Shown here piece by piece: positions 1 to 64,000 of a stretch of 64,000 bases of DNA. The DNA is from Sordariomycetes sp. S80-01Y (lineage: Eukaryota; Ascomycota; Sordariomycetes): the NCBI GenBank assembly GCA_037042185.1, contig JAXQJY010000030.1, positions 2,542,001 through 2,606,000 of the forward strand, in the 5' to 3' direction. A program made the translations under genes and the position numbers. Numbering within the stretch: the first letter of the stretch is position 1; each line of letters opens with the position of its first letter. Below the pieces are notes generated by a model. That model was not told where the DNA came from. It did no database searches and saw only the letters and a program-made list of their open reading frames with translations.

Positions 1-771
1 GTGCGTGTCGCTGGCCAAGGTTCTATTGAGCAGTGAGTTGACAACTGTGCTTTCTCCGATGAAAAGTTGCCAGCTGTTTGCGTTCATGTGCGAGCCAGCC
101 ACGACGAGCCGCTGGTAAAGAGAAGCGTTGTCCACCAGAAGCCTTCGAGGACGTCGGCCATGCACCCAACGTACAATCACCCCGGTTGACACAACAGCCA
201 GGAGAAAACCCATGGCAAAAAACATTTTTAGAACACCACTGACGACTATACCTCCCGATGCCAGAAGCCATCCGGCAGAGCTGATCAGATGGTACAACAA
301 ACTCTCCTTGGTTCTGGGACCCCGCTTGCCAGTCCTGTTCTCTCGCGCTACGTGAACAATTTCGAGCCACTGTTGCCTCAGCTGAGATCCTTCAAGATCC
401 ATGTTTTCGTGTTGGTTGGCGATTTGCACAGGCCGTTGGGCATCGACGCAAAGGCGCAACGTCTCCGGATTGGCGGCAAAATACCGATCCCCGTAGCGGC
501 CGTCAATACATTCGACAGCCTGACTCTCCCCGAAACGATCGAGGTAGCAGGTCGGGTCGCCATGAGGCGTGGATAAGAGAATGCGGGCTGAAAGAGGCGT
601 CACGGCCCAGCTCCAGATGGGAACGTTCCCGCAGAGCTGATGAAGGTGGAATTTGACCGGTACGTGAATGAAGTCGATCAAGAAGGAGAGCGGCAGGATG
701 CTAGCAAGCTCACGCTGCCAGCTGTTGTCGCCCAGTAACTTGTTCATCTCGTGTCGAGTGCTATCTAACAT
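1..771 (-). CDS. Hypothetical membrane protein, 3' part cut off by the window edge
   Basis: An open frame of 257 codons runs from an ATG at 771 to the left edge with no stop, so the gene is partial and its C-terminus lies outside. The first 140 or so residues look soluble. They are followed by one or two hydrophobic stretches around residues 170-205 (SAGWLLASGGIVVSGVL, then MGFLLAVVSTGVIVRWV) and a short basic segment (HGRRPRR), which suggests membrane insertion with a cytosolic positive flank. I do not recognise the family. The frame stays open a little upstream of the ATG to a stop near 836, and a CTCAG just upstream could be a splice acceptor, so an additional 5' exon is possible. Coding status is inferred from the long open frame, reasonable codon use and protein-like composition. 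Confidence 0.55.
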   Translation of the reverse strand, partial: MLDSTRHEMNKLLGDNSWQRELASILPLSFLIDFIHVPVKFHLHQLCGNVPIWSWAVTPLSARILLSTPHGDPTCYLDRFGESQAVECIDGRYGDRYFAANPETLRLCVDAQRPVQIANQHENMDLEGSQLRQQWLEIVHVARENRTGKRGPRTKESLLYHLISSAGWLLASGGIVVSGVLKMFFAMGFLLAVVSTGVIVRWVHGRRPRRLLVDNASLYQRLVVAGSHMNANSWQLFIGESTVVNSLLNRTLASDTH

Positions 772-1604
772 GACTTGTGAGACGAGTGAGTCTAGTTGGC
801 TTGTCTGAGGTAAAACTAGGAACAGCGGAAGTCCATCCTAGAAAGGTTGAATCAGCTCCGACCCCTCCTTTATTCAAGGACCTCACTTCGCCCCAATGAA
901 TACGCCCACGGCAGGGCACCATAGAACCGCCATGGTCAGCACATGGCAAGACGGGCGCATGTGCATGTGGCCTGCATGACAAAAGGCGCAGCTCGGCCCG
1001 ATGCATCCATCGCGGTGGCCTGCCGATTGAGACCCTGGCTGTGTAAGCTTCATAACTATCTCTTGCATGCGAGGCACCCAGGGACTGGTTTAGGCAGACT
1101 TCATCATCACAACCCAGGCTTACTTAGCACAATAGACCAAGAGGCATAGATACTCTATCTACATTTGTCATGAAGTGAAAAATAATTGCAGTCGGTGACA
1201 GGATTCCCCTGTTTGACTCACTATGCTAGCTGGATCAGGGAGGAAAGATTCGATGCCTAAGTGTGTGACCCGTCAACCCCGGGGGGCCTTCTCCCTTCCT
1301 CAACCGTTCATCACTTCCTCTCCAGTAGGACTACAGGCTGAGGGGAGGGTTGATTTTCAATTATCTCTTCGACTCGCCCCCACTCAAGCCGCGAATAGCT
1401 CCTGTGATCGCGGTCACTCGAATTGATGTCAGGAGAAGTCTCCCATCCAAGCCGCTGAAGGAGTTACATTCCCTCGGAGAAGCCTTATTTTCTCTTCTCA
1501 TGGTGCCAGTATTGCCTCATGCCGTGGAAAACAGTGATGATAGAATAACCACTGCCTCTTGTAGGGTGCAAGGTGAACGTCCCTGACATGATCACTGCTT
1601 ATAC
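772..1604. other. Intergenic region
   Basis: I see no convincing gene or RNA here. It should hold the promoter of the edge gene and the 3' flank of the TPR protein gene. Confidence 0.5.
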
Positions 1605-4600
1605 TCACACTTTTAATAGCTGGATGGTTTTATCTTCCGCCATGGAGACGCCCACGATAGGCTCGGCCTCTATAGATATGGGTGATGAGCTTTCCATGTA
1701 AGGGCTGAATCCTGGCTGGCCGCTGCTTTCTCCCGCCATCGGTCTTGATCTCAAAATTGAAACACATTCTTCAACGCGGTTCATGACGACAGGCCGCTGT
1801 TTTCGTGCCTCCGGGTCCCGTGTGATTGCGCGGATATCTGAGAGCAGGGTATCTAGGGCATCGTCCGGGTCAAGCAGATTCCGATACCACAGGCCTATCC
1901 AGCACATCGTCTCCACAGTGTCCGGATGGCTGACACCGAGAGTGTCAAGCTGTTCTGTCCAAACTTTTTCTAGTTCGTGCACAAATAGATTGAACAAATT
2001 GCCGTCATTGAGGACAGTCTCTCGTGTGAGGTCCTCCGCGTTCATTGGAGATTTGTCGTATTGTTCATCAGGGCTCCTCTGACATTCGAATGCCTCGGGG
2101 TCCCAGCATCCTCTCTTTGCATTACGAATGAGAAGAAGTCGGAGCGCTCGAAGAGTTTCTTGGTGCTCAAAACCCACGCACTGCCGAAGAAGAACGTAAT
2201 TCGAGTACAGCTTCTTGAAAGATCTGGAATCAGACCCCTCGTAGCATGACAACAGCAGGTTGGTTGCCTTCAAGGTCTCAAAATGCGCCATGCCAAACTT
2301 CAAAAAACACCAACGTTGCACAAAGTTGAGAATTCTGAGCGATAATTCCTTACTAAAAGTGTCCAGGCAGTATTCTGCAAGGATCTGCGCCGAAAACGCG
2401 AAGTGACTGCTCAAGTTCTCAACGTTTGCCCCTAGGTTGTCGGTATCGAAGTACTTGACCAAACTCGCCATGTTCCCATCTGCAGAGCCTGCTGACAAGA
2501 TTGGTGATAGACCGGGGCAGCCGTGCCCTTCTATTTCGAAGGACAGTTGCAGAGTATTGGTGATTGTTCTTCGTCCGAGTTCATAAAGGCCTCTTGCGAA
2601 GTAGTTTTGAGCCAGCTCTTGAAGAGCATGGATATGCCATACGCTCAAGACATTCTCAGCTTCTTTGCTTGCTTCCAACACTTCATGCAAAAGAGTTGAG
2701 GCATCAACAAAGTCTCCTCTCAGCCGACGCAAGATAGAAAGCTCCAGCTTGACGTCAAATGTGAGCTCATAAGTGGACACACTTCTCTCAAGCTGCTCGA
2801 GGAGTTTCACAGCCTTGTTGCTGGCCCTTCCGTAGCAGCCTCGATGCCGAAGGATCACAATCTCAACATAGAGAACTTGTTTGATCAGCGGATGCTCGGG
2901 ATCCAAAAAGTCTTTCGCTGCTTTCATAGTCGCATCCAATACTATCATGGCTTCCTCGAAATTGTGTTGCGCCAGAATTGTCAAGTGAGATATCTCCATC
3001 ATCGCTTCTAGCTTCAGTATGCCCGTATAATTCTTCCCATAGCAGCTCAATATCTCCTTCTTGGCTTCTTGGGCGCATCCTAGCCCTTTCCGGTAGTTGC
3101 CGAGAATCCTGTGGGTTTTAGATTGCAACACAAGCAAAGCGGGCTTGGCCAGGAAGTAAGGCCCGCTAAGCTCATGAATGTTCCCCGAGCTATTCGAACT
3201 CCAATCCGGCTGAAGCATCTGCCTCGAGAAGCCGAATGCTCCATGCTGTGCATATGCGTGCGCCAAACAGCCACGTACTATTGGGTGATGATCGGCGACT
3301 GTCCCAAGTTCTTTGATCAAGGTTCCATGATGACCACCAAGTAAGGACTTCGATATGGCTTTGAGGCATGAGAGATGCTGAGAATATTCTTGAGGCCCTT
3401 CCATTGCCTTTTTCAAAACTTGTCCGTATTTGCCGTTGTTCAGATCTAACTCCATGTCGAGAAGCCGAGCCTTCCAAAATGAGATCGAACTAGAGAGTTG
3501 AGGACCCAGGTCTCGATGTAAACTAATGTATTCGTTCGCCCTTTTCAGTTCAGCTTCAGCAAGCTCTGGGTAACCGTCTCGGAAGGCTCGGACCCCTTTT
3601 TCGAATAGTGTATGAACATGGTCAATGTTGAGCCTCATGTGGACTGTCGATAGGTCCCGAAGAGACTCGTCAATAAACTTTGAGAGAAACCCGGACAACG
3701 TCAGGTCATGTCGTTTGACTTTCACCTCTCTCTCTGCCTCGTTGAAAAGTGTCCGACTAAGAGACCAATAATCCGGCGAAGCCCGGATTACCATAGGCTC
3801 ACCACGAACGGTGTCACCGTAATCCAGAGAGAGAGTGTAGAACTTGCATGTCACTGGCTCAGCTCGTCCGAGTTTTCCAAATGTCTTGACCAGCTCAGGA
3901 GAACTCGCACATGGCATTGACAGGGGTCTCAGATGCGGCATCGCAGTCAGAACCTGCAAAGCGAAGACGGCTTCTATGCGCCGTCCAACGGAGTCGATGC
4001 CAGGGGTGGTCATCATTCGGTGAATCACAACTAAGGTACTTTCTGCGGCGCAAATCAAGAATCTGCAAGTTTGACGTGCCTCCATCTCGGTTCTGTCAAT
4101 CGTTTTCAGCAATGCATCCGCACCGCCGTCAATCTCCGCATCACTCCGCGACTTAACGTTAACAATCTTGAGCCGAAAGTTTTCTTTCTGACTCAATGTC
4201 GTGGCAGCATCTTGTTGGTCCAATACGAGTATGACACTGAGAGCAACGCAAAAAGAGTGAGTCAGAAGCACCAGAGAAATAGAAGAGGGTCTTACACATT
4301 CCACGATGACAAGCCATTGCGCGATGCAGTATAGTGTTCCTCATGGTTAGAGGCATTCGTTGAAAGTGATTCCGTTGCGCGGGGGGAGAGCTCTTGCGTT
4401 GTTTTCGACAAGATCCTATGCACGATGCATTAGTCCTTTTCGGCAATGGTCTGCTGTTCGAGGGTTTGGGACGTATGCAACCTTTGCCTCCCCGTTCTCT
4501 TGTCTGCGGTACGTCCCCGATTGTTCCCCTTGCGTTTTCGTTCTTCGCCTGCTTTGCCGAAAGGCATCGTCCACTCTTTTACTATCCCGCTGCCCGGACG

Positions 4601-4822
4601 ATCTCCCGGCGTGCCTGGCAATGGTGTCCTCGACTTCGCATTCGTCGTGTCTGGCGAAGGCGCCAGCAGGTACAGAGGCTTTACAGGGTGGAGAATCATA
4701 TATTTCAGAACCATGGTTTTGCTGACTCGTACCCGAGATTCTGGAAAGACATCTTCAGTAGACGTGGACTTATTGACCACGATGGCTGCCTTCGGTTGGG
4801 CTGCTTCCTTGAGTGTGGGCAT
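1605..4822 (-). CDS. Large TPR-rich protein of unknown function
   Basis: The main exon (4236-1605) encodes about 877 residues of mostly helical sequence with repeated tetratricopeptide-like units, for example LRGDFVDASTLLHEVLEAS and ARGLYELGRRTITNTLQL. It resembles fungal TPR/kinesin-light-chain-like proteins. The frame is open further upstream, but an intron at 4237-4295 is clear: donor GTAAGA, branch CTGAC, acceptor CTCAG. Removing it joins an upstream exon (4415-4296). That exon is probably preceded by an intron at 4416-4481, with branch CTAAT, acceptor CATAG and a weak donor GTTGCA, and by a first exon starting at the ATG at 4822. This model keeps frame and gives about 1030 residues. The N-terminal exon is basic and low in complexity and is the least certain part. 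No catalytic motif is visible; a scaffold role is only a guess. Confidence 0.6.
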
Positions 4823-6227
4823 CGTGTACCTATGATGATTTAGTGCAGCCAACGGCGTAGTAACAGTTGAAAAAGAAAATGTCTGAAGCGTCTTTGTGTC
4901 TGCTGGAACGGTTGCTCGCGCAAGCTGCCGCTTGGAAAGGTCAGACTATCTTCAAAGGGCTTCTTTTGGGCAATGGAAGTAGAAAATGGGCGAGTGAACA
5001 TGTCAATGAGCTCATGCTGATGCAAGTCGGAAGCTTGCGGCCCCGGGTGCAAGAATGGAAAGGAAGTCGAGCTATGTAACTTTCCAGCTGCCCGATGATC
5101 GAAAGGTCAGACCTGGCCCTCCCTTGCCGAACGCACACATGTGCGTTGTGAGACGGGCGTCTCAGTATGGTATTTCTTAATTGGCTAAGAGAGATCAGCC
5201 ACGTCACGGATCGTAGGTCACGCGCGGTGGCTTTCCAGCCGCGGCTATAGAACTACACCACCATTTACAAATGCGGGCGTGCGGTCTATACCCAAATGTT
5301 TCTCCTTACAAGCGGCCTGATTCCGCGGAGGCGAAGCGCCGTGGCTGAAAGTGCAAATTATTAATATTATTCAGGCCAGTCCTAAGTTGTCAATGCTTAT
5401 ATCCGCGTCTCTCGGAATCTGGCAGTCATGAAAAGGGGCCGGCAAGACCGGAGAATGTCGGTCCGTGTAATAATCACTTTCCTCGAGTGAAGAGCTTCCG
5501 AGTATTCCTCGAGGAACTTCGAGTCAGTGTGACAGAACATCGTTCGTGGAGGATCTGAGCAGACTGCTCTTAAGACAAGGCTGCCGATACGTACCGAAAC
5601 GTACGCAAAGTGCAAATTTCAGCCACCCACGCACATTCGACGGGCCGTGGTCTCATTACCCAATCATCGGAAACCAAAGGCACACCCTCTCACTACCTGC
5701 TCCAGTGGGTGCGCAAGGATGTGATTGTGGTGCGTTAGTTTCGATAATCACCCACTTGAAGGTTCATTCGACCAACACACTGAGGCTTAAGGCATTTTCT
5801 CTTCGTCCGCTGCGTGCTGAAAACGCCTTCTCGCGGCGATGAACACTGTTCGCAGGAGCGCGTCAAGGCGGAAAGAATCCAGTAAAATATATGTTTTGCC
5901 CTGGGGAGGTCTACATATGCTCTGGTAGCCTTTCTATGAACCAAGGCCACAGCATTTCTTCCACTTCAGCTGCGAACCATGAGAGATCGAGATGATGTGG
6001 AAAACATACACGGCTGAGCCTTGCCAGTGGGGGCAGCGCATCCCATGTACAATGTCTAAGAACAGATGGCTGAGGCAGGGGTTGAGATGCAAGGCAAATG
6101 GCTCTTGAATGTATGGGAAGACGTCCAGCATCAACCACTAGATATCAGGCTGAGCTGTTCTCCTCAGTAAAAACTCGAATAGTTCTCCATCGCCACCTCC
6201 CACTTACATGGGCACCAGTCCTTCGCG
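4823..6227. other. Intergenic region between divergent TPR and HET genes
   Basis: No supported gene. It forms the shared 5' region of two divergently transcribed genes. A weak inverted repeat (arms near 5231-5246 and 5338-5353, about 13 of 15 matching) is the only structure noticed. Confidence 0.45.
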
Positions 6228-8950
6228 ATGGATCACCTGAGGGACGAATTGGGCCCTCACGTCGACGTTACTTTCGCTGCTGTGCAGTTACACACAACTA
6301 AACATCTATGCGACGCGCCCAATTTCGAGAGACTACAAGATTTCCTGGATTACCCCAATGATAATGGCTGGGAAGTGAAATGGCCTTCTGCGAAGACAAT
6401 TCCTCTACAACCCAGCGGTACCATGTCGAGATGGGCGACGTTCCTACAGTCGTGGCTTTTCTTCGGCCTAGTATTTACTGTTGTTCGAGATGCCGACGGC
6501 ATATCTCTTGTTACATTTGAAGACTTGGTCAGCAGAACACCAGGACAATCGGAGATCATTTCTACCTCGAGGCTATCCGAAAAATTACGGCAGTGGTGCG
6601 AGCATGAGTTGAAGGAAGACAGGCGTCCAGGTTTACCACATCGTATGGCAAAGATTTCTTTTATCCTGCATCGAGCGAGGAGCGTGGTTCGTGAGTTGTT
6701 TCACTCTCCAAGAGAAGGGATGTCAGACATCGATTCGAATGAGCATGTCTCGATGGAGCTCGAACTATCGATCATGGTTCTTGGTGAGACGCTTACCGCC
6801 ATCCAATGCAACATTGTTCGAGAAGCTGGATTGACAACATCGCTGAAGGATTGGGTTGACATTTCTGACTATGGGTGGGGGCCGCCTAGTGGTCCTCGAT
6901 GGGTTCTGTACATGATGGCGGATCGGAACTTGTGTAAGAGGACGAAACACCTCCTTTTGAAGATGCTAGGAGGCTCCGCCATACTACTCTCGGGGGCGAT
7001 GCTTGCTCACGAAGATTCCAAGAGATGGAATCGCTTCGACCATCAAGAATGTGATGAGTCTAGCTGCCGGCAATACTCATCCATCGACCGTACGAAGACC
7101 TACAAGCCGGCACACCACCCAGTCGACTGCCACAAAAACAACCAGGACAAAAGAGCTAGATGCGCCGCTGGCATGCTTGGACCCTCACTAGACGATATCA
7201 AGTCCTTCATGAGATCTGGGAGGAGTCCTCTTGCAAGACTGCGATACGATGACTCTCGGGATCCGCCCGAGGTCGTCGGAGTAGAGCTGGTTGACCAGAA
7301 TGAAGAGTACATAACCATATCTCATGTCTGGGCGGACGGGTTCGGCAATCCTGAGACCAATAAGCTTTGGCCGTGTCAATTAAGACACATTGGAAGGCTT
7401 CTTGAAGCCCAGGCAAATGATCGGCGTCGCGCGTTCTGGATGGACACCCTCTTGATCCCCGTTGGTGACAGAAATGATGGGGAGCTGAGATCACTCCGAA
7501 CCCGATCCATCGAACAGATCCATCAGATTTTTACCGACGCAGAGTTCTGCTTAGTCTTGGACGCGGGGTTGATAAATTCTAACTGGGGTTATTTTGCATG
7601 CCTTCAGGGTCTAAAAGTCCTTGCCAGTCGATGGACAACCAGACTCTGGACTCTCCAGGAAGCTGTCCTGAGTAAGAAGGGACTGGGGTTTGCCCACAAA
7701 CATCAAACTAGAGAACGGCCGTTCAGTACTTTGGGAGGTCTCCAAAGCGCGCTGCAAAGGCAATACACTTCGGATAGGACCAGCTTTGTGGCGCGGTATG
7801 TTCACGATGAGCTCCAGAAGAACCTCGCTTTGGAACACGGGGAGGACTGGGTCAACCCTAGACCAATTGGTCTTACTCCAAAAGTTGAACTTACTACTCG
7901 CAAAGCGTGGTACTCTGCCCGATGGAGAGTTAGTCCACCCGATCCCCTTGATCCCTTCCTCTCAGTGCTAATGAAGTGCCTCAGGTGACGACAAGGGCTG
8001 CCCATGAAGCAGCAGCTCTTGCTTCTATGCTGAGCTTGCCTGTTATCGGTGATCTCGCCGAATGCGGGACGGTCTACAACGAGACATCCCAGAATGAACT
8101 GGACAGGTATATGAGGGCCTTTTGGACCCGTCTCGGGGGCGGGGGGGAACAATGTGGTATTCCCGCCGGCATTGTCTTCGTTCCAGGCAGAAAGGTGCAA
8201 CTTCCCGGGTTTGGCTGGGCACCGTCGACATTCATGTCTGCAGAGCCCTTTCAGCATTCTGATCCCCTCCATCTTCTGTCCTTCCAGAGCGCTGAACTCA
8301 GAAACGACGGCTTGGTTATATCTTGCCCGGGCATTCTGCTGCACTGGAACCACCAACAGAAGCATGAATTCTTCAGCGGGGCCTTGAGCGGCAGCAATGA
8401 GATCGGTTATGCTGAGCTGAGGTTCCCAGTAAATCCCGGTCTCAGCGGCCGGTACTCATTGAAAGTTCACGTCGGCGAGACACCAGCTGGGGAAAAGCAG
8501 GCCCAACTGGTAGGCAAACGCGCCCTTGCCGTCATTGCGCCCCAGTTGCCGCAGATAGGGTCCGTCGAAGAGGGTTTCCTCGTGGGCATAGATGATGCGG
8601 ACTATGCGGAGCCTATCGCGTGGAAACAGGGCGTGAGGGGCGAGGCGGACATGCTTTGCCGTGTACGAATCATCTTCAGAGTCGATCTGCGGCACGCCCT
8701 CGAAGACACCAGCTTCTCAAATTCGATTGCCGAAGACTCGTTGCTGGGCTGCGTGGTGGACAAGAGCCAGCGATGGTGCGTGGATGGCCTCTTTCGGAAC
8801 CCAGATGAGCCCGAGGCATCGCAAACCACACCTCAAGAGCATGCCGAGGTTCGCGTTAATGGAACCAGTACAAAGAGCAAGATAGGATGGAGCACTGTCT
8901 TACGCATACACCACAAAGTGAAAGAGAGATGGGAAGCCGTGTTGCCGTAA
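6228..8950 (+). CDS. HET-domain (heterokaryon incompatibility) protein
   Basis: The two exons are 6228-7928 and 7985-8950. The 56-nt intron has donor GTTAGT, branch CTAAT and acceptor CTCAG, and its removal restores the family motif ARWR-VTTRAAHEAA in phase. The product is about 888 residues. The start fits the family: MDHL is followed by a YPNDNGWEVKW segment and FLQSWLFFGL. The HET signature begins near residue 360 (YITISHVWADGFGNPETNKL) and continues with FWMDTLLIPV and the IFTDAEFCLVLD block. The C-terminal part carries GIPAGIVFVPG and GFGWAPST, usual in this subgroup. HET domains act in vegetative incompatibility and related cell-death signalling, but most family members, including this one, have no assigned partner. 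There is no NACHT or WD40 C-terminus here. It is divergent from the TPR gene to its left. Confidence 0.88.
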
Positions 8951-9983
8951 TTAGACGTCTTTGTATGTGGGAGCGCGGGAGTTCAGCCGGCATCATATAC
9001 ACGTAGTGACCTATACCCTTACAGCAAAGTCGCTGCGCATCTAAGGGGCAATCAACAGACTTCTTCGTTAGTTTTTAAACGAGTTCTTGATAAAGAGATT
9101 CCTTCCACCACCGTGCTCGGTTTTTACCTCCCGCTTCCTCGTGTTGGCGAGATGTTGCAGGTCTCGTCTCAGGTCAGACGAAAGTCGCCAGGACTCCGAG
9201 CCGAAGCCGAGAACCGAGACCGCATCGCGATAGTGAAGCCCACCAATTTGCCGCTCAGGATGCCAGATGTTAACCGTAGAGAACTAGTTTGTCACTCTAC
9301 GCATCCTCGCAGCTCCAGTTCAAGCTCCCTCCACTCGAACCCTTCATCCAACACGGGACAAGATGGCGGTCGTGGTTGATTAGTATGTGTCGATCCAGGG
9401 TAGCTGATGTTTGTTGGCTGCGGTGCAGAAGTCTCATCGGCCAACGAGAACCGGCAAGATATTTGCCAAAACAATACTAGACGGCCTCACCCCCGGCAGC
9501 CCACCCGTTATGCTTAAATGCCCGTCTGACGAGACCAGATTAGCCCTCGGCCTCGGCCGCGGCGCTGCGTAAGCGACGGGATGACACCGATGATTCCAAA
9601 AGTGACACTCCGCTAGTGGAGGTGGACACGCCCTTTTCGCCCCTCCCCCGGTAATTCTCTTCAAATCCGACAAACGCGCCATCTCGGAGTCATCGCCCTT
9701 GCGCGTGCGCCTTTCAGCTGACGAGCCGAGACCGAGACCGCCATCGCCCGTACAAGTAGCGGCCAACGCGCATCTCACCCGTGCTGGCGCTGTTGCTGGC
9801 AGCTGGCAGCGGCTGGTACGAGCACAGGCCAGTGAGTGACTTGAGATTCTCCGTGAAAAAGGAGGGGACGGTGAGACAGCAGCTATTGTTCTCACCGACT
9901 CGCATCCCGACCCCGACATTCCTCGACACTCGCAGCTCGGACGACTCAAGAATCTTGCGAGAATAGCATAGACGCAGCGCAAC
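8951..9983. other. Intergenic region, promoter side of the MFS gene
   Basis: No gene recognised. It contains the 3' flank of the HET gene and about 1 kb of likely promoter for the downstream transporter. Confidence 0.5.
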
Positions 9984-11513
9984 ATGGCGCCTGCTAATGT
10001 TGACGAGACGGAGCCCCTCCTGGGCCTGGGTGCGACCACCGAGTTCTGCCATGAGCGCCGTCAGTCGCTCTCACGCACCCGCGAAGACATCCCCTTCGAC
10101 TTCGATCCCAAAGGCGACCCGGAGAACCCGCGAGAATGGTCCGACAGGTTCAAGTGGGGGGTGACGCTGCTGCTGACCTTCATGGCCTTCACTGTGTAAG
10201 TTGTCAGAGCTCGGGTGTGAAGCTTCAATGGCTGACGTGATATCCTCAGGACCTTCAACTGCATCTCAGTCGTGCCCATCGCCAGCCGCATCGTCTCGGA
10301 CCTCTCGTCCGACGGCCTGTCCAACAAGTACGCGAGCGTCCTGCTCGTCACCATCTGGGAGCTGGGCGAGGCCGCAGGGCCCTTGTTCATCGCGCCGCTG
10401 TCCGAGACGCTGGGGAGATGGCCCGTCATGAACGTCGCAAACACCCTCTTCGTGCTCGCCACGGTCCTCGCCGCCGTGTCGCAGACGACGCCCGTCTTCA
10501 TCCTCGCGCGAGCCCTGTCCGGCCTGGTGGTGACGGCCAACGTCCTCAACCCGGCCGTGGTCGGCGACATCTTCGACCCGGAGCACCGCGGCTCTCCCAT
10601 GAGCTTGGTCATGCTGTCGCCCCTCATGGGTGGCGCCATCGGCCCGGCAATCAGCGGCGCCATCACGGAGAGCTTGAGCTGGAGGTGGGCGCTGTGGATT
10701 GCGGCCATTCTGGCTGGCACCTGCGAGGTGCTGTTTCTCATCTTCTTCAAGGAGACGTACAAGGTGCCCATCCTGCGCAAGCGGGCGCGGAGGCTGTCGC
10801 TAAAGGCAGGATCCCGGGGTGACGGGGGCCTCGCTGAGTCGATAGTGCGGCCCTTCATCGTCTTCAGCTCGTCCGGCGTGCTCATGGCCCTGTCGCTGTT
10901 CGGCTCGGTGGTCTTTTCCCACTTCTACAACGTCTCGACGACGCTGCCCGACATACTGGGGGAAATCTACCACCTGTCACCTGCTTTGACCGGCACGTCC
11001 CTGATCTGCTTCAGCGTCGGATCCGCGGCCAGCGTTGCCATCTGCAACGTGACCCTCGACCGCGTCTACGCCTACATGAAAGCCAAGTCCCCCGACGGAG
11101 CGGGACAGCCCGAGTTTCGGCTGCCCATCGTCATCATCGGCGCCTTCACCCTGCCATTCGCCCTCGCCTTCTACGGCTGGTCCGCGCAGCTGCGTCTGCC
11201 CATCTGGGTGGTGCTCCTCTCCAACGTCAGCATAGGCTTCACGCTGATGCTGGCGTTCCTGCCGCTGTCGGCGTACGTGGTCGATGCCTTCGGGCTTTAC
11301 TCTGCCAGCGCCATGACGGGCTTAATCGTCTCGAGGTGTCTGATGGGCACCTTCCTGCCCCTGGCAACGACGCCCCTGGTCGAGAGACTCGGGTATGGCT
11401 GGGGCTTCACGGTGCTGGCCGGGGTGGGCCTGGCCTTGGCGCCTATCCCGGTTGTACTTCTCCGATATGGCGAGAAGTGGAGGGAGTGTTCCAAGTATAC
11501 GAGGGCTGGCTAA
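9984..11513 (+). CDS. MFS transporter, DHA1 (12-TM drug:H+ antiporter) type
   Basis: Exons are 9984-10195 and 10250-11513. The 54-nt intron has donor GTAAGT, branch CTGAC and acceptor CTCAG, giving about 491 residues. The N-terminal NPREWSDRFKWGV block just before TM1 is typical of fungal DHA1 multidrug transporters. It is followed by the conserved SETLGRWPV loop, the LARALSGLVV helix and the antiporter motif C region (GGAIGPAISG). The protein should lie in the plasma membrane and export small hydrophobic compounds in exchange for protons. The substrate cannot be told from sequence. No biosynthetic gene lies next to it, so general drug or metabolite efflux is more likely than a cluster-specific exporter. 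Reading frame and motifs look intact. Confidence 0.9.
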
Positions 11514-13586
11514 AATTTGTTGCTGGCGCAGTTAGGCGTTCTGCTTCCCATCGGGTTCAACACAGGAGACGGCTGTCTGGGTTATATAGCTGCATCGGCC
11601 AGGAAGCACACAAACATTCGAATATTATAATTTCCACGAGCCTTTGAAGATCTTTCTTCTTCTCGTCCCAAAGATGTATGACCAGACGCCACGGTTAGAG
11701 GCTGCCTTCCTCGACGGTGGCGGCAGGCAAAGGCGGGCAGTAAGTGAACACTAACAAAAGTAGCTGTACCCCTAGTCTACACATCATTAGGAACTGTCAA
11801 GTGCTGAGCTTTCGTGCCGGGAGCTGGATCGTCAATGAAAACGGGCTAGACCAAGGCAACAACTCCATGCCGCATCCCACGAAGCAATCGCCAATTTCAT
11901 GCGTGGCCGTTGGCCTGATTGGCAACCCCATCTCAGCTGTCGAAACCTTTTCATCTCGAAACTTCTCTACCCTTTGAGGTCCTCACCTGTGCTGTCGTGC
12001 TCGGTTCGGATGAAGTCTTCCCGCTCGGCCTATCCCCCCCGAGGCGAACCGGTGTCTCGTACGACACGCGCACAAGCTGCCACCAGGTAGGCGTCGCCTG
12101 GAGCAGCAGCCGGGGAGTCGTCGACGGAGAGAAAACCGCCTGCTCAGCGAGGCGATGTTGACAAGCTGGAGAGAAGACGACGGTGCGGAGAAGCGACACG
12201 GGATCGACATGTGAAATACGTTCCCAATGCAACCCCATGTTAGCCGCGTGCAATGCCATGCGGAGAGGGCCTTGGTCCGCCCTGCTCTACCGATTGCGAG
12301 CTTGAGGCTCCGGCGACATCCTCAAGTCCCCTTTCAGAAACGTACTTTATGCTGCTTAGACAACTCGAACCCGAGGCTGGGCTGCCTCGACGCCTGTTCC
12401 TTACAAGCCAAGCAGCGGACCGCACTGCCAAGTCGGCCGGCCCCTCTTCCACTCAAGCCACAATCCGGGAGGGCGCCCGGCATTAAAACTCCCATCTGCA
12501 CCTGGATTACGACGACCAATTTCTGCGCGGCAGTCGTTTGTGGGAAGCCTCCAAAAGCGAACGGGATGCGGGGGAAGCAGGGAGTAGCTCAGCGTCGGCG
12601 ACAACACCGAGTTGGAGGCTCAAGACGTTTGGACATGGGTGGCTTGCGGGCCAAGACCTCGATCGGCACTGGCGTGCCGGCCAGGGCACCATGGAGGCTT
12701 ACGATTCAACGTCTACGGTACGAAGCTTATCTGGAGCGCCCGGGAAGAATAGAGCACAAAGGTAGCAGAGGGAGCTTTATATGCGAGAAGAAGAGGGTGA
12801 GTAGTGGAAATAGCTTGCTGGGAGTGTTTCGATGCTTTTTAGGAACTGCTGCTATGAGAATGAAAAGGCTTGGCTGTTTGCTTCTGCGAGGCAGTGATCG
12901 TCGCAGCTCACGACTCAGTGCGGCCGGTGTCGATCCCCCGACGCCCGAGCAAGTCTTCTTGCTCCTCTAGTAGACCATCATCTAGTGATTCTTTAAAGAC
13001 TCAATCAATGGCGAGATTGGAGAACCTTGAGCCGTAGTGCTTCATGAAGATCAAAAAAGATCAGGGGCAATACAAAGCTGATGTAGATTCAAGTTAACCT
13101 CACAGTCGCTGAAGCTTCCTTCAGCCTGCTAAGCGCCATCACACCGTAGGTCGACTTCCACAGAATCATGTGGACGTGGAAGTTCATCCGGCTTGCAGTC
13201 AAGAAGCGCGTGAAGAAACTGTTGGATAGATGGTTTCGGGATGCACGTCGGCAGTCTCGTGCCTCGTCTCCTGCGATTAGATCAGCCCGCAAGCCATATC
13301 TGGTTTCCCAATCTTCAACATGTGGCATCGGGTTGCTGTCCGATCTCAAATACGGCGGTCTTCTCGCCGCCTACTGCTTCCTCTCGACTTCACAGCCCCG
13401 AACGAGACTTCGAATCAGAGCTCCATTGTGGAGAAGGCCGAAGCTCTTCCCCGTGGGGATCGACTCCAGGGCCTGATAGAGTCGATATAAGCTGTGTCGA
13501 TATCGCATTTCCAGCATAGATCCATCTTCATCCATCCCGCACCCAACAACTTGACTCTACGGATTTTTGGGAAAACGATTGGCATC
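11514..13586. other. Long intergenic region upstream of the sugar porter
   Basis: About 2 kb without a recognisable gene. Open frames here (for example 12227-12970 on the plus strand) have no family resemblance and no convincing splice structure. A TATA-like GATATAAG near 13484 lies about 100 bp upstream of the sugar-porter start. Confidence 0.5.
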
Positions 13587-15361
13587 ATGGGAGGCGGCAC
13601 TTCTATCTGGGCATCGCCCGATTTCAAGAAAGACCCCAAGGAGATCTTCAACAGCAAGCTTGGTCTCCTAGGCATCACAATTGCCTTCGCGGGGTGCTCC
13701 TATGGCTTCGATCAGGGGAATATCGGAGGTGTCTTGACGTTCCCGTCGTTCAGGGAGGCTTTTGGCTTCAATGAGCTGTCACCGTCCGAGCAGGATCAGA
13801 GAGAGGGCAACATCGCAGCCATGTGTAAGTCGGAAACCCAACAAAAGATATGGTGTAGCTAACATCATCGAGTGGCTGCTGGCGGTTCTGCTGGTGCTCT
13901 CATCGCCGCCCCCTGCGCCGACTTCATCGGCCGCAAATACTCGGTTGCCATCATGTCCGGCCTCTTCCTGCTGGGCTGCGCGCTCCAGGAGATCCCCAAC
14001 CTCGATTCAATGTACGCGGGACGTCTGCTTGCCGGCGTTGCCATCGGAGCCACATCCATGCTCGCCCCTCAGTACCTGGCCGAGAACTCGCCCAAGTCCG
14101 TCCGCGGGTCCCTGACGACCTCGTACAACCTGATGATCATCCTGGCCCTGGCCATCGCTTTCTGGACTAACTACGGCGTGAGCCTCTGGCCCGATAGCGA
14201 GCTGCACAAGAACAAGGCGTGGCAGCTCGCGCTTGGAATCCAGCTCATCCCCGGCGGATTCCTCTTTGCTCTGATCTGGTGTAAGTGGCGCTGCTAGTGA
14301 TTGCAAAGCGAATACCTTGACTGACAAGCTTAGTTGTCGTCGACACTCCCCGCGCGCTCATCTCCAAGGGCAAGACCGAGCTCGGCCTGAAGAACCTGTG
14401 CAAGCTCCGCGGCCTCCCCGCAGACCACCCGTACGTACGCGCCGAGTACATGGAGATCAGCGCCCAGGCCGAGGACGAGCAGGCCCAGGTCGCCGGCTAC
14501 AACTACCTGGCCGTCTTCAAGGCCATCGGCACCAACGCGTCCAACCGCCGTCGCTTCATCCTTGCCATCCTTCTCTTCCTCTTCCACAAGCTGACGGGCA
14601 CCGACTCGCTCAATTACTTTGCGCCCGAGATTTTCGCCATGATCGGCGTGCCCCGCGGCTCTTCATCCCTCCTGACTGTCGGCGTGTACGGTATCGTGAA
14701 GCTCGCGACGACCATCGTTTATGTCTCCTTCATCGTTGATCGTGTCGGCCGTCGTATGCCGCTACTTATTGGTGCGTCCATCCAGGCCACTGCTATGCTC
14801 TATATCGGCCTTTTCATCCGGTTTGCCAACCCTGAGGCTGGAGGCGGCACTTCGGCCGGCGGCATCGTTGGCATCGTCATGTGAGTATCCGTGCCGATAG
14901 AGAGAGACTTGTCTGACCTTTCTAGGATCTACCTCTACGCCTTTGGCTGGTCGTTCGGCCACTCGGTCGCCTGCTACGTCGTGGCCGCCGAGATCTTCCC
15001 GTCCCGAATCCGCTCCGTGTGCATGTCCTTCTGCCTCTTCACCAACTGGATTGTCAACTACGGCATCACATCGGCGACGCCTCACATGATGCGCACCATG
15101 GGCTACGGCACCTTCCTCTTCTTCAGCATTTGCACCTACGTCGGCGTCGTCTTCATCTACTTCTGCCTGCCCGAGCTCAAGGGCCGATCGATCGAGTCCA
15201 TGGACGACCTCTTCCAGCGGCCGCTCTGGACCATGTGGAAGCACGCCTATCCCACCGAGGAGGAGAAGGTCAGGCATGGTGTCTCTGAAGCCATGGCTAG
15301 AGAGGATGAGAAGGTGGGACCGGTGTTGGTGCAGGACGAGGATGTTGACAAGAGGGCGTAA
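13587..15361 (+). CDS. MFS sugar porter
   Basis: Four exons (13587-13824, 13873-14280, 14334-14880, 14926-15361) give about 542 residues. The introns are 48, 53 and 45 nt with GTAAGT, GTAAGT and GTGAGT donors. Sugar-porter hallmarks are present: GYDQG-like GCSYGFDQGNIGG in TM1, DFIGRKYS after TM2, AGRLLAGVAIGATS, a PRALISKGK loop, the HKLTGTDSLNYFAPEIF helix (QQxTGxN/D family motif), DRVGRR and the final PELKGRSIESMD. It should import a hexose, pentose or related compound such as quinate by proton symport at the plasma membrane; the exact substrate cannot be assigned. His replaces the usual first Gln of the QQ motif (HKLTG), as in a subgroup of ascomycete porters. All splice joins keep the frame. 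Confidence 0.92.
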
Positions 15362-16890
15362 TGGGATGGCAGAGTGTGGTTGATGATGCGATGTCGATCG
15401 GCTTTGCGCCTGAGTTGGGTTATATCAAGATTCCCGTTAAGAAGCTACGTGTATAGTTATCGCGAGAGCAGAAATAACTTTAATATACACGTTTCAAGAG
15501 AGGAAATGGTGATGCATTTGGTCCCAGCACAAGCGTCGGACAAGAACAACGTGCTTCGCTCCATGGAGCACGCACACGTGGTATGCGCCTCTCTGGCCAC
15601 ACCTCGATTTACTGCTTTCGAGAATGCCATGTTGATACAATTCTCCTCGTGGAAGGTTTCTTAGTATAATGCGTGTATCTCGTTGGTTTAATTGAATAGA
15701 GAGTCGCACTGCAAGCAACGACTCGGCTGTTCCGTGTGAGCTGTGATACCGATTTCTTAACAACGTCAGCCCACAATGGACAATCACCCTCATGCACTAG
15801 ATCTCTTGCTTCCGCGTCTTGCGCCAGAAATGCACTTAGATATTGCAGCTACCTGGTGCTGTGTTTTGGACGGCGCAACTAGGGTGTCCATCGACCGACA
15901 ACAGCAGACGTCGCAGCATTCCATAACTCACGCCCACTGCACTGTGCTCTCGATCCCATGGTTGGCCCATCCTCTTGCATCGCTGTGTTTGCAATGCTAC
16001 ACTTCATTGTTTAATCAAATGGACTCATTGGGTCATGACAGGGCTGCTGGAGTCTCGGGACGGTGCTCAGACCAACTGCTGGGTTCAGCACCAATCAGCC
16101 CAAACCAGAGCCTCGTCGCCCAGACCGCACCGCAGTCCATCATCGAAGCCATCGTCAACTCTCGCAATCAAGTTGGGTAGCCCGTCAAAAACCGAGCAGT
16201 CCCTCTAATGAACCAAGTCGACCCCCAACGCACGCCATGTTCCAGGCCACGACGACGCTGGGCCAAGAGGCCGGACAGGGCAGCTGGCAAAGGTCGCTAA
16301 GAAAAATATCTGATTCACACCATCGCCCGTCTTGCTGATTGGGTCCACCCCGATGGCCTCAGATCGCGTCATCGGGGCTAGTCGGCGCAACCCACCAAGC
16401 GGGAACGGCTGTGACACATGGTTTCTAACTTTTTCCACCGCAGCTACGCCTCTCTCCCAGTCCGTGGACGCCAACTCTGGCGGGTCGCTGACGCTTAGTC
16501 TCGGTTTCGTCGATGGCGCTCTCGGCTGCTGGCAGACGCGAGCCCGGAAAATATGCGCAGGGACCCTGAAATCCCCAAATGCCGTGATTCTCACCGCAAT
16601 GGCACGATCGGCTTGGCGGCTCGGGAGGTGAGGCCCACTCGCGAGAGGCTTCTAAGGCTGTTCTTTGCCTTCTAGCGTCCGCGAAAGGGCTGCCATGTGC
16701 TCCACCGCGACGACTCGGGTGAGGGTCTGAGGCTTCACGTTGGGGGACAGTTAAAAGTCTGTCTGTGCCAGGCCTTCCCCTGAGTTTTCCGACTGAACCA
16801 TATTCACTTCTTCATCAGAGTGTTACTTTTTCCACGTTTTGAGCGTCTGGGGTTGGATCTGCTGTTTTCTTTCTCTCCAACATCATCACC
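15362..16890. other. Intergenic region upstream of the amino-acid permease
   Basis: About 1.5 kb with no supported gene. It holds the 3' flank of the sugar porter and the likely promoter of the permease. Confidence 0.5.
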
Positions 16891-18494
16891 ATGAGCCTCG
16901 TCGAGGACGCTGTCCCCTCGGGGGCGGCCAAGGACAACACCGAAGCCCACGGCTCGGATGTCACTGACACCGAGAACGGCCAGTTCGCGGCTGCTGAGGC
17001 CAAGCGCACCATTGGAATCACCACTGCCAGCTTCCTCATCTTCAACCGCGTCATCGGCACGGGAATCTTCGCTACGCCCGGTGCCATCCTGTCTCTCAGC
17101 GGCAGTGTCGGTCTCTCGCTCATCATGTGGGTGGCCGGCATGCTCATCGCCGCTGCCGGTACCGCCGTCTACATCGAGTTCGGCACTGCGATTCCCAGGA
17201 ACGGTGGAGAGAAGAATATCTTGGAGTACGTCTACCGCAAGCCAAAGTTCTTGACCACTTGTCTGTACGCCGGATACGTCATCCTCCTCGGCTGGGCCGC
17301 TGGTAACTCGGTCGTCTTTGGGGAGTACATCCTGCTTGCCGCTCGCGTCGAGCCCACGACATGGAACCAACGAGGCCTCGGTCTGGGCTGCATCACCTTT
17401 GCCTTCCTGGTGCACGGATTCGCGCTCAAATGGGGAATCCGTCTGCAGAACTTCCTCGGTGTCATCAAGCTGATCATTGTCCTGATCATCATTATCGCTC
17501 CCCTCGTCAACCTCAAAAAGACGACCGACAACCTCCACAACGCGTTTGAAGGCACCACCGGCAGCGCGTACGGCGTCGTCACGTCTCTCAACAACGTCAT
17601 CTGGAGCTACGTCGGCTACAGCAACGCCAATTACGCCCTCAGCGAGACGAAGAACCCCGTCCGCACCCTCAAGATCGCCGCCCCGCTGGCCATCGGCACC
17701 GTTTCCATCCTGTACATGCTGGCCAACATCTCCTACTTTGCCGGCGTGTCCAAGGAGGAGATTCTCAGCGCTCAGCGGACGGTGGCTGCTTCGCTCTTTC
17801 GCAACATGTTTGGCGAGAGCGCCGAGAGGGCCTTGAGCGTCTTCGTGGCCCTGTCCGCGCTCGGCAACGTCCTCAGCGTCATCTTCTCCCAGGGCCGTCT
17901 CGTGCAGGAGCTTGGTCGCGAGGGTATCTTGCCTTTCTCGAGATTTTGGGCCAGCAACCGCCCTTTTAATGCGCCCCTGACCGGTCTGTTCGAGCACTGG
18001 CTCGTCACTAGCATCACCATCGTGGCCCCGCCAGTTGGTGATGCCTACAACTTTGTTCTCAAGTAAGTTCATTGCTTCTGATTGCACTTGGAGGCACGTT
18101 TGCTAACCAAATCAGCCTGATCTCGTACCCTCTCGCCATCGTCAACACCTTCGTCGCCATCGGCCTCATCTACCTCTACGTTAACAAGGCGTCTTGGGGC
18201 TGGAACCCGCCCTTCAAGGCCACGCTGCCGGTCGTCATCTTCTTCCTGCTCAGCAACCTCTTCCTCGTCTTCGCCCCGTACGCGCCGCCCGAGGATGGCC
18301 AGAGCATCTACGAGAGCATGCCATACTGGACCCACAACGTCGTCACATGGGGCATCTTCGGGCTGGGCGGTCTCTACTGGGCCATCTGGGCGAAGCTGCT
18401 GCCGAAGCTGGGCGGCTACAGGCTTGTCAGGGACGTGACGATCGACCCGCTCGATGGTTGGGAGAAGAGCGAGTTCAGGCACGAGAAGATATAG
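16891..18494 (+). CDS. APC-family amino-acid permease, Mup1-like
   Basis: Exons are 16891-18062 and 18116-18494. The 53-nt intron has donor GTAAGT, branch CTAAC and acceptor ATCAG, giving about 516 residues. After a hydrophilic, acidic N-terminal tail, TM1 carries the motif FNRVIGTGIFATPGAIL, where the GTGIF core forms the unwound substrate site in APC proteins. GSVGLSLIMWVAGM, SLNNVIWSYVGYSNANY and ETKNPVRTL follow, all characteristic of the high-affinity methionine permease (Mup1)/LAT-like branch. The expected role is proton-coupled amino-acid uptake, plausibly methionine or cysteine, at the plasma membrane; substrate is inferred from family only. A long antisense open frame here is a codon-bias shadow. 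It is convergent with the acidic protein gene downstream. Confidence 0.9.
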
Positions 18495-18677
18495 ACGGAG
18501 AGACACCAAGCGGCATAGAGATACCCAAGGAGTTATTAATTTGACAAATTCCAAGCGATCATCACATAGACATTTATCACACATTTTGTACAACAGTCAA
18601 TTGACAGTGCAGCAATCTATCAACAAAGGAAGTCTATCAAAGCAAACACGTCACTAACAGGTCCTCACAGCCAACGA

Positions 18678-20579
18678 TCACAGCTCTCCATGCTCCTGCT
18701 CCTCACGCTCCAGAGCCTCCCTGGTCGCCCTGCGCATCTTGTAGTTCTTCTTCAGATTGCACCGCATGTTGTCCACCTTGCCCTGCAGCTCCGCGCACGG
18801 GTTGTTTGCCGTGCGCCACACCCAGCCGTCGCCGATGCTCAGCACGCTCTTGAGGACCTGCTTGCTGAGGCGCATCACGTGGGCGATGGCCTCGACGCGC
18901 CGCGCCAGACTAGGATGGCTCTCCTAGGAGCCGTCGTTGTTCGTCCACGGCGCGTTGTGCGCGTTGCCCTGCTGCGACTCGATGGCCGCCTCGACAAGCT
19001 TCCAGGCGAGGCACTCGGCCGCGAAGGCGTTGCAGCTGCGCCCGAGCACCTCTGTCATCTGCCGCTCGATGGGGCCGAGGAAGGGGAGGACCTCCGGGGT
19101 GGACACGAGGTCCCGGGCTACGAGGGCGTGTTCCTGGACGGGCAGACGGTTTCGCTTCTTGAGACGCTCGTGGCGTTCGATCTTCTCGATCAGCGGGCGC
19201 TCGTAGTGTTCCTTTGCTCCTCGGTCGAGAACCTGGCGCCACTCAATGTACGAGGACCAGTCCATGATGGCGCTCATGACCTGCTGGACGTACACCCGCC
19301 ACTGTCCCGGGTTCTGGGGGAACGACGTGTCCGCGCTGTGTTGGGTGCCGGGCTGGGTGCAGTCGCCAAGGGGCTTGCGGTGGAGCTCTTCGGCGTGGGA
19401 GAGCATGGAGCGGACGGACTCAATGTCGGAGTATACCAGAGGCTGGTCCTCGAAGAGCTTTGCGCTCATCTTGTTGAGCAGCGTACGGTCGGCGGGGTTC
19501 TCGACGGGGTTGTGAGCCTTGGTCTTCTTGATCCGACGGCCAGACTGGGGGTGCAGATCGACACCGGGGCGCTTTACTGCAGTTGACTTTGATGCATTCT
19601 GGTTCATTGCAGAGTGCTGTTGATTGGCATCGAATGGAGCAGGGGTGTGAAAGGTGCTGGCGGGAGAGCAGGCATGTGTAAAGGCGCCGAGCGTGTTTGT
19701 TCTGCTCATATCAAAACCAATACTGAAGACACTTCCTTCTCTAGATGTAGCGTAGTTCTCATTGTTGGCATAGTTCGGCTGGTGTTCCGCGAGGGGTGGG
19801 TTTGGAACATGGCCGTCTCCTTCATCCGCGTTCATGGGCACGGGCTCCTGTTCGGCTTCTCGCATCAGATAGTCCTGGAAAGATTGTTGATTATGAGAGA
19901 AACCAGGGTCACTGTGGTAAGGACGAGAGTTGCCAACTGGGAATCCAGGGGCAAACTTTCCAGATTGACGGACATCGGGCGGCAAGGGGCCTCCTCCGAA
20001 GTAAAATGAAGGGCCAGGGTTCTCTTGGCCTTGAAAGTTCTCAAATGGTCCAAAACCGTTGTTCGACGGAGCGCTGCTGGTGCCGTTCCATTCAAAGAAG
20101 CTTTCCCGCCCATGGTTAGGGGCCTCTTCTTGCAGAGCCTGCTGGAGAATCTCCTCCAATACGCGTGGCGACACCGCGTCATCCAAGTCCGGCTGCTCGT
20201 GTGTGCTGGATTCGAGCCACGGTAAAGGGTTATCGAGGTTCGAGTCGGTCCACCCTCCCTCCTCGGGTCCGTATCGAGGGTTCCATAGGTCAAAGCTGGA
20301 CTGTGGCATCGTCTCGCCGTCGCCAAGATGTAAGTTGGGATAGCCCCCGACGTTGGCCGCGGAAGAGGCAAGGAGCTCAGCATTTTTGTCGTCATCTGCC
20401 ATATCAACATCCGCGGTGTTCGCCAGATGATTTGGGACAGATAGGGGTGCTCTCGGATCATCCGGTACCATGAAGGCGGCAGGAACTCCGAAGTTCTGTA
20501 TATCTGTTGATCGAGAGACCATCTGCCGCTTACCATCCACGGAGTAAAAGCCATCCGCATCGTTACCCGTGTTGGACAT
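18678..20579 (-). CDS. Uncharacterised acidic protein whose frame continues past an in-frame TAG
   Basis: A single open frame starts at the ATG at 20579 and meets TAG at 18924-18926 after 551 codons. It then continues in the same frame for 81 codons to a TGA at 18678-18680. The continuation is strongly coding-like, with C/G-rich third positions and a helical, charged segment (LQGKVDNMRCNLKKNYKMRR, ending EREEQEHGEL), so the full protein is probably about 633 residues. The N-terminal half is acidic, disordered and rich in Pro, Asn and Gln. A basic patch (GRRIKKTKAH) may be a nuclear signal, and the C-terminal 200 residues look folded and helical. I do not recognise a family. No intron with usable splice sites removes the TAG: the nearby GT dinucleotides are non-consensus. 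The stop lies in a hairpin loop, which makes recoding by A-to-I editing a candidate; a nonsense mutation is the alternative. Confidence 0.7.
18917..18932 (-). other. Hairpin with the in-frame UAG in its loop
   Basis: On the transcript strand GGCTC pairs perfectly with GAGCC, leaving a six-base loop CUAGGA. UAG occupies loop positions 2-4 and is the in-frame stop of the acidic protein gene. The stem is seen directly in the sequence; the regulatory meaning is inference. Confidence 0.6.
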
Positions 20580-22796
20580 AGTGATCAGCTGATGATGGGG
20601 TCGGATGTGTGATGGAGTTGACGTACAGGCACTTGCTGTCAGGTAGAAGAAGCCCCCTCGGAGTCAAAACACGCTCAAAATCCAAGAGGCAACGAGGCAT
20701 AGATCGCATGAGCCCGCTACGAGTGGCTTGAAAGTCTCGAGTTGAGCGATGTGAGGTGGAAAGAGAAACAGGTTCACGTCGCAGATTCGACTTGTATAGC
20801 GCCGTCTTGGACCTTGGTGCCTCTGCGTTTGCTCTTCTTGCCCTTCACTTGGGGTGGACCTGTTTATGTTAGCAACTGTTAGAGAACTCCACCGCATGTG
20901 CGGCGAACAGACAAGTGATCAGTGTATGTCGCAAGAGCAGTCTCCGAGGATTCGATTCACAAAGACCAAGCATGATCGGGTTGGTGTGAGCGTACGCCCG
21001 ACAGCCACAGTAGCGAGGGCTCTTTGTTCCGAAGGCAGTAGATGCCAAGACTCGCAGACTGTTTTCGTTCAGCGCGAGTTTCTTGTAGTGGAAGAACTGC
21101 TTGGGCACTCCGGGATGCATTGTTCTGACTAGATTTGATCACCTCCTGTCAGCCAGCTTGGTGTTGTGTGTCGATGTGCGACGACGAGTATTGTCCAAAG
21201 GTCAAAGTCAGCAAGGACACAGTTGTGAAGATAAAGAAACTTGGCAGAGCTGGTGTTTTTGAAGGTTCGTCTCAACAACAGACGTTGGTTTGTTGTTGGA
21301 GAAATCCATCAGTGTGAAATCAGCACGCGCAAGTCCATGCTGTTCCATCATGTAAAACTCCAACGGGTCCCAGAAACTGAGTCTCTCTCAGAACATGGTT
21401 TCGTTTCTATTCTTTTTTTCAGTTCTATACATTGCACCATGTCCCCTTTTGAAGCTTAGACTGCCCTTGAGATACTGGACCTCAAACAATTGGGTGAACG
21501 CGACGATGGTTCATGAGTTTCCTGCAAGTGCAGTCGTGCTTTGACATACTGGAGATTGTGGCACCCAAGCAGCGTGCGACCCAGCCAAACATCACACACC
21601 GAGTTAACAAGAGCACAATAAGTCGGAATCTATCTTATTTATTTGCTGAGGTTTTATCATAGCAGAGTAAGCTGGTCTCTTGTGAATGTTGTCTTCAGAC
21701 TGGCATTGAAGCTGCTACCCTGAACCTCGCGTTCTTGCAACGCAGCCACTTGTCACAACTTATTGTACGTAGGTAAGCTTTGTCTAGAGCTTATATAACA
21801 TCTAGCTAATTCTCCAAATATTCGACAAGGTGTTTGTGTTCATGTCACTCTCAAAGTTGACACTTCATTTATTGTCTACTGGTCATCATTGACCACAACA
21901 CTCAAGATGGTTTGAGGATGGCAGACAACCGTTGACAACTACGACCACACAGCTATGAACATGCGCATTCACCAAGGACATGTGATGGTGCAGTATGGAC
22001 AAAGATCGCTTACCGCTCACTTCATTGAGCGCGCTTCCATTACTCTATCGTGAGGACAGTCAAACTCGGCACTTTTAGCATTGCCGGAAGCCAAACCTGG
22101 GCGGCATCAGCCCTATTCACTTGGCTCCCTCAAGACCCAACCTTCACGTCTCGCAGCATCCTGGACGCGTCCAGCTTCACGTGTCGACACCTCGGCGGTG
22201 CATTTGTAATAACCCTTCAGCCGCATGTCGAATTAGTCAAAATATTGGCCAACTCCTGCGCTGTCGGATCCGGAGCCCGCCTTAACTGCGAGTCGCCGAC
22301 CCTCTCTGCCGAACCGCTCGATCCCCCCCAACCAATCCTGGACTTAGTCTCGTAGAGAATGCGGGGGACTCGCATCGCGGAGTCCAATCATGTTACACCC
22401 TGGGCGTCCAAGTGGCCGATCGGCGGGCGCTACGGCGTGCCACCAGAGGCCGTGGCTTGCCTTGTGAGCTTCTGGAAATTTTCCTCTGCCCTCGCGAGCA
22501 GCGAGCGAGAGCCTCCCTTAAGATGAGGGCACCCACATCCGAAATTGCCAGCGAATTCCTGTCTTTGCTCCAGCGACTCTCCCCCACCGACAGCCTCACC
22601 GGACCACCCAGCGCTCTGCTCTGCCTTCCGCTGGACCGATCTCGGCGCCGGCGCGTTTGTTGTGAGCTTGGACCATATTGACTCAGTTGGCTTCCAGGGC
22701 CGTGCTCGGACAGCTAAAAAAACCCTGGTTGCCCCTCTGTGCGTCGCACCGTCACCCTCGTTACCCCCGAGCTTGCGATCACCCCGAATTGCCATC
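20580..22796. other. Long intergenic region between divergent genes
   Basis: About 2.2 kb with no recognised gene. It separates the divergently transcribed acidic protein and the ACS transporter and probably holds both promoters. The part near 21600-21850 is visibly richer in A/T than its surroundings. Confidence 0.5.
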
Positions 22797-24418
22797 ATGG
22801 CGCTGCGCAACCTCTTCTCAAAGAAAGAGCCCGCTGCGGCTGCGGATGCGACGCCCACGGCCGATACCACGCCTGTCGACAACAAGGAGACGCAGCCCGA
22901 CGCGGGCGTCGTCGGGTCCGACAGCAACGGCGTGGACTCTGACGGGCCCGCGGTGCTCAGGGAGGAGGATGTCGTCTGCCCGCCGCACACGACAGAGAGC
23001 AAGCTGATGTGGAAGGTCGACTACCACGTCGTCCCATGGCTGTGCATCATGTACCTGCTGGCCTTCCTGGGTAGGTCCCGTCCGGCTGGAGAGCGAGCTG
23101 CGAGCATAGACTGACAGTAACAGACCGCGTCAACATCGCCAATGCCAACGTCTTCCACCTGTCCGAGGAGCTCGGCCTTGAGGATCACCAGTACAACACG
23201 GCCCTAGTCATCTTCTTCGTACCCTACTGCCTCTTCGAGATCCCGTCCAACATCCTGCTCAAGAAGTTCAAGCCCTCGGTGTGGCTGTCCATCAACATGT
23301 TCGGCTTCGGCTTGGTCACGGTTCTGCAGGGCTTGGTCCAGAACTACTCCGGCCTGCTGGCGACGAGATTCTTCCTCGGCGTTTTCGAGACGGGCATGTT
23401 CCCGGGCGCCTTCTACCTGATCGGCATGTGGTACAGGCGCCACGAGGCCCAGAGGCGATACTCCTTCTTCTTCAACAGCACTACCCTGGCCGGCGCTTTT
23501 GGCGGGCTGCTCGCGGCCGCCATTGGCAAGATGAACGGAGTGAGGGGCTACCTGGGCTGGCGCTGGATCTTCATCATCGAGGGCGGCGCCACCGTCTTCG
23601 TCAGCTTCTTCTTATGGTTCCTCCTCCCCAACTTCCCCGAGGAGACCAAGTGGCTGCGTAAAGATGAGAAGGATTACGTTGCCGCCCGTCTCCGTCTCGA
23701 CCAGGGCCCTGCCGGCCGTGATCGCAGCATCACCTGGCAGGACGTCAAGAACGTTTTCAAGGACTACAAGGTCGTTGTCGGCGGCTTCATGTACTTCGGC
23801 CTCATCGTGCCCGCCTACGGATACGCCTACTTCTCGCCCGGCATCATTCAGGGTTACGGCTACACCGCCATCCAGACGCAGCTGCACTCGGTGCCTCCGT
23901 GGGCTGTCGCGTTCGGCTTCTCGATGACCATCGCCCTGATCTCGGACAAGACGCGCCATCGCTTCGCGTTTGCCATCTTCGCGATCATCGTCGCCATCAT
24001 CGGCTTCTCCATCCTCATCGCCGTCCACGACAACACCCGTCTGCAGTACGCGGCGCTCTTCCTCGTCGCCTCGGGCGCCTACACAGCCATGCCCATCATC
24101 GTCTGCTGGTTCAACATGAACCTGGGTGGTCACCACCGCCGCTCCGTCGGCTCCGCCTGGCAGGTCGGCTTCGGCAACATCGGTGGCATCATTGCGTCCT
24201 TTGCCTTCCTCAAGGACGATGCGCCCAAGTATATCCCCGGCTACAGCATCTCCATTGCGTTTACGATTCTGAGCATCATTGCCTGCATCATCTATGGCTT
24301 CGGCTGCTACACGGCGAACAGGAAGAGGGATCGGGAGACGGGCAACGAGCACGGGTTGACGGTGCAGGAGAAGACGGACTTGGGAGACATGTCGCCCGAT
24401 TACCGCTACTTGTTGTAG
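22797..24418 (+). CDS. MFS transporter, anion:cation symporter (Dal5/Tna1-like) family
   Basis: Exons are 22797-23070 and 23124-24418. The 53-nt intron has donor GTAGGT, a CTGAC branch and acceptor AACAG, giving about 522 residues. A long hydrophilic N-terminus precedes KVDYHVVPWLCIMYLLAFLDRVNIANA, of which the DRVNIANA end is the signature of fungal allantoate/nicotinate-type permeases. Further family motifs are YNTALVIFFVPYCLFEIPSN, FLGVFETGMFPGAFYL and GWRWIFIIEG. Members import organic anions and vitamins such as allantoate, nicotinate, biotin or pantothenate by proton symport; the substrate here is not assignable. The ATG context (ATC ATG G) is good. It is convergent with the GNAT gene, with only 73 bp between stop codons. 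Confidence 0.9.
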
Positions 24419-24491
24419 GGTCGGATTGGTGCCATAGGTACATATGAACGGAACGAGAGAATGAGTACGAGTGAATATGAGCTGAACAATG

Positions 24492-25262
24492 CTATTGACC
24501 TGTGCTTTTATTGCTGAATGAATCCCGCAGCTCCTTGAGCCCGCGCTTCTGCTTCCCCTCGGCATCGAAATTGCTCTCATCGAGCCAGGCCTCGAACCCC
24601 TTCCTGGCTGCTGGCCACTCATCGTCAATAATGCTGAACCACGCCGAGTCGCGTCGTTTGCCCATGGAGATCATGTGTTTCCTGGTTTTGTCAGAATAAA
24701 CAACTCGCTAACTAACGAGGCAGATGGTAGAGACTGACCTGAAGGTGCCTTCGTACGTGAAGCCCAATCGCGCAGCCGCCCGCACGCTCCCCTCATTCAG
24801 CGCGTTGGCCTTCCACTCGACCCTGTGGTAGCCCAGCTCGAAAGCGTACTTCATGGCCAGGTAGAAGGCCTCCGTCGCCACCCTCGTCTTCTGCAGCTTC
24901 TTCCCCAGGACGACCCAGCCAATCTCCAGCCGTCTGTGCTCTGGCTCGATAGCCAAGTACGCCAGGGTGCCGATGACCTCGCCCTTGGGGTCGAGCACGG
25001 CGAAGTGGATCGTGCCTTGCGACTTTAACCAGCCATCGATGAGAGCAGCTGTCGCTGGGGTGTCGGCAGGCGTCGGGCGAGGCAGATACTTCCAGAGGTC
25101 GACATTTGCCTCTCCGGCGATGTTGGCGTAGAGATCTTCGGCGTGGGTGTGGGAGGCCGGCGTGAGCGTCGTGTACTTGCCAACTACATCTTTGCGTGGT
25201 GGAAAGGGGATGTCAGCTGGAGCGACAGGGTCCCCGGGGTGCTCGCCGTCAATTGAGTTCAT
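24492..25262 (-). CDS. GNAT-family N-acetyltransferase (Acetyltransf_3 type)
   Basis: Exons are 25262-24739 and 24681-24492. The 57-nt intron has donor GTCAGT and acceptor CCAG; joining it restores YEGTFR-KHMISMGKRRDS, the standard C-terminal motif of RimJ-like GNAT enzymes. The product is about 237 residues. The core shows the substrate-binding half (LTPASHTHAEDLYANI), beta strands HFAVLDPKGEVIGTLAYL, the acetyl-CoA pyrophosphate-binding strand-helix (RLEIGWVVLGKKLQKTRVATEA) and the final VEWKANALNEGSVRAAARLGF. Relatives acetylate small molecules or protein N-termini; the acceptor is unknown. The ATG at 25262 is chosen because the frame upstream has no other ATG. The aldoxime dehydratase gene lies upstream in the same orientation, but 585 bp apart. 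Confidence 0.87.
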
Positions 25263-25847
25263 CTTGGCTGGTTTCGTCGGTAGATCGACGTTTGATTCTA
25301 AGGCACGGTGATGGTCATACACAAAACAGATGGGCGAGTCCTTCAAGTAGCTTTGGTGGTGCGTCGAGCAGTAACGTTATTCTTGTTTCCCGCAGAGGAT
25401 CCAATCCTGCTATAGAGCACCAAGAAGTGATTCGAAATGCCAATACCGACATAGGAGATGCTGACGGATCGGTCTGACTCGGTTTGAGCAATTTACTCAC
25501 CCGCCTCGCCGGCTCCGTTCCGGCCTCGGACATCCGCCGAGTGGAGGCGCTCAGCCGGTGGGGGCTAAACGGTGCCCCGGATCATCACGGCGGGGTTCAG
25601 GGATGTCATGTTGCTCTTAGAACTGGCTATAGCGTGGGTTGGCTGAGATTAGGACGTCATATCGGCCAGAGAGGCTGTTTTGAATGGGAGAGGGGGCGGA
25701 AGTGTGCAATACGAGGATGCCATGTTAGACAAGTCCGGTGTAAACGCTTGGCCCATGGGGATCGGCTACGAAGAGGAACACCACCAAAAGAGCAGACCAG
25801 CCATAGTGACATTTTGTAAGGGCTCTCTGAGTCGAGATTCTTCTCAA
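25263..25847. other. Intergenic region
   Basis: Promoter region of the GNAT gene and 3' flank of the aldoxime dehydratase gene; no other feature seen. Confidence 0.45.
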
Positions 25848-26948
25848 TCAAGCTGAAATACCGTTGAAAACGCCCCCTTCCCCCCAGACCGCGCCATCCT
25901 TCCCACAGTTCACGTACTCGAACCGTCCCTCCCCCTCCTTCAACACGACGACCTCGTGCCACGTCCTGAACTTCCTTTCCGGCCCAAAAACTTTTGCATG
26001 CTTCATAGCGCCGCCATAGATTGCCAGATGGCTCTTATGGCCCTTCGCCCACGTCTCCAACGCATTCAGCGAGGCAAAGTAGCCGGTGACGCAGGTTTCC
26101 TTGAGAGACTCGGTCTCTGGCTGGGTAGGCGATGACGCCGCGTTGCGGAGGTATCTTAGGTTGGCGGCTCCTGAAGTTGGCGTTGACCGCAGATACGATA
26201 GGCCGGCGCGAAGGGTTGGCTCGAGCTTGCCCTCGTAAGAGCGGACCTCTTCTTCGGGGCAGTTTTGCCAGTACTGCCCCGTTCGAATATGAACGATGTT
26301 GTTTGAGTTTTCGGCGACGACATGACTTGGCCCGTCATCAGCGACTACTTTTGCTTTTAGCACTGCATCTTCATTCTGTCCTTCGAACAGGTCGTGCGCT
26401 GACGCCCCAAGTCGATCTCTCGCAGCGCCCCAGTACGCTGTCAGAGTGTGCTCCTCCGTCCTGGTTCCAGGTAACCTCGCTACACCTGGCAAGTAGTCGA
26501 GGCCAGAGTAGTTTGTTTCTAGTCTCGATACAGGAACGCTGAATGTCTCTAACCATAAGCCGACCGATGGTTGGACGTCTTTTGGAAGGCTTTCATGAAC
26601 CAAAGGTAGTTGAAATCGTGAAAGAAATTGCTTGTATTGGTCCGTGTCGCTCCAGTAGCAGACAATGACACGGCGAATGTCGATTTCGTTCCAGTCCATG
26701 GCCTCAAAATCTTCATATACACATCCTGAAGCACTGTCAGTGACACGCTCTCGTATCTGCCCAAGAGCGTTGCTCAGTCTATCGGCAGACGGCGCATCGT
26801 GGACATCCCGACGCAGCTGCACTCCCACGTATGCGACTGAGCAACGCGCGTCTGGTCCATCGTCGTCGAAGCGGAGGTGCCATCGCGGCACTGGAGGTTG
26901 ATGCCCGTCTGGCCGCTGCAGAGGGTACGTTCGGTTAGCAGTGCACAT
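25848..26948 (-). CDS. Aldoxime dehydratase (haem-containing dehydratase, PF13816)
   Basis: An intronless frame of 366 codons starts at the ATG at 26948. The N-terminus has the family pattern YPLQRPDGHQPPVPRW followed by a beta strand (VAYVGVQL). The C-terminal third carries the haem-pocket segment HKSHLAIYGGAMKH near residues 304-317, whose SHL histidine matches the proximal haem ligand. RTWHEVVVL follows near 329-337, and its His corresponds to the catalytic acid-base residue. The EYVNC strand is present, but the usual following His-Pro is replaced by Gly-Lys. These enzymes use ferrous b-type haem to dehydrate aldoximes to nitriles and are often linked to nitrile or phenylacetaldoxime metabolism. 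No nitrilase or P450 is visible close by, so the pathway is not complete in this window. Length is normal for the family (about 350-370). Confidence 0.88.
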   Translation of the reverse strand: MCTANRTYPLQRPDGHQPPVPRWHLRFDDDGPDARCSVAYVGVQLRRDVHDAPSADRLSNALGQIRERVTDSASGCVYEDFEAMDWNEIDIRRVIVCYWSDTDQYKQFLSRFQLPLVHESLPKDVQPSVGLWLETFSVPVSRLETNYSGLDYLPGVARLPGTRTEEHTLTAYWGAARDRLGASAHDLFEGQNEDAVLKAKVVADDGPSHVVAENSNNIVHIRTGQYWQNCPEEEVRSYEGKLEPTLRAGLSYLRSTPTSGAANLRYLRNAASSPTQPETESLKETCVTGYFASLNALETWAKGHKSHLAIYGGAMKHAKVFGPERKFRTWHEVVVLKEGEGRFEYVNCGKDGAVWGEGGVFNGISA

Positions 26949-27728
26949 GATGAACGACTTTAGAGTGAGGGCGATTTACGAAGCGTAAGCCACTGAGGTG
27001 GGGAAGTTTGGGCCTGGGGATCTTATACACGGCATGACGGGATCGTCGGCTAATGCGGATCGTGGCGTCGCGACGGCGACAGCTGCCGCATCTTCGTATT
27101 TGCTGATTCTTTCTGACATTGCATTCAAAGAGTCACTAACCCGACATGGTCAAGTTACTGCATTTGATTGGAAGTCGTCGTTTTCGCAAAGGATTCAGCG
27201 CTTCACGGAACGGAGAGCTGTCATGCTGAGTACCTCTGTCTCATCGAAAGGAGCTGCCACCGGCATGAACATGATCTGACTGAGCGGTGAGCCATATGCA
27301 AAACTCTTTATTTCTACCACCTGAGATGCGAAGATGTACGCTTGGCGCGAACATCTGTCTTGTTCACCCCTAGACTTGGCCCTTTGCCTCTAGGCGTCGC
27401 CATCGATCCCGGGAGCGTTGGGATGGGCTGGCTAGTCCTTTTCAAAAGGAGCTATACGAAGCATTCATGTTCGCCTGTTGAGGAGAAGGCTCGGCTTGAG
27501 CCAGGGCCCGTGGAACATTCAAGTGAGACTATCGGGTGTGGTCTACTGAACGGCTGCGCTGGGATGAGGGGCGGTCTTACGACGGTGTTTTTGGCCATTC
27601 TTTCACAGGTTCAAAGACAGGGGAATTCGGTTCACCTTCTCAGCTCACTGCAAGCTTTTACACAAGACAAGAAGAACAGGTGCTAACAGTTACTGTTTCA
27701 AGGGCGGACAGGATACAGTCTGGGGTTC

Positions 27729-27750
27729 GAACATGTTCGATAACATGTTC
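27729..27750. promoter_or_regulatory. Tandem palindromic decamers
   Basis: GAACATGTTC, a perfect 10-bp palindrome, is followed after GA by TAACATGTTC. The paired arrangement looks like a binding site for a dimeric or tetrameric regulator. No factor is identified; it lies about 480 bp upstream of the methyltransferase start. Confidence 0.3.
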
Positions 27751-28069
27751 TCCCGTCCCGTGGATACATGGCCAGATGTTCAGCGCCCCGAGTGTAGGTT
27801 CAAAGAGCCTCCCGATGGTCTTAGTGACTTTTGCTCAGACTGCTAGCTTCTTCGCCCCAAAGCGTCACCGCATAGCTCCCGCTGGCCGTCTTTTCGAGCA
27901 GAATTCATGGCAGGGCGGTGACTCCTCATCAGTGAGTTCCGTGTACGTTCCCAGACTAACTTGAACATCCTGTTGATTTCTAATTGCTCTGGGGACAGCT
28001 GCGCTGACAGCCGCGACTTGGACCCATCTTAAGCTGTTCAGCATCGCCGAGTGAACGCGACGGCGTGGG

Positions 28070-28076
28070 TATAAAG
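28070..28076 (+). promoter_or_regulatory. TATA box of the methyltransferase gene
   Basis: TATAAAG stands about 155 bp upstream of the ATG and is followed by a CT-rich leader, the usual core promoter layout of strongly expressed filamentous-fungal genes. Confidence 0.5.
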
Positions 28077-28228
28077 GGGCTTCGATTGACCTGAACTGAA
28101 CTTCCCCCCTTTTCTTTCTGCCCTCATCCCCTCACAGCAGCCCCTTTCTCTCTCTCTCTTCTCTTAACACTCAACTTCTTTTTCCTGACTACCATCCTCC
28201 GACTACACCAAGCTACTCTTCAACAACC

Positions 28229-29215
28229 ATGGCTACCAACACTCCTAACCACCGCATCTCTGACATTGGTGGCAGCCAGGCTATCGTGGACTAGGGTTCC
28301 ACGGTGCCTGACGCCTTCAAGGGTCGGGGCGACTTCGCCAAGGAGCTTTGCTACACCTCTTCCATGGCCTACTGGAACGCCATTGCCGATACCAGCTACC
28401 AGACCGCCCATGAGCTCGAGATCATCAAGAAGACCGCCGACGACGTTGTCCGCCAGCTTCCTTCGCCTGTTCGTGTCATCGACCTCGGCGCCGCCAACTC
28501 TGCCAAGTTTGCCCCTTACATCAGTGCTGCTATTCAGCAGGGCAAGGAGGTAACCTACTACCCGCTTGACCTTAGCTACGACTCTCTTATCCAGCAGGTT
28601 GAGCGCTTCTGCGGCCTCTTCCCCGAGCTTTCTGACCATGTCCACGCCCTCTGGGGCAGCTTCGAGAATGGCGACCGCTTCTTCCACCGCATTGACGGCT
28701 CTCGTCTTTTCCTGTCTCTCGGAAGCATCTTCTTCAACGCCCCCGAAAAGCTCTGCGACGTCCGCTGCACTGAGTTCAAGCGCCACATGGGCCCCAATGA
28801 CCGCCTCGTAGTTGGCCAAGACTCCCCTTGTGCCGATGGTGACGCTTCTCACTCTTACTACAAGTCGCGCCAGTACAACGCCTTCATGGCCGCCTACCTT
28901 GCTGAGCTCCAGAAGCACGGCGGCATCCAGGCCGACGATGTCACCACTGCCTGGTCTTGGGAGTCGCGCATGGAGTCGTCTATGCACTACTTCCACCTGG
29001 AGGCCAAGCGCAACCTTGCTCTTGGCGACGGCTTCCCTATTGCTGCGGGCACCTCCTACCGACTCTTCAAGAGCTGGAAGCGCGGCGAAGAGGAAATCCA
29101 CGCCATCTCTAGTGCTAACGGCCTTGCTATCAACACCATCGGCAAGGCTGCGGAGTCTGGTATGACCCAGTACCTCCTCTTTGGCCGCTCTGCCTCTCGT
29201 GCCGGTCTGCACTGA
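28229..29215 (+). CDS. EgtD-like (PF10017) SAM-dependent methyltransferase with an in-frame TAG at codon 22
   Basis: The frame from the ATG at 28229 (context CAACCATGG) reads 21 codons, meets TAG at 28292-28294 and continues uninterrupted for 306 codons. The segment before the stop (ISDIGGSQAIVD) already matches the N-terminal family motif, so the two halves belong to one protein of about 328 residues. Downstream are the SAM-binding motif VIDLGAANSAK, a YYPLDLSYDSL motif, FLSLGSIFFNAP and MGPNDRLVVGQD, and a C-terminal AAGTSYRLFKSWKRGE. PF10017 includes histidine N-alpha-methyltransferase (ergothioneine) and the ergot N-methyltransferase EasF. This single-domain protein lacks the sulfatase-like half of Egt1, so its substrate is unknown. 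The next in-frame ATG (28364) would remove 45 residues. The UAG sits in a stable hairpin loop, making mRNA editing to UGG plausible; a nonsense mutation is the alternative. Confidence 0.75.
28283..28305 (+). other. Hairpin with the in-frame UAG in its loop
   Basis: The transcript segment ATCGTGGA pairs with TCCACGGT (eight pairs, one of them G-U), leaving a seven-base loop CUAGGGU. UAG occupies loop positions 2-4 and is the premature stop of the methyltransferase gene. The structure is read directly from the sequence; its function is inferred. Confidence 0.65.
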
Positions 29216-30162
29216 AGGATCTGATCTGTCTTGGGACCACGGCACTTCCCTGAAGGTACGGTACTTCCACGGCCGTATCACACTTCCCTGATTGCACGAC
29301 ACTGCCTTGACGACACTCGTCTGATGGGACTACCTCCACAGTCTGGGTGAAATACCAAAAAAAAGTTGATAACAGAAAACCCGCGAAAAAAAAAAGGAGG
29401 CGACCATAGGGCGACCACAGAAACCGACAAGAAAGACACAGAGATCATCGGGCTTAACCCCTTGAACCAAATGAGAAATCATGTCTCACCAAACCTTCTC
29501 CTCCATGCAACAGTAACAGAATGAACCAGTGACAATGTGATGTAACAAAGTGAACCAGTGACAATTCGATGCAAAGGGACTAAAACTCAATGAACTTGAG
29601 CTTTTGCTGACTAAAAGGAACTCAATTGGCCAATAAGTCAGATGTTTCATGGCTCATTGATCCAAAGTCAAGGTTACCCACGTTCGGGTTCCAAGATCAA
29701 ATGGACCATTTCGCGTATCCATTCCTCAAGAGCCACGGCATACCCAATGAGACATCCCGCGCGCTCCTCATCCTTATCTCCAATGAACCGTCGGGATATA
29801 GCCGCTCACTCCGCAGTCGGAACCTCCTCCTACCATCCCCGTATCCATGACAAACAGCGACGTCCACTGTCGATTCACGCTAAAATTAACCTAGACGATA
29901 GACTCTATCTCTGCCCAGCCTGTCGGTGAGGAGCACTCCGCAAGTGCACCGTTACATGCCCGCCATCCTCCACCAGCCCCCTCCACGCATCGTTACATCC
30001 GAACCCCAGCAACTGTCTCCAACTGGCAACAGGAACGACATGATGCGGGGTTCAGATCGTCGCTGCAATTGCCGTGCGACCTTAAATGGCCCTCGCGGCC
30101 GTTGAAAACCAACTATTTACTTCTTTCCCTTGTCAATTGAGGCCTCAATTGCATTCATCACA
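29216..30162. other. Intergenic region
   Basis: 3' flank of the methyltransferase gene with poly-A tracts near 29356-29396, a short tandem repeat at 29522-29576, and the promoter of the GH20 gene. No gene seen. Confidence 0.5.
29522..29576. repeat. Imperfect two-copy tandem repeat
   Basis: Two adjacent copies of about 28 bp, each starting TGAACCAGTGACAAT and ending in a CAAAG-like tail. No known element is involved. Confidence 0.55.
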
Positions 30163-32424
30163 ATGCGCCTCATACAGTTCTTCGCACCGGTTGCTGCGGG
30201 AGCTCTCCAGCTTCTGCCACCAGTGCCAACCGCCGCAGGGACGTTCGAGGTTTCCAATGGCGCTTGGGAATTGGCCTCTTCCTCGAGAAAGATCTACATC
30301 TCCTCAGAGCTTGCCTCATTGAAGGATGATGACGGTCTCACTTTGATCCCGCCGAGCGGATTGGAGTTCGCCGAGGTTTTCCAAGAGGATCTCAAAGATA
30401 TCACCGGCAAAGAGTGGGAGATCGAAGAAGTCGATGAGCTGCCGTCTCTCGACGACGCGGAGGGAGCCATTCTTCTTGGTGCCCTTGACTCTGACTCCTC
30501 GAACCTCACCTATGAAAATGGCCAGTCGACCTCGGAAGCTTACTCGCTCGAGATTACGCCTTCCGGTGTCTCGATTCTCGGCACTGGGTCCCGCGGCATG
30601 TTCTGGGGCACCCGCACGATCCTCCAGATGTTGCTCATCAGCGAGGACTCGAGCCTCCCCGCTGGCAAAGGTGACGATGCACCGGCCTACGCCACCCGTG
30701 GCTACATGTTCGATGCTGGGCGCAAGTGGTACACCAAGGACTTCCTCATGGAGATGTGCAGCTACGCCTCCTTCTTCAAGATGAGCGAGTTCCACTACCA
30801 TCTGAGCGACAACTACCCCTTGAACCGCGGCAAGAATGACACTTGGCAGGATGTCTACTCGCACTTCAGTCTGCTCCCCGAAGATGAGTCCCTGCTGGGC
30901 ATCATTCACGGCCGTGAGAACGAGACCTTGTCTCGCGAGGACTACGCTGAGATGCAGACGCACTGCGCAAAGCGCGGAATCACCGTCATTCCCGAGATCG
31001 AAGCTCCAGGACATTGTCTGTACGTGACAAAGTGGAAGCCCGAGCTCTCCCTCGAGAAGCGCGATCTGCTCAACCTGTCACACCCGGAGACCATCCCTAC
31101 CATTAAGCGCATCTGGGACGAGTTCATGCCCTGGTTCGAGACAAAAGAGGTTCACGTTGGCGCTGATGAGTACGATGCCACCCTTGCGGACGACTACATT
31201 GGCTTTGTCAATGAGATGGCCGACTGGGTCAACTCGACTGCCGGAAAACGCATTCGTATCTGGGGCACACCGATGGACGAGCCTGAGGAGGACATTGTGA
31301 TTGACACCGACATCATCGTCCAGCACTGGCAATTTGGCCAGTCCGACCCGCTGGATCTGGCCAAACTGGGCCACGATGTCATCAACAGCAACGACTGGTG
31401 GTCTTACATGGGCATCAAGAACGACCACTCTCCCATCTTCCCTGCCACATACCCCCAGTTCTTCAACGACTCGCGGATCCTCAACTTCGCTGAAGAAGAG
31501 GGCTGGCAATGGACCCCTTCGGACATCAACCATGTCAACACCACTGAGCAGTTCAAGCCAGACGAAAAGCATCTGTACGGTGCCATTACTGCTGCCTGGA
31601 ACGACAACGGTCCCGATGCTTCTACCAAGTTGGAGATGTATTACGCCCTGCGCGTTGGTATCGGTCTGGTGGGCGCTCGTGCTTGGAGCGGAAAGCAGGG
31701 CGTGGAAGTCACGCCCGATGCAGTCGTGCCCAGCATCGACTACTTCTCTGCGCGCGCTCCAGGCCAGAACCTCGACCGCATCATTGAAGCTCCTGAAGAT
31801 GGCGGTCCTCTCGTGTCATGGGAGCGCGCCAACTCTGACAGTGAGACTGTGAAGATCGGCAAGGGGAGCAAAGGAATGAACTACACAATGACCCTTGACG
31901 TCGACGGCCCATTCACCCTCTCCAGCAAGGACAACAAGCTTTCTCTTGACAGCGAGGGCAACCTAGTCTGGGACGAGGATGGCTACGTATACCCTCTCCG
32001 CGACGTCACAGAGACGGATGCACTTGAGCTTGACCCCGGTCATCCCGGTCGTATCTGGGTCAACACGTCCTCCAGCCATGATCCAGTGATGGTCAAGACC
32101 CCTGCCACCATCGTCATCTCGACAGACGTTGAGCACGGCGCAGTGGCGTGGATCGATGGCGAACTAGCTGGGCGATTCGAGGTTTTCGTGTACGGCGGGA
32201 AGAACACCCAGTTCAGTTGGAGTCAAATGGCCTTTGTTGCTCCATTACAGGAGCTGGAAGGAACTGGGCTTCAGAGTCTAACTGTCGAAGATGGCTGGTC
32301 TATTCCGGGGGAAGAGGATGGAGAGGCTCCGACTTTACCACCTGGCAGCGGAGCCTCTCGATCGGGGATTTCATGGCTGCCGGTGGCTTTGCTTACGATG
32401 GCTTCTGTGATGATCAACATGTAG
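30163..32424 (+). CDS. Secreted, GPI-anchored GH20-type beta-N-acetylhexosaminidase-like protein
   Basis: An intronless frame of 753 codons starts at the ATG at 30163. A signal peptide (MRLIQFFAPVAAGALQLLPP) opens the protein. A GH20b-like N-terminal domain follows, then the barrel entry RGYMFDAGRKWY, HYHLSDNYPL, GITVIPEIEAPGH and the catalytic HVGADEYD, whose Asp335-Glu336 pair corresponds to the GH20 stabilising and acid/base residues. NDWWSYMG and ITAAWNDNG continue the barrel. The C-terminus has a Gly/Ser stretch and a hydrophobic tail (SWLPVALLTMASVMINM) fitting a GPI-anchor signal. The expected role is removal of terminal GlcNAc or GalNAc residues from chitin or glycans at the cell surface. 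The sequence is divergent from classical NagA, so substrate is uncertain. Several N-glycosylation sequons are present. Confidence 0.85.
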   Translation: MRLIQFFAPVAAGALQLLPPVPTAAGTFEVSNGAWELASSSRKIYISSELASLKDDDGLTLIPPSGLEFAEVFQEDLKDITGKEWEIEEVDELPSLDDAEGAILLGALDSDSSNLTYENGQSTSEAYSLEITPSGVSILGTGSRGMFWGTRTILQMLLISEDSSLPAGKGDDAPAYATRGYMFDAGRKWYTKDFLMEMCSYASFFKMSEFHYHLSDNYPLNRGKNDTWQDVYSHFSLLPEDESLLGIIHGRENETLSREDYAEMQTHCAKRGITVIPEIEAPGHCLYVTKWKPELSLEKRDLLNLSHPETIPTIKRIWDEFMPWFETKEVHVGADEYDATLADDYIGFVNEMADWVNSTAGKRIRIWGTPMDEPEEDIVIDTDIIVQHWQFGQSDPLDLAKLGHDVINSNDWWSYMGIKNDHSPIFPATYPQFFNDSRILNFAEEEGWQWTPSDINHVNTTEQFKPDEKHLYGAITAAWNDNGPDASTKLEMYYALRVGIGLVGARAWSGKQGVEVTPDAVVPSIDYFSARAPGQNLDRIIEAPEDGGPLVSWERANSDSETVKIGKGSKGMNYTMTLDVDGPFTLSSKDNKLSLDSEGNLVWDEDGYVYPLRDVTETDALELDPGHPGRIWVNTSSSHDPVMVKTPATIVISTDVEHGAVAWIDGELAGRFEVFVYGGKNTQFSWSQMAFVAPLQELEGTGLQSLTVEDGWSIPGEEDGEAPTLPPGSGASRSGISWLPVALLTMASVMINM

Positions 32425-32810
32425 TCCCTGTTACTTAGAAGGCGTTACCTGAGCTAGAGAAATAAATTTGTGAAGAAGATCGGCTTCAGTGGAGCTGCTC
32501 ATGCTACAGTGCACTACTCATCATGCAGGGTCCTTGTAATGATGCTTGCAACCAAACTAGAGTGTCCATATGTTATGAAGCCTTGAATTGGAATGCCGGG
32601 CAACAAGAAGTCACCCGCTCATGGTGGCTTTGGATAACGGCCAAGAGCCTTGCAAGAACAAGAAAAGGAATGTGGAAAGACATGTTGTTCGCTTCGCTAT
32701 CAAGTTTCACCCGGGGGCTTGGTCCTCAGCCACACCTTTGTCCTAAGTCTGACCACAACGCTCGCCCCATCCGCGCTCATTCCGCCATCTTAAGTTCCGG
32801 CCACAATCCC
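32425..32810. other. Intergenic region
   Basis: Space between the convergent GH20 gene and the monooxygenase remnant; nothing recognised. Confidence 0.5.
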
Positions 32811-33780
32811 TCAACAGGGAAAAAGCTCTTGCAACCCTTTCGCCGCCATTTCAAGCTCAGCTTTGTTTGCGCATGCTGCAAAAAAAAACCGATCAGGTCT
32901 GAGCAGAATGTATCTTTTGCCCTTGACTCCAGTCCACATCGCCTCTTCCACATACCCACGTGGCTCAGGGCACCCTTTGCAGAGGCTGGAGGCGGCGAAT
33001 TCATCGCCTGTGGCCGTGCGAAAGACCCTGAAAGTCTTTGCTTTGCTTGCTGAGGCCACGTCCAACGTCCAGCGACGGACAAAGGCTGTTGCTTCCGCCG
33101 GCGAAAGATGTGGTGAAGTCTCATCAGGTGCCTGGAGATTGGTTTCAGCGTCAGCCAGCTGGTTTAGGTTATCGAGCAACACGACAATCTGAAACAGCTT
33201 AGCCTTCTCTGCGGAAAAGATCACATCGTCCGTGAACAGGACATCTCCCCGGCTGCTGTGATCTAATAGCTCAACACAGAAACTTTGCGCGAACGAGGTA
33301 CCGCCGCCTAAACCAGGCATAAAGGCCATACCCGGGGAATACTCGTAGCGCACAGGACCGTTGGCTCTGGGTCCTAACTGCAGCTTTTGTTTGATACTGG
33401 GTGCAAGCTGCACCAGCCAGAGTCCCCAATCCCGTATGAAATTAGCCAACCGATTCCGACTGCTCACCATATCCCCATTCCTCACTGTGGAAGCTAGAGA
33501 AGGTCCAAGCTGCTGCTTCCTCTCCAGATACCAGCCGACCAGCATCTCCTCGTAATCTGCCGTGTTAGACTGACACAGGAAAGCCAGGCGCCAGCTCAGA
33601 GCCACAGCATCTCGGAAACTGGATGCTATCCCTTGCCCTCCAACTGTGCATGTCAGTTCCTTCCCTAAGACCCGCCCACATTTGTTTTAATCATAACTCA
33701 CATGGAGGGAAAACATGAGCGGCATCGCCGCATAGAATAACCCTGTTCAGAGCCCACTTGTTGCAGCTTCTTGCATAGAA
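32811..33780 (-). pseudogene. 5'-truncated FAD-dependent monooxygenase (phenol hydroxylase/MhpA-like)
   Basis: The C-terminal half of a class A flavin monooxygenase is preserved. An exon (33780-33702) ends in the FAD-ribityl motif RVILCGDAAHVFPP. It joins across a 58-nt intron (33644-33701; donor GTGAGT, acceptor CACAG) to GGQGIASSFRDAVALSWRLA and runs to a natural C-terminus (RYILLRPDRFFFAA) at 32811. About 300 N-terminal residues, including the Rossmann GxGxxG, should precede this, but upstream the frame meets a stop at 33781-33783. Only about 250 bp separate it from the neighbouring transcription-factor remnant on the other strand, with no room for the missing half. The remaining exons and splice sites look clean, which suggests a fairly recent loss. 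Such enzymes hydroxylate phenols or polyketides. Confidence 0.75.
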
Positions 33781-34028
33781 TCAGAACGGCCTACATCGCA
33801 GTACTTAGATACAGTCCCGAGGAAACTCAACGTCCGGAACTGAGCCTAGCCCAAAAGCTCTGATTCAGAAGAGATGGCATATATTCTCGAATTCATCGCC
33901 GTCAGGTTATAATACATCGGATCCAACAAAAGCGCGTCTCGAGGTGGATGACACGTGCCACCAAACCTTGGCCGACAGGCTGCGGCCGCGTGTACAGGAT
34001 GGTCCCGTGCCTTCAACGGCCTTTTTAG

Positions 34029-35634
34029 TATGTGGTGAGAGCTTGCTCGCGGTTCTCGCTAACAGATATACAGAATGTGGCGATACATGCATATTTTGTC
34101 AACTTCCATCCTATCTTTCCCATCATCCACGCGCCGTCGTTCCGGCCTCATAGTCGGAACGGGCTCTTGCTGCTCTCGATATGCTCTGTGGGAAGTCTTT
34201 ACCTCGGGTCACCTCGTGCCGTCTCCTAAGGGATCAGTATCTTCGAAAGGCTGAACAAAGCGCTCTTGTCTTCGGTAAGCCCATCAAGTCTGTGTGGCTG
34301 TGACTTGCCGTTGATCACATCACAAAGTGGGAATCCCGCCTGTCGACGTCTGGGCCACATGCTGCCAACATCGTCGCACTCCAAGCCTCGGTCATCGGGC
34401 AAATGTTTGGGCTGCTCATGGGTGTAAGCATATCAACAACGATCTGAGGCAATAAACCGATGGCAATGGTTCTACAGAGGCCCAAAGATCTCCTACAGGT
34501 CGACCTGTCCCACGGAACCTGTGTTGCAGTAGGTTGATTACTGATTGTTTTGGGCCCCGGCCTTATTTTGCTGACTTCATAAAGTGGTCGAGACAGCTTA
34601 AGCTTCTCAACGTAGAGAGATTCGAGCAAGACATAGCCTGTTTGGAGGGCGCTGCCGTTGGCTCAGCATGGAGAGACTGGGCACGAATCGAGGAGAGAAA
34701 ACGGTAAGGAGGTCCCAGCCCCTATGAATTTCTGGCACTAAGCTTTTCTCGAAGCATTGTTCTCGCACTCCTTCTCCAAGATACTGAAATATCCTGTCTT
34801 CTTCAACATGACCCATTATTGCGGCGCTCCATCGAGGAGTTACCACGAGTATCATCGAGGGAAGCATTCTCCGCGCCAGATGCAGAATCTTGGATAAGAA
34901 TCATGGTCAGGCAAGCTTCTTGCTCGCGGATACCGAACTTAAACGCATCTGAACCTGCAACATTCCCGGAAGTAATGGATGATTTTGAGCTGCTTCTCAT
35001 GCTGCATGTTATGAGCTCCTCGGCTTTAGAAAAACATGGATCAGACCTCGGTCATCGGAGTCTTCTCATTGAGTGGCACAAGAGATACAGGCATGTATCG
35101 GCATTTAAACAACACGAGTCGGCTTTGATGATGCTCTGGCACTTCGTTTTCATGTCTTTGCACATGAATACGGACGCCTTGGAGTATTTTTGTGGGCGGG
35201 AAGGTCCCCTCGTCGCCGAGAAGTATCGCGGGACGGCCAGAACTTGGGCAGTGTCAGACGACGCGAGGATCTGCCTGGTCCATGCCATCCTCTTGCAGAG
35301 ACATTTCGAGCGGATTCCCATCGGTTCGGAGCCGCCTCTTCATTTTCCAATGTGCCTGTACCGCTGCGGAATCGCCTGGTTCTGCTACACCAGATTTGTG
35401 AACAAGGAGGCATCTCCGGCAGACGGGGATCTGAATCTGGCGGAGCTGCGAGCCCTGAACATCAGCGGCGTCACCTCATTGCTAAACGACGCGGTCTTCA
35501 GGGATGGAAGGCCGGCCACCAGCCCATTGTTCAAGATTATTCACTTGATGCAACGCGCCAGCCATTGGAAGTTAGGCCATAACCTAGCATCTACGCTCCT
35601 CGCGTTGGGGGAGGATGAATGGGGGATTGTGTGA
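34029..35634 (+). pseudogene. Damaged fungal-specific transcription factor (C2H2/fungal_trans-type, DNA-binding part missing)
   Basis: Exons at 34029-34274, 34328-34423, 34478-34528, 34585-34703 and 34755-35634 join in frame across four introns of 51-56 nt. They encode the regulatory domain of a fungal transcription factor: YFVNFHPIFPIIHAPSF, LLLLSICSVGSLYLGS, IFERLNKALLSS, LQASVIGQMFGLLMG, then VLALLLQDTEISCLLQHDPL. A TAA at 34227-34229 interrupts a conserved block where relatives have Gln (RAVS-stop-GISIFERL). The first exon begins right after a TTTTTAG acceptor-like site, and no zinc-finger coding sequence is found in the 250 bp before the monooxygenase remnant. The reading frame downstream is otherwise undamaged. 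It was probably the pathway regulator for the divergent monooxygenase. I call it a pseudogene with moderate certainty. Confidence 0.7.
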
Positions 35635-37283
35635 ATCTTGTATCTATTTGCAAGAGCGCTGAAACCCAACTCATCCCAAAGGCTCGTGTACAAAGCTTTG
35701 GTAGCAGCGGAATTTATCCTACTATGTAACTCCTCATTCTGCCCAACTCTTATTTCACAGTCAGAAGATGCCAAGGAAGCCCCGCGAGCTACACCAGAAA
35801 AATGGCTCATGAGGATTCAGAGGCACCGGGGCATCACATTGACACACACCGAGGCACTTACAAAGGGGACATGAAGAATGTCTAGGCACTTGTACATTCG
35901 ATAGCCACAAGTTCTGCCTGCTAATGTCCCAACCGCGACTTCGAATTGCAAGTTTTCGCGATGGTGACCGCTCAGAATGCATGCTCATAGAGTGTGGTGT
36001 GTTGTGCTCTATAGAACCCATCTGAAGCTCGGTTCATGTGTATGGTTATACTTGGTGTATTGGAATTAATACAGTGGCTCGGCCAGGAAACGGGCAAGCT
36101 TTCCCTGCAATTTTGCGGGAAGTCGAGGCTGAACGGGTTAATAAAGACCTGGAATTGGATATGAGAACTTATGATATTACGAAGCAAGGTTTGGAATGTG
36201 AGCTCAGATCTTGGAAGCCATTCCAGTACCTGTTTAGGCCAAGACGACAGTCATATCATGTTTTCTCCAAGACAACAGAAGCCACCGAGCGTCCAGCTCA
36301 GAAAGCAATCGAAATAAAGCCTCTCTGCAACCCGCACACACTTGATGATGTCAAGTTTTCATTCCAGAAAGCTAGGACTTGTAGAAGGTCAGCCTTCACA
36401 GACCAATACTGGCGACCCGAGGGAGCTGATAAGGCCCACACCATCTGTCCATCGAACGAACAAGACTTTGTTTGTGGGGACTTTGAGAATCAACACTCAG
36501 CAGGAAATAGGTCCCACATGGGACGACCACGCTGAGCCGATGGCTGCATGTTAACTCAATCCTATGTGCTAAGGTTGCCAAGCACAAGTATTTGAGGAAA
36601 CAGGGATTTATGGCGGATGAAGCTGCAGACCAGAACCGGCGCACGTTTGTCAGGAAGCAAGACACCGATATCAGCAAAAGCCTCGCAGAGAATGGAACAC
36701 GGGTTCAGGAACAGAGCCAGATATTTTATATAGGCGAGATCGGAATATATCTGCCGACGTCCAGCCCACTAATCCATGGCGGCGCTGTTTGACCGGCTAC
36801 GCATCCCAGTAGAAGGGCGTTGCGTACAATCCGACTCAATGTTCGCCGTGTTGGTTTACGATTGTCCTGACGTCCCGACGTTTGAATCATGCAGAATCCA
36901 TACTGTCTACACCATCTGCAGTATGTTGCGGACACGGGTACGATTGAGCACTAAAGGAATGAATGCTTTGGAGGATCCAACGCAGTCTACAACATTATCT
37001 CAGGTTTCTGTGATCTTTATCGTGTAGTCTGTGTCCAATAGAAAGTATTTCCAAACCTGAATCATGTATCTATGAATTATGCTCGCTTGATGTACTTGAA
37101 AGTATGCATATCACCTCACATGGCTTGTCACGGCCAACGAACAATCGAAGGAAACGACAACAAGTGAGCGGGACTGTAAAGAATCGAAGGCATGTGTGAT
37201 AATGCAGAAAGCTTCTTACGACACATTCTTGTAGAACAAAGTATATTCAAGATTGGGGGCTCCATCGCAGGAATCATCATTTC
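35635..37283. other. Intergenic region
   Basis: About 1.6 kb, relatively A/T-rich. Open frames such as 36038-36535 (plus) show no family resemblance and no splice structure, so no gene is called. Confidence 0.45.
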
Positions 37284-39923
37284 TTAGTGGTCTTTGTATC
37301 TCCCAAAAACCACTACCCCATTTTCAGGAATGGCGCCCAAGAGAGGAGGTGTCGGAGTTCCTCTTTCATGTGAATTCCTTTTTGAAGACGTGAACGCTTG
37401 GATGTTCAATTGTCTATTCCACAGCTTCTTCCTCAGGCTGTCAGGGCTAGTCTCTTGGAGCACCCTGTTAGCAGTAGCCTTCTTAGCCCATACAGGCGTG
37501 CCGCGACATTGAATCGATCTCCAAGGGTCGGTCTGAGGAGTCCAAGATGCCCCAGAGCCGAAGATCCGATACCGTCGTGAAGGCTCACACCCACTGTATA
37601 CAGCATCTTGGCACTCAATATCGGTATCCCACAGGCGGTTGAGAGACGACACGTGCGCTGCAAAGTAGCTGCGACCTTTTGGAAGTTGGTAGCATAGCAG
37701 CGGGCCCGTACATTGGCAGAGAGGGTCACCAAGGCTCTGTTGCACCTGTAGTACCTGGCCAACGTTGGCGCAGACCGCAACAGCGTGTGCAGCTTCAGCA
37801 AACGGTAGCAGATCAGGCCAACAGTACCCATTGCTGTTGAGCGGAACCTTGCGGGGATAACTGCGAGTGTTTTCCACGACGTCCATCATGTCATTTGCGT
37901 AAACGTACTCGGCGCAGTTAAAGCGCGGATACTGGATGAGGTTGAGGTACAGCATGTGGAAGAGTGTGCTCAAACAGACGCTGCTGACTTTTAAGTCATG
38001 CATGTTCTCAATTGCGTTGACGACTGCGTCGTCTCCATTCGGTGTAGCCTGAAGGTAGGGGAGAGGCGTTTGCTCGTCGGTTCCAGTTCTTTTGTTGATC
38101 TGATAGTACCGATGGCAAAGGTGGAATAGAACACTGAGAAAAGGCACAAGCCATGCCTGTTTTGTTTGCGAGTCTATCAGAAGACAGGTCTTTCTCCGCG
38201 TCTCGTTGAGTGCCTGCTGGTATTCGGAGGACGGTGTCCTCTCAATCGTGTCTTTAGTCCACCTCCACGTTTTCCCACCCTGCCCAATGAGGTCTGCAAC
38301 GGTCACGCCCATAGAGACTTGGAAGACGGCTTGGATCTGCTCTTTTTCAAGATGGACCTTACCAAGATCCAGACTTTTGCAACTCCGCATCTTCTCTTGT
38401 CGCTCGACCAATTGTTTGGTGCCTAGCATGATATTGGCCTCGCTTGCCCAGCCAAGAAAGCAAGTCATGCTCTTCATAGTCTCGATGTCGAGTTTCAGCC
38501 AACCACTTTTCATGAAACTACTAACATGAATAGGCAAGAGGGGCCCTTGCCTTGGTTCGACATTAAGAAAATGCCACTGCACAGAATTCGTTGACTCCTC
38601 TCTTTCGGTCGGTAGAAGTACAGTGTGAAACCCAACAAGTGCCGTTTGTCCACTCAGAGTGCAAACGTTTTCCACAGCAGCCAGTTCCATCATGAGGGCA
38701 GAGGGGATCTCCAACCCTCTGCCCCAAGGTCTGTCAAGGACCGAGTTCATGACCGGGACTGACTTGAAGAGTCTATTCCAACAGTTTGAAAGTGTGCCAT
38801 CAATCTCGATAGGTTCGAGAGGTGCCAATTTATGGAGATAGAAAGTCTCTAATCCATTGCGTTCAGTCACACCAATGACGACTCTCCGGAAGGTTTGGGA
38901 CGTCAATATATCATCCGAATTACCATTCAAAATATAGTCTGCGGTACTTCTGACGGCAGAGCATATCCAGCAAATGGCTTCGAGCAAAGGTTGTTTGTAC
39001 TGAGGCGCTTCCAAGGAAACACTTAAGACTGACGATGTCCCAGCATAGATGATAGGCTTTGGACTCAGATTAGGAGCCCATAAGGACCCCTTAAAGTACG
39101 TCTTGCCGTCAAGGACGTGGGCTGCGGCGCTTGAAAGCAAAGACACCGCCGCTCGTCCACTGGCACCCCAGAAGTTCTCGACAAGCTCCAGGCAAGTACT
39201 GCACTTGAAGTTGCCATTGGATCCTGTGATGACAAGCAGCTGACCCAAAGCATCTCTGATGTAATCTTGTTGCTTCGTGGAAAGCCTCTCACCGAGCACT
39301 CGAACCAAATCCCACTGGCATAGTAGTCGACGGATGCATAATGCCGAAGTTCCGGGACGGGAGTCTTCTCTGATTCGATTGTTGATAAGAGGAATGTATC
39401 GCAGCATTAGTTCTGGGGGGAAGAGATCCATAACCTCTATTAGACGATCGACATTGACAACGGGTCGCCCCGTGACCTCTTCAGTCGTAAAAGAATCAGA
39501 GAGAAAACTGCAAAGACGGTGTTCTGATGCACTTATGTCTCGGGGATCTTCCGAAAATAACCCTCTGATCATTTTTCGCGGTGTGCTCTCGCCTTCATGC
39601 TTGTTTCTTGCCTTTCGAAAGAAGTTCTCAGTCGCGGTGGATCTCACAAGTGTTCCCCCTCCAAATGCCTCGTTGAAATGGTCAATCGCCACTCTTGCGT
39701 GGGAGCTGTAGTACGAGATCGCATCAAAAGAACCATGTTGCATAATCGACAGCTCTTGACTGTCGGGCTGTTGAGATCCACTCGCATCCGTATGTAGTTG
39801 GCTGTCGTAACGTTGCTGGGATTGAGGATAGTCGGCATGTTCCGATTTTGATTCTGGAGGATCTTCCCTCTCGTTTTCTTGTCTTCCAGGGCCACTGCCT
39901 TGTGTCCCAATATTATCGTCCAT
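37284..39923 (-). CDS. Large orphan protein of a lineage-expanded ascomycete family
   Basis: A single frame of 879 codons starts at the ATG at 39923. The first 65 residues are low-complexity, rich in Gln, Ser and acidic residues. The rest is globular with Trp- and Cys-containing motifs: ICWICSAVRSTADYIL, GFHTVLLPTEREES, SGWLKLDIETMKSMTCFLGW, EANIMLGT and TKQAWLVPFLSVLFHLCHRY. From memory these blocks recur in many hypothetical proteins of filamentous ascomycetes, often in several copies per genome and near incompatibility-type genes, but with no assigned function. No enzyme motif, transmembrane segment or signal peptide is visible. Its setting, next to a decayed gene pair, is typical of accessory regions. 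No intron is needed. Confidence 0.75.
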   Translation of the reverse strand: MDDNIGTQGSGPGRQENEREDPPESKSEHADYPQSQQRYDSQLHTDASGSQQPDSQELSIMQHGSFDAISYYSSHARVAIDHFNEAFGGGTLVRSTATENFFRKARNKHEGESTPRKMIRGLFSEDPRDISASEHRLCSFLSDSFTTEEVTGRPVVNVDRLIEVMDLFPPELMLRYIPLINNRIREDSRPGTSALCIRRLLCQWDLVRVLGERLSTKQQDYIRDALGQLLVITGSNGNFKCSTCLELVENFWGASGRAAVSLLSSAAAHVLDGKTYFKGSLWAPNLSPKPIIYAGTSSVLSVSLEAPQYKQPLLEAICWICSAVRSTADYILNGNSDDILTSQTFRRVVIGVTERNGLETFYLHKLAPLEPIEIDGTLSNCWNRLFKSVPVMNSVLDRPWGRGLEIPSALMMELAAVENVCTLSGQTALVGFHTVLLPTEREESTNSVQWHFLNVEPRQGPLLPIHVSSFMKSGWLKLDIETMKSMTCFLGWASEANIMLGTKQLVERQEKMRSCKSLDLGKVHLEKEQIQAVFQVSMGVTVADLIGQGGKTWRWTKDTIERTPSSEYQQALNETRRKTCLLIDSQTKQAWLVPFLSVLFHLCHRYYQINKRTGTDEQTPLPYLQATPNGDDAVVNAIENMHDLKVSSVCLSTLFHMLYLNLIQYPRFNCAEYVYANDMMDVVENTRSYPRKVPLNSNGYCWPDLLPFAEAAHAVAVCANVGQVLQVQQSLGDPLCQCTGPLLCYQLPKGRSYFAAHVSSLNRLWDTDIECQDAVYSGCEPSRRYRIFGSGASWTPQTDPWRSIQCRGTPVWAKKATANRVLQETSPDSLRKKLWNRQLNIQAFTSSKRNSHERGTPTPPLLGAIPENGVVVFGRYKDH

Positions 39924-41314
39924 TATTTTCAGAGGTGAAAAAGTGTAGGAGCTTGGTGACTATGGAAGAGAAATGCTTCGTTTGCCAACGCGCGTATGAG
40001 GATGTCTTCCTATTATACTCGACCAACACTCTCAAATCCAAGTGGTCACCAGAGATGAGGGGTTGTTTGGGCACTTCTGGTTCCTGGCCAGGGATAGATT
40101 CCGGTCTGGCATCCAATTGGGATGTGCTGTTGGGCCGCGCTGCCGTCCGCCGCAAAGTGCAAATCTATGAATCTCTCATTGGCAAATGCCCTAAAGCGGT
40201 GAGTAAAGGTAGCACGCGGGAATGTTAGATCTGTGGCTCAGCTTTGGGGGCTGCAGAGACCCTACTGAGCCGTGTCGAATCCTCTCATGTCACATTGGCG
40301 GACTTTCAGTCCCCCAGGGGGTGTAGTCGACGTGACGGTGGCGAGGAAGACGCTATGGTGTATTGCATGTTCCGGCTGGCCACAGACTAATATTTCGATA
40401 TCACAGGTCTGTTTTAACATTTTGATCTAATGCCGGAGTGCCTTGTTCCGACGATCATCTTCTCCGGGCTGTGCAAGGGTTCCCTTGGAAACTAGACCAA
40501 TCCGAACAAACTGGCTTTCAGAGGGTTTTGATGTGGTCGAAACCCATTGGCATGCATCCTTTCGCGCCAAGTCCCTGTGTTGATGTAGTCAAGGAGGCGA
40601 TTGCTGCACCGCAGCCCCTAAGAGAGCTCCGAAAACACCAAACCCTCCCACTTGGTAGCGCGAAAGTGATAATGCATGAAGTGTAGACCGAATCCACGAG
40701 AAGGCGACGATATGTCCCTATAGATTACACCAATAGACATCTAGTTGACATTAAGTAACTGCAAGCAGAGGGTAAGAAAGGGCTGTTGAATTGTGATCAC
40801 TCAGGAGGCCCTATGAAGAGTTCCGCCTGAAATCCCGCTTCAATAAGCAGGAAGTCCACCGATGGTAATGACAGCATAATCAAACGATTTCCGGCCAGAG
40901 GCTAAGTAGAAAGCAGTTACAGGATTGCATCGCGAACAGACACAAATACTACTGACCAGTAGGAGGACGTTGCGGATGAGTTGGCCCAACACTCGCTGGG
41001 CAGCTTCCCCGAGTTTTGTCCTGACAAACGGATCAGTGAGGCGCTGTGCTTCTTCTAGCATGCCGTAGAGATGGAAACAAAAGAAGACCAGAGAAACAAA
41101 TGCTCTAGAGAACCGATTCATCACAGCTTACATTACAAGCTCCACCCCCGCCTTGCCGACGACGCCAAACGCCCTGCATGTCGAAAAAGCTGCCCCGCGA
41201 TGCCCCTCGAAGCTTCCAACAACGAGGAATCCACAAGCCCAGTTCGTTCATAAAGCTCAGGAAACGAGGTCAATTGATTCGATACAGCATCTCACACCAA
41301 GAATACAAGACGAA
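39924..41314. other. Mostly intergenic region
   Basis: No well-supported gene. One short minus-strand frame (40840-41121), listed separately, is the only candidate. Confidence 0.4.
40840..41121 (-). CDS. Doubtful small protein
   Basis: A frame of about 93 codons starts at an ATG at 41121 and is divergent from the GNAT gene at 41315. The N-terminus is hydrophobic (RAFVSLVFFCFHLYGM) and is followed by a helical stretch (EEAQRLTDPFVRTKLGEAAQ). A GTCAGT within the frame and a TACTTAG 55 nt later could be an intron, which would move the stop to about 40797. Nothing is recognised; it may be spurious. Confidence 0.2.
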   Translation of the reverse strand: MNRFSRAFVSLVFFCFHLYGMLEEAQRLTDPFVRTKLGEAAQRVLGQLIRNVLLLVSSICVCSRCNPVTAFYLASGRKSFDYAVITIGGLPAY

Positions 41315-41930
41315 ATGTCCGCGAAAGCAGCAACAGTGCGCCATGCGCGCCGCCACGGTACCGGAGCCCCTTCAACCCCACCACCGAACGACCCAGACTG
41401 ACCCATGGCCAGACGCGCCCGCCATCCTGGGCATGATCCAGGAGCTGGCCGACTACGAGCACGAGTCCGACGCCGTCAAGGCCACCGTCGAAACCCTCGA
41501 GTCCACCATCGCCTTCGCCCCGGCCGAGTCCCAGTCGCCCTCCGCCGCGCAGCGCCTCCCCAACACGGAGCCGACGTCGCCCTCGCGCCCCGCGCGCTGC
41601 CTGCTGCTCTTCACGCCCGACGGCGAGGTGGCCGGCATGGCCATCTACTTCTACAACTACTCCACCTGGCGCTCCAAGCCGGGCATCTACCTCGAGGACC
41701 TCTACGTCAAGCCCGCGTTCCGCAAGAGGGGGTACGGCCAGCGCCTGCTGAGCGAGCTGGCCAAGGAGGTCGTCGCCATGGACGGCGCGAGGCTGGACTG
41801 GAGCGTGCTCAAGTGGAACGAGCCCAGCATCAAGTTCTACGAGAGCATCGGGGCCGTGGCGCAGAGCGAGTGGGTGGGCATGCGGGTCGACAACGAGGGC
41901 CTGACCAAGTTGGCTAAATTGCTAGACTAG
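41315..41930 (+). CDS. GNAT acetyltransferase, diamine/polyamine acetyltransferase-like
   Basis: Exons are 41315-41357 and 41413-41930. The 55-nt intron has donor GTACCG, branch CTGAC and acceptor GCCAG. Joining them gives MSAKAATVRHARRHD-APAILGMIQELADYE, the classic start of spermidine/spermine N1-acetyltransferase-like proteins. The product is about 186 residues. The acetyl-CoA site is YLEDLYVKPAFRKRGYGQRL with the R/Q-x-x-G-x-G/A loop RKRGYG. LDWSVLKWNEPSIKFYESIG follows, including the Asn-Glu-Pro and Tyr residues conserved in the SSAT group. A family-specific insertion rich in Pro and Ser lies at about residues 50-70. The likely reaction is N-acetylation of a diamine, polyamine or amino acid. 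It is convergent with the Cup1-like gene, 43 bp between stops. Confidence 0.88.
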
Positions 41931-41973
41931 GCGGAAATAGATCCTTTCGCAATAGACATATTGAGCCAAGCCT

Positions 41974-43209
41974 TCAGGTTGACGGCTTCTCAAAAAGGAA
42001 GCTTTGGTGAGGTGCGGGTTTGACGTTGTATGCCCGTTGTTTTCCCCAGATGAACTTGCTTTGCAACGTGTTGGGGTTCTTCTCGGTGTAGGCTGATTTG
42101 AGCAAGATCTGTTGATACTGGCGACGGAACCAGCGTGGTGAGAGGGCGTCGCGTGGTGTCTCTCCCGTAAAGGGGCTGGCGGCCCAACCAAGCCGTTTGC
42201 TCGGTTTCACAAAGGTTCCGGGCTCCGAGGCCCGCGTCTTCTTGGTTGCGTATGCTTCCCAGTCCCATTCTTCGGCCACATGCCCATCGTTGCTCGAGCC
42301 GTCCTTAGGCCTGGCGGGAATGCGTCTTGAAGGCAGCTTCCACTGCGCCTCGTCTTCTTGTGCCCCTTGAGCCAACTTCTTGAGCAAGTCCCACTCACCC
42401 TTGGGCAGGGGCGGCAGGATTTTGGTCTGCTGCGACTGCCAAAACTTGGCAACCTTTGTCCTCACCAGCTGCTTGGTCGGCGGCTTGCCCCACGCCGTTT
42501 CCTCGGGCACATCTCTCGTCTCGCTGGTATTCCGTATGCTGACGTCCCAGTTCGGCCCGCTGTTGCTGACGTAGTGCTGCTGCTCCTTCTGCGACTCCAG
42601 AAACGACCTGAGCTTCTTCCGGTCCCACTCGTCGAGCCATTTGTGGTTGAGGTCGGCATTGTTGGGGTCGGGCGCGGCTTTGGCCTTTATGTCGGCTTTG
42701 CGTGCGCTCTTGGCCTCTTTTTCGGATTGGGTGGGACCTTTCTGACCGGGCCAAACCTTGTTCTCTCGGGCCTGTCGTTGCTTGTCCTTTGCACTCAAAC
42801 CTTCTTCCGGTTCCTTTTGTTCGCTCTGTGATTGAGTAGGTGTCTCGCCTGCTGTGGATGCTTTCAATGCTTCCGAGTCCTGCGGTCCCTCACTGCGCGT
42901 GAGCTTGCCGAAAAGCTGCCACCTCTTCAATCCTGTCCTGCCAAAACCCCTATGCATCAACTTGAGCATGCGTTCTCCGTCACCATTGTTGGCCAATTTG
43001 ATATTCCGCAGTGCTCGCTTCGCCTTGGACACCCGGGTTTTGTCATGCTGGCTGGGGTACCGGTCGGCGTGGAACCGTAACCGGATGTGGCTCGAGATGG
43101 CACCGGCAAAGGCAGGCGGGAGGTAGGAGATCTCGCGGAGAAGGGCGCGGTAGACGTGGAGGGTTTCTCGGGACGTCGATCGTGAAGGCCAGGGGTATTT
43201 GTGTGGCAT
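41974..43209 (-). CDS. LYR-motif protein, Cup1-like
   Basis: An intronless frame of 411 codons starts at the ATG at 43209. The N-terminal 100 residues form a LYR-type helical domain (ETLHVYRALLREISYLPPAF, then IRLRFHADRY), in which YRALLRE is the LYR-like motif. A long basic, Lys/Gln/Glu-rich middle region follows, then a C-terminal part with WFRRQYQQIL. This matches the architecture of fungal Cup1-like LYR proteins, which in fission yeast are mitochondrial. LYR proteins usually bind acyl carrier protein and assist Fe-S or respiratory-complex assembly; the precise job here is inferred. The upstream in-frame region lacks an ATG. It shares a divergent promoter region of about 970 bp with the MBF gene. 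Confidence 0.8.
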   Translation of the reverse strand: MPHKYPWPSRSTSRETLHVYRALLREISYLPPAFAGAISSHIRLRFHADRYPSQHDKTRVSKAKRALRNIKLANNGDGERMLKLMHRGFGRTGLKRWQLFGKLTRSEGPQDSEALKASTAGETPTQSQSEQKEPEEGLSAKDKQRQARENKVWPGQKGPTQSEKEAKSARKADIKAKAAPDPNNADLNHKWLDEWDRKKLRSFLESQKEQQHYVSNSGPNWDVSIRNTSETRDVPEETAWGKPPTKQLVRTKVAKFWQSQQTKILPPLPKGEWDLLKKLAQGAQEDEAQWKLPSRRIPARPKDGSSNDGHVAEEWDWEAYATKKTRASEPGTFVKPSKRLGWAASPFTGETPRDALSPRWFRRQYQQILLKSAYTEKNPNTLQSKFIWGKQRAYNVKPAPHQSFLFEKPST

Positions 43210-44183
43210 TGTGGCTGGATACCGTCGCGGTTGATGTCGCAAACCTGGAATATTGCAGCTGTATCATTTCGGGGTCTGTAGTCCGACGGGATTGAGCGCT
43301 GACTCAGCTGAGTCCACCAGAGCGTCGCGTCACGCCACGAGATGCGACACGAAATCACGAAACCGACACGTCCGGACCAGAGACTTTAATTGAATCGGCA
43401 CGAGCACCGCGTCTCAATCGCGTTCATGACGGGCAGGAAATCAATTGCAGCTGCAGGGCATCGAACCGCCCACGGTACTTGTTACTTGTCTGAACTAAAG
43501 TACCAGTACTAACAAACGTGCATCTGTCGGCCTTGCTCTGTCTGTTCTCTCCTTCGTGACCGAGTTCGTTGTCATTGCTGCTATTTGCTACCTTGACGAG
43601 GATTAGGGTTTGACTGCTCCCGACCTGTGGCTTCTGACAGAGAACTCGCATCAATCAACTCACATCAATCGTGCAGAGCAGCAAAACTGCACAGGAATTG
43701 CGTCGGTACCTCGACGGCCCCTCTTGATCCGCCCGGCTGCAGGTATCGCCGCCGCAGTTCACCCTCTGCGCTCTGCGCCCTGCTGCACCTGCGGCTGTTA
43801 CTGCAAAGAAGCACCACCACCACCACATCCGACTGGAGGGCCGCGGCTTCAACTGCAGAGAGGGCCCACGCCAACCGCGACCTCGACTCTCCTCCCTCGT
43901 CATTTCGAATTCAAGTTCACGACTGCGGCTGCGACTGCGACCCTCGACTCCAGAAATCTTTGTTACCAACGCGTAGCACTTGATTTGTTGCTCGGCTCAT
44001 AGTCGTCCGTCGCTGTTCGATTATGTCCACGACCGCAAATCTGCCGCCCTTGACCTGAATACCACCTCGACCCTCGAACACCAGTGTACCCCATTCGAAG
44101 GTCGCACTACACGCGCAACAACGACGTGACTGCGCAGTGACGCCCTAGCATCGGTGTCTGGGTTCGTTCAGCCGTTCATCGCC
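43210..44183. other. Divergent promoter region of the Cup1-like and MBF genes
   Basis: No gene. It contains CAC trinucleotide repeats near 43810 and an MCB-type ACGCGT at 43969-43974. Confidence 0.55.
43969..43974. promoter_or_regulatory. MCB element (ACGCGT) upstream of the MBF gene
   Basis: ACGCGT is the binding core of the MBF complex itself and lies 215 bp upstream of the start codon of its predicted DNA-binding subunit. Autoregulation is possible, but one copy can occur by chance. Confidence 0.35.
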
Positions 44184-46657
44184 ATGAGCCAACAATCTCA
44201 GCACGGCGCCTCTGCCGCATCCTTCAATCGTGGCCATCCCGCACCCTCGGCCACCATGACCGAGTCACCCCAAATCTACTCTGTCAGTACTTGCTGGCCC
44301 CCCCGTCGGCAAGATCTCAACTAACAACGACAGGCCTCCTACTCCGGCGTCGATGTCTACGAAATGGAAGTCAATGGCGTCGCCGTCATGCGCCGTCGCA
44401 ACGACTCGTGGGTCAATGCCACCCAGATCCTCAAAGTTGCCGGTGTCGACAAGGGAAAACGCACCAAGATCCTGGAGAAGGAGATCCAAACCGGAGAGCA
44501 CGAAAAAGTACAGGGCGGATATGGCAAATACCAGGGCACCTGGATCAAGTTCGAGCGCGGCGTCCAGGTTTGCCGACAGTATGGCGTCGAGGAGATGCTG
44601 CGGCCACTTTTAACCTACGACATGGGTCAGGACGGCGGTGTCGCCGGCAGTGGGAATTTGAACACACCGACCAAGGAGCAGGCGATGGCGGCGCAACGCA
44701 AGAGGCTCTACAACACCAGCGTCGACGGTCGGACCAACGGTGTCTCCGGTACCTTCTTCAAGAACATCTCGAGCACAGCGTCGCACGCCGTTGCGGCCAT
44801 CAGCAAAGCCCGCTTCGACAGCCCCGGACCCAGGAGTCGCAATGGCCCTACGAGGGCTCCTAGCTTCAACCGCCAGTCCTCGATGCAGAACGGCGATGAC
44901 TTCCCCGGCAACTCGCAGCAGAGCTATTCTGAGTATGCGCAGGGCGAGTCTGGCTACGGCTCCCAGCCAATGCCTGCCTCGCAGCAGAGCCTCCTCGGCG
45001 AGATGGAGCAGCCGCCGAGGAAGAGGCAGCGCACCACCATGACACCGGTCGACAGCTTCAACGGCGGCGCTGGCTATGGCCAGAACATGGACCTCTACGC
45101 GACGGCCTTTCCTGGGTCGCCTACCGAGCCCAACGAGTCCTTCGTCTACACGCAGCAGTCCAATATCAACGACCCTAGCCCCGATGACGAGAACGGCGCC
45201 CTGCCTCCTCTCGCTTTCGAGATGTCCGCCGACATGGACCAGAAGCGCAGCGCTCTGATGAACCTGTTCATGGACGAGGGGACACCCGACCAGTCCAAGC
45301 ACGAGATGCTGCGCTCCTTCACCCCCCAGGAGCTCGATATGCCAATCGACCCTCAGAGCCACACTGCGCTTCACTGGGCGGCTACGCTGTCACGGATGCC
45401 CCTCCTGCGAGCACTCATCAACTGCGGTGCTTCGCCTCACCGTGTCAACCTCTCGGGGGAGACAGCTCTTATGCGCGCCTGTCTCGTCACCAACTCGATG
45501 GACCACGGCAGCTTCCCGGATCTGCTCGAAGTGCTCGGCAGCACCATCGAAGCTCGCGACCACAAGGGCCGTACCGTCTTGCACCACATTGCCGTGACTT
45601 CCGCCGTCAAGGGTCGCAGCGCGGCTTCCCGCTACTACCTCGAGTCCCTCCTTGAGTGGGTCGTCCGTCAAGGCAGCGTGCCGAACAGCCAGGCCCAGCA
45701 AATGCCCAACGGCCACCCGAGCAGTTCGATCCCGAAGATGGGCATTGCGCGCTTCATGACCGAGATTGTCAACGCGCAGGACAGCGCCGGCGACACCGCT
45801 TTGAACATTGCCGCCAGAATCGGAAACCGGAGCATCGTGAGCCAACTGTTGGAGGTCGGCGCGGATCCCGAGATTGCGAATCGCGCTGGGTTGCGCCCTG
45901 TCGACTTTGGCATCGGCGCGGACCAAGCAGAGGACAAGATGAACGGCGTGCAAGAGACTGAAAAGACGGCTACGCAGGGGTCGAATCCCCGGACACGGGA
46001 ATCCAGTGATGAGATTATAGCTTGTGAGTACTCCCGGCCCCCTTCTTGAGGGTCTCGCTAACGGACGCAGCTATCACGCACCTGCTCAACGAAACAACAT
46101 CATCTTTCCACCAGGAACTCAAATCGAAGCAATCCTCCATTGACTCCCTACACAGCTCCCTGCGAAGCACATCAACCCAACTCGGCGACGCTCGACGCCA
46201 AGCTGAGCTCCTAAGCAACACACTGAAGAAGCAGCAAATAGCCCGTCAAGCACTCTTCAACCTCGCCCACATGCGCTCTGAAGATTCTATACGCGCAATG
46301 CAAGCCGACAAGGAGCAGCGGCCCTCATCGTGGGAGACTGAGCTGTCCACCATCCTCGAATCTTCCGATGACCCAAGCACAGGGTTCCTGCCCAGCCCCA
46401 CCGTGCTGAGGACACGCATCAAGGCATTGCAGGATTCGCAGGTCAAGACTAAAAATCTGGTCAAGGGCTTGCAATCAAAGAGCAGGGACGTGGAGGTCAA
46501 GTACAGGCACGTTGTCAGTCTATGCACCGGCGTGCCAGAGAACGACGTCGATGCCGTGATCGACGGCTTAATCAAGGCCGTGGAGAGCGAAAGAGACGAG
46601 TTGGATATCGGTCGGGTAAGGAGATTCTTGGGCGGCGTGGAGGGCGTGGTACATTAG
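44184..46657 (+). CDS. APSES/ankyrin transcription factor of the MBF complex (Mbp1/Res-like)
   Basis: Exons are 44184-44282, 44334-46023 and 46071-46657, with introns of 51 and 47 nt and donors GTCAGT and GTGAGT, giving about 791 residues. After a short Ser/Pro-rich leader, the KilA-N/APSES DNA-binding domain covers about residues 37-130 (YEMEVNGVAVMRRRNDSWVN, QILKVAGVDKGKRTKILEKE, GYGKYQGTWIKFERG, YGVEEMLRPLL). A disordered region with a basic nuclear signal (PPRKRQRT) follows. Ankyrin repeats lie at about 350-540 (TALHWAATLSRMPLLRALI, TALMRACLV, TVLHHIAV, TALNIAARIGNRSIVSQLLE), and a C-terminal coiled coil probably mediates pairing with the Swi6-type partner. MBF controls G1/S genes through MCB sites. 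The domain order and length are normal. Confidence 0.93.
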
Positions 46658-47049
46658 TGACGGGTGCCTCTTCTGTGGGAAGATCTGTACCGACGTCGTT
46701 TGGTAAGAGTCGGTGTTGCGTGGTTGCATATTTTTGTTCTTCTTTGATATACCATGCCTGGGACGGCCTTTGCGTATAGGAGCACTCAGGGCTGGCGTTA
46801 TGACGGTTATACGGAATACTCAAATCTCGTTTTTGAGCTTTGATAGTGCTTCAAGAAATTTTGTTCTACTCGATATCACTCAACTTAGTTTGAGGGGATG
46901 AAATAATGTCCATTTAAGACCGCTAGAGAATACCATGCCCAGATAATATACGGTCTTAGCAGCCATATTGCCCAATACCAACGCCATGCCATGCATACAA
47001 ATATTAATAAAACTTCTGCTTGCTTGCTTGCTCCTCACTCGTCGGGCGC
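46658..47049. other. Intergenic region between convergent genes
   Basis: 3' flanks of the MBF and Vac1-like genes; nothing else seen. Confidence 0.5.
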
Positions 47050-49056
47050 TCATACGTTCCCATTGCCGTTCCCGTAGACGCCCTCCCACTTAATCTCAAC
47101 ACCCGAAATCTTCCTCGTCAGGTCCTCCACCTCGCGTTCCAGCTCCTCGCGGTTGCCCCTCAGGGCGGCGACCTCTTCGAAGCGCCTCCCGCCGACGGCG
47201 GACTTGATCATGTCGTCTACCATGAACATCTGCTCCTCCAGCACCACCAGACGCTCGCGAAGCTCCTTCTCCTCTGTCTCGAGCTGGGAGACGATGGTGC
47301 TCGCGCCGTCGTCCGAGGCTGAGGGCGAGGGTGTTGCGAGCTGGGAGTGCCGTAGGGGGTGCTGGGACGTGGTGGGTGAGGAGAGCTGTCGCGTTGATGT
47401 GCTTGACCGTGTGCTGGACTGTCGCAGCAGCGCGGGAAGGCTCTTGAGGGGCAGCATGTTGGTGTGCAGGAACTGGCTCGCCGCCGAGTACACGTTGGCC
47501 TGTATCTTGGCCTGCGCGACGTTGTCGCTCTTCAGGTCCCGCATCCTCTTGGCCGCCTGGCCGTACTTCCCGAAGGCGTCTACCAGCCTCTTGCGTATCT
47601 TGGCCGCCTCCTGGATCTGCTGGTGACTCGGCGGATCGCCGTTTTCCTTGGGTTGCAGGCCCTGCAGCACGCGGTGGAAGGAGGGCAGCAGGAGCCGAAT
47701 GCCGCGCTCGAACTGGAGTAGCATTTCGTAGGCCCGTTGGTCGGGTGGCTTGTGGATCAGCGAGGCGGCGAAGTCTCGGTGGGAGAAGATGGTGTGCGAA
47801 CAGGTTCGGCACATGCGCACGTCGACGCTGACCTGGCCCGGTGCAGCTGCGGCCGGCTTCTCGACGGCCGTGTCATCCTGTGTTGATACGGTCAAGGGTA
47901 TCTCCTTTGAGCACTCGGTCTGAGGGTCTGCGCAGACCACCTTGCCGCATATCCGACAGTGGTGCCGCCTAAACGTCCAGGAGCCAAATTCCTGCTGGCA
48001 GAAGGGACATTTGGGGACTTCGTTGTCGTCTTCCCAGGTCACGACGGATTGTTCGAGCGCTTTACGGGGGTTCTTCTGCCCTGCGAGGGACGTAACAGAT
48101 AGCAATGAGCCGTTCTGCGCGAGCTTCTCGGGGGGGTTGGCGAGTAATCTCGTCAGCTTGCTCAGGCGCTTCTCCAGCCTGGAGACTTCCAGATTATGTC
48201 TCTCGACCTTCTTCCTCCGAATCTCCACAAAGTTCCTGGTGTGATCGACCGTCAGCCCCGTGTGGTCGTTGTAGCCCTCCCTTGACTTGTAGCATGTCTC
48301 GCAAACGCGCGCCCAGTATCCGCGTACGGGCTCGTGCTTGGCGCTCCGGCTCAGTTTCATCTGGTACATGGTGTGCTCCTCGCAGAACAGCTTTCCGCAG
48401 TGCCTGCAGTTGATGCTGCCTACTATTGGGCCTAGCCCTCGGCCGCACGTGGGATCGGTGCAGTAGTCGTCCGTAGTCGTCCGCTGCCAGTGTTTCCTCG
48501 TGATCAACTCGTCTGGGTCCAGCGGCGCGTCCAAGGGCAGTTTCCCAGCCGAGCCGTTGCTCGTCGTGTGTATCGAGGGCGGCGGTGTCGACTCGTTGCT
48601 CTCGAACGATTCCAGTCCTCGTAATTTCTGGTTGATGAGGCTCAACGGCTGGAAGCGCTTCGCCTTGAGGACCTGCTTGTCAAACCACGTCTTGACCTCA
48701 TCCTGCTCCTCCTCCGGCAGCTCCTGATGGTTATCGTCAATGTGCCTGTTCAGCTGCAGCAGTGTGACCATCTCCTCGCTGCAGATGGGACAGACCAGCC
48801 CCCCGTCCGCGGCGCCATCCTGCTTCGTTGCGCCGACGCTGATGCTCGAGCCTATATCCTGTCTCAGGTCTGAAAGGCTTCCCGTCGCGGGAGGAGATAT
48901 CGAGCTGGACCCAAGAGAGATGGTGCTTTCGGACGGTGGCGCAAGGGGCGAGACGACGAGGGGAGAGGGAACGGGGTTGCTGGTCGGAGGGGTCGGGGGT
49001 GCGAGGCCCTTGCCGCTGCCGAGGATGCGGCCTCCGCCGAGTTTGCGACCGGACAT
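47050..49056 (-). CDS. VAC1: Vac1/Pep7-like FYVE protein (rabenosyn-type endosomal tether)
   Basis: An intronless frame of 668 codons starts at the ATG at 49056. A Pro/Ser-rich N-terminus precedes a C2H2 finger (CPICSEEMVTLLQLNRHIDDNH, about residues 88-109). A first, divergent FYVE-like cysteine cluster follows (CRHCGKLFCEEHT to RVCETC, about 220-260). The second, canonical FYVE domain is at about 340-420, with the WxxD-like WEDDNEVPKC, the lipid-binding RRHHCRICGKVVC and a closing RMCRTC. The C-terminal 150 residues are coiled coil (EKELRERLVVLEEQMFMVDD) matching the Rab-binding rabenosyn segment. In yeast the homologue binds PI3P and Rab5/Vps21 and acts with Vps45 and Pep12 in Golgi-to-endosome fusion. 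The gene symbol is by homology. It is divergent from the MET8-like gene. Confidence 0.9.
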   Translation of the reverse strand: MSGRKLGGGRILGSGKGLAPPTPPTSNPVPSPLVVSPLAPPSESTISLGSSSISPPATGSLSDLRQDIGSSISVGATKQDGAADGGLVCPICSEEMVTLLQLNRHIDDNHQELPEEEQDEVKTWFDKQVLKAKRFQPLSLINQKLRGLESFESNESTPPPSIHTTSNGSAGKLPLDAPLDPDELITRKHWQRTTTDDYCTDPTCGRGLGPIVGSINCRHCGKLFCEEHTMYQMKLSRSAKHEPVRGYWARVCETCYKSREGYNDHTGLTVDHTRNFVEIRRKKVERHNLEVSRLEKRLSKLTRLLANPPEKLAQNGSLLSVTSLAGQKNPRKALEQSVVTWEDDNEVPKCPFCQQEFGSWTFRRHHCRICGKVVCADPQTECSKEIPLTVSTQDDTAVEKPAAAAPGQVSVDVRMCRTCSHTIFSHRDFAASLIHKPPDQRAYEMLLQFERGIRLLLPSFHRVLQGLQPKENGDPPSHQQIQEAAKIRKRLVDAFGKYGQAAKRMRDLKSDNVAQAKIQANVYSAASQFLHTNMLPLKSLPALLRQSSTRSSTSTRQLSSPTTSQHPLRHSQLATPSPSASDDGASTIVSQLETEEKELRERLVVLEEQMFMVDDMIKSAVGGRRFEEVAALRGNREELEREVEDLTRKISGVEIKWEGVYGNGNGNV

Positions 49057-49408
49057 GTTGGACGATCAGGATGGAGGAGGCATGAGAGGAGAGGCGGAGG
49101 TGCGAGGCCTCGAGGGATGGTGAAGGGAGGCTGCAAGAACGGTGTCGGTGTCTGTCGTGCGTTGGTGTTGGGGTCTCGGTGCTACAGCATTGGCGGCTGG
49201 CACTGGAGTTTGGAGGCACAGCACGGCAGGCAGTTGCACGATAAGGTGGTACTTGAGTGGGCTGAGGCTGTTGGTGCATGGTGGGGTACCCAGTTATTGC
49301 GCATCGTCTAGTGACGTTTTCGGTCTTATCTTATCGGGCTTCGAGCCCAAGCCAAAATCTCCAGCTTCATCCTCGTCTCTCCCATCAGCATCCTCTGCAC
49401 TCCACGAA
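49057..49408. other. Short divergent promoter
   Basis: The 352 bp between the start codons of the Vac1-like and Met8-like genes probably serve both directions. Confidence 0.5.
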
Positions 49409-50255
49409 ATGGCTAAGAAGTTCCCCGAGGTGCAGCCAGGCGGGAGTCTGATCCTAGCCTGGCAGATCAAGGGCAAGAAGGTCCTCGTCGTGGGCGGCGG
49501 TGAGGTAAGTCGTCTACTCTCCTACCCTCGCAGCCCATCCACCATCACATGCCTCGACATCTAACAAAGCCCAGGTCGCCGCTGGCCGCATCCTCAACTG
49601 TCTCAATGCCGACGCCCTCGTCACCGTCGTCTGTCCCGCCTCGGGCCTCAACGAGGAAGTGGCCCACCGCAAAGCGCACAACCAGATCACGCACGTCGAC
49701 CGCAACTTCGAGCCCTCCGATCTCGACGGCGCCGAAATGGTGCTCGTAGCCATCGACGATCCCGACGCCTCGACGGTCATATGGAAGCTTTGCAAGGAGA
49801 AGAAGATACCAGCCAACATCGCCGACGTGCCACCCGAGTGTGACTTCTACTTTGGGAGCATCCACCGGGACGGACCGTTGCAGATCATGGTCAGCACCAA
49901 CGGCAAGGGCCCGAGAATTGCAGCTTTGATCAGGAGACTGATTGCGAGGCAACTACCTCCGAATGCTGGAAATGCTATCGAGTCAATCGGGCAGTTGAGA
50001 ATGAAGCTGAGAAAGGTTGCGCCGGACCCTGAAAGCAGTCCCAAGAGGATGGGTTGGATGAGCAGAGTCAGCGAGGAGTACCGATGGGAGGAGATGTGCG
50101 AGCTGACGGACGAAGACATGGAGAATCTTCTGCTGTTCTACCCGGCCAACAAGGTCCCGAGCTGGGACGTTCTGAAGGCTCTGAGGGGCACGAACGGCGA
50201 CGTTTCCCAGCTGGACGTCTTCGATGGAGCCTTTGGGTTTAGTGTCGGCGCTTGA
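49409..50255 (+). CDS. MET8: Met8-like bifunctional precorrin-2 dehydrogenase/sirohydrochlorin ferrochelatase
   Basis: Exons are 49409-49504 and 49575-50255. The 70-nt intron has donor GTAAGT and acceptor CCCAG, giving 258 residues. The N-terminal NAD-binding fold opens with GKKVLVVGGGEVAAGRI and continues with VTVVCP and VLVAIDD. The conserved NIADVPPECDFYFGS contains the Asp needed for both activities in yeast Met8p. The C-terminal helical domain has STNGKGPRIAALIRRLIARQLP. The enzyme performs the last two steps of sirohaem synthesis, NAD-dependent oxidation of precorrin-2 and iron insertion, which supply sulfite and nitrite reductases. Length matches the yeast protein (about 274). Confidence 0.93.
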
Positions 50256-50349
50256 GCGTGTCACATGGAGTTCGGATCGGGGGTGCATATATCGGAGCAG
50301 GATCTTATCACAGAATGGACATATCTCGTCTCGCTGGCTTCCAATAGCT

Positions 50350-51480
50350 TCACGGTATGTTCACGACCACCTTTGCAAAGTGCCTCTGCTTCTCCAGCTT
50401 GAGCAACGCCTCCTTTGCTTGCTGCAGCCCAAACTCTTCCTCATCCACCGCCATCTTGACCTGCTTCTCCTCCACAAACCTCACCATGTCCCTCATCATC
50501 GCCCTCGTACCCAGCAACGGAGCCCTCGCCACCAAGTTCGTTCCCAACAGGCCCATCAACGGGACGCTGTCAGCCTGAGTACCGAGCATACCCGCGATTT
50601 GAAGCAGTCCCCCGGTGCGGAGGGCTTTCAGAGACTGGGGGAGCGTGGTGTTTCCGCCCACATCCACCACGAAGTCGAAGCCGCGCCCATCCGGCGTGAG
50701 CGCTCTGGCCGGGGCAGCCCAGTCTGGAGTGGTGCGGTAGTTGATGATATGGCTCGCACCCAGGCTCTTCAGTCGCTTGGCCTTGTCGTCGTTGCTGGTC
50801 GTTGCCACCACGTTGGCGCCGACGGCGTGGGCGAACTGGAGAGCGTTTACAGAAACACCGCCGCTCCCTTGCACGAGGACCCAGTCGCCTGCCTTGACCT
50901 CGTTGCCTTTCAGCCCGAATAGGCTATTCCAAGCTGTGATGCCCGAGCAAGACAGAGTCGCTGCCTCGGAAAAGCTTAGCCGCTCGTTGAACTTGACAAG
51001 GCAGCTCTCGGGGAAGACACCTTGGGTCGTCAACGTGCCGTTCATCCCATGTCCCAAGCCAGCAGCGATGTGCGCCATGGTCGGTAGTGTGTCCTCGTCG
51101 AGAGTGCCGAGAGATTGGTCCGAGTAAGCCTCGGGACACATGTGAGTGACGACTCGATCGCCAGCTTGCAAGGCCCGTACAGCACTGCCGGTTCTGACTA
51201 CGATGCCAGCGCCGTCCGAGCCGGGAATCCTGCCTTTGGATGCGACGTGGTTCAATTGACCCTAGAGTATTGTCAGTGATTGTAATGATGAGAGAGGAAT
51301 GTCCGTGGAATCTACCTTGCAGACGACGAGCTCCCGATAGTTAAAGGACGCCGCCTTCATATCAACCAGGACATCGTGGTCCCCAAGCTCCTGAGGAACA
51401 GTGACATCCTTGAATGCCAGGCCCGAGAGGTCCTCCGCCTGTGACTCGATAGTCCAAGCTTTTGCTGTTGTCGCCGCCAT
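50350..51480 (-). CDS. Zinc-type alcohol dehydrogenase/quinone reductase-like MDR protein
   Basis: Exons are 51480-51316 and 51261-50350. The 54-nt intron has donor GTAGAT and acceptor CTCTAG, giving 358 residues. The catalytic-fold half shows AASFNYRELVVCK joined to GQLNHVASKGRIPGSDGAGIV and GDRVVTHM. The nucleotide-binding domain has GDWVLVQGSGGVSVNALQFA (the GxGGV motif of quinone-oxidoreductase-like MDRs) and LGASHIINYR. The structural zinc Cys cluster is missing, as expected in the QOR/YogA branch. The product should use NADPH or NAD to reduce or oxidise a small carbonyl or alcohol; substrate is unknown. It is convergent with the Met8-like gene, 94 bp between stops. Confidence 0.88.
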
Positions 51481-53847
51481 TGTCAAGCTGTAAGTGCGTA
51501 GATAACAGTGTAAAAGGGTAATCGTGACGACTTCTCAGAGGCTTTAGCTCTCGTCAAAGACCGCTTCACTGAGCGTCATGATGAGGGTCAATTTATAGTC
51601 CAAATGACTCGCTATTTCATCACAGCGTGGGGCGAGTCCCCACGGATATACCCAAGGAGTTAAGTCGAATCCAGGCTCTTCACTGACAGATTCCCGGGGC
51701 AGGTTTCTTAGTCATTACCCTGGAGGGGTATCTTGACGGAGTTTCGGGGGTTCCTGTGCTTGGTTTTCAATCATGTGGGTTGGGCAAAATGCCGGTTGGG
51801 GGACGATAAGCTCGAAAGTCCAATGAGAGCCTTCTCGTGTGCGCAGGGGATTTTGTTCCTCGGGAGTTTGTGGTTGGTAGACCAGCCTGGTTGGCTTTCG
51901 GATCATGCTTCGAGTTCTCGAGATGTGAGCGTGCTTTCGCACTATCATCAACTGTAGCTTCCTAAGCCCCAAGGAACCAACTGATTGAAAATGCTTTACG
52001 CCCTGTTAATTGATTTCGATCCAATGCTGCTGGTCTTCTCTTTTACTTGGACCGTGTACGGTGTATAAGCTAGTAGGCGTCGTGAAGTACTCATCCTCTT
52101 ATCGCACTAATAAGTTCCCATCAGAATGAAGATACAACTACCAGATCAATTAGATCAACTGCCCGAAGAGATCTTTCTCGATTTTCCATTGAATCTCATC
52201 AGTGCATTTGACTGCTTTGTTCGTCTCCTTGAATATCGAAGTGGAATGACGGCAGCATCGGGCATTTTCTTCCCTAAGGTCTAGGGTATACACCGCCAAC
52301 ATGGACTATGAACACCTTTGGCAGACCTTCTAGTATTCAGCCATGGTGTTCCAACGCTAAGCGGAACGTAGAGAATATGACCTGATTAAGTTTGCATTGG
52401 TGCTGGCCGACATCCCGTCACGTTAGGCTTGCCCTCTTCTTCACACTGGCCAGATCTGAAGCTGACGCAGACACTCCCAAGATTTGGAGATAAGGAACCC
52501 GCAATCTTGTTGATAGGTGTGTAAATGAGCATAGAGAGACTCGTGCGGTTGCCGATAGCTTGCTGCGTGGGCTGTCCCGTGAGCCCAAGAGAGCCCAGGA
52601 TAAGGCGTGCCCTTCTTGAGGCCACTCCTGGGCTACTAGGCCGCGCGAACCACGTGGGACCAAGGCAGATCTTGGTTTGGTGGAGGGATTGTCTGTTCCC
52701 ACTACGAGATAGAGGCGTTTCAAAAATTGACCAGGACCGACCGTGGACCCTTCGATTCACCTTTACGGTAGATTCCCACTACGGCTTTTCCACACATACC
52801 TTGTTCTGCCCCAGCCCTCAGGAGTTCCCAATTTCTAGGTAAAATGGTCCTTAAATTTTCCCCATCATGGAGTGTTTTTGCTGGCTTGAGCAATTAGAGC
52901 TTTTGCGACGAGAAATCCGTTGCTCTCAGAGCTTATCCGTGGTCGGCGGTCGGCTTCAATGGGCTCAAAGGAGCCCCAACGGTTGATAAGGTACGTCTTG
53001 GCGCCTAGAGCTAGAATGATCTGTCGAGCGCTTCGAGACCGAGGAATACTGCGAGCTGTTCAGAGGATAGCTTAGCCATCACAGACTCAAGCATCATACT
53101 GTCTGTCTCAGTAGAACGACTCTTCTAGAAATTAGCCCTGTGAGAACGGAGCGGAGTGCCAGCGTCACAATCAAGGCACTGAACCAAGGCTGCTCTATCT
53201 GAGTTGAGTAATTCGAGAACGCGCGAGTCTATGTGCTCGGTAGTCGGATGAGATACGAGCGAAGGCCCCCGATACTAACATCACCATGCCCTTCTCCGAA
53301 CCATATTCCGACATTGGCAAAATTTAGCGCCGATGAAGCCTCCAAACTACGCGGAAAGCAGTCTACACGAAACATTTGGCCATTTCTAACCTTGCAGTGC
53401 AAAGCAACAAACGCCGTCGTTTCCGCGAAGTCGGGGCTGTTTGGTTTCATATGTCGGTCGAGGTGGGCCTCAAGACCCCTGGAGGCTCGAATGCGAGCCG
53501 CGTTCGGAAAGGTGCTCGCCCGAAAAGCCCACGATAGGTGCTGTTGTCCGGATCTTGGAGTTTCATAGTTTCGAGTCCGTACCTTTGGCAGCGGGACCAA
53601 TTTCGGAGATGGGAGGCCGCGACGGAGCATCCCGAGGTCGAGGCCAACCATCCATATATAATAAAAGCCGGGAGGTGTTTTGATCGTGAGCTGCCTCGTT
53701 TCGTCACACACCTTTCTGTCTCTTCATTCCTTTCGTTCTAGTCTCTCTGCTCGAGTCACGCTGGCGTAGTCGAGCTTTCCCTTCGATTGCACCACATTCA
53801 TTCGTTTCTTCACTCCTTTCCGTCGACTCGATCCAGTACTGCTCATC
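51481..53847. other. Long intergenic region upstream of the pectin lyase
   Basis: About 2.4 kb without a recognisable gene. Minus-strand frames at 52386-52760 and 53229-53711 lack family resemblance. The last 200 bp are the core promoter of the pectin lyase. Confidence 0.5.
53655..53666 (+). promoter_or_regulatory. TATA box of the pectin lyase gene
   Basis: TATATAATAAAA lies about 180 bp upstream of the ATG and is followed by a CT-rich leader, a layout fitting an inducible secreted-enzyme gene. Confidence 0.55.
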
Positions 53848-55293
53848 ATGGCCTTCATTCGCTCTCTAGCCGCTGTTGCGGCCCTCGTCTCAGCCGTCAG
53901 CGCTCAAGCTGTCTCCGGCTCGCCGTACGGATTCGCCTCTGGGGTCACTGGCGGCGGTGATGCCGAAGCTGCTACGCCCTCCTCGGTTGAGGACCTTGCT
54001 GAGTGGCTCTCCGACGACACTCCGCGCACGATCCTCATCGACCAAGAGTACGACTTCACCGGCACGACTGCCACCGACTCCGGCTGTTCTCGCATCAGCT
54101 GCAGCGTCGAGAACGGTGGCCAGCTGTACCTCGGCGATCTCTCCTGCGGAACCGACGACAACATTGCTATCGCCTCGATTGAGTACGATGTCGCCGGCAC
54201 GGAGCCTCTGATTGTTGGAAGCAACAAGAGCATCATCGGCAACGGCCAGGCCGTTCTTGTCGGAAAGGGTCTGCGCCTTGCTAAGGGCTCGAGCAACGTT
54301 ATCATCCAGGGCATTGAGATCACCAACCTCAACCCCGGCATCGTCTGGGGCGGCGACGCCATCGACTTCCAGGGCCAGAACGATGGTGTCTGGGTCGACC
54401 ACTGCAAGGTCTCTCTGGTCGGCCGCATGTTCGTCGTGACACACTACGACGGATCTCGCATCACCATCTCCAACAACGAGTTCGACGGCGTCACCGACAC
54501 CTCCGCCAGCTGCAACGGCAACCACTACTGGACCATGATGTTCTACGGCGAGGGCGACCAGGTGACCTTGGACAAGAACTACTTCCACGACGTTGCCGGC
54601 CGCGCCCCCAAGCTTGGCCAGGACGGCACCTCGGCTACCTTCCAGGCGACGAACAACTACTTCCAGAACATGAAGGGCCACGCCTTCGACGCGTACTCGG
54701 GATCCGTCGCCATCATCGAGGGCAACGTCTTCGAGTCCGTCGACCAGCCCGTCACGGATGGTACCGTCCAGGTCTCGACCATCTTCAACGCGGCCGACGA
54801 GTCGGCTGCCAGCTCCTGCGAGTCGTACATTGGCCGAGCCTGTGCCATCAACAGCGTCGACTCGGCCAGCGGCGACTTCCCTGCCATGTCTGAGACGAGC
54901 GCTCTCGAGACCTGGGCCGACCTGACAGACTATCTCGTCGAGCCGATCGACGCCGGAGAGGTTGCAGCCCACGTCTCGTCCAACGCTGGTCCTGCGAACC
55001 TCGGTGCTAGCGAAGACACAGCTGACGCTGCGCCTGTGGATGACTCGGAGGAGGCGGACGAGGAGGTCGCTGAGCCGGTTGAGAGCCCTGAGCCGGTTCC
55101 CGAGGACGACACCAACGAGGAGACTGGCTCGGTCGAGGTTGCTCAGCAGTACGGCCAGTGCGGCGGAAACAACTACAAAGGTCCCACGGCTTGCGTCGAG
55201 GGAACGTCTTGCGTCTCCCACAACGAGTGGTACTCCCAGTGCCTGAGCTCTGCTGCCAGGCGCAAGATGAAGCGGTCTGTCCACCGCGTTTGA
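53848..55293 (+). CDS. Secreted pectin lyase (PL1) with C-terminal CBM1
   Basis: An intronless frame of 481 codons. A signal peptide (MAFIRSLAAVAALVSAVSAQ) precedes the PL1 beta-helix of about residues 20-375. Pectin-lyase motifs are GFASGVTGGGDAEA, NVIIQGIEITNLNPGIVWGG, VWVDHCKVSLVGRMFVV, NGNHYWTMMFYGEGDQVTL and YFHDVAGRAPKLG, whose Arg is the catalytic residue. A strongly acidic Glu/Asp/Pro linker (about 385-430) leads to a fungal cellulose-binding CBM1 (QQYGQCGGNNYKGPTACVEG to WYSQCL). A basic tail of about ten residues follows the last Cys, which is unusual because CBM1 normally ends the protein. The enzyme cleaves methyl-esterified homogalacturonan by beta-elimination, and the CBM1 would hold it on plant cell walls. 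This supports a plant-degrading lifestyle. Confidence 0.93.
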   Translation: MAFIRSLAAVAALVSAVSAQAVSGSPYGFASGVTGGGDAEAATPSSVEDLAEWLSDDTPRTILIDQEYDFTGTTATDSGCSRISCSVENGGQLYLGDLSCGTDDNIAIASIEYDVAGTEPLIVGSNKSIIGNGQAVLVGKGLRLAKGSSNVIIQGIEITNLNPGIVWGGDAIDFQGQNDGVWVDHCKVSLVGRMFVVTHYDGSRITISNNEFDGVTDTSASCNGNHYWTMMFYGEGDQVTLDKNYFHDVAGRAPKLGQDGTSATFQATNNYFQNMKGHAFDAYSGSVAIIEGNVFESVDQPVTDGTVQVSTIFNAADESAASSCESYIGRACAINSVDSASGDFPAMSETSALETWADLTDYLVEPIDAGEVAAHVSSNAGPANLGASEDTADAAPVDDSEEADEEVAEPVESPEPVPEDDTNEETGSVEVAQQYGQCGGNNYKGPTACVEGTSCVSHNEWYSQCLSSAARRKMKRSVHRV

Positions 55294-56644
55294 GGAGCTG
55301 CTTGAGTCAGCGGAGCACCGACTCCGTTTAGTGGTATGTACATAATTAGAACATTCGCAAACAGAAGCTGTTAGCGAGACCTCGTTGTCCGCGTCTCGAA
55401 TGTGAAGCATTTGCCATCCGCTGCGATAAGTCTATTTTAAGCATAAACACAAGACGGTTGACGACGCATCGTGGCGTGCATGACGACGTCGACCCCTGCC
55501 AAGCCTTTTGTTGACCGCACTGCGAAGTGTAGCATCTGGCATGGCTGGCTGCTGAGGCCCGCCACGGGTGCTATCGCTGGTGAATCTGCCTCGCCAGACC
55601 TCGGGAATAGTTCCAGGGAATGATAGGCGATAAGTGCCGTTGTGTCAACAAAGATGTAACTCCTGGGAGGCTTCCCATTGGCGCCCTTGCAACGGGTCCG
55701 GGGTGGCCCAACCACTACGGCACTTGCTGCAGCGCCTCAGTCTTGTTCCAGCTTGGCTGATCGTCAACGCAGCTTCCAAACACTCGGGGTCTCATCAAAG
55801 ATAGCGTAGCGTTCAGATTTCCGCAGCCGCAACTTCAAACCCGTGATCGATTGGACAGTCTGCTATGGTGATCAATTGTGACTTGCGCACCGTCGAACAA
55901 GACAGATGTCGGCACTGGCCTCAACGACTGTTTTGAGGCCGTGGGGGTATTATTAGGCCCACCTGGTTCTGCTCGAGCTAGCGATGTGAGCAGAATGAAG
56001 AAACGTTGATGCGTCCTCTCATTGGGTTGACTATCGAATAGTGCAACATGCAGCAGACGTGAGACCTCCTGGCGTTTGCGAAGCCCGAGAGCCCCTGACC
56101 CTTGATCTACCGAATGTCCCGCGGCCAGTGCATATCGTAGCCAACATTCGCGATTCAACATGTGATGACCGGCAAAACAATCATTATGCGGCCCAAAAGT
56201 TCCACGAAGTAGAAGCAAAGAGCCAAGATGGCGCAAGTGGCCGAGTTTGGAAGGCATGAGATGCACAAAACCTCAGTCGTGCGGTCAACTGACTTTGCCG
56301 TTGTACCCAGTCCAACGACAGTCGTGTAGGACGTTTGGTCCTTGATTTTGATAGGTGCCGGTCAGGTCATGAGCCTTGCGCAGCCAACAGTCCTCGAGCC
56401 TTCAATGAAGGACCAATAAGGCCCATGGGAAAAGACAAGCCTGACGCTCCGTAGATGTCAGATGCGCCACGTTACACCTTGCTTCGTGCATCTTCTGAAA
56501 GCCCTGTTGCATCCTGAGGACAGCGACAGTCACTTTGATGCATGATGGGATTTCCAACCCGTACAGTCGCTGCTGTGACCACCAGCTCCTTACCTGTTTC
56601 AATGGATTCTAAACTCGCACAATACGTGCTTGAATCAATACAGC
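55294..56644. other. Intergenic region
   Basis: No supported gene between the pectin lyase and the carboxylesterase remnant. Confidence 0.45.
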
Positions 56645-57427
56645 ATGGAAGAAGCGGACAGTAGCGACAGCAGGAGGGCTACCATGGATTTGACTTACAT
56701 CGTCGAGCCCGCCTCCGGCCATACCCACAGCTTGATCCTGCCTCCCATCATATCGCAGCGGCACTTAACTACAAGGACTAGAAGAGTCATTTCAAGACAT
56801 TTGCAGGATTTTAGAAGAGGAGTCCCGCAAAGTAAAGCCCTCAAATATCATTCTAGAAGGGCTCAGCTAAGGCTGCGCCATGGTCCTCATCTGTCTGCTC
56901 GCCCTGGATACTCCTGTAGGTGGCTTTATTGGGATGGGCGGCTGGATGCCCTTTAGGCAGGAGATTGAAGACCTCCTGCAGCCCAACGTTGCACAGGACC
57001 TTGGCGACAATCCATTCGCTTGGAAGAGGACATCTTCGACCGCACCAGCGAAGACAAGAGTGAAGCAAGTCAAAGCTACCCTGCCGCGAGGGTCGTCAAG
57101 TATGCCCGGGATCTGGTGTCTTCCGAGCGGTGGACGAGAAACGCATCCCACTCCGTGACCGCGACTCCCGTGTTCCTCGGTCATGGGGCCACGGATGAGA
57201 AGATAAACCAATCGTTGGGGATAGAAGCTTGCAGGGTGATGGAATCTACAGGGTTTCCGGTTGAGTGGCGGAGCTACTCGGAGCAGTACCGCTGGTATAA
57301 GATCCCTGAGAAGTCGACGATGTTGTGGCGTTCATTGAAGCCAGAGCCAAGTGGACGTTGCAGTAAACACTCGGAGTTTAAAGAAGCATCCTTGATCAGG
57401 AGGTTACTCACTGGTCAACTGCATTGA
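56645..57427 (+). pseudogene. Dead carboxylesterase/acyl-protein thioesterase-like gene
   Basis: Scattered pieces in different frames match the fungal phospholipase/carboxylesterase family (PF02230). They are YIVEPASGHTHSLIL near the start, a helix ending VKPSNIILEGLS near 56867, GCAMVLICLLALDTPVGGFIGM after it, and TPVFLGHGATDEKINQSLG with VEWRSYSEQYRWYKIPE at the end. The nucleophile elbow GLSQG is interrupted by TAA at 56868-56870, where the family has Gln. The HGRGSNG-like segment expected early is absent, so about 50-60 residues appear deleted. At least one frame change separates the middle and the end, and the catalytic His of GHWYK reads Arg. The gene is clearly nonfunctional. Confidence 0.75.
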
Positions 57428-59188
57428 TTGAGCCTTGCATCCCAGCACGTGCATGTAACTTCAGATCGCGACTTGTGCTCCCCAGACGAGGATGATGCAG
57501 ACGCAGCGGCAGATGTCGATGTTGTGGCTCGACTGGGGTCTCAGGTGGTGGATGGGAACCGTGATTCTCACCTGAGTAGCGCTCTGGCGCCCTGCGGTGC
57601 GTAGATAGATTAAATTGCCAATCAAATCAGGGATGGACGTCTCGTTAGATCACAAAATGTGTAAAGTCCAAGGGCGACAGCTGTAGATACAGCAACCGCC
57701 ACGACAGGAATGCAACGACCAATGATTCAGTACGGTAACGCGACGGACTTGACGAGGCCCTTGACGAAGCTCTCGAGGGCAGTGAAGTTCCCACCAAATC
57801 AATGCGACGAGCTCAATCACTCAATCAGGGTCGCGCTACTGGTGCCCTTTGCTTTTTGCGCAATTACGAATCTCGTCGACCGACCTGCGCTAAAAAGGCC
57901 GATCTTGATCTGCAGTGTGGAGGGCCCTGTCGTGTGCCTGTCAATACGCCGGCGCCCTTCTGACTCGCGATCCGTCCCTCCACCTCCGGATTGAAGGCTC
58001 CAGACCCCTGAGTCGAGCTCGGCACTGGCGACGAAATCGACAACAATCGCGGGAGACAACGGAAGCGGTCATGGGTTTACAGGATGGAGGGATCGAGAGC
58101 CTGGTCTGGGGAGCGTCCAGGCAACCCAGGCTGCCAGCTCGGGGGCTCCCACCGTCGTCATCCACGGTCCGAGGGCTCGCTCCCCCATTCCCTCGCGTTG
58201 CAGGGGCCTCCAGCCACTCTTGGCGGTGCCAGGAAAAGGTACCGAGATCACGGTGCGAACCGGGACGCCAGAGCAGCATCTGTCTCAGAGGCCTCACGCA
58301 GGAGAAACCTTTTGTGCATGATGTCCATTCCTCATGGTGTCGCAGGCTGGCGTGCCGTGGACGTTGCGGCTGAATCACTGGGAAATATGCTTAATTCTTA
58401 TTTCTTTTTGCCTCATGAGCCTAATCCGTAAGCTTAAACCCGACCCGATACAGCTCGCGTGTCATTGGGGCAGCGTCTGGTGGCCCCCCCAAGGCCCCCC
58501 CAAGGCCACCCCTCCGCCTCACGCGGCTAGGACGGCTGAGACCTCTTCTTGTCACCATCTTGGCCGATCAGGGCCCAATGACGGTCTCTCCGTGGGCTCC
58601 AGCACCTGCGCGAATTTCTCAACCCCTTGTTTCCAGGCTCACGCTCCTGACGCTTCATCCAGGAGCACCAGAACATGGACGTAACGGGGAAGAACCGGGG
58701 TTGCCTCTGTTCAAACAGTTCCAGGTCCAAAACGCTGGCACCGTTGCGGCATGAATTATGAATCGTCACTGGAGAGACCTCGTTTCGCCGTCGGGGCCTC
58801 CGCTGTCTCGCCCTTCCCATTCGCACGCGCCACATCCCGTTGCACGGGCGCGACACGTCGTCTGTGTCGGCGTGTCCCATTTCTATTTCCGTGGGCTCGG
58901 GGGCTGGTCTGTGACGCGGCGGTTGGCGTGGGCGTGGGCCTGTCGCTGCGCTATGGCCGTGGTTGATCTGCGATGCCGTGTCTCAACCTCCCTCCACCCT
59001 TTCCCATCGCCACATACATATTCCCTCAGTGCCCGCCCTGTTAGTGTGTGCTTGGCCCTGTCAGCGCTCTAATGATGTCTTGCTGGTCAAGATAGTACAT
59101 CATCTAAGTCCCCGTCGCCCATCTCACCTCCACACTCTCCCCCAATCTCGTCCAGCTCCCAAGGTCGTCGACGACCCAAACCGCCAAC
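57428..59188. other. Long G/C-rich intergenic region upstream of the antiporter
   Basis: About 1.76 kb, strongly G/C-rich from 57900 on, with C-tract repeats near 58482-58510. No coding frame with family resemblance was found; it is presumably promoter and leader of the Na+/H+ antiporter. Confidence 0.45.
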
Positions 59189-60989
59189 ATGCCGACCTTG
59201 AACCTGAGCGAGCTCAACATCGTCATCTCGGTGCTTGGCGCCTTTACGGTTCTCTATGGCATCATTTCCGTCAAGCTCAAGCAGGCGTGGTACCTGGGTG
59301 AGGCCCTGCCCGCCGTGGTCATCGGCATCATCCTCGGGCCCGTCGCAGCCAAGTTTATAGAAAGCGAGAAATGGGGCAACGCTGAACCGGGGCAGACCAA
59401 CGCCATCACACTTGTAAGATCCAAGCTCGGTCGCATATGGGGGAAACCCGCTCACGTGTGTTACTTGTAGGGCGTCGCGCGTGTCATGATCGGTGTTCAG
59501 CTGGTCATTGCCGGTTACCAACTCCCCGCCAAGTACTGCTGGTCGCGATGGAAGGAGATGGCCATGCTGCTGCTCCCCGTCATGACCATGATGTGGCTCT
59601 GCACGACAGCCTGCATGCTCGCCACCGTCCCCAAGATCACGCTGCTGGCCGCCCTCGTCATCGGCTCGTGCGTGACCTGCACCGATCCCATCCTGTCGCA
59701 AGCCATCGCCAAGGGACCCTTTGCCGACAAGTACGTCGCCCGACCGTTGCGAGAGATCATTTCGGCTGAGGCCGGTGCCAACGACGGCTTCGGCTTCCCC
59801 TTCCTCATGCTCGCCACGTACCTGATCCGCCACGGAACCTACGCAGGCGTCGGAGAGGGTGGCTTTGCCGACAGCGCCGAGAGCGAGATTCACCATTTGA
59901 TGGCGAGGTCGGAAGAGGAGGTCGGTCGACTTGGTGGTGGCGTCGGCGAGGCCATGAAGCAGTGGTTCGTCGAGACGTGGATCTACGTCGTCATCCTTTC
60001 CGTCGCTTACGGCATCGTCGTCGGACTCGGGGCCATGTACGCCATCAAGTTCGCTCTCAAGAGGTAACTCACCCCCCTGGAGAACTTCGTCATCAAGCAT
60101 TTACTGACCCTTTCGCAGGCGATGGATCGATAGCGAGTCTTACCTCCTTTTCCCCACCGCACTCGGTCTCTTCCTCGTTGGAACATGCGGCGCCATCGGA
60201 ACCGACGACCTCCTCGCATGCTTCGTCGCTGGCAACGCCCTCAACTGGGACGGAGAGTTCCTGGCCGAAACCGAACGACGCCACGACGAAGTCAACTCCT
60301 GCGTCGACGTCCTGCTCAACTTCGGTGGATTCATGTACATCGGCACCATCATGCCTTGGTCGGAATTCCACGATCCCGAGGGCACCGGCCTCACCATCGG
60401 TCTGCTCATCGGTTTGGGCTTCCTGGTCCTCATCTTCCGTCGGATCCCCGCCATCCTCATCGCGTACAAGCTGATGCCCAAGGTCGTCGCCGACTGGAAA
60501 GAGGCTCTGTTCATGGGCTACTTCGGCCCCATCGGCGCCGGTGCGGTCTTCTACCTCGAGCACAGCAGGCATCTGTTCCCCGAGCTCGGCCACGGCGACG
60601 GTGAGGAGACGGACCTGGTGCGCGCCATGGGTCCCGTGGTCTACTGGCTCGTCTTCTTCTCCATCGTTGTCCACGGCCTTTCCATTCCCGCCTTGAACCT
60701 CATCTACGTGTACAAGGGTGTGCAGCCCATCAAGGAGGATGCCGTCTCGATCAGACGTGCCTCGATGCAGGTGCCGCCGCCGTCTAACGTCGCGGCGACC
60801 GGCGTCGACAACTTTATCGTCTACAACCGCTTCTCGAGATCCGAAAGGTCGAATGTCGGCTTGCCGATGGATGAGATGGAGAGGCCTATTATCAAGAAGG
60901 CCAAGGTTGGACATCCGGTGCTGCCGGAGGATGATGAAGAGGGAGAGAAGAGGAGAGCGGCTCGTCGCACCATCCGCTACATGCACTAA
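59189..60989 (+). CDS. Na+(K+)/H+ antiporter, Nha1-type (CPA1)
   Basis: Exons are 59189-59413, 59471-60063 and 60119-60989. The introns are 57 and 55 nt with donors GTAAGA and GTAACT and acceptors TTGTAG and TCGCAG. The total is about 562 residues. Membrane segments start at residue 10. The ion-binding region reads TCTDPILSQAIAKGPFADKYV followed by SAEAGANDGFGFPFLML, where the ND pair is the transport core of CPA1 exchangers. TDDLLACFVAGNALNWDG and FGPIGAGAVFYLEHS follow, then a moderately short cytosolic tail. It exports Na+ and K+ across the plasma membrane in exchange for protons and contributes to salt tolerance and pH control. The cytosolic tail is much shorter than that of yeast Nha1. 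Confidence 0.92.
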
Positions 60990-61472
60990 GTCTTCCGGAC
61001 ACTACTTTAGGTTGTCCATTTTTGGTTTATTAGCGTCATTTCCGGGCTTTGACATTTCTCATGAGCGGGCGTTAAGAGGTCTCGCAGCTTTAGAGGGCCA
61101 TGATTTTCCTATCCAGCTAGATCTAGATCCCCTATGCACGATCTTGAATAGACAAGTAAAACCAGTAAACACGGTTTATTTTTAAGGGTCTCGCATCTTG
61201 TTCCATTGGTCTAATTCAAAGCCCAAGTCCAGCCCCAGTCCATAGCTATGGGACTTGAGCCGCCAGCCACCACCTCCACCCCCAGACTAAACCCGGGGTG
61301 CATATGCGGGGGACGCCCGCCAGGATCTCGTTTCCCGGTCTGTGTGGAAGACTTATCACCAGGAAGATCCTCATCCCGCGAAAATCGTTGGGAGTTATTT
61401 TCCACCTGAAATATACGTCCGAGGAGTTGCAACTGCCACAGCCCCTCGAATCTCCGGAATTGCAGGCCAACG
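60990..61472. other. Intergenic region
   Basis: 3' flank of the antiporter and short promoter of the Zn2Cys6 regulator; nothing else seen. Confidence 0.5.
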
Positions 61473-63696
61473 ATGGACAAGCCCGGCCATCGACGCTCAA
61501 GGGCGACTGCGGCGTGTCTGCCCTGCAGGAAGGGTCGCACAAGGGTAGGATATTTATGTTCTTTTTAGTTAAAGAAGTGTTTGGTGGCTGATGCTCCAAT
61601 AGTGCGTGACTGATAAGGGAGAGAAGGCATGCACATCTTGCATAGCCAACAGCAACGAATGCATCTTCGACACACGCGACGGCCGGAAAGAGTAGAGCAG
61701 CCCCTATTTTATCTTTCCAGTGACTAAGACTTTCCAGACGGGCCCTTGCTAAGGCCGAGACGGAAGCCCTCTCGCGCCGTGTCAACCAGCTAGAAGAATT
61801 ACTGCGCCAACAGAACGAAGCGCAAACACCAAACCAGCCGCCCTCATATGTCCAGGCGGTGCAGCATCAGGGGTGCCTACCGAGTAACTCACCAACCGAG
61901 TCACGGGCCCAAGTGACTGTTCAGGATGTCATACCCACGGATTCGCCCGCAAGCACCCGGCTGTCGAATCGGTCAGATGCAGAGGACCAGCTCTCGGTCG
62001 TGAGGAATCTGGTACCGAGTCCCATCCGCTTTGACATGTCGAGCGGCCGGGTGCGGTACTTCGGACCGACCACCAATATGAACGTCCTCACCACGAGCAG
62101 CGAAAGCGAGTCGCTCGAGCGGAGGGAGAATCACTGGCCGATATGCCTCGTCATCAAGGACCTCACCATGGAGACCCACGACTATCTGATGGACCTGTAC
62201 TGGACCTGCCACAACTCCGTCTTACACTTGGTGCATTCAGATGCCTTCTACCATGACCTGGAAAGGGGAGGCACGCAGTTCTACTCGGTATTCCTGCATC
62301 TAGCGATACTCGCAACTGGCTTCAAGTACGCCGACAAGTCGCGAAAAGACGTCCAGCGACTGGCCCCGTCAGGCACCAGCTGTTCGACAATCCACGAAAA
62401 GGCCCGAGCCTACGCCAAGATGGAGCACGACGGACCGGGCGGAATCCCATCTGTTCAAGCTTTGGGTCTGCTGGCAGATCTGGAGTTCAACAACGGCCGC
62501 GACGACAGCGGGTGGTTGTTCGCCGGTATGTCGCTTCGCCTGGTCTTCGACGTTGGTCTGCACGTCGACCCCAGCCCCCTTCACCTGTCGGAGCGAGAAA
62601 CACAGATCCGGCATATGGTGCTCTGGGCCTGCCTCGTAAGGGACATGCACTGGTCTCTTTACCTCGGGCGGCCGACGACCCTCAAGCTGGAAGACATCGC
62701 CCCGGCCTGCCTCTCCAAGGACTTCACCAAGTTGATGGGGACGAGCCCCCGGGGCCATGAGAAGCTGCTCATCACGAGGATATACGAGCAGCTCCTCAAG
62801 CTCATGGGGAAGGCAGTTCCGATCTGCGACAGGAGGACCATCTCCAAGGTGCCCAGGACCACGGAGGCGTATCTGAAGATGGCAGGTCTGGATGAGGAGT
62901 TGAATGGGTGGCTGAATGATCTTCCCGAGGAGCTCAGGTGGCCGCCACAAAAGGAGATGCCCAGCTCCTATTACTTGCTTCAGTGAGTTTCAGCATCAGG
63001 CGAACTCCTGACCCCCAGACTGATGAGTTTAGTACGCAGTACCACGCAGCCCTTATCCTGCTGCATCGACCCTTCGTCCACTACGAGCCCTCGGAAACAC
63101 CGACAGCGCACCCCGACAAAGCGCAACATTTAACAACCCTCTCCCGGACGATCTGCTTCGACAACGCCACACGCATTGTCGAAATCTTTGAGCGATATCG
63201 CTCCGACAACCTCGATCTGTCCCAGGTCTACGGCACGGCCCTGGCGCACGCCGGATCCGCGGCAACAGCACTCATGGGCGAAGCGATACTGCAAACCGAC
63301 AAGTCGAAGCTCGAAGCCGTCGTCAAAAGCCTGAAAAGCCTGTCCGAGAGCATCAGCCTGATGTCGATGACGTACCCTCCCGCGCAGTTCATGGCGAGCA
63401 TAGTGGAGGGCTACATCAGCAGCGTCTCCTCGCAGGGCGAGACGCGGCCACCGCTGCCCCAGGCTGAGGCTACGGGAACTCTCACGCCGACGCTCAGAGA
63501 CGCAAAGCAAGGCTCTGGGAGTACGAATCCATACTCGTTCACGCCGACCGAGGCGGCCTCGCAGTCGATGCAAGGGCTGCCCTTCCTGCCGAGCTCATTC
63601 CTGGAGGGGCTGAGCACGCAGGACATGATCATGAGCGAGCAGATGGGGTACTCAGACTACGGGTTTAGCTGGGACGGTGACCCCAGGCCTCAGTAG
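61473..63696 (+). CDS. Zn2Cys6 transcription factor with fungal_trans domain
   Basis: Four exons (61473-61544, 61603-61691, 61738-62982, 63033-63696) give about 689 residues. The zinc cluster is split by the first intron and complete: A-CLPC-RKGRTR then C-VTDKGEKA-CTSC-IANSNE-C, i.e. C-x2-C-x6-C-x8-C-x2-C-x6-C. A linker and coiled coil follow (ETEALSRRVNQLEELLRQQ). The fungal_trans middle domain spans about residues 190-500 (VLHLVHSDAFYHDL, VFLHLAILATGFKYAD, SGWLFAGMSLRLVFDVGLH, YLGRPTTLKLEDI). The C-terminus is Ser/Thr/Pro-rich and probably activating. The start ATG is the first that leads into the cluster. It resembles NirA/Nit4-like regulators in layout, but target genes are unknown. Introns are 58, 46 and 50 nt with GTAGGA, GTAGAG and GTGAGT donors. 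Confidence 0.9.
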
Positions 63697-64000
63697 GGGC
63701 TGCGAAGGTTGCGGGGATGCGTTATAACCATCTGCATACATGTTTGCGGAACACTTTTGCCATGTGCCCAGTATTTCAATGGATTGAAATGCCGCAGTTG
63801 CGTACTTGAGATGATTTACCTCAATGAGATGGTCTTCGGGCATCCCCATGTGTCGCCCGGTGCGAGGGTGTGCAGCTCGGGACTTGACAGCCGACCCAGC
63901 TTACACCGGAATTGCACACCCGGCCATCTCGCAGAAGTCAACATCCACCAAGACTTCTGGTCACCACCCACGTCTGCAAAGGGAAATGTGAGGGCGAGAA
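63697..64000. other. Right-edge flank
   Basis: 3' flank of the Zn2Cys6 gene; no gene start is recognisable before the window ends. Confidence 0.45.

What the first reader, a model, noticed from the sequence alone, without database searches (positions are those of the whole stretch)
28283..28305. In-frame UAG in a hairpin loop near the start of an intact methyltransferase gene
The PF10017 methyltransferase reads family-like residues on both sides of a TAG at codon 22 (IGGSQAIVD-stop-GSTVPDAFKG) and has no other damage. The TAG is centred in a 7-base loop closed by an 8-bp stem (ATCGTGGA/TCCACGGT). A-to-I mRNA editing in sexual tissues of Fusarium, Neurospora and Sordaria prefers A preceded by U and located in hairpin loops, and it recodes UAG to UGG. 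If edited, the gene would be active only in sexual development and silent (21-residue peptide) in hyphae.
Basis: partly seen in the sequence, partly recalled or inferred. Interest (0 to 1): 0.82.

Follow-up and report, generated by a model that had tools for sequence, protein, structure and literature searches.

The report
Stop codon likely erased in RNA
A fungal methyltransferase gene is cut short by a single stop signal sitting in an RNA loop shaped like the one the cell's tRNA-editing enzyme works on, so the full protein is probably made only when that enzyme rewrites the message, a known kind of fungal gene control that here rests on DNA evidence alone.

Summary
A TAG at 28292-28294 interrupts one otherwise open frame (ATG 28229, stop 29213-29215, PF10017 methyltransferase). 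The 21 codons before it are coding: gene-like codon usage, and their peptide matches the N-terminus of one paralogue in the same genome (0 of 5000 shuffles as good; two other paralogues not significant). The predicted hairpin is rare: 9 of 4502 simulated nonsense TAGs sat in a hairpin loop in so stable a fold. The A is the third base of a 7-base loop, CUAGGGU, like A34 in a tRNA anticodon loop, one base from the loop of this genome's tRNA-Pro(AGG). Five of six flanking bases are those preferred in Fusarium. The genome encodes a DUF726 protein with residues tied to mRNA editing by Ame1 in Sordariomycetes. Best reading: a premature-stop-correction gene, UAG to UGG by Tad2-Tad3-Ame1, most likely in sexual tissue. 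RNA reads and orthologues were not available, so a recent strain-specific nonsense mutation remains the main rival. New member of a known kind.

The parts
28070..28075 (+). TATAAA, likely core promoter element
   Evidence: seen; followed by 28100-28228, 78% C+T against 57% in the CDS, as fungal 5' leaders often are (recalled)
28229..28291 (+). First 21 codons of the methyltransferase frame, MATNTPNHRISDIGGSQAIVD, from the first ATG of the leader
28292..28294 (+). In-frame TAG, codon 22; candidate A-to-I site is A 28293
   Evidence: flanking bases compared with the preferences in PMC9600606
28283..28305 (+). RNA hairpin: 8-bp stem (one U-G), 7-base loop 28291-28297 CUAGGGU with the A third
28277..28310 (+). 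Extended stem: five further pairs below a 1-base bulge
28295..29215 (+). Remaining 306 codons and the natural TGA stop; PF10017 domain
28364..28366 (+). Next in-frame ATG after the TAG (a start here would drop the first 45 residues)

Best explanation
The gene is a premature-stop-correction (PSC) gene. Shown here: one frame coding on both sides of a UAG, and a strong predicted hairpin that places the A of UAG like A34 of a tRNA anticodon loop. Inferred: in the unedited message translation stops after 21 residues, so the methyltransferase is off; when the Tad2-Tad3 tRNA deaminase is turned towards mRNA by Ame1, most likely in developing perithecia, the A becomes inosine, UAG is read as UGG (Trp) and the 328-residue enzyme is made. 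The substrate of the enzyme is unknown; it belongs broadly with the EgtD/EasF-like N-methyltransferases.
For: Coding signal across the stop: rank 1 of 311 in-frame stops that have at least 20 open codons on each side and 150 on one, in 264 kb, with either codon table; peptide match to the C16 paralogue, 38% identity of the read-through N-terminus to that paralogue's first exon. Hairpin beyond chance for random nonsense TAGs: 9 of 4502 in a loop with a fold as stable; anticodon-like geometry with a stem of 8 or more pairs in 5 of 4502; not forced by the protein sequence, 7 of 3000 synonymous recodings as stable. -2 C, -1 U, +1 G, +2 G, +3 G are preferred bases in F. graminearum, +4 U is not. 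Sites in more stable hairpin loops are edited more (PMC9600606 passages; PMC4817773 passages). The DUF726 gene at C13:1431556 has MV at the FgAme1 500-501 position, D at 589, E and R at 546 and 548, placed by offset. The loop differs by one base from that of the native tRNA-Pro(AGG). No intron passing the filter removes the stop while keeping the start.
Against: No RNA data. No orthologue found: 0 relatives in genome contigs and viral contigs, which are prokaryote and virus collections, so conservation of the TAG is untested. Codon 22 aligns with Val, not Trp, in the paralogue, in a poorly conserved stretch. In a 132-base window the total folding energy is not unusual (z -1.7, 11 of 200 shuffles as good). 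The tRNA-loop resemblance is weak evidence alone: about 4 in 64 by chance to match the last three loop bases of one of the four A34 tRNAs with G35 (my estimate, tRNA set recalled). The one DNA methyltransferase gene found, of the kind of the PSC gene FgRID, has no stop in its matched domain.
Confidence: 0.72

Rival explanations
1. A recent nonsense mutation has made this a young pseudogene in the sequenced strain; the hairpin is coincidence.
For: One strain only; a single lesion is what a young pseudogene shows; no orthologues to compare.
Against: A random TAG would lie in a hairpin loop in so stable a fold in 9 of 4502 cases and in an anticodon-like loop with 8 or more pairs in 5 of 4502; the stop is TAG, the only stop that a single A-to-I change turns into Trp at a U-preceded A; no other stop in 328 codons.
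Confidence: 0.17
2. The 21-codon frame is a regulatory upstream frame: ribosomes reinitiate or leak to ATG 28364 and a 283-residue protein is the normal product.
For: ATG 28364 begins 69 bases after the stop and short upstream frames allow reinitiation (recalled); in some Fusarium species automated annotation took the first ATG after the CHE1 stop as the start (PMC11169179 section 7).
Against: The 21-aa peptide resembles the paralogue's N-terminus; the first 21 codons after the TAG are coding too (0.369) and would be lost; ATG 28229 has A at -3 and G at +4, ATG 28364 has T at -3 and G at +4.
Confidence: 0.06
3. The stop is removed by splicing: CTAG 28294 serves as the 3' splice site of a 5' intron.
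For: Branch-like CTAAC and CTGAC lie upstream and four GT sites between 27918 and 28065 could serve as donors; a TAG in the DUF726 gene L014 reads like such an intron acceptor (my reading).
Against: All four candidate introns remove the start codon, and all four donors lie upstream of TATAAA 28070, three of them by more than 120 bases; the candidate upstream exon has no clear coding signal (-0.10 to 0.014); the only two GTs between 28085 and the stop do not fit GTRNGY.
Confidence: 0.03
4. UAG is bypassed by programmed readthrough at a low rate.
For: Stem-loop at the stop; one frame open on both sides.
Against: The stop is inside the loop rather than 5' of the structure, and its context UAG GGU is none of the readthrough signals I recall (UGA CUA, UAG CAA UUA).
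Confidence: 0.02

Closest known systems
PUK1-like premature-stop-correction genes of Fusarium graminearum and Neurospora crassa (PMC4817773, passages; PMC11156358, parts 1-2 of 3)
   Same: UAG inside an otherwise intact frame, A preceded by U, A in a predicted hairpin loop
   Different: Editing not shown here; stop at codon 22; no PF10017 methyltransferase is named in the passages I saw, and the supplementary gene list was not readable
CHE1 hyphal PSC editing in Fusarium (PMC11169179, outline, passages and section 7)
   Same: UAG PSC site in a predicted hairpin loop
   Different: CHE1 is a zinc-finger transcription factor, edited in hyphae, more so after hydrogen peroxide, and its stop is conserved in close Fusarium species
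OLD-ZAO editing module of Neurospora crassa (PMC12754623, passages)
   Same: UAG correction, hairpin-loop and U(-1) preference, by a deaminase
   Different: There the deaminase gene forms a pair with its target; here the nearest of 9 OTT_1508 deaminase matches is 129 kb away and the target is no transcription factor
tRNA-Pro(AGG), one of the A34 substrates of Tad2-Tad3 (substrate class recalled)
   Same: 7-base loop, U33-A34-G-G-G-U
   Different: C instead of U at position 32, longer stem, no tRNA body; ARAGORN and Rfam call no tRNA here

Membership tests
Premature-stop-correction (PSC) genes | UAG in frame within one coding sequence, not in an intron or at the end | tested here: met
   no transcript data
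Premature-stop-correction (PSC) genes | A preceded by U and in a hairpin loop | tested here: met
   (prediction only)
Premature-stop-correction (PSC) genes | Preferred bases at -2 to +4 | tested here: met
   5 of 6 match, +4 does not; two of the six are fixed by the UAG itself
Premature-stop-correction (PSC) genes | A-to-G change in RNA, stage-specific | not testable with these tools
   no RNA reads held
Premature-stop-correction (PSC) genes | Site conserved or restored in orthologues | not testable with these tools
   no fungal collection; two searches found 0 relatives. Lack of conservation would not exclude it: 9 of 240 such genes were also edited in Sordaria (PMC5381528 passages)
Tad2-Tad3-Ame1 mRNA editing host | Ame1 of the editing type (MV at 500-501, D589) | tested here: met
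   L016; positions by offset from the catalytic-serine column (Gly in L016), assuming FgAme1 has L016's spacing; FgAme1 itself was not aligned. Residues from PMC11087585 passages
Tad2-Tad3-Ame1 mRNA editing host | Tad2 and Tad3 genes | tested here: inconclusive
   7 PF00383 matches, not assigned; the one read (L026) is closest to other deaminases. Both are essential in yeast (PMC11087585), so presence is expected
OLD-ZAO module | Deaminase gene adjacent to the edited gene | tested here: not met
EgtD (L-histidine N-alpha-methyltransferase) | NCBIfam TIGR03438 score over cut-off | tested here: not met
   55.8 bits, cut-off 290.9
EasF family methyltransferase | NCBIfam TIGR03439 score over cut-off | tested here: not met
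   86.8 bits, cut-off 205.55
Pfam PF10017 Methyltransf_33 | Score over gathering cut-off | tested here: met
   100.9 bits, cut-off 23

The most novel reading that the evidence does not exclude
The hairpin is an anticodon-arm mimic of tRNA-Pro(AGG), good enough for the tRNA deaminase to edit it with little or no Ame1, so that this methyltransferase is switched on by tRNA-editing capacity itself, in hyphae as well as in fruiting bodies.
Probability: 0.08. Interest if true: 0.75.

Novelty: new member of a known kind. Interest (0 to 1): 0.5.

Why it matters
If true, it adds an enzyme gene, stopped almost at its start codon, to the set of fungal genes kept off by a genomic stop and switched on by RNA editing. 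The anticodon-loop geometry makes it a clean substrate for asking what Tad2-Tad3 sees in an mRNA. It also warns that annotation could drop the first 45 residues or call a pseudogene.

Tried and rejected
Intron removing the TAG: four candidates passed the filter (GT donor with 3 of 4 consensus bases, length 40-420, acceptor up to 28500, branch-like motif), all remove the start codon; upstream exon without clear coding signal. Other stops in the same scan: the second-ranked of 311 (TAA 60065) lies in an ordinary intron on reading; the others were not followed. A TAG inside the DUF726 gene L014 first looked like a second case but reads as an intron acceptor. Kinase family as a way to a PUK1 orthologue: 140 matches from 127 of 161 candidates scored, none with two TAGs; stops inside were not sorted from introns, no conclusion. 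DNA methyltransferase family for a RID-type case: two matches in one frame, no stop inside. tRNA-Pro pattern with the intron-less arm: 0 matches; the 5' half gave 12 matches with up to 3 mismatches (5 for the reversed control), of which two were read; one of these two passed Rfam's gathering score. Related loci in genome contigs and viral contigs: none. PDB: the single match of the domain was a histidine N-alpha-methyltransferase chain at E 0.15. Taxon by PDB neighbours of three window proteins: not informative. Papers: in the listings of ten searches I saw none on an edited PF10017 gene; supplementary tables could not be read.

Both were redone with frames chosen by codon score and this gene left out. 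First against redone: codon score 0.266 against 0.346; non-coding windows as high 0.4% of 2660 against 3 of 2040; hairpin loop with as stable a fold 4 of 2500 (sampled from 5258) against 9 of 4502; any-loop stem of 9 or more 27 of 5258 against 16 of 4502; anticodon-like with 8 or more pairs 5 of 5258 against 5 of 4502. The synonymous recoding still uses codon counts of the first frame choice and was not redone; one search uses the first table.

Full report
What is there. The window is part of a 30.87-Mb, 16-contig genome. On the + strand, ATG 28229 opens a frame of 21 codons, then TAG at 28292-28294, then 306 codons to TGA 29213-29215. The downstream frame is a PF10017 methyltransferase (100.9 bits), below the curated limits of both EgtD and EasF. 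TATAAA stands at 28070 and the first ATG after it is 28229.

Is the part before the stop really protein? Pfam does not reach it. Two independent tests say yes. With codon usage trained on 50 long frames in 264 kb (the window plus 20 stretches of one contig; this gene left out), the 21 codons score 0.346 in frame and negative in the other two frames; 3 of 2040 non-coding-frame windows score as high, and 781 of 1020 coding windows score no higher. Ranked by the weaker flank, this TAG comes first of 311 in-frame stops that have at least 20 open codons on each side and 150 on one (also first). And the peptide matches the N-terminus of the C16 paralogue, PNH-RISDIGGSQAIVD against PKHGEILDIGGSKMMSD, 0 of 5000 shuffles as good; the other two paralogues give no significant match, 455 and 1815 of 5000. 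PF10017 matches fell at four places in the genome, this one included.

The hairpin. RNAfold gives -20.2 kcal/mol for 37 bases (z -3.5, 0 of 200 shuffles as good), and the same stem in 61 bases (1 of 200), 81 bases (0 of 200) and 132 bases, though at 132 bases the total is not unusual (z -1.7, 11 of 200). In a 1301-base transcript model the stem stays, pair probabilities 0.95-1.0 and 0.71 for the closing pair. The loop is CUAGGGU with the A third. As a control for 'any nonsense mutation to TAG', each of 4502 codons one step from TAG in 59 coding frames was turned into TAG in a script (this gene left out): 1540 have the A in a hairpin loop, 9 of those in a fold as stable as the real one; 24 have a 7-base loop with the A third, 2 of them as stable; 16 have a perfect stem of 9 or more pairs (G-U allowed) around a loop of 3-9 bases holding the A, and 5 the anticodon geometry with 8 or more pairs, 3 with 9 or more. 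By that count the real stem has 9, because a further U-G pair is possible where RNAfold prefers the bulge. The anticodon geometry was noticed before this control was made, so those counts are post hoc; the count of 9 of 4502 is not. Among all TAGs of the window, in any frame, stems of 9 or more around loops up to 9 occur in 5 of 439 on + (this one included) and 6 of 505 on -. Synonymous recoding reaches the real stability in 7 of 3000 draws, so the protein does not force the hairpin.

Fit to fungal editing. Papers seen in part: in F. graminearum 62% of editing sites lie in hairpin loops and more stable loops are edited more (PMC9600606 passages; PMC4817773 passages); C/U, U, A/G, G, A/G, A/G are favoured at -2 to +4 (PMC9600606 section 6). 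Here the bases are C, U, G, G, G, U. Besides PUK1, 69 or 70 genes with UAG-to-UGG correction are reported there (PMC4817773; PMC11156358). The enzyme is Tad2-Tad3, the A34 tRNA deaminase, with Ame1 (PMC11087585 passages). The window's genome has three DUF726 matches. One, at C13:1431556 (L016), has MV, D, E and R at the FgAme1 500-501, 589, 546 and 548 positions, by offset from the catalytic-serine column; L015 has D, E and R too but not MV. In the MAFFT alignment the MV columns hold LN in L015 and LD in L014; by plain offset they are GL and SL, since L016 has one residue more before the serine. MV in place of KN is the change reported as the Sordariomycete innovation. FgAme1 itself was not at hand to align. 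The catalytic serine is Gly in L016; the paper reports that the triad is not essential for editing, though D589 is needed. This makes an editing-competent Sordariomycete likely, not proven. The genome's tRNA-Pro(AGG) gene (L042, Rfam 51.7 bits; L043 did not pass) has the loop UUAGGG, an intron, then U (my reading): one base from the mRNA loop.

How it probably works. Unedited, ribosomes start at a good context and stop after 21 codons. Edited, UIG is read as UGG and the whole enzyme is made. Stage is inferred from other species. I put 0.72 on this, because the number of strain-specific nonsense alleles in such a genome is unknown, the orthologues are unseen, and there is no RNA.

What is known and what is new. 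The mechanism is known. That this gene belongs to it is a prediction. The PSC features that could be tested were met, except the base at +4; the two decisive ones, editing in RNA and conservation, could not be tested. The OLD-ZAO arrangement is not met: the nearest of nine OTT_1508 matches is 129 kb away.

Noticed in passing
L016 (C13:1431556-1432602): Ame1-like DUF726 protein with Gly in place of the catalytic Ser of the GYSLG motif, consistent with a non-enzymatic role.
   Followed up: partly
C9, C3, C16, C15, C14, C13: Nine OTT_1508-type deaminase matches in this genome, the domain of the Neurospora OLD editing enzymes. Their neighbours were not looked at for ZAO-like genes with a UAG.
   Followed up: no
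window 25851-26975, - strand: Haem-containing dehydratase (PF13816, E 2e-88), upstream of the methyltransferase on the other strand.
   Followed up: no
window 53848-55290, + strand: Pectin lyase with a C-terminal cellulose-binding module (PDB matches).
   Followed up: no
L039:2959 - strand, L038:7556 + strand, window 14764 - strand: Other in-frame stops (TAA, TAG, TAG) with fair codon scores on both sides, ranks 3, 4 and 5 of 311; introns not excluded.
   Followed up: no
C16:2899019-2899888: Only one place with cytosine DNA methyltransferase matches was found in the genome.
   Followed up: no
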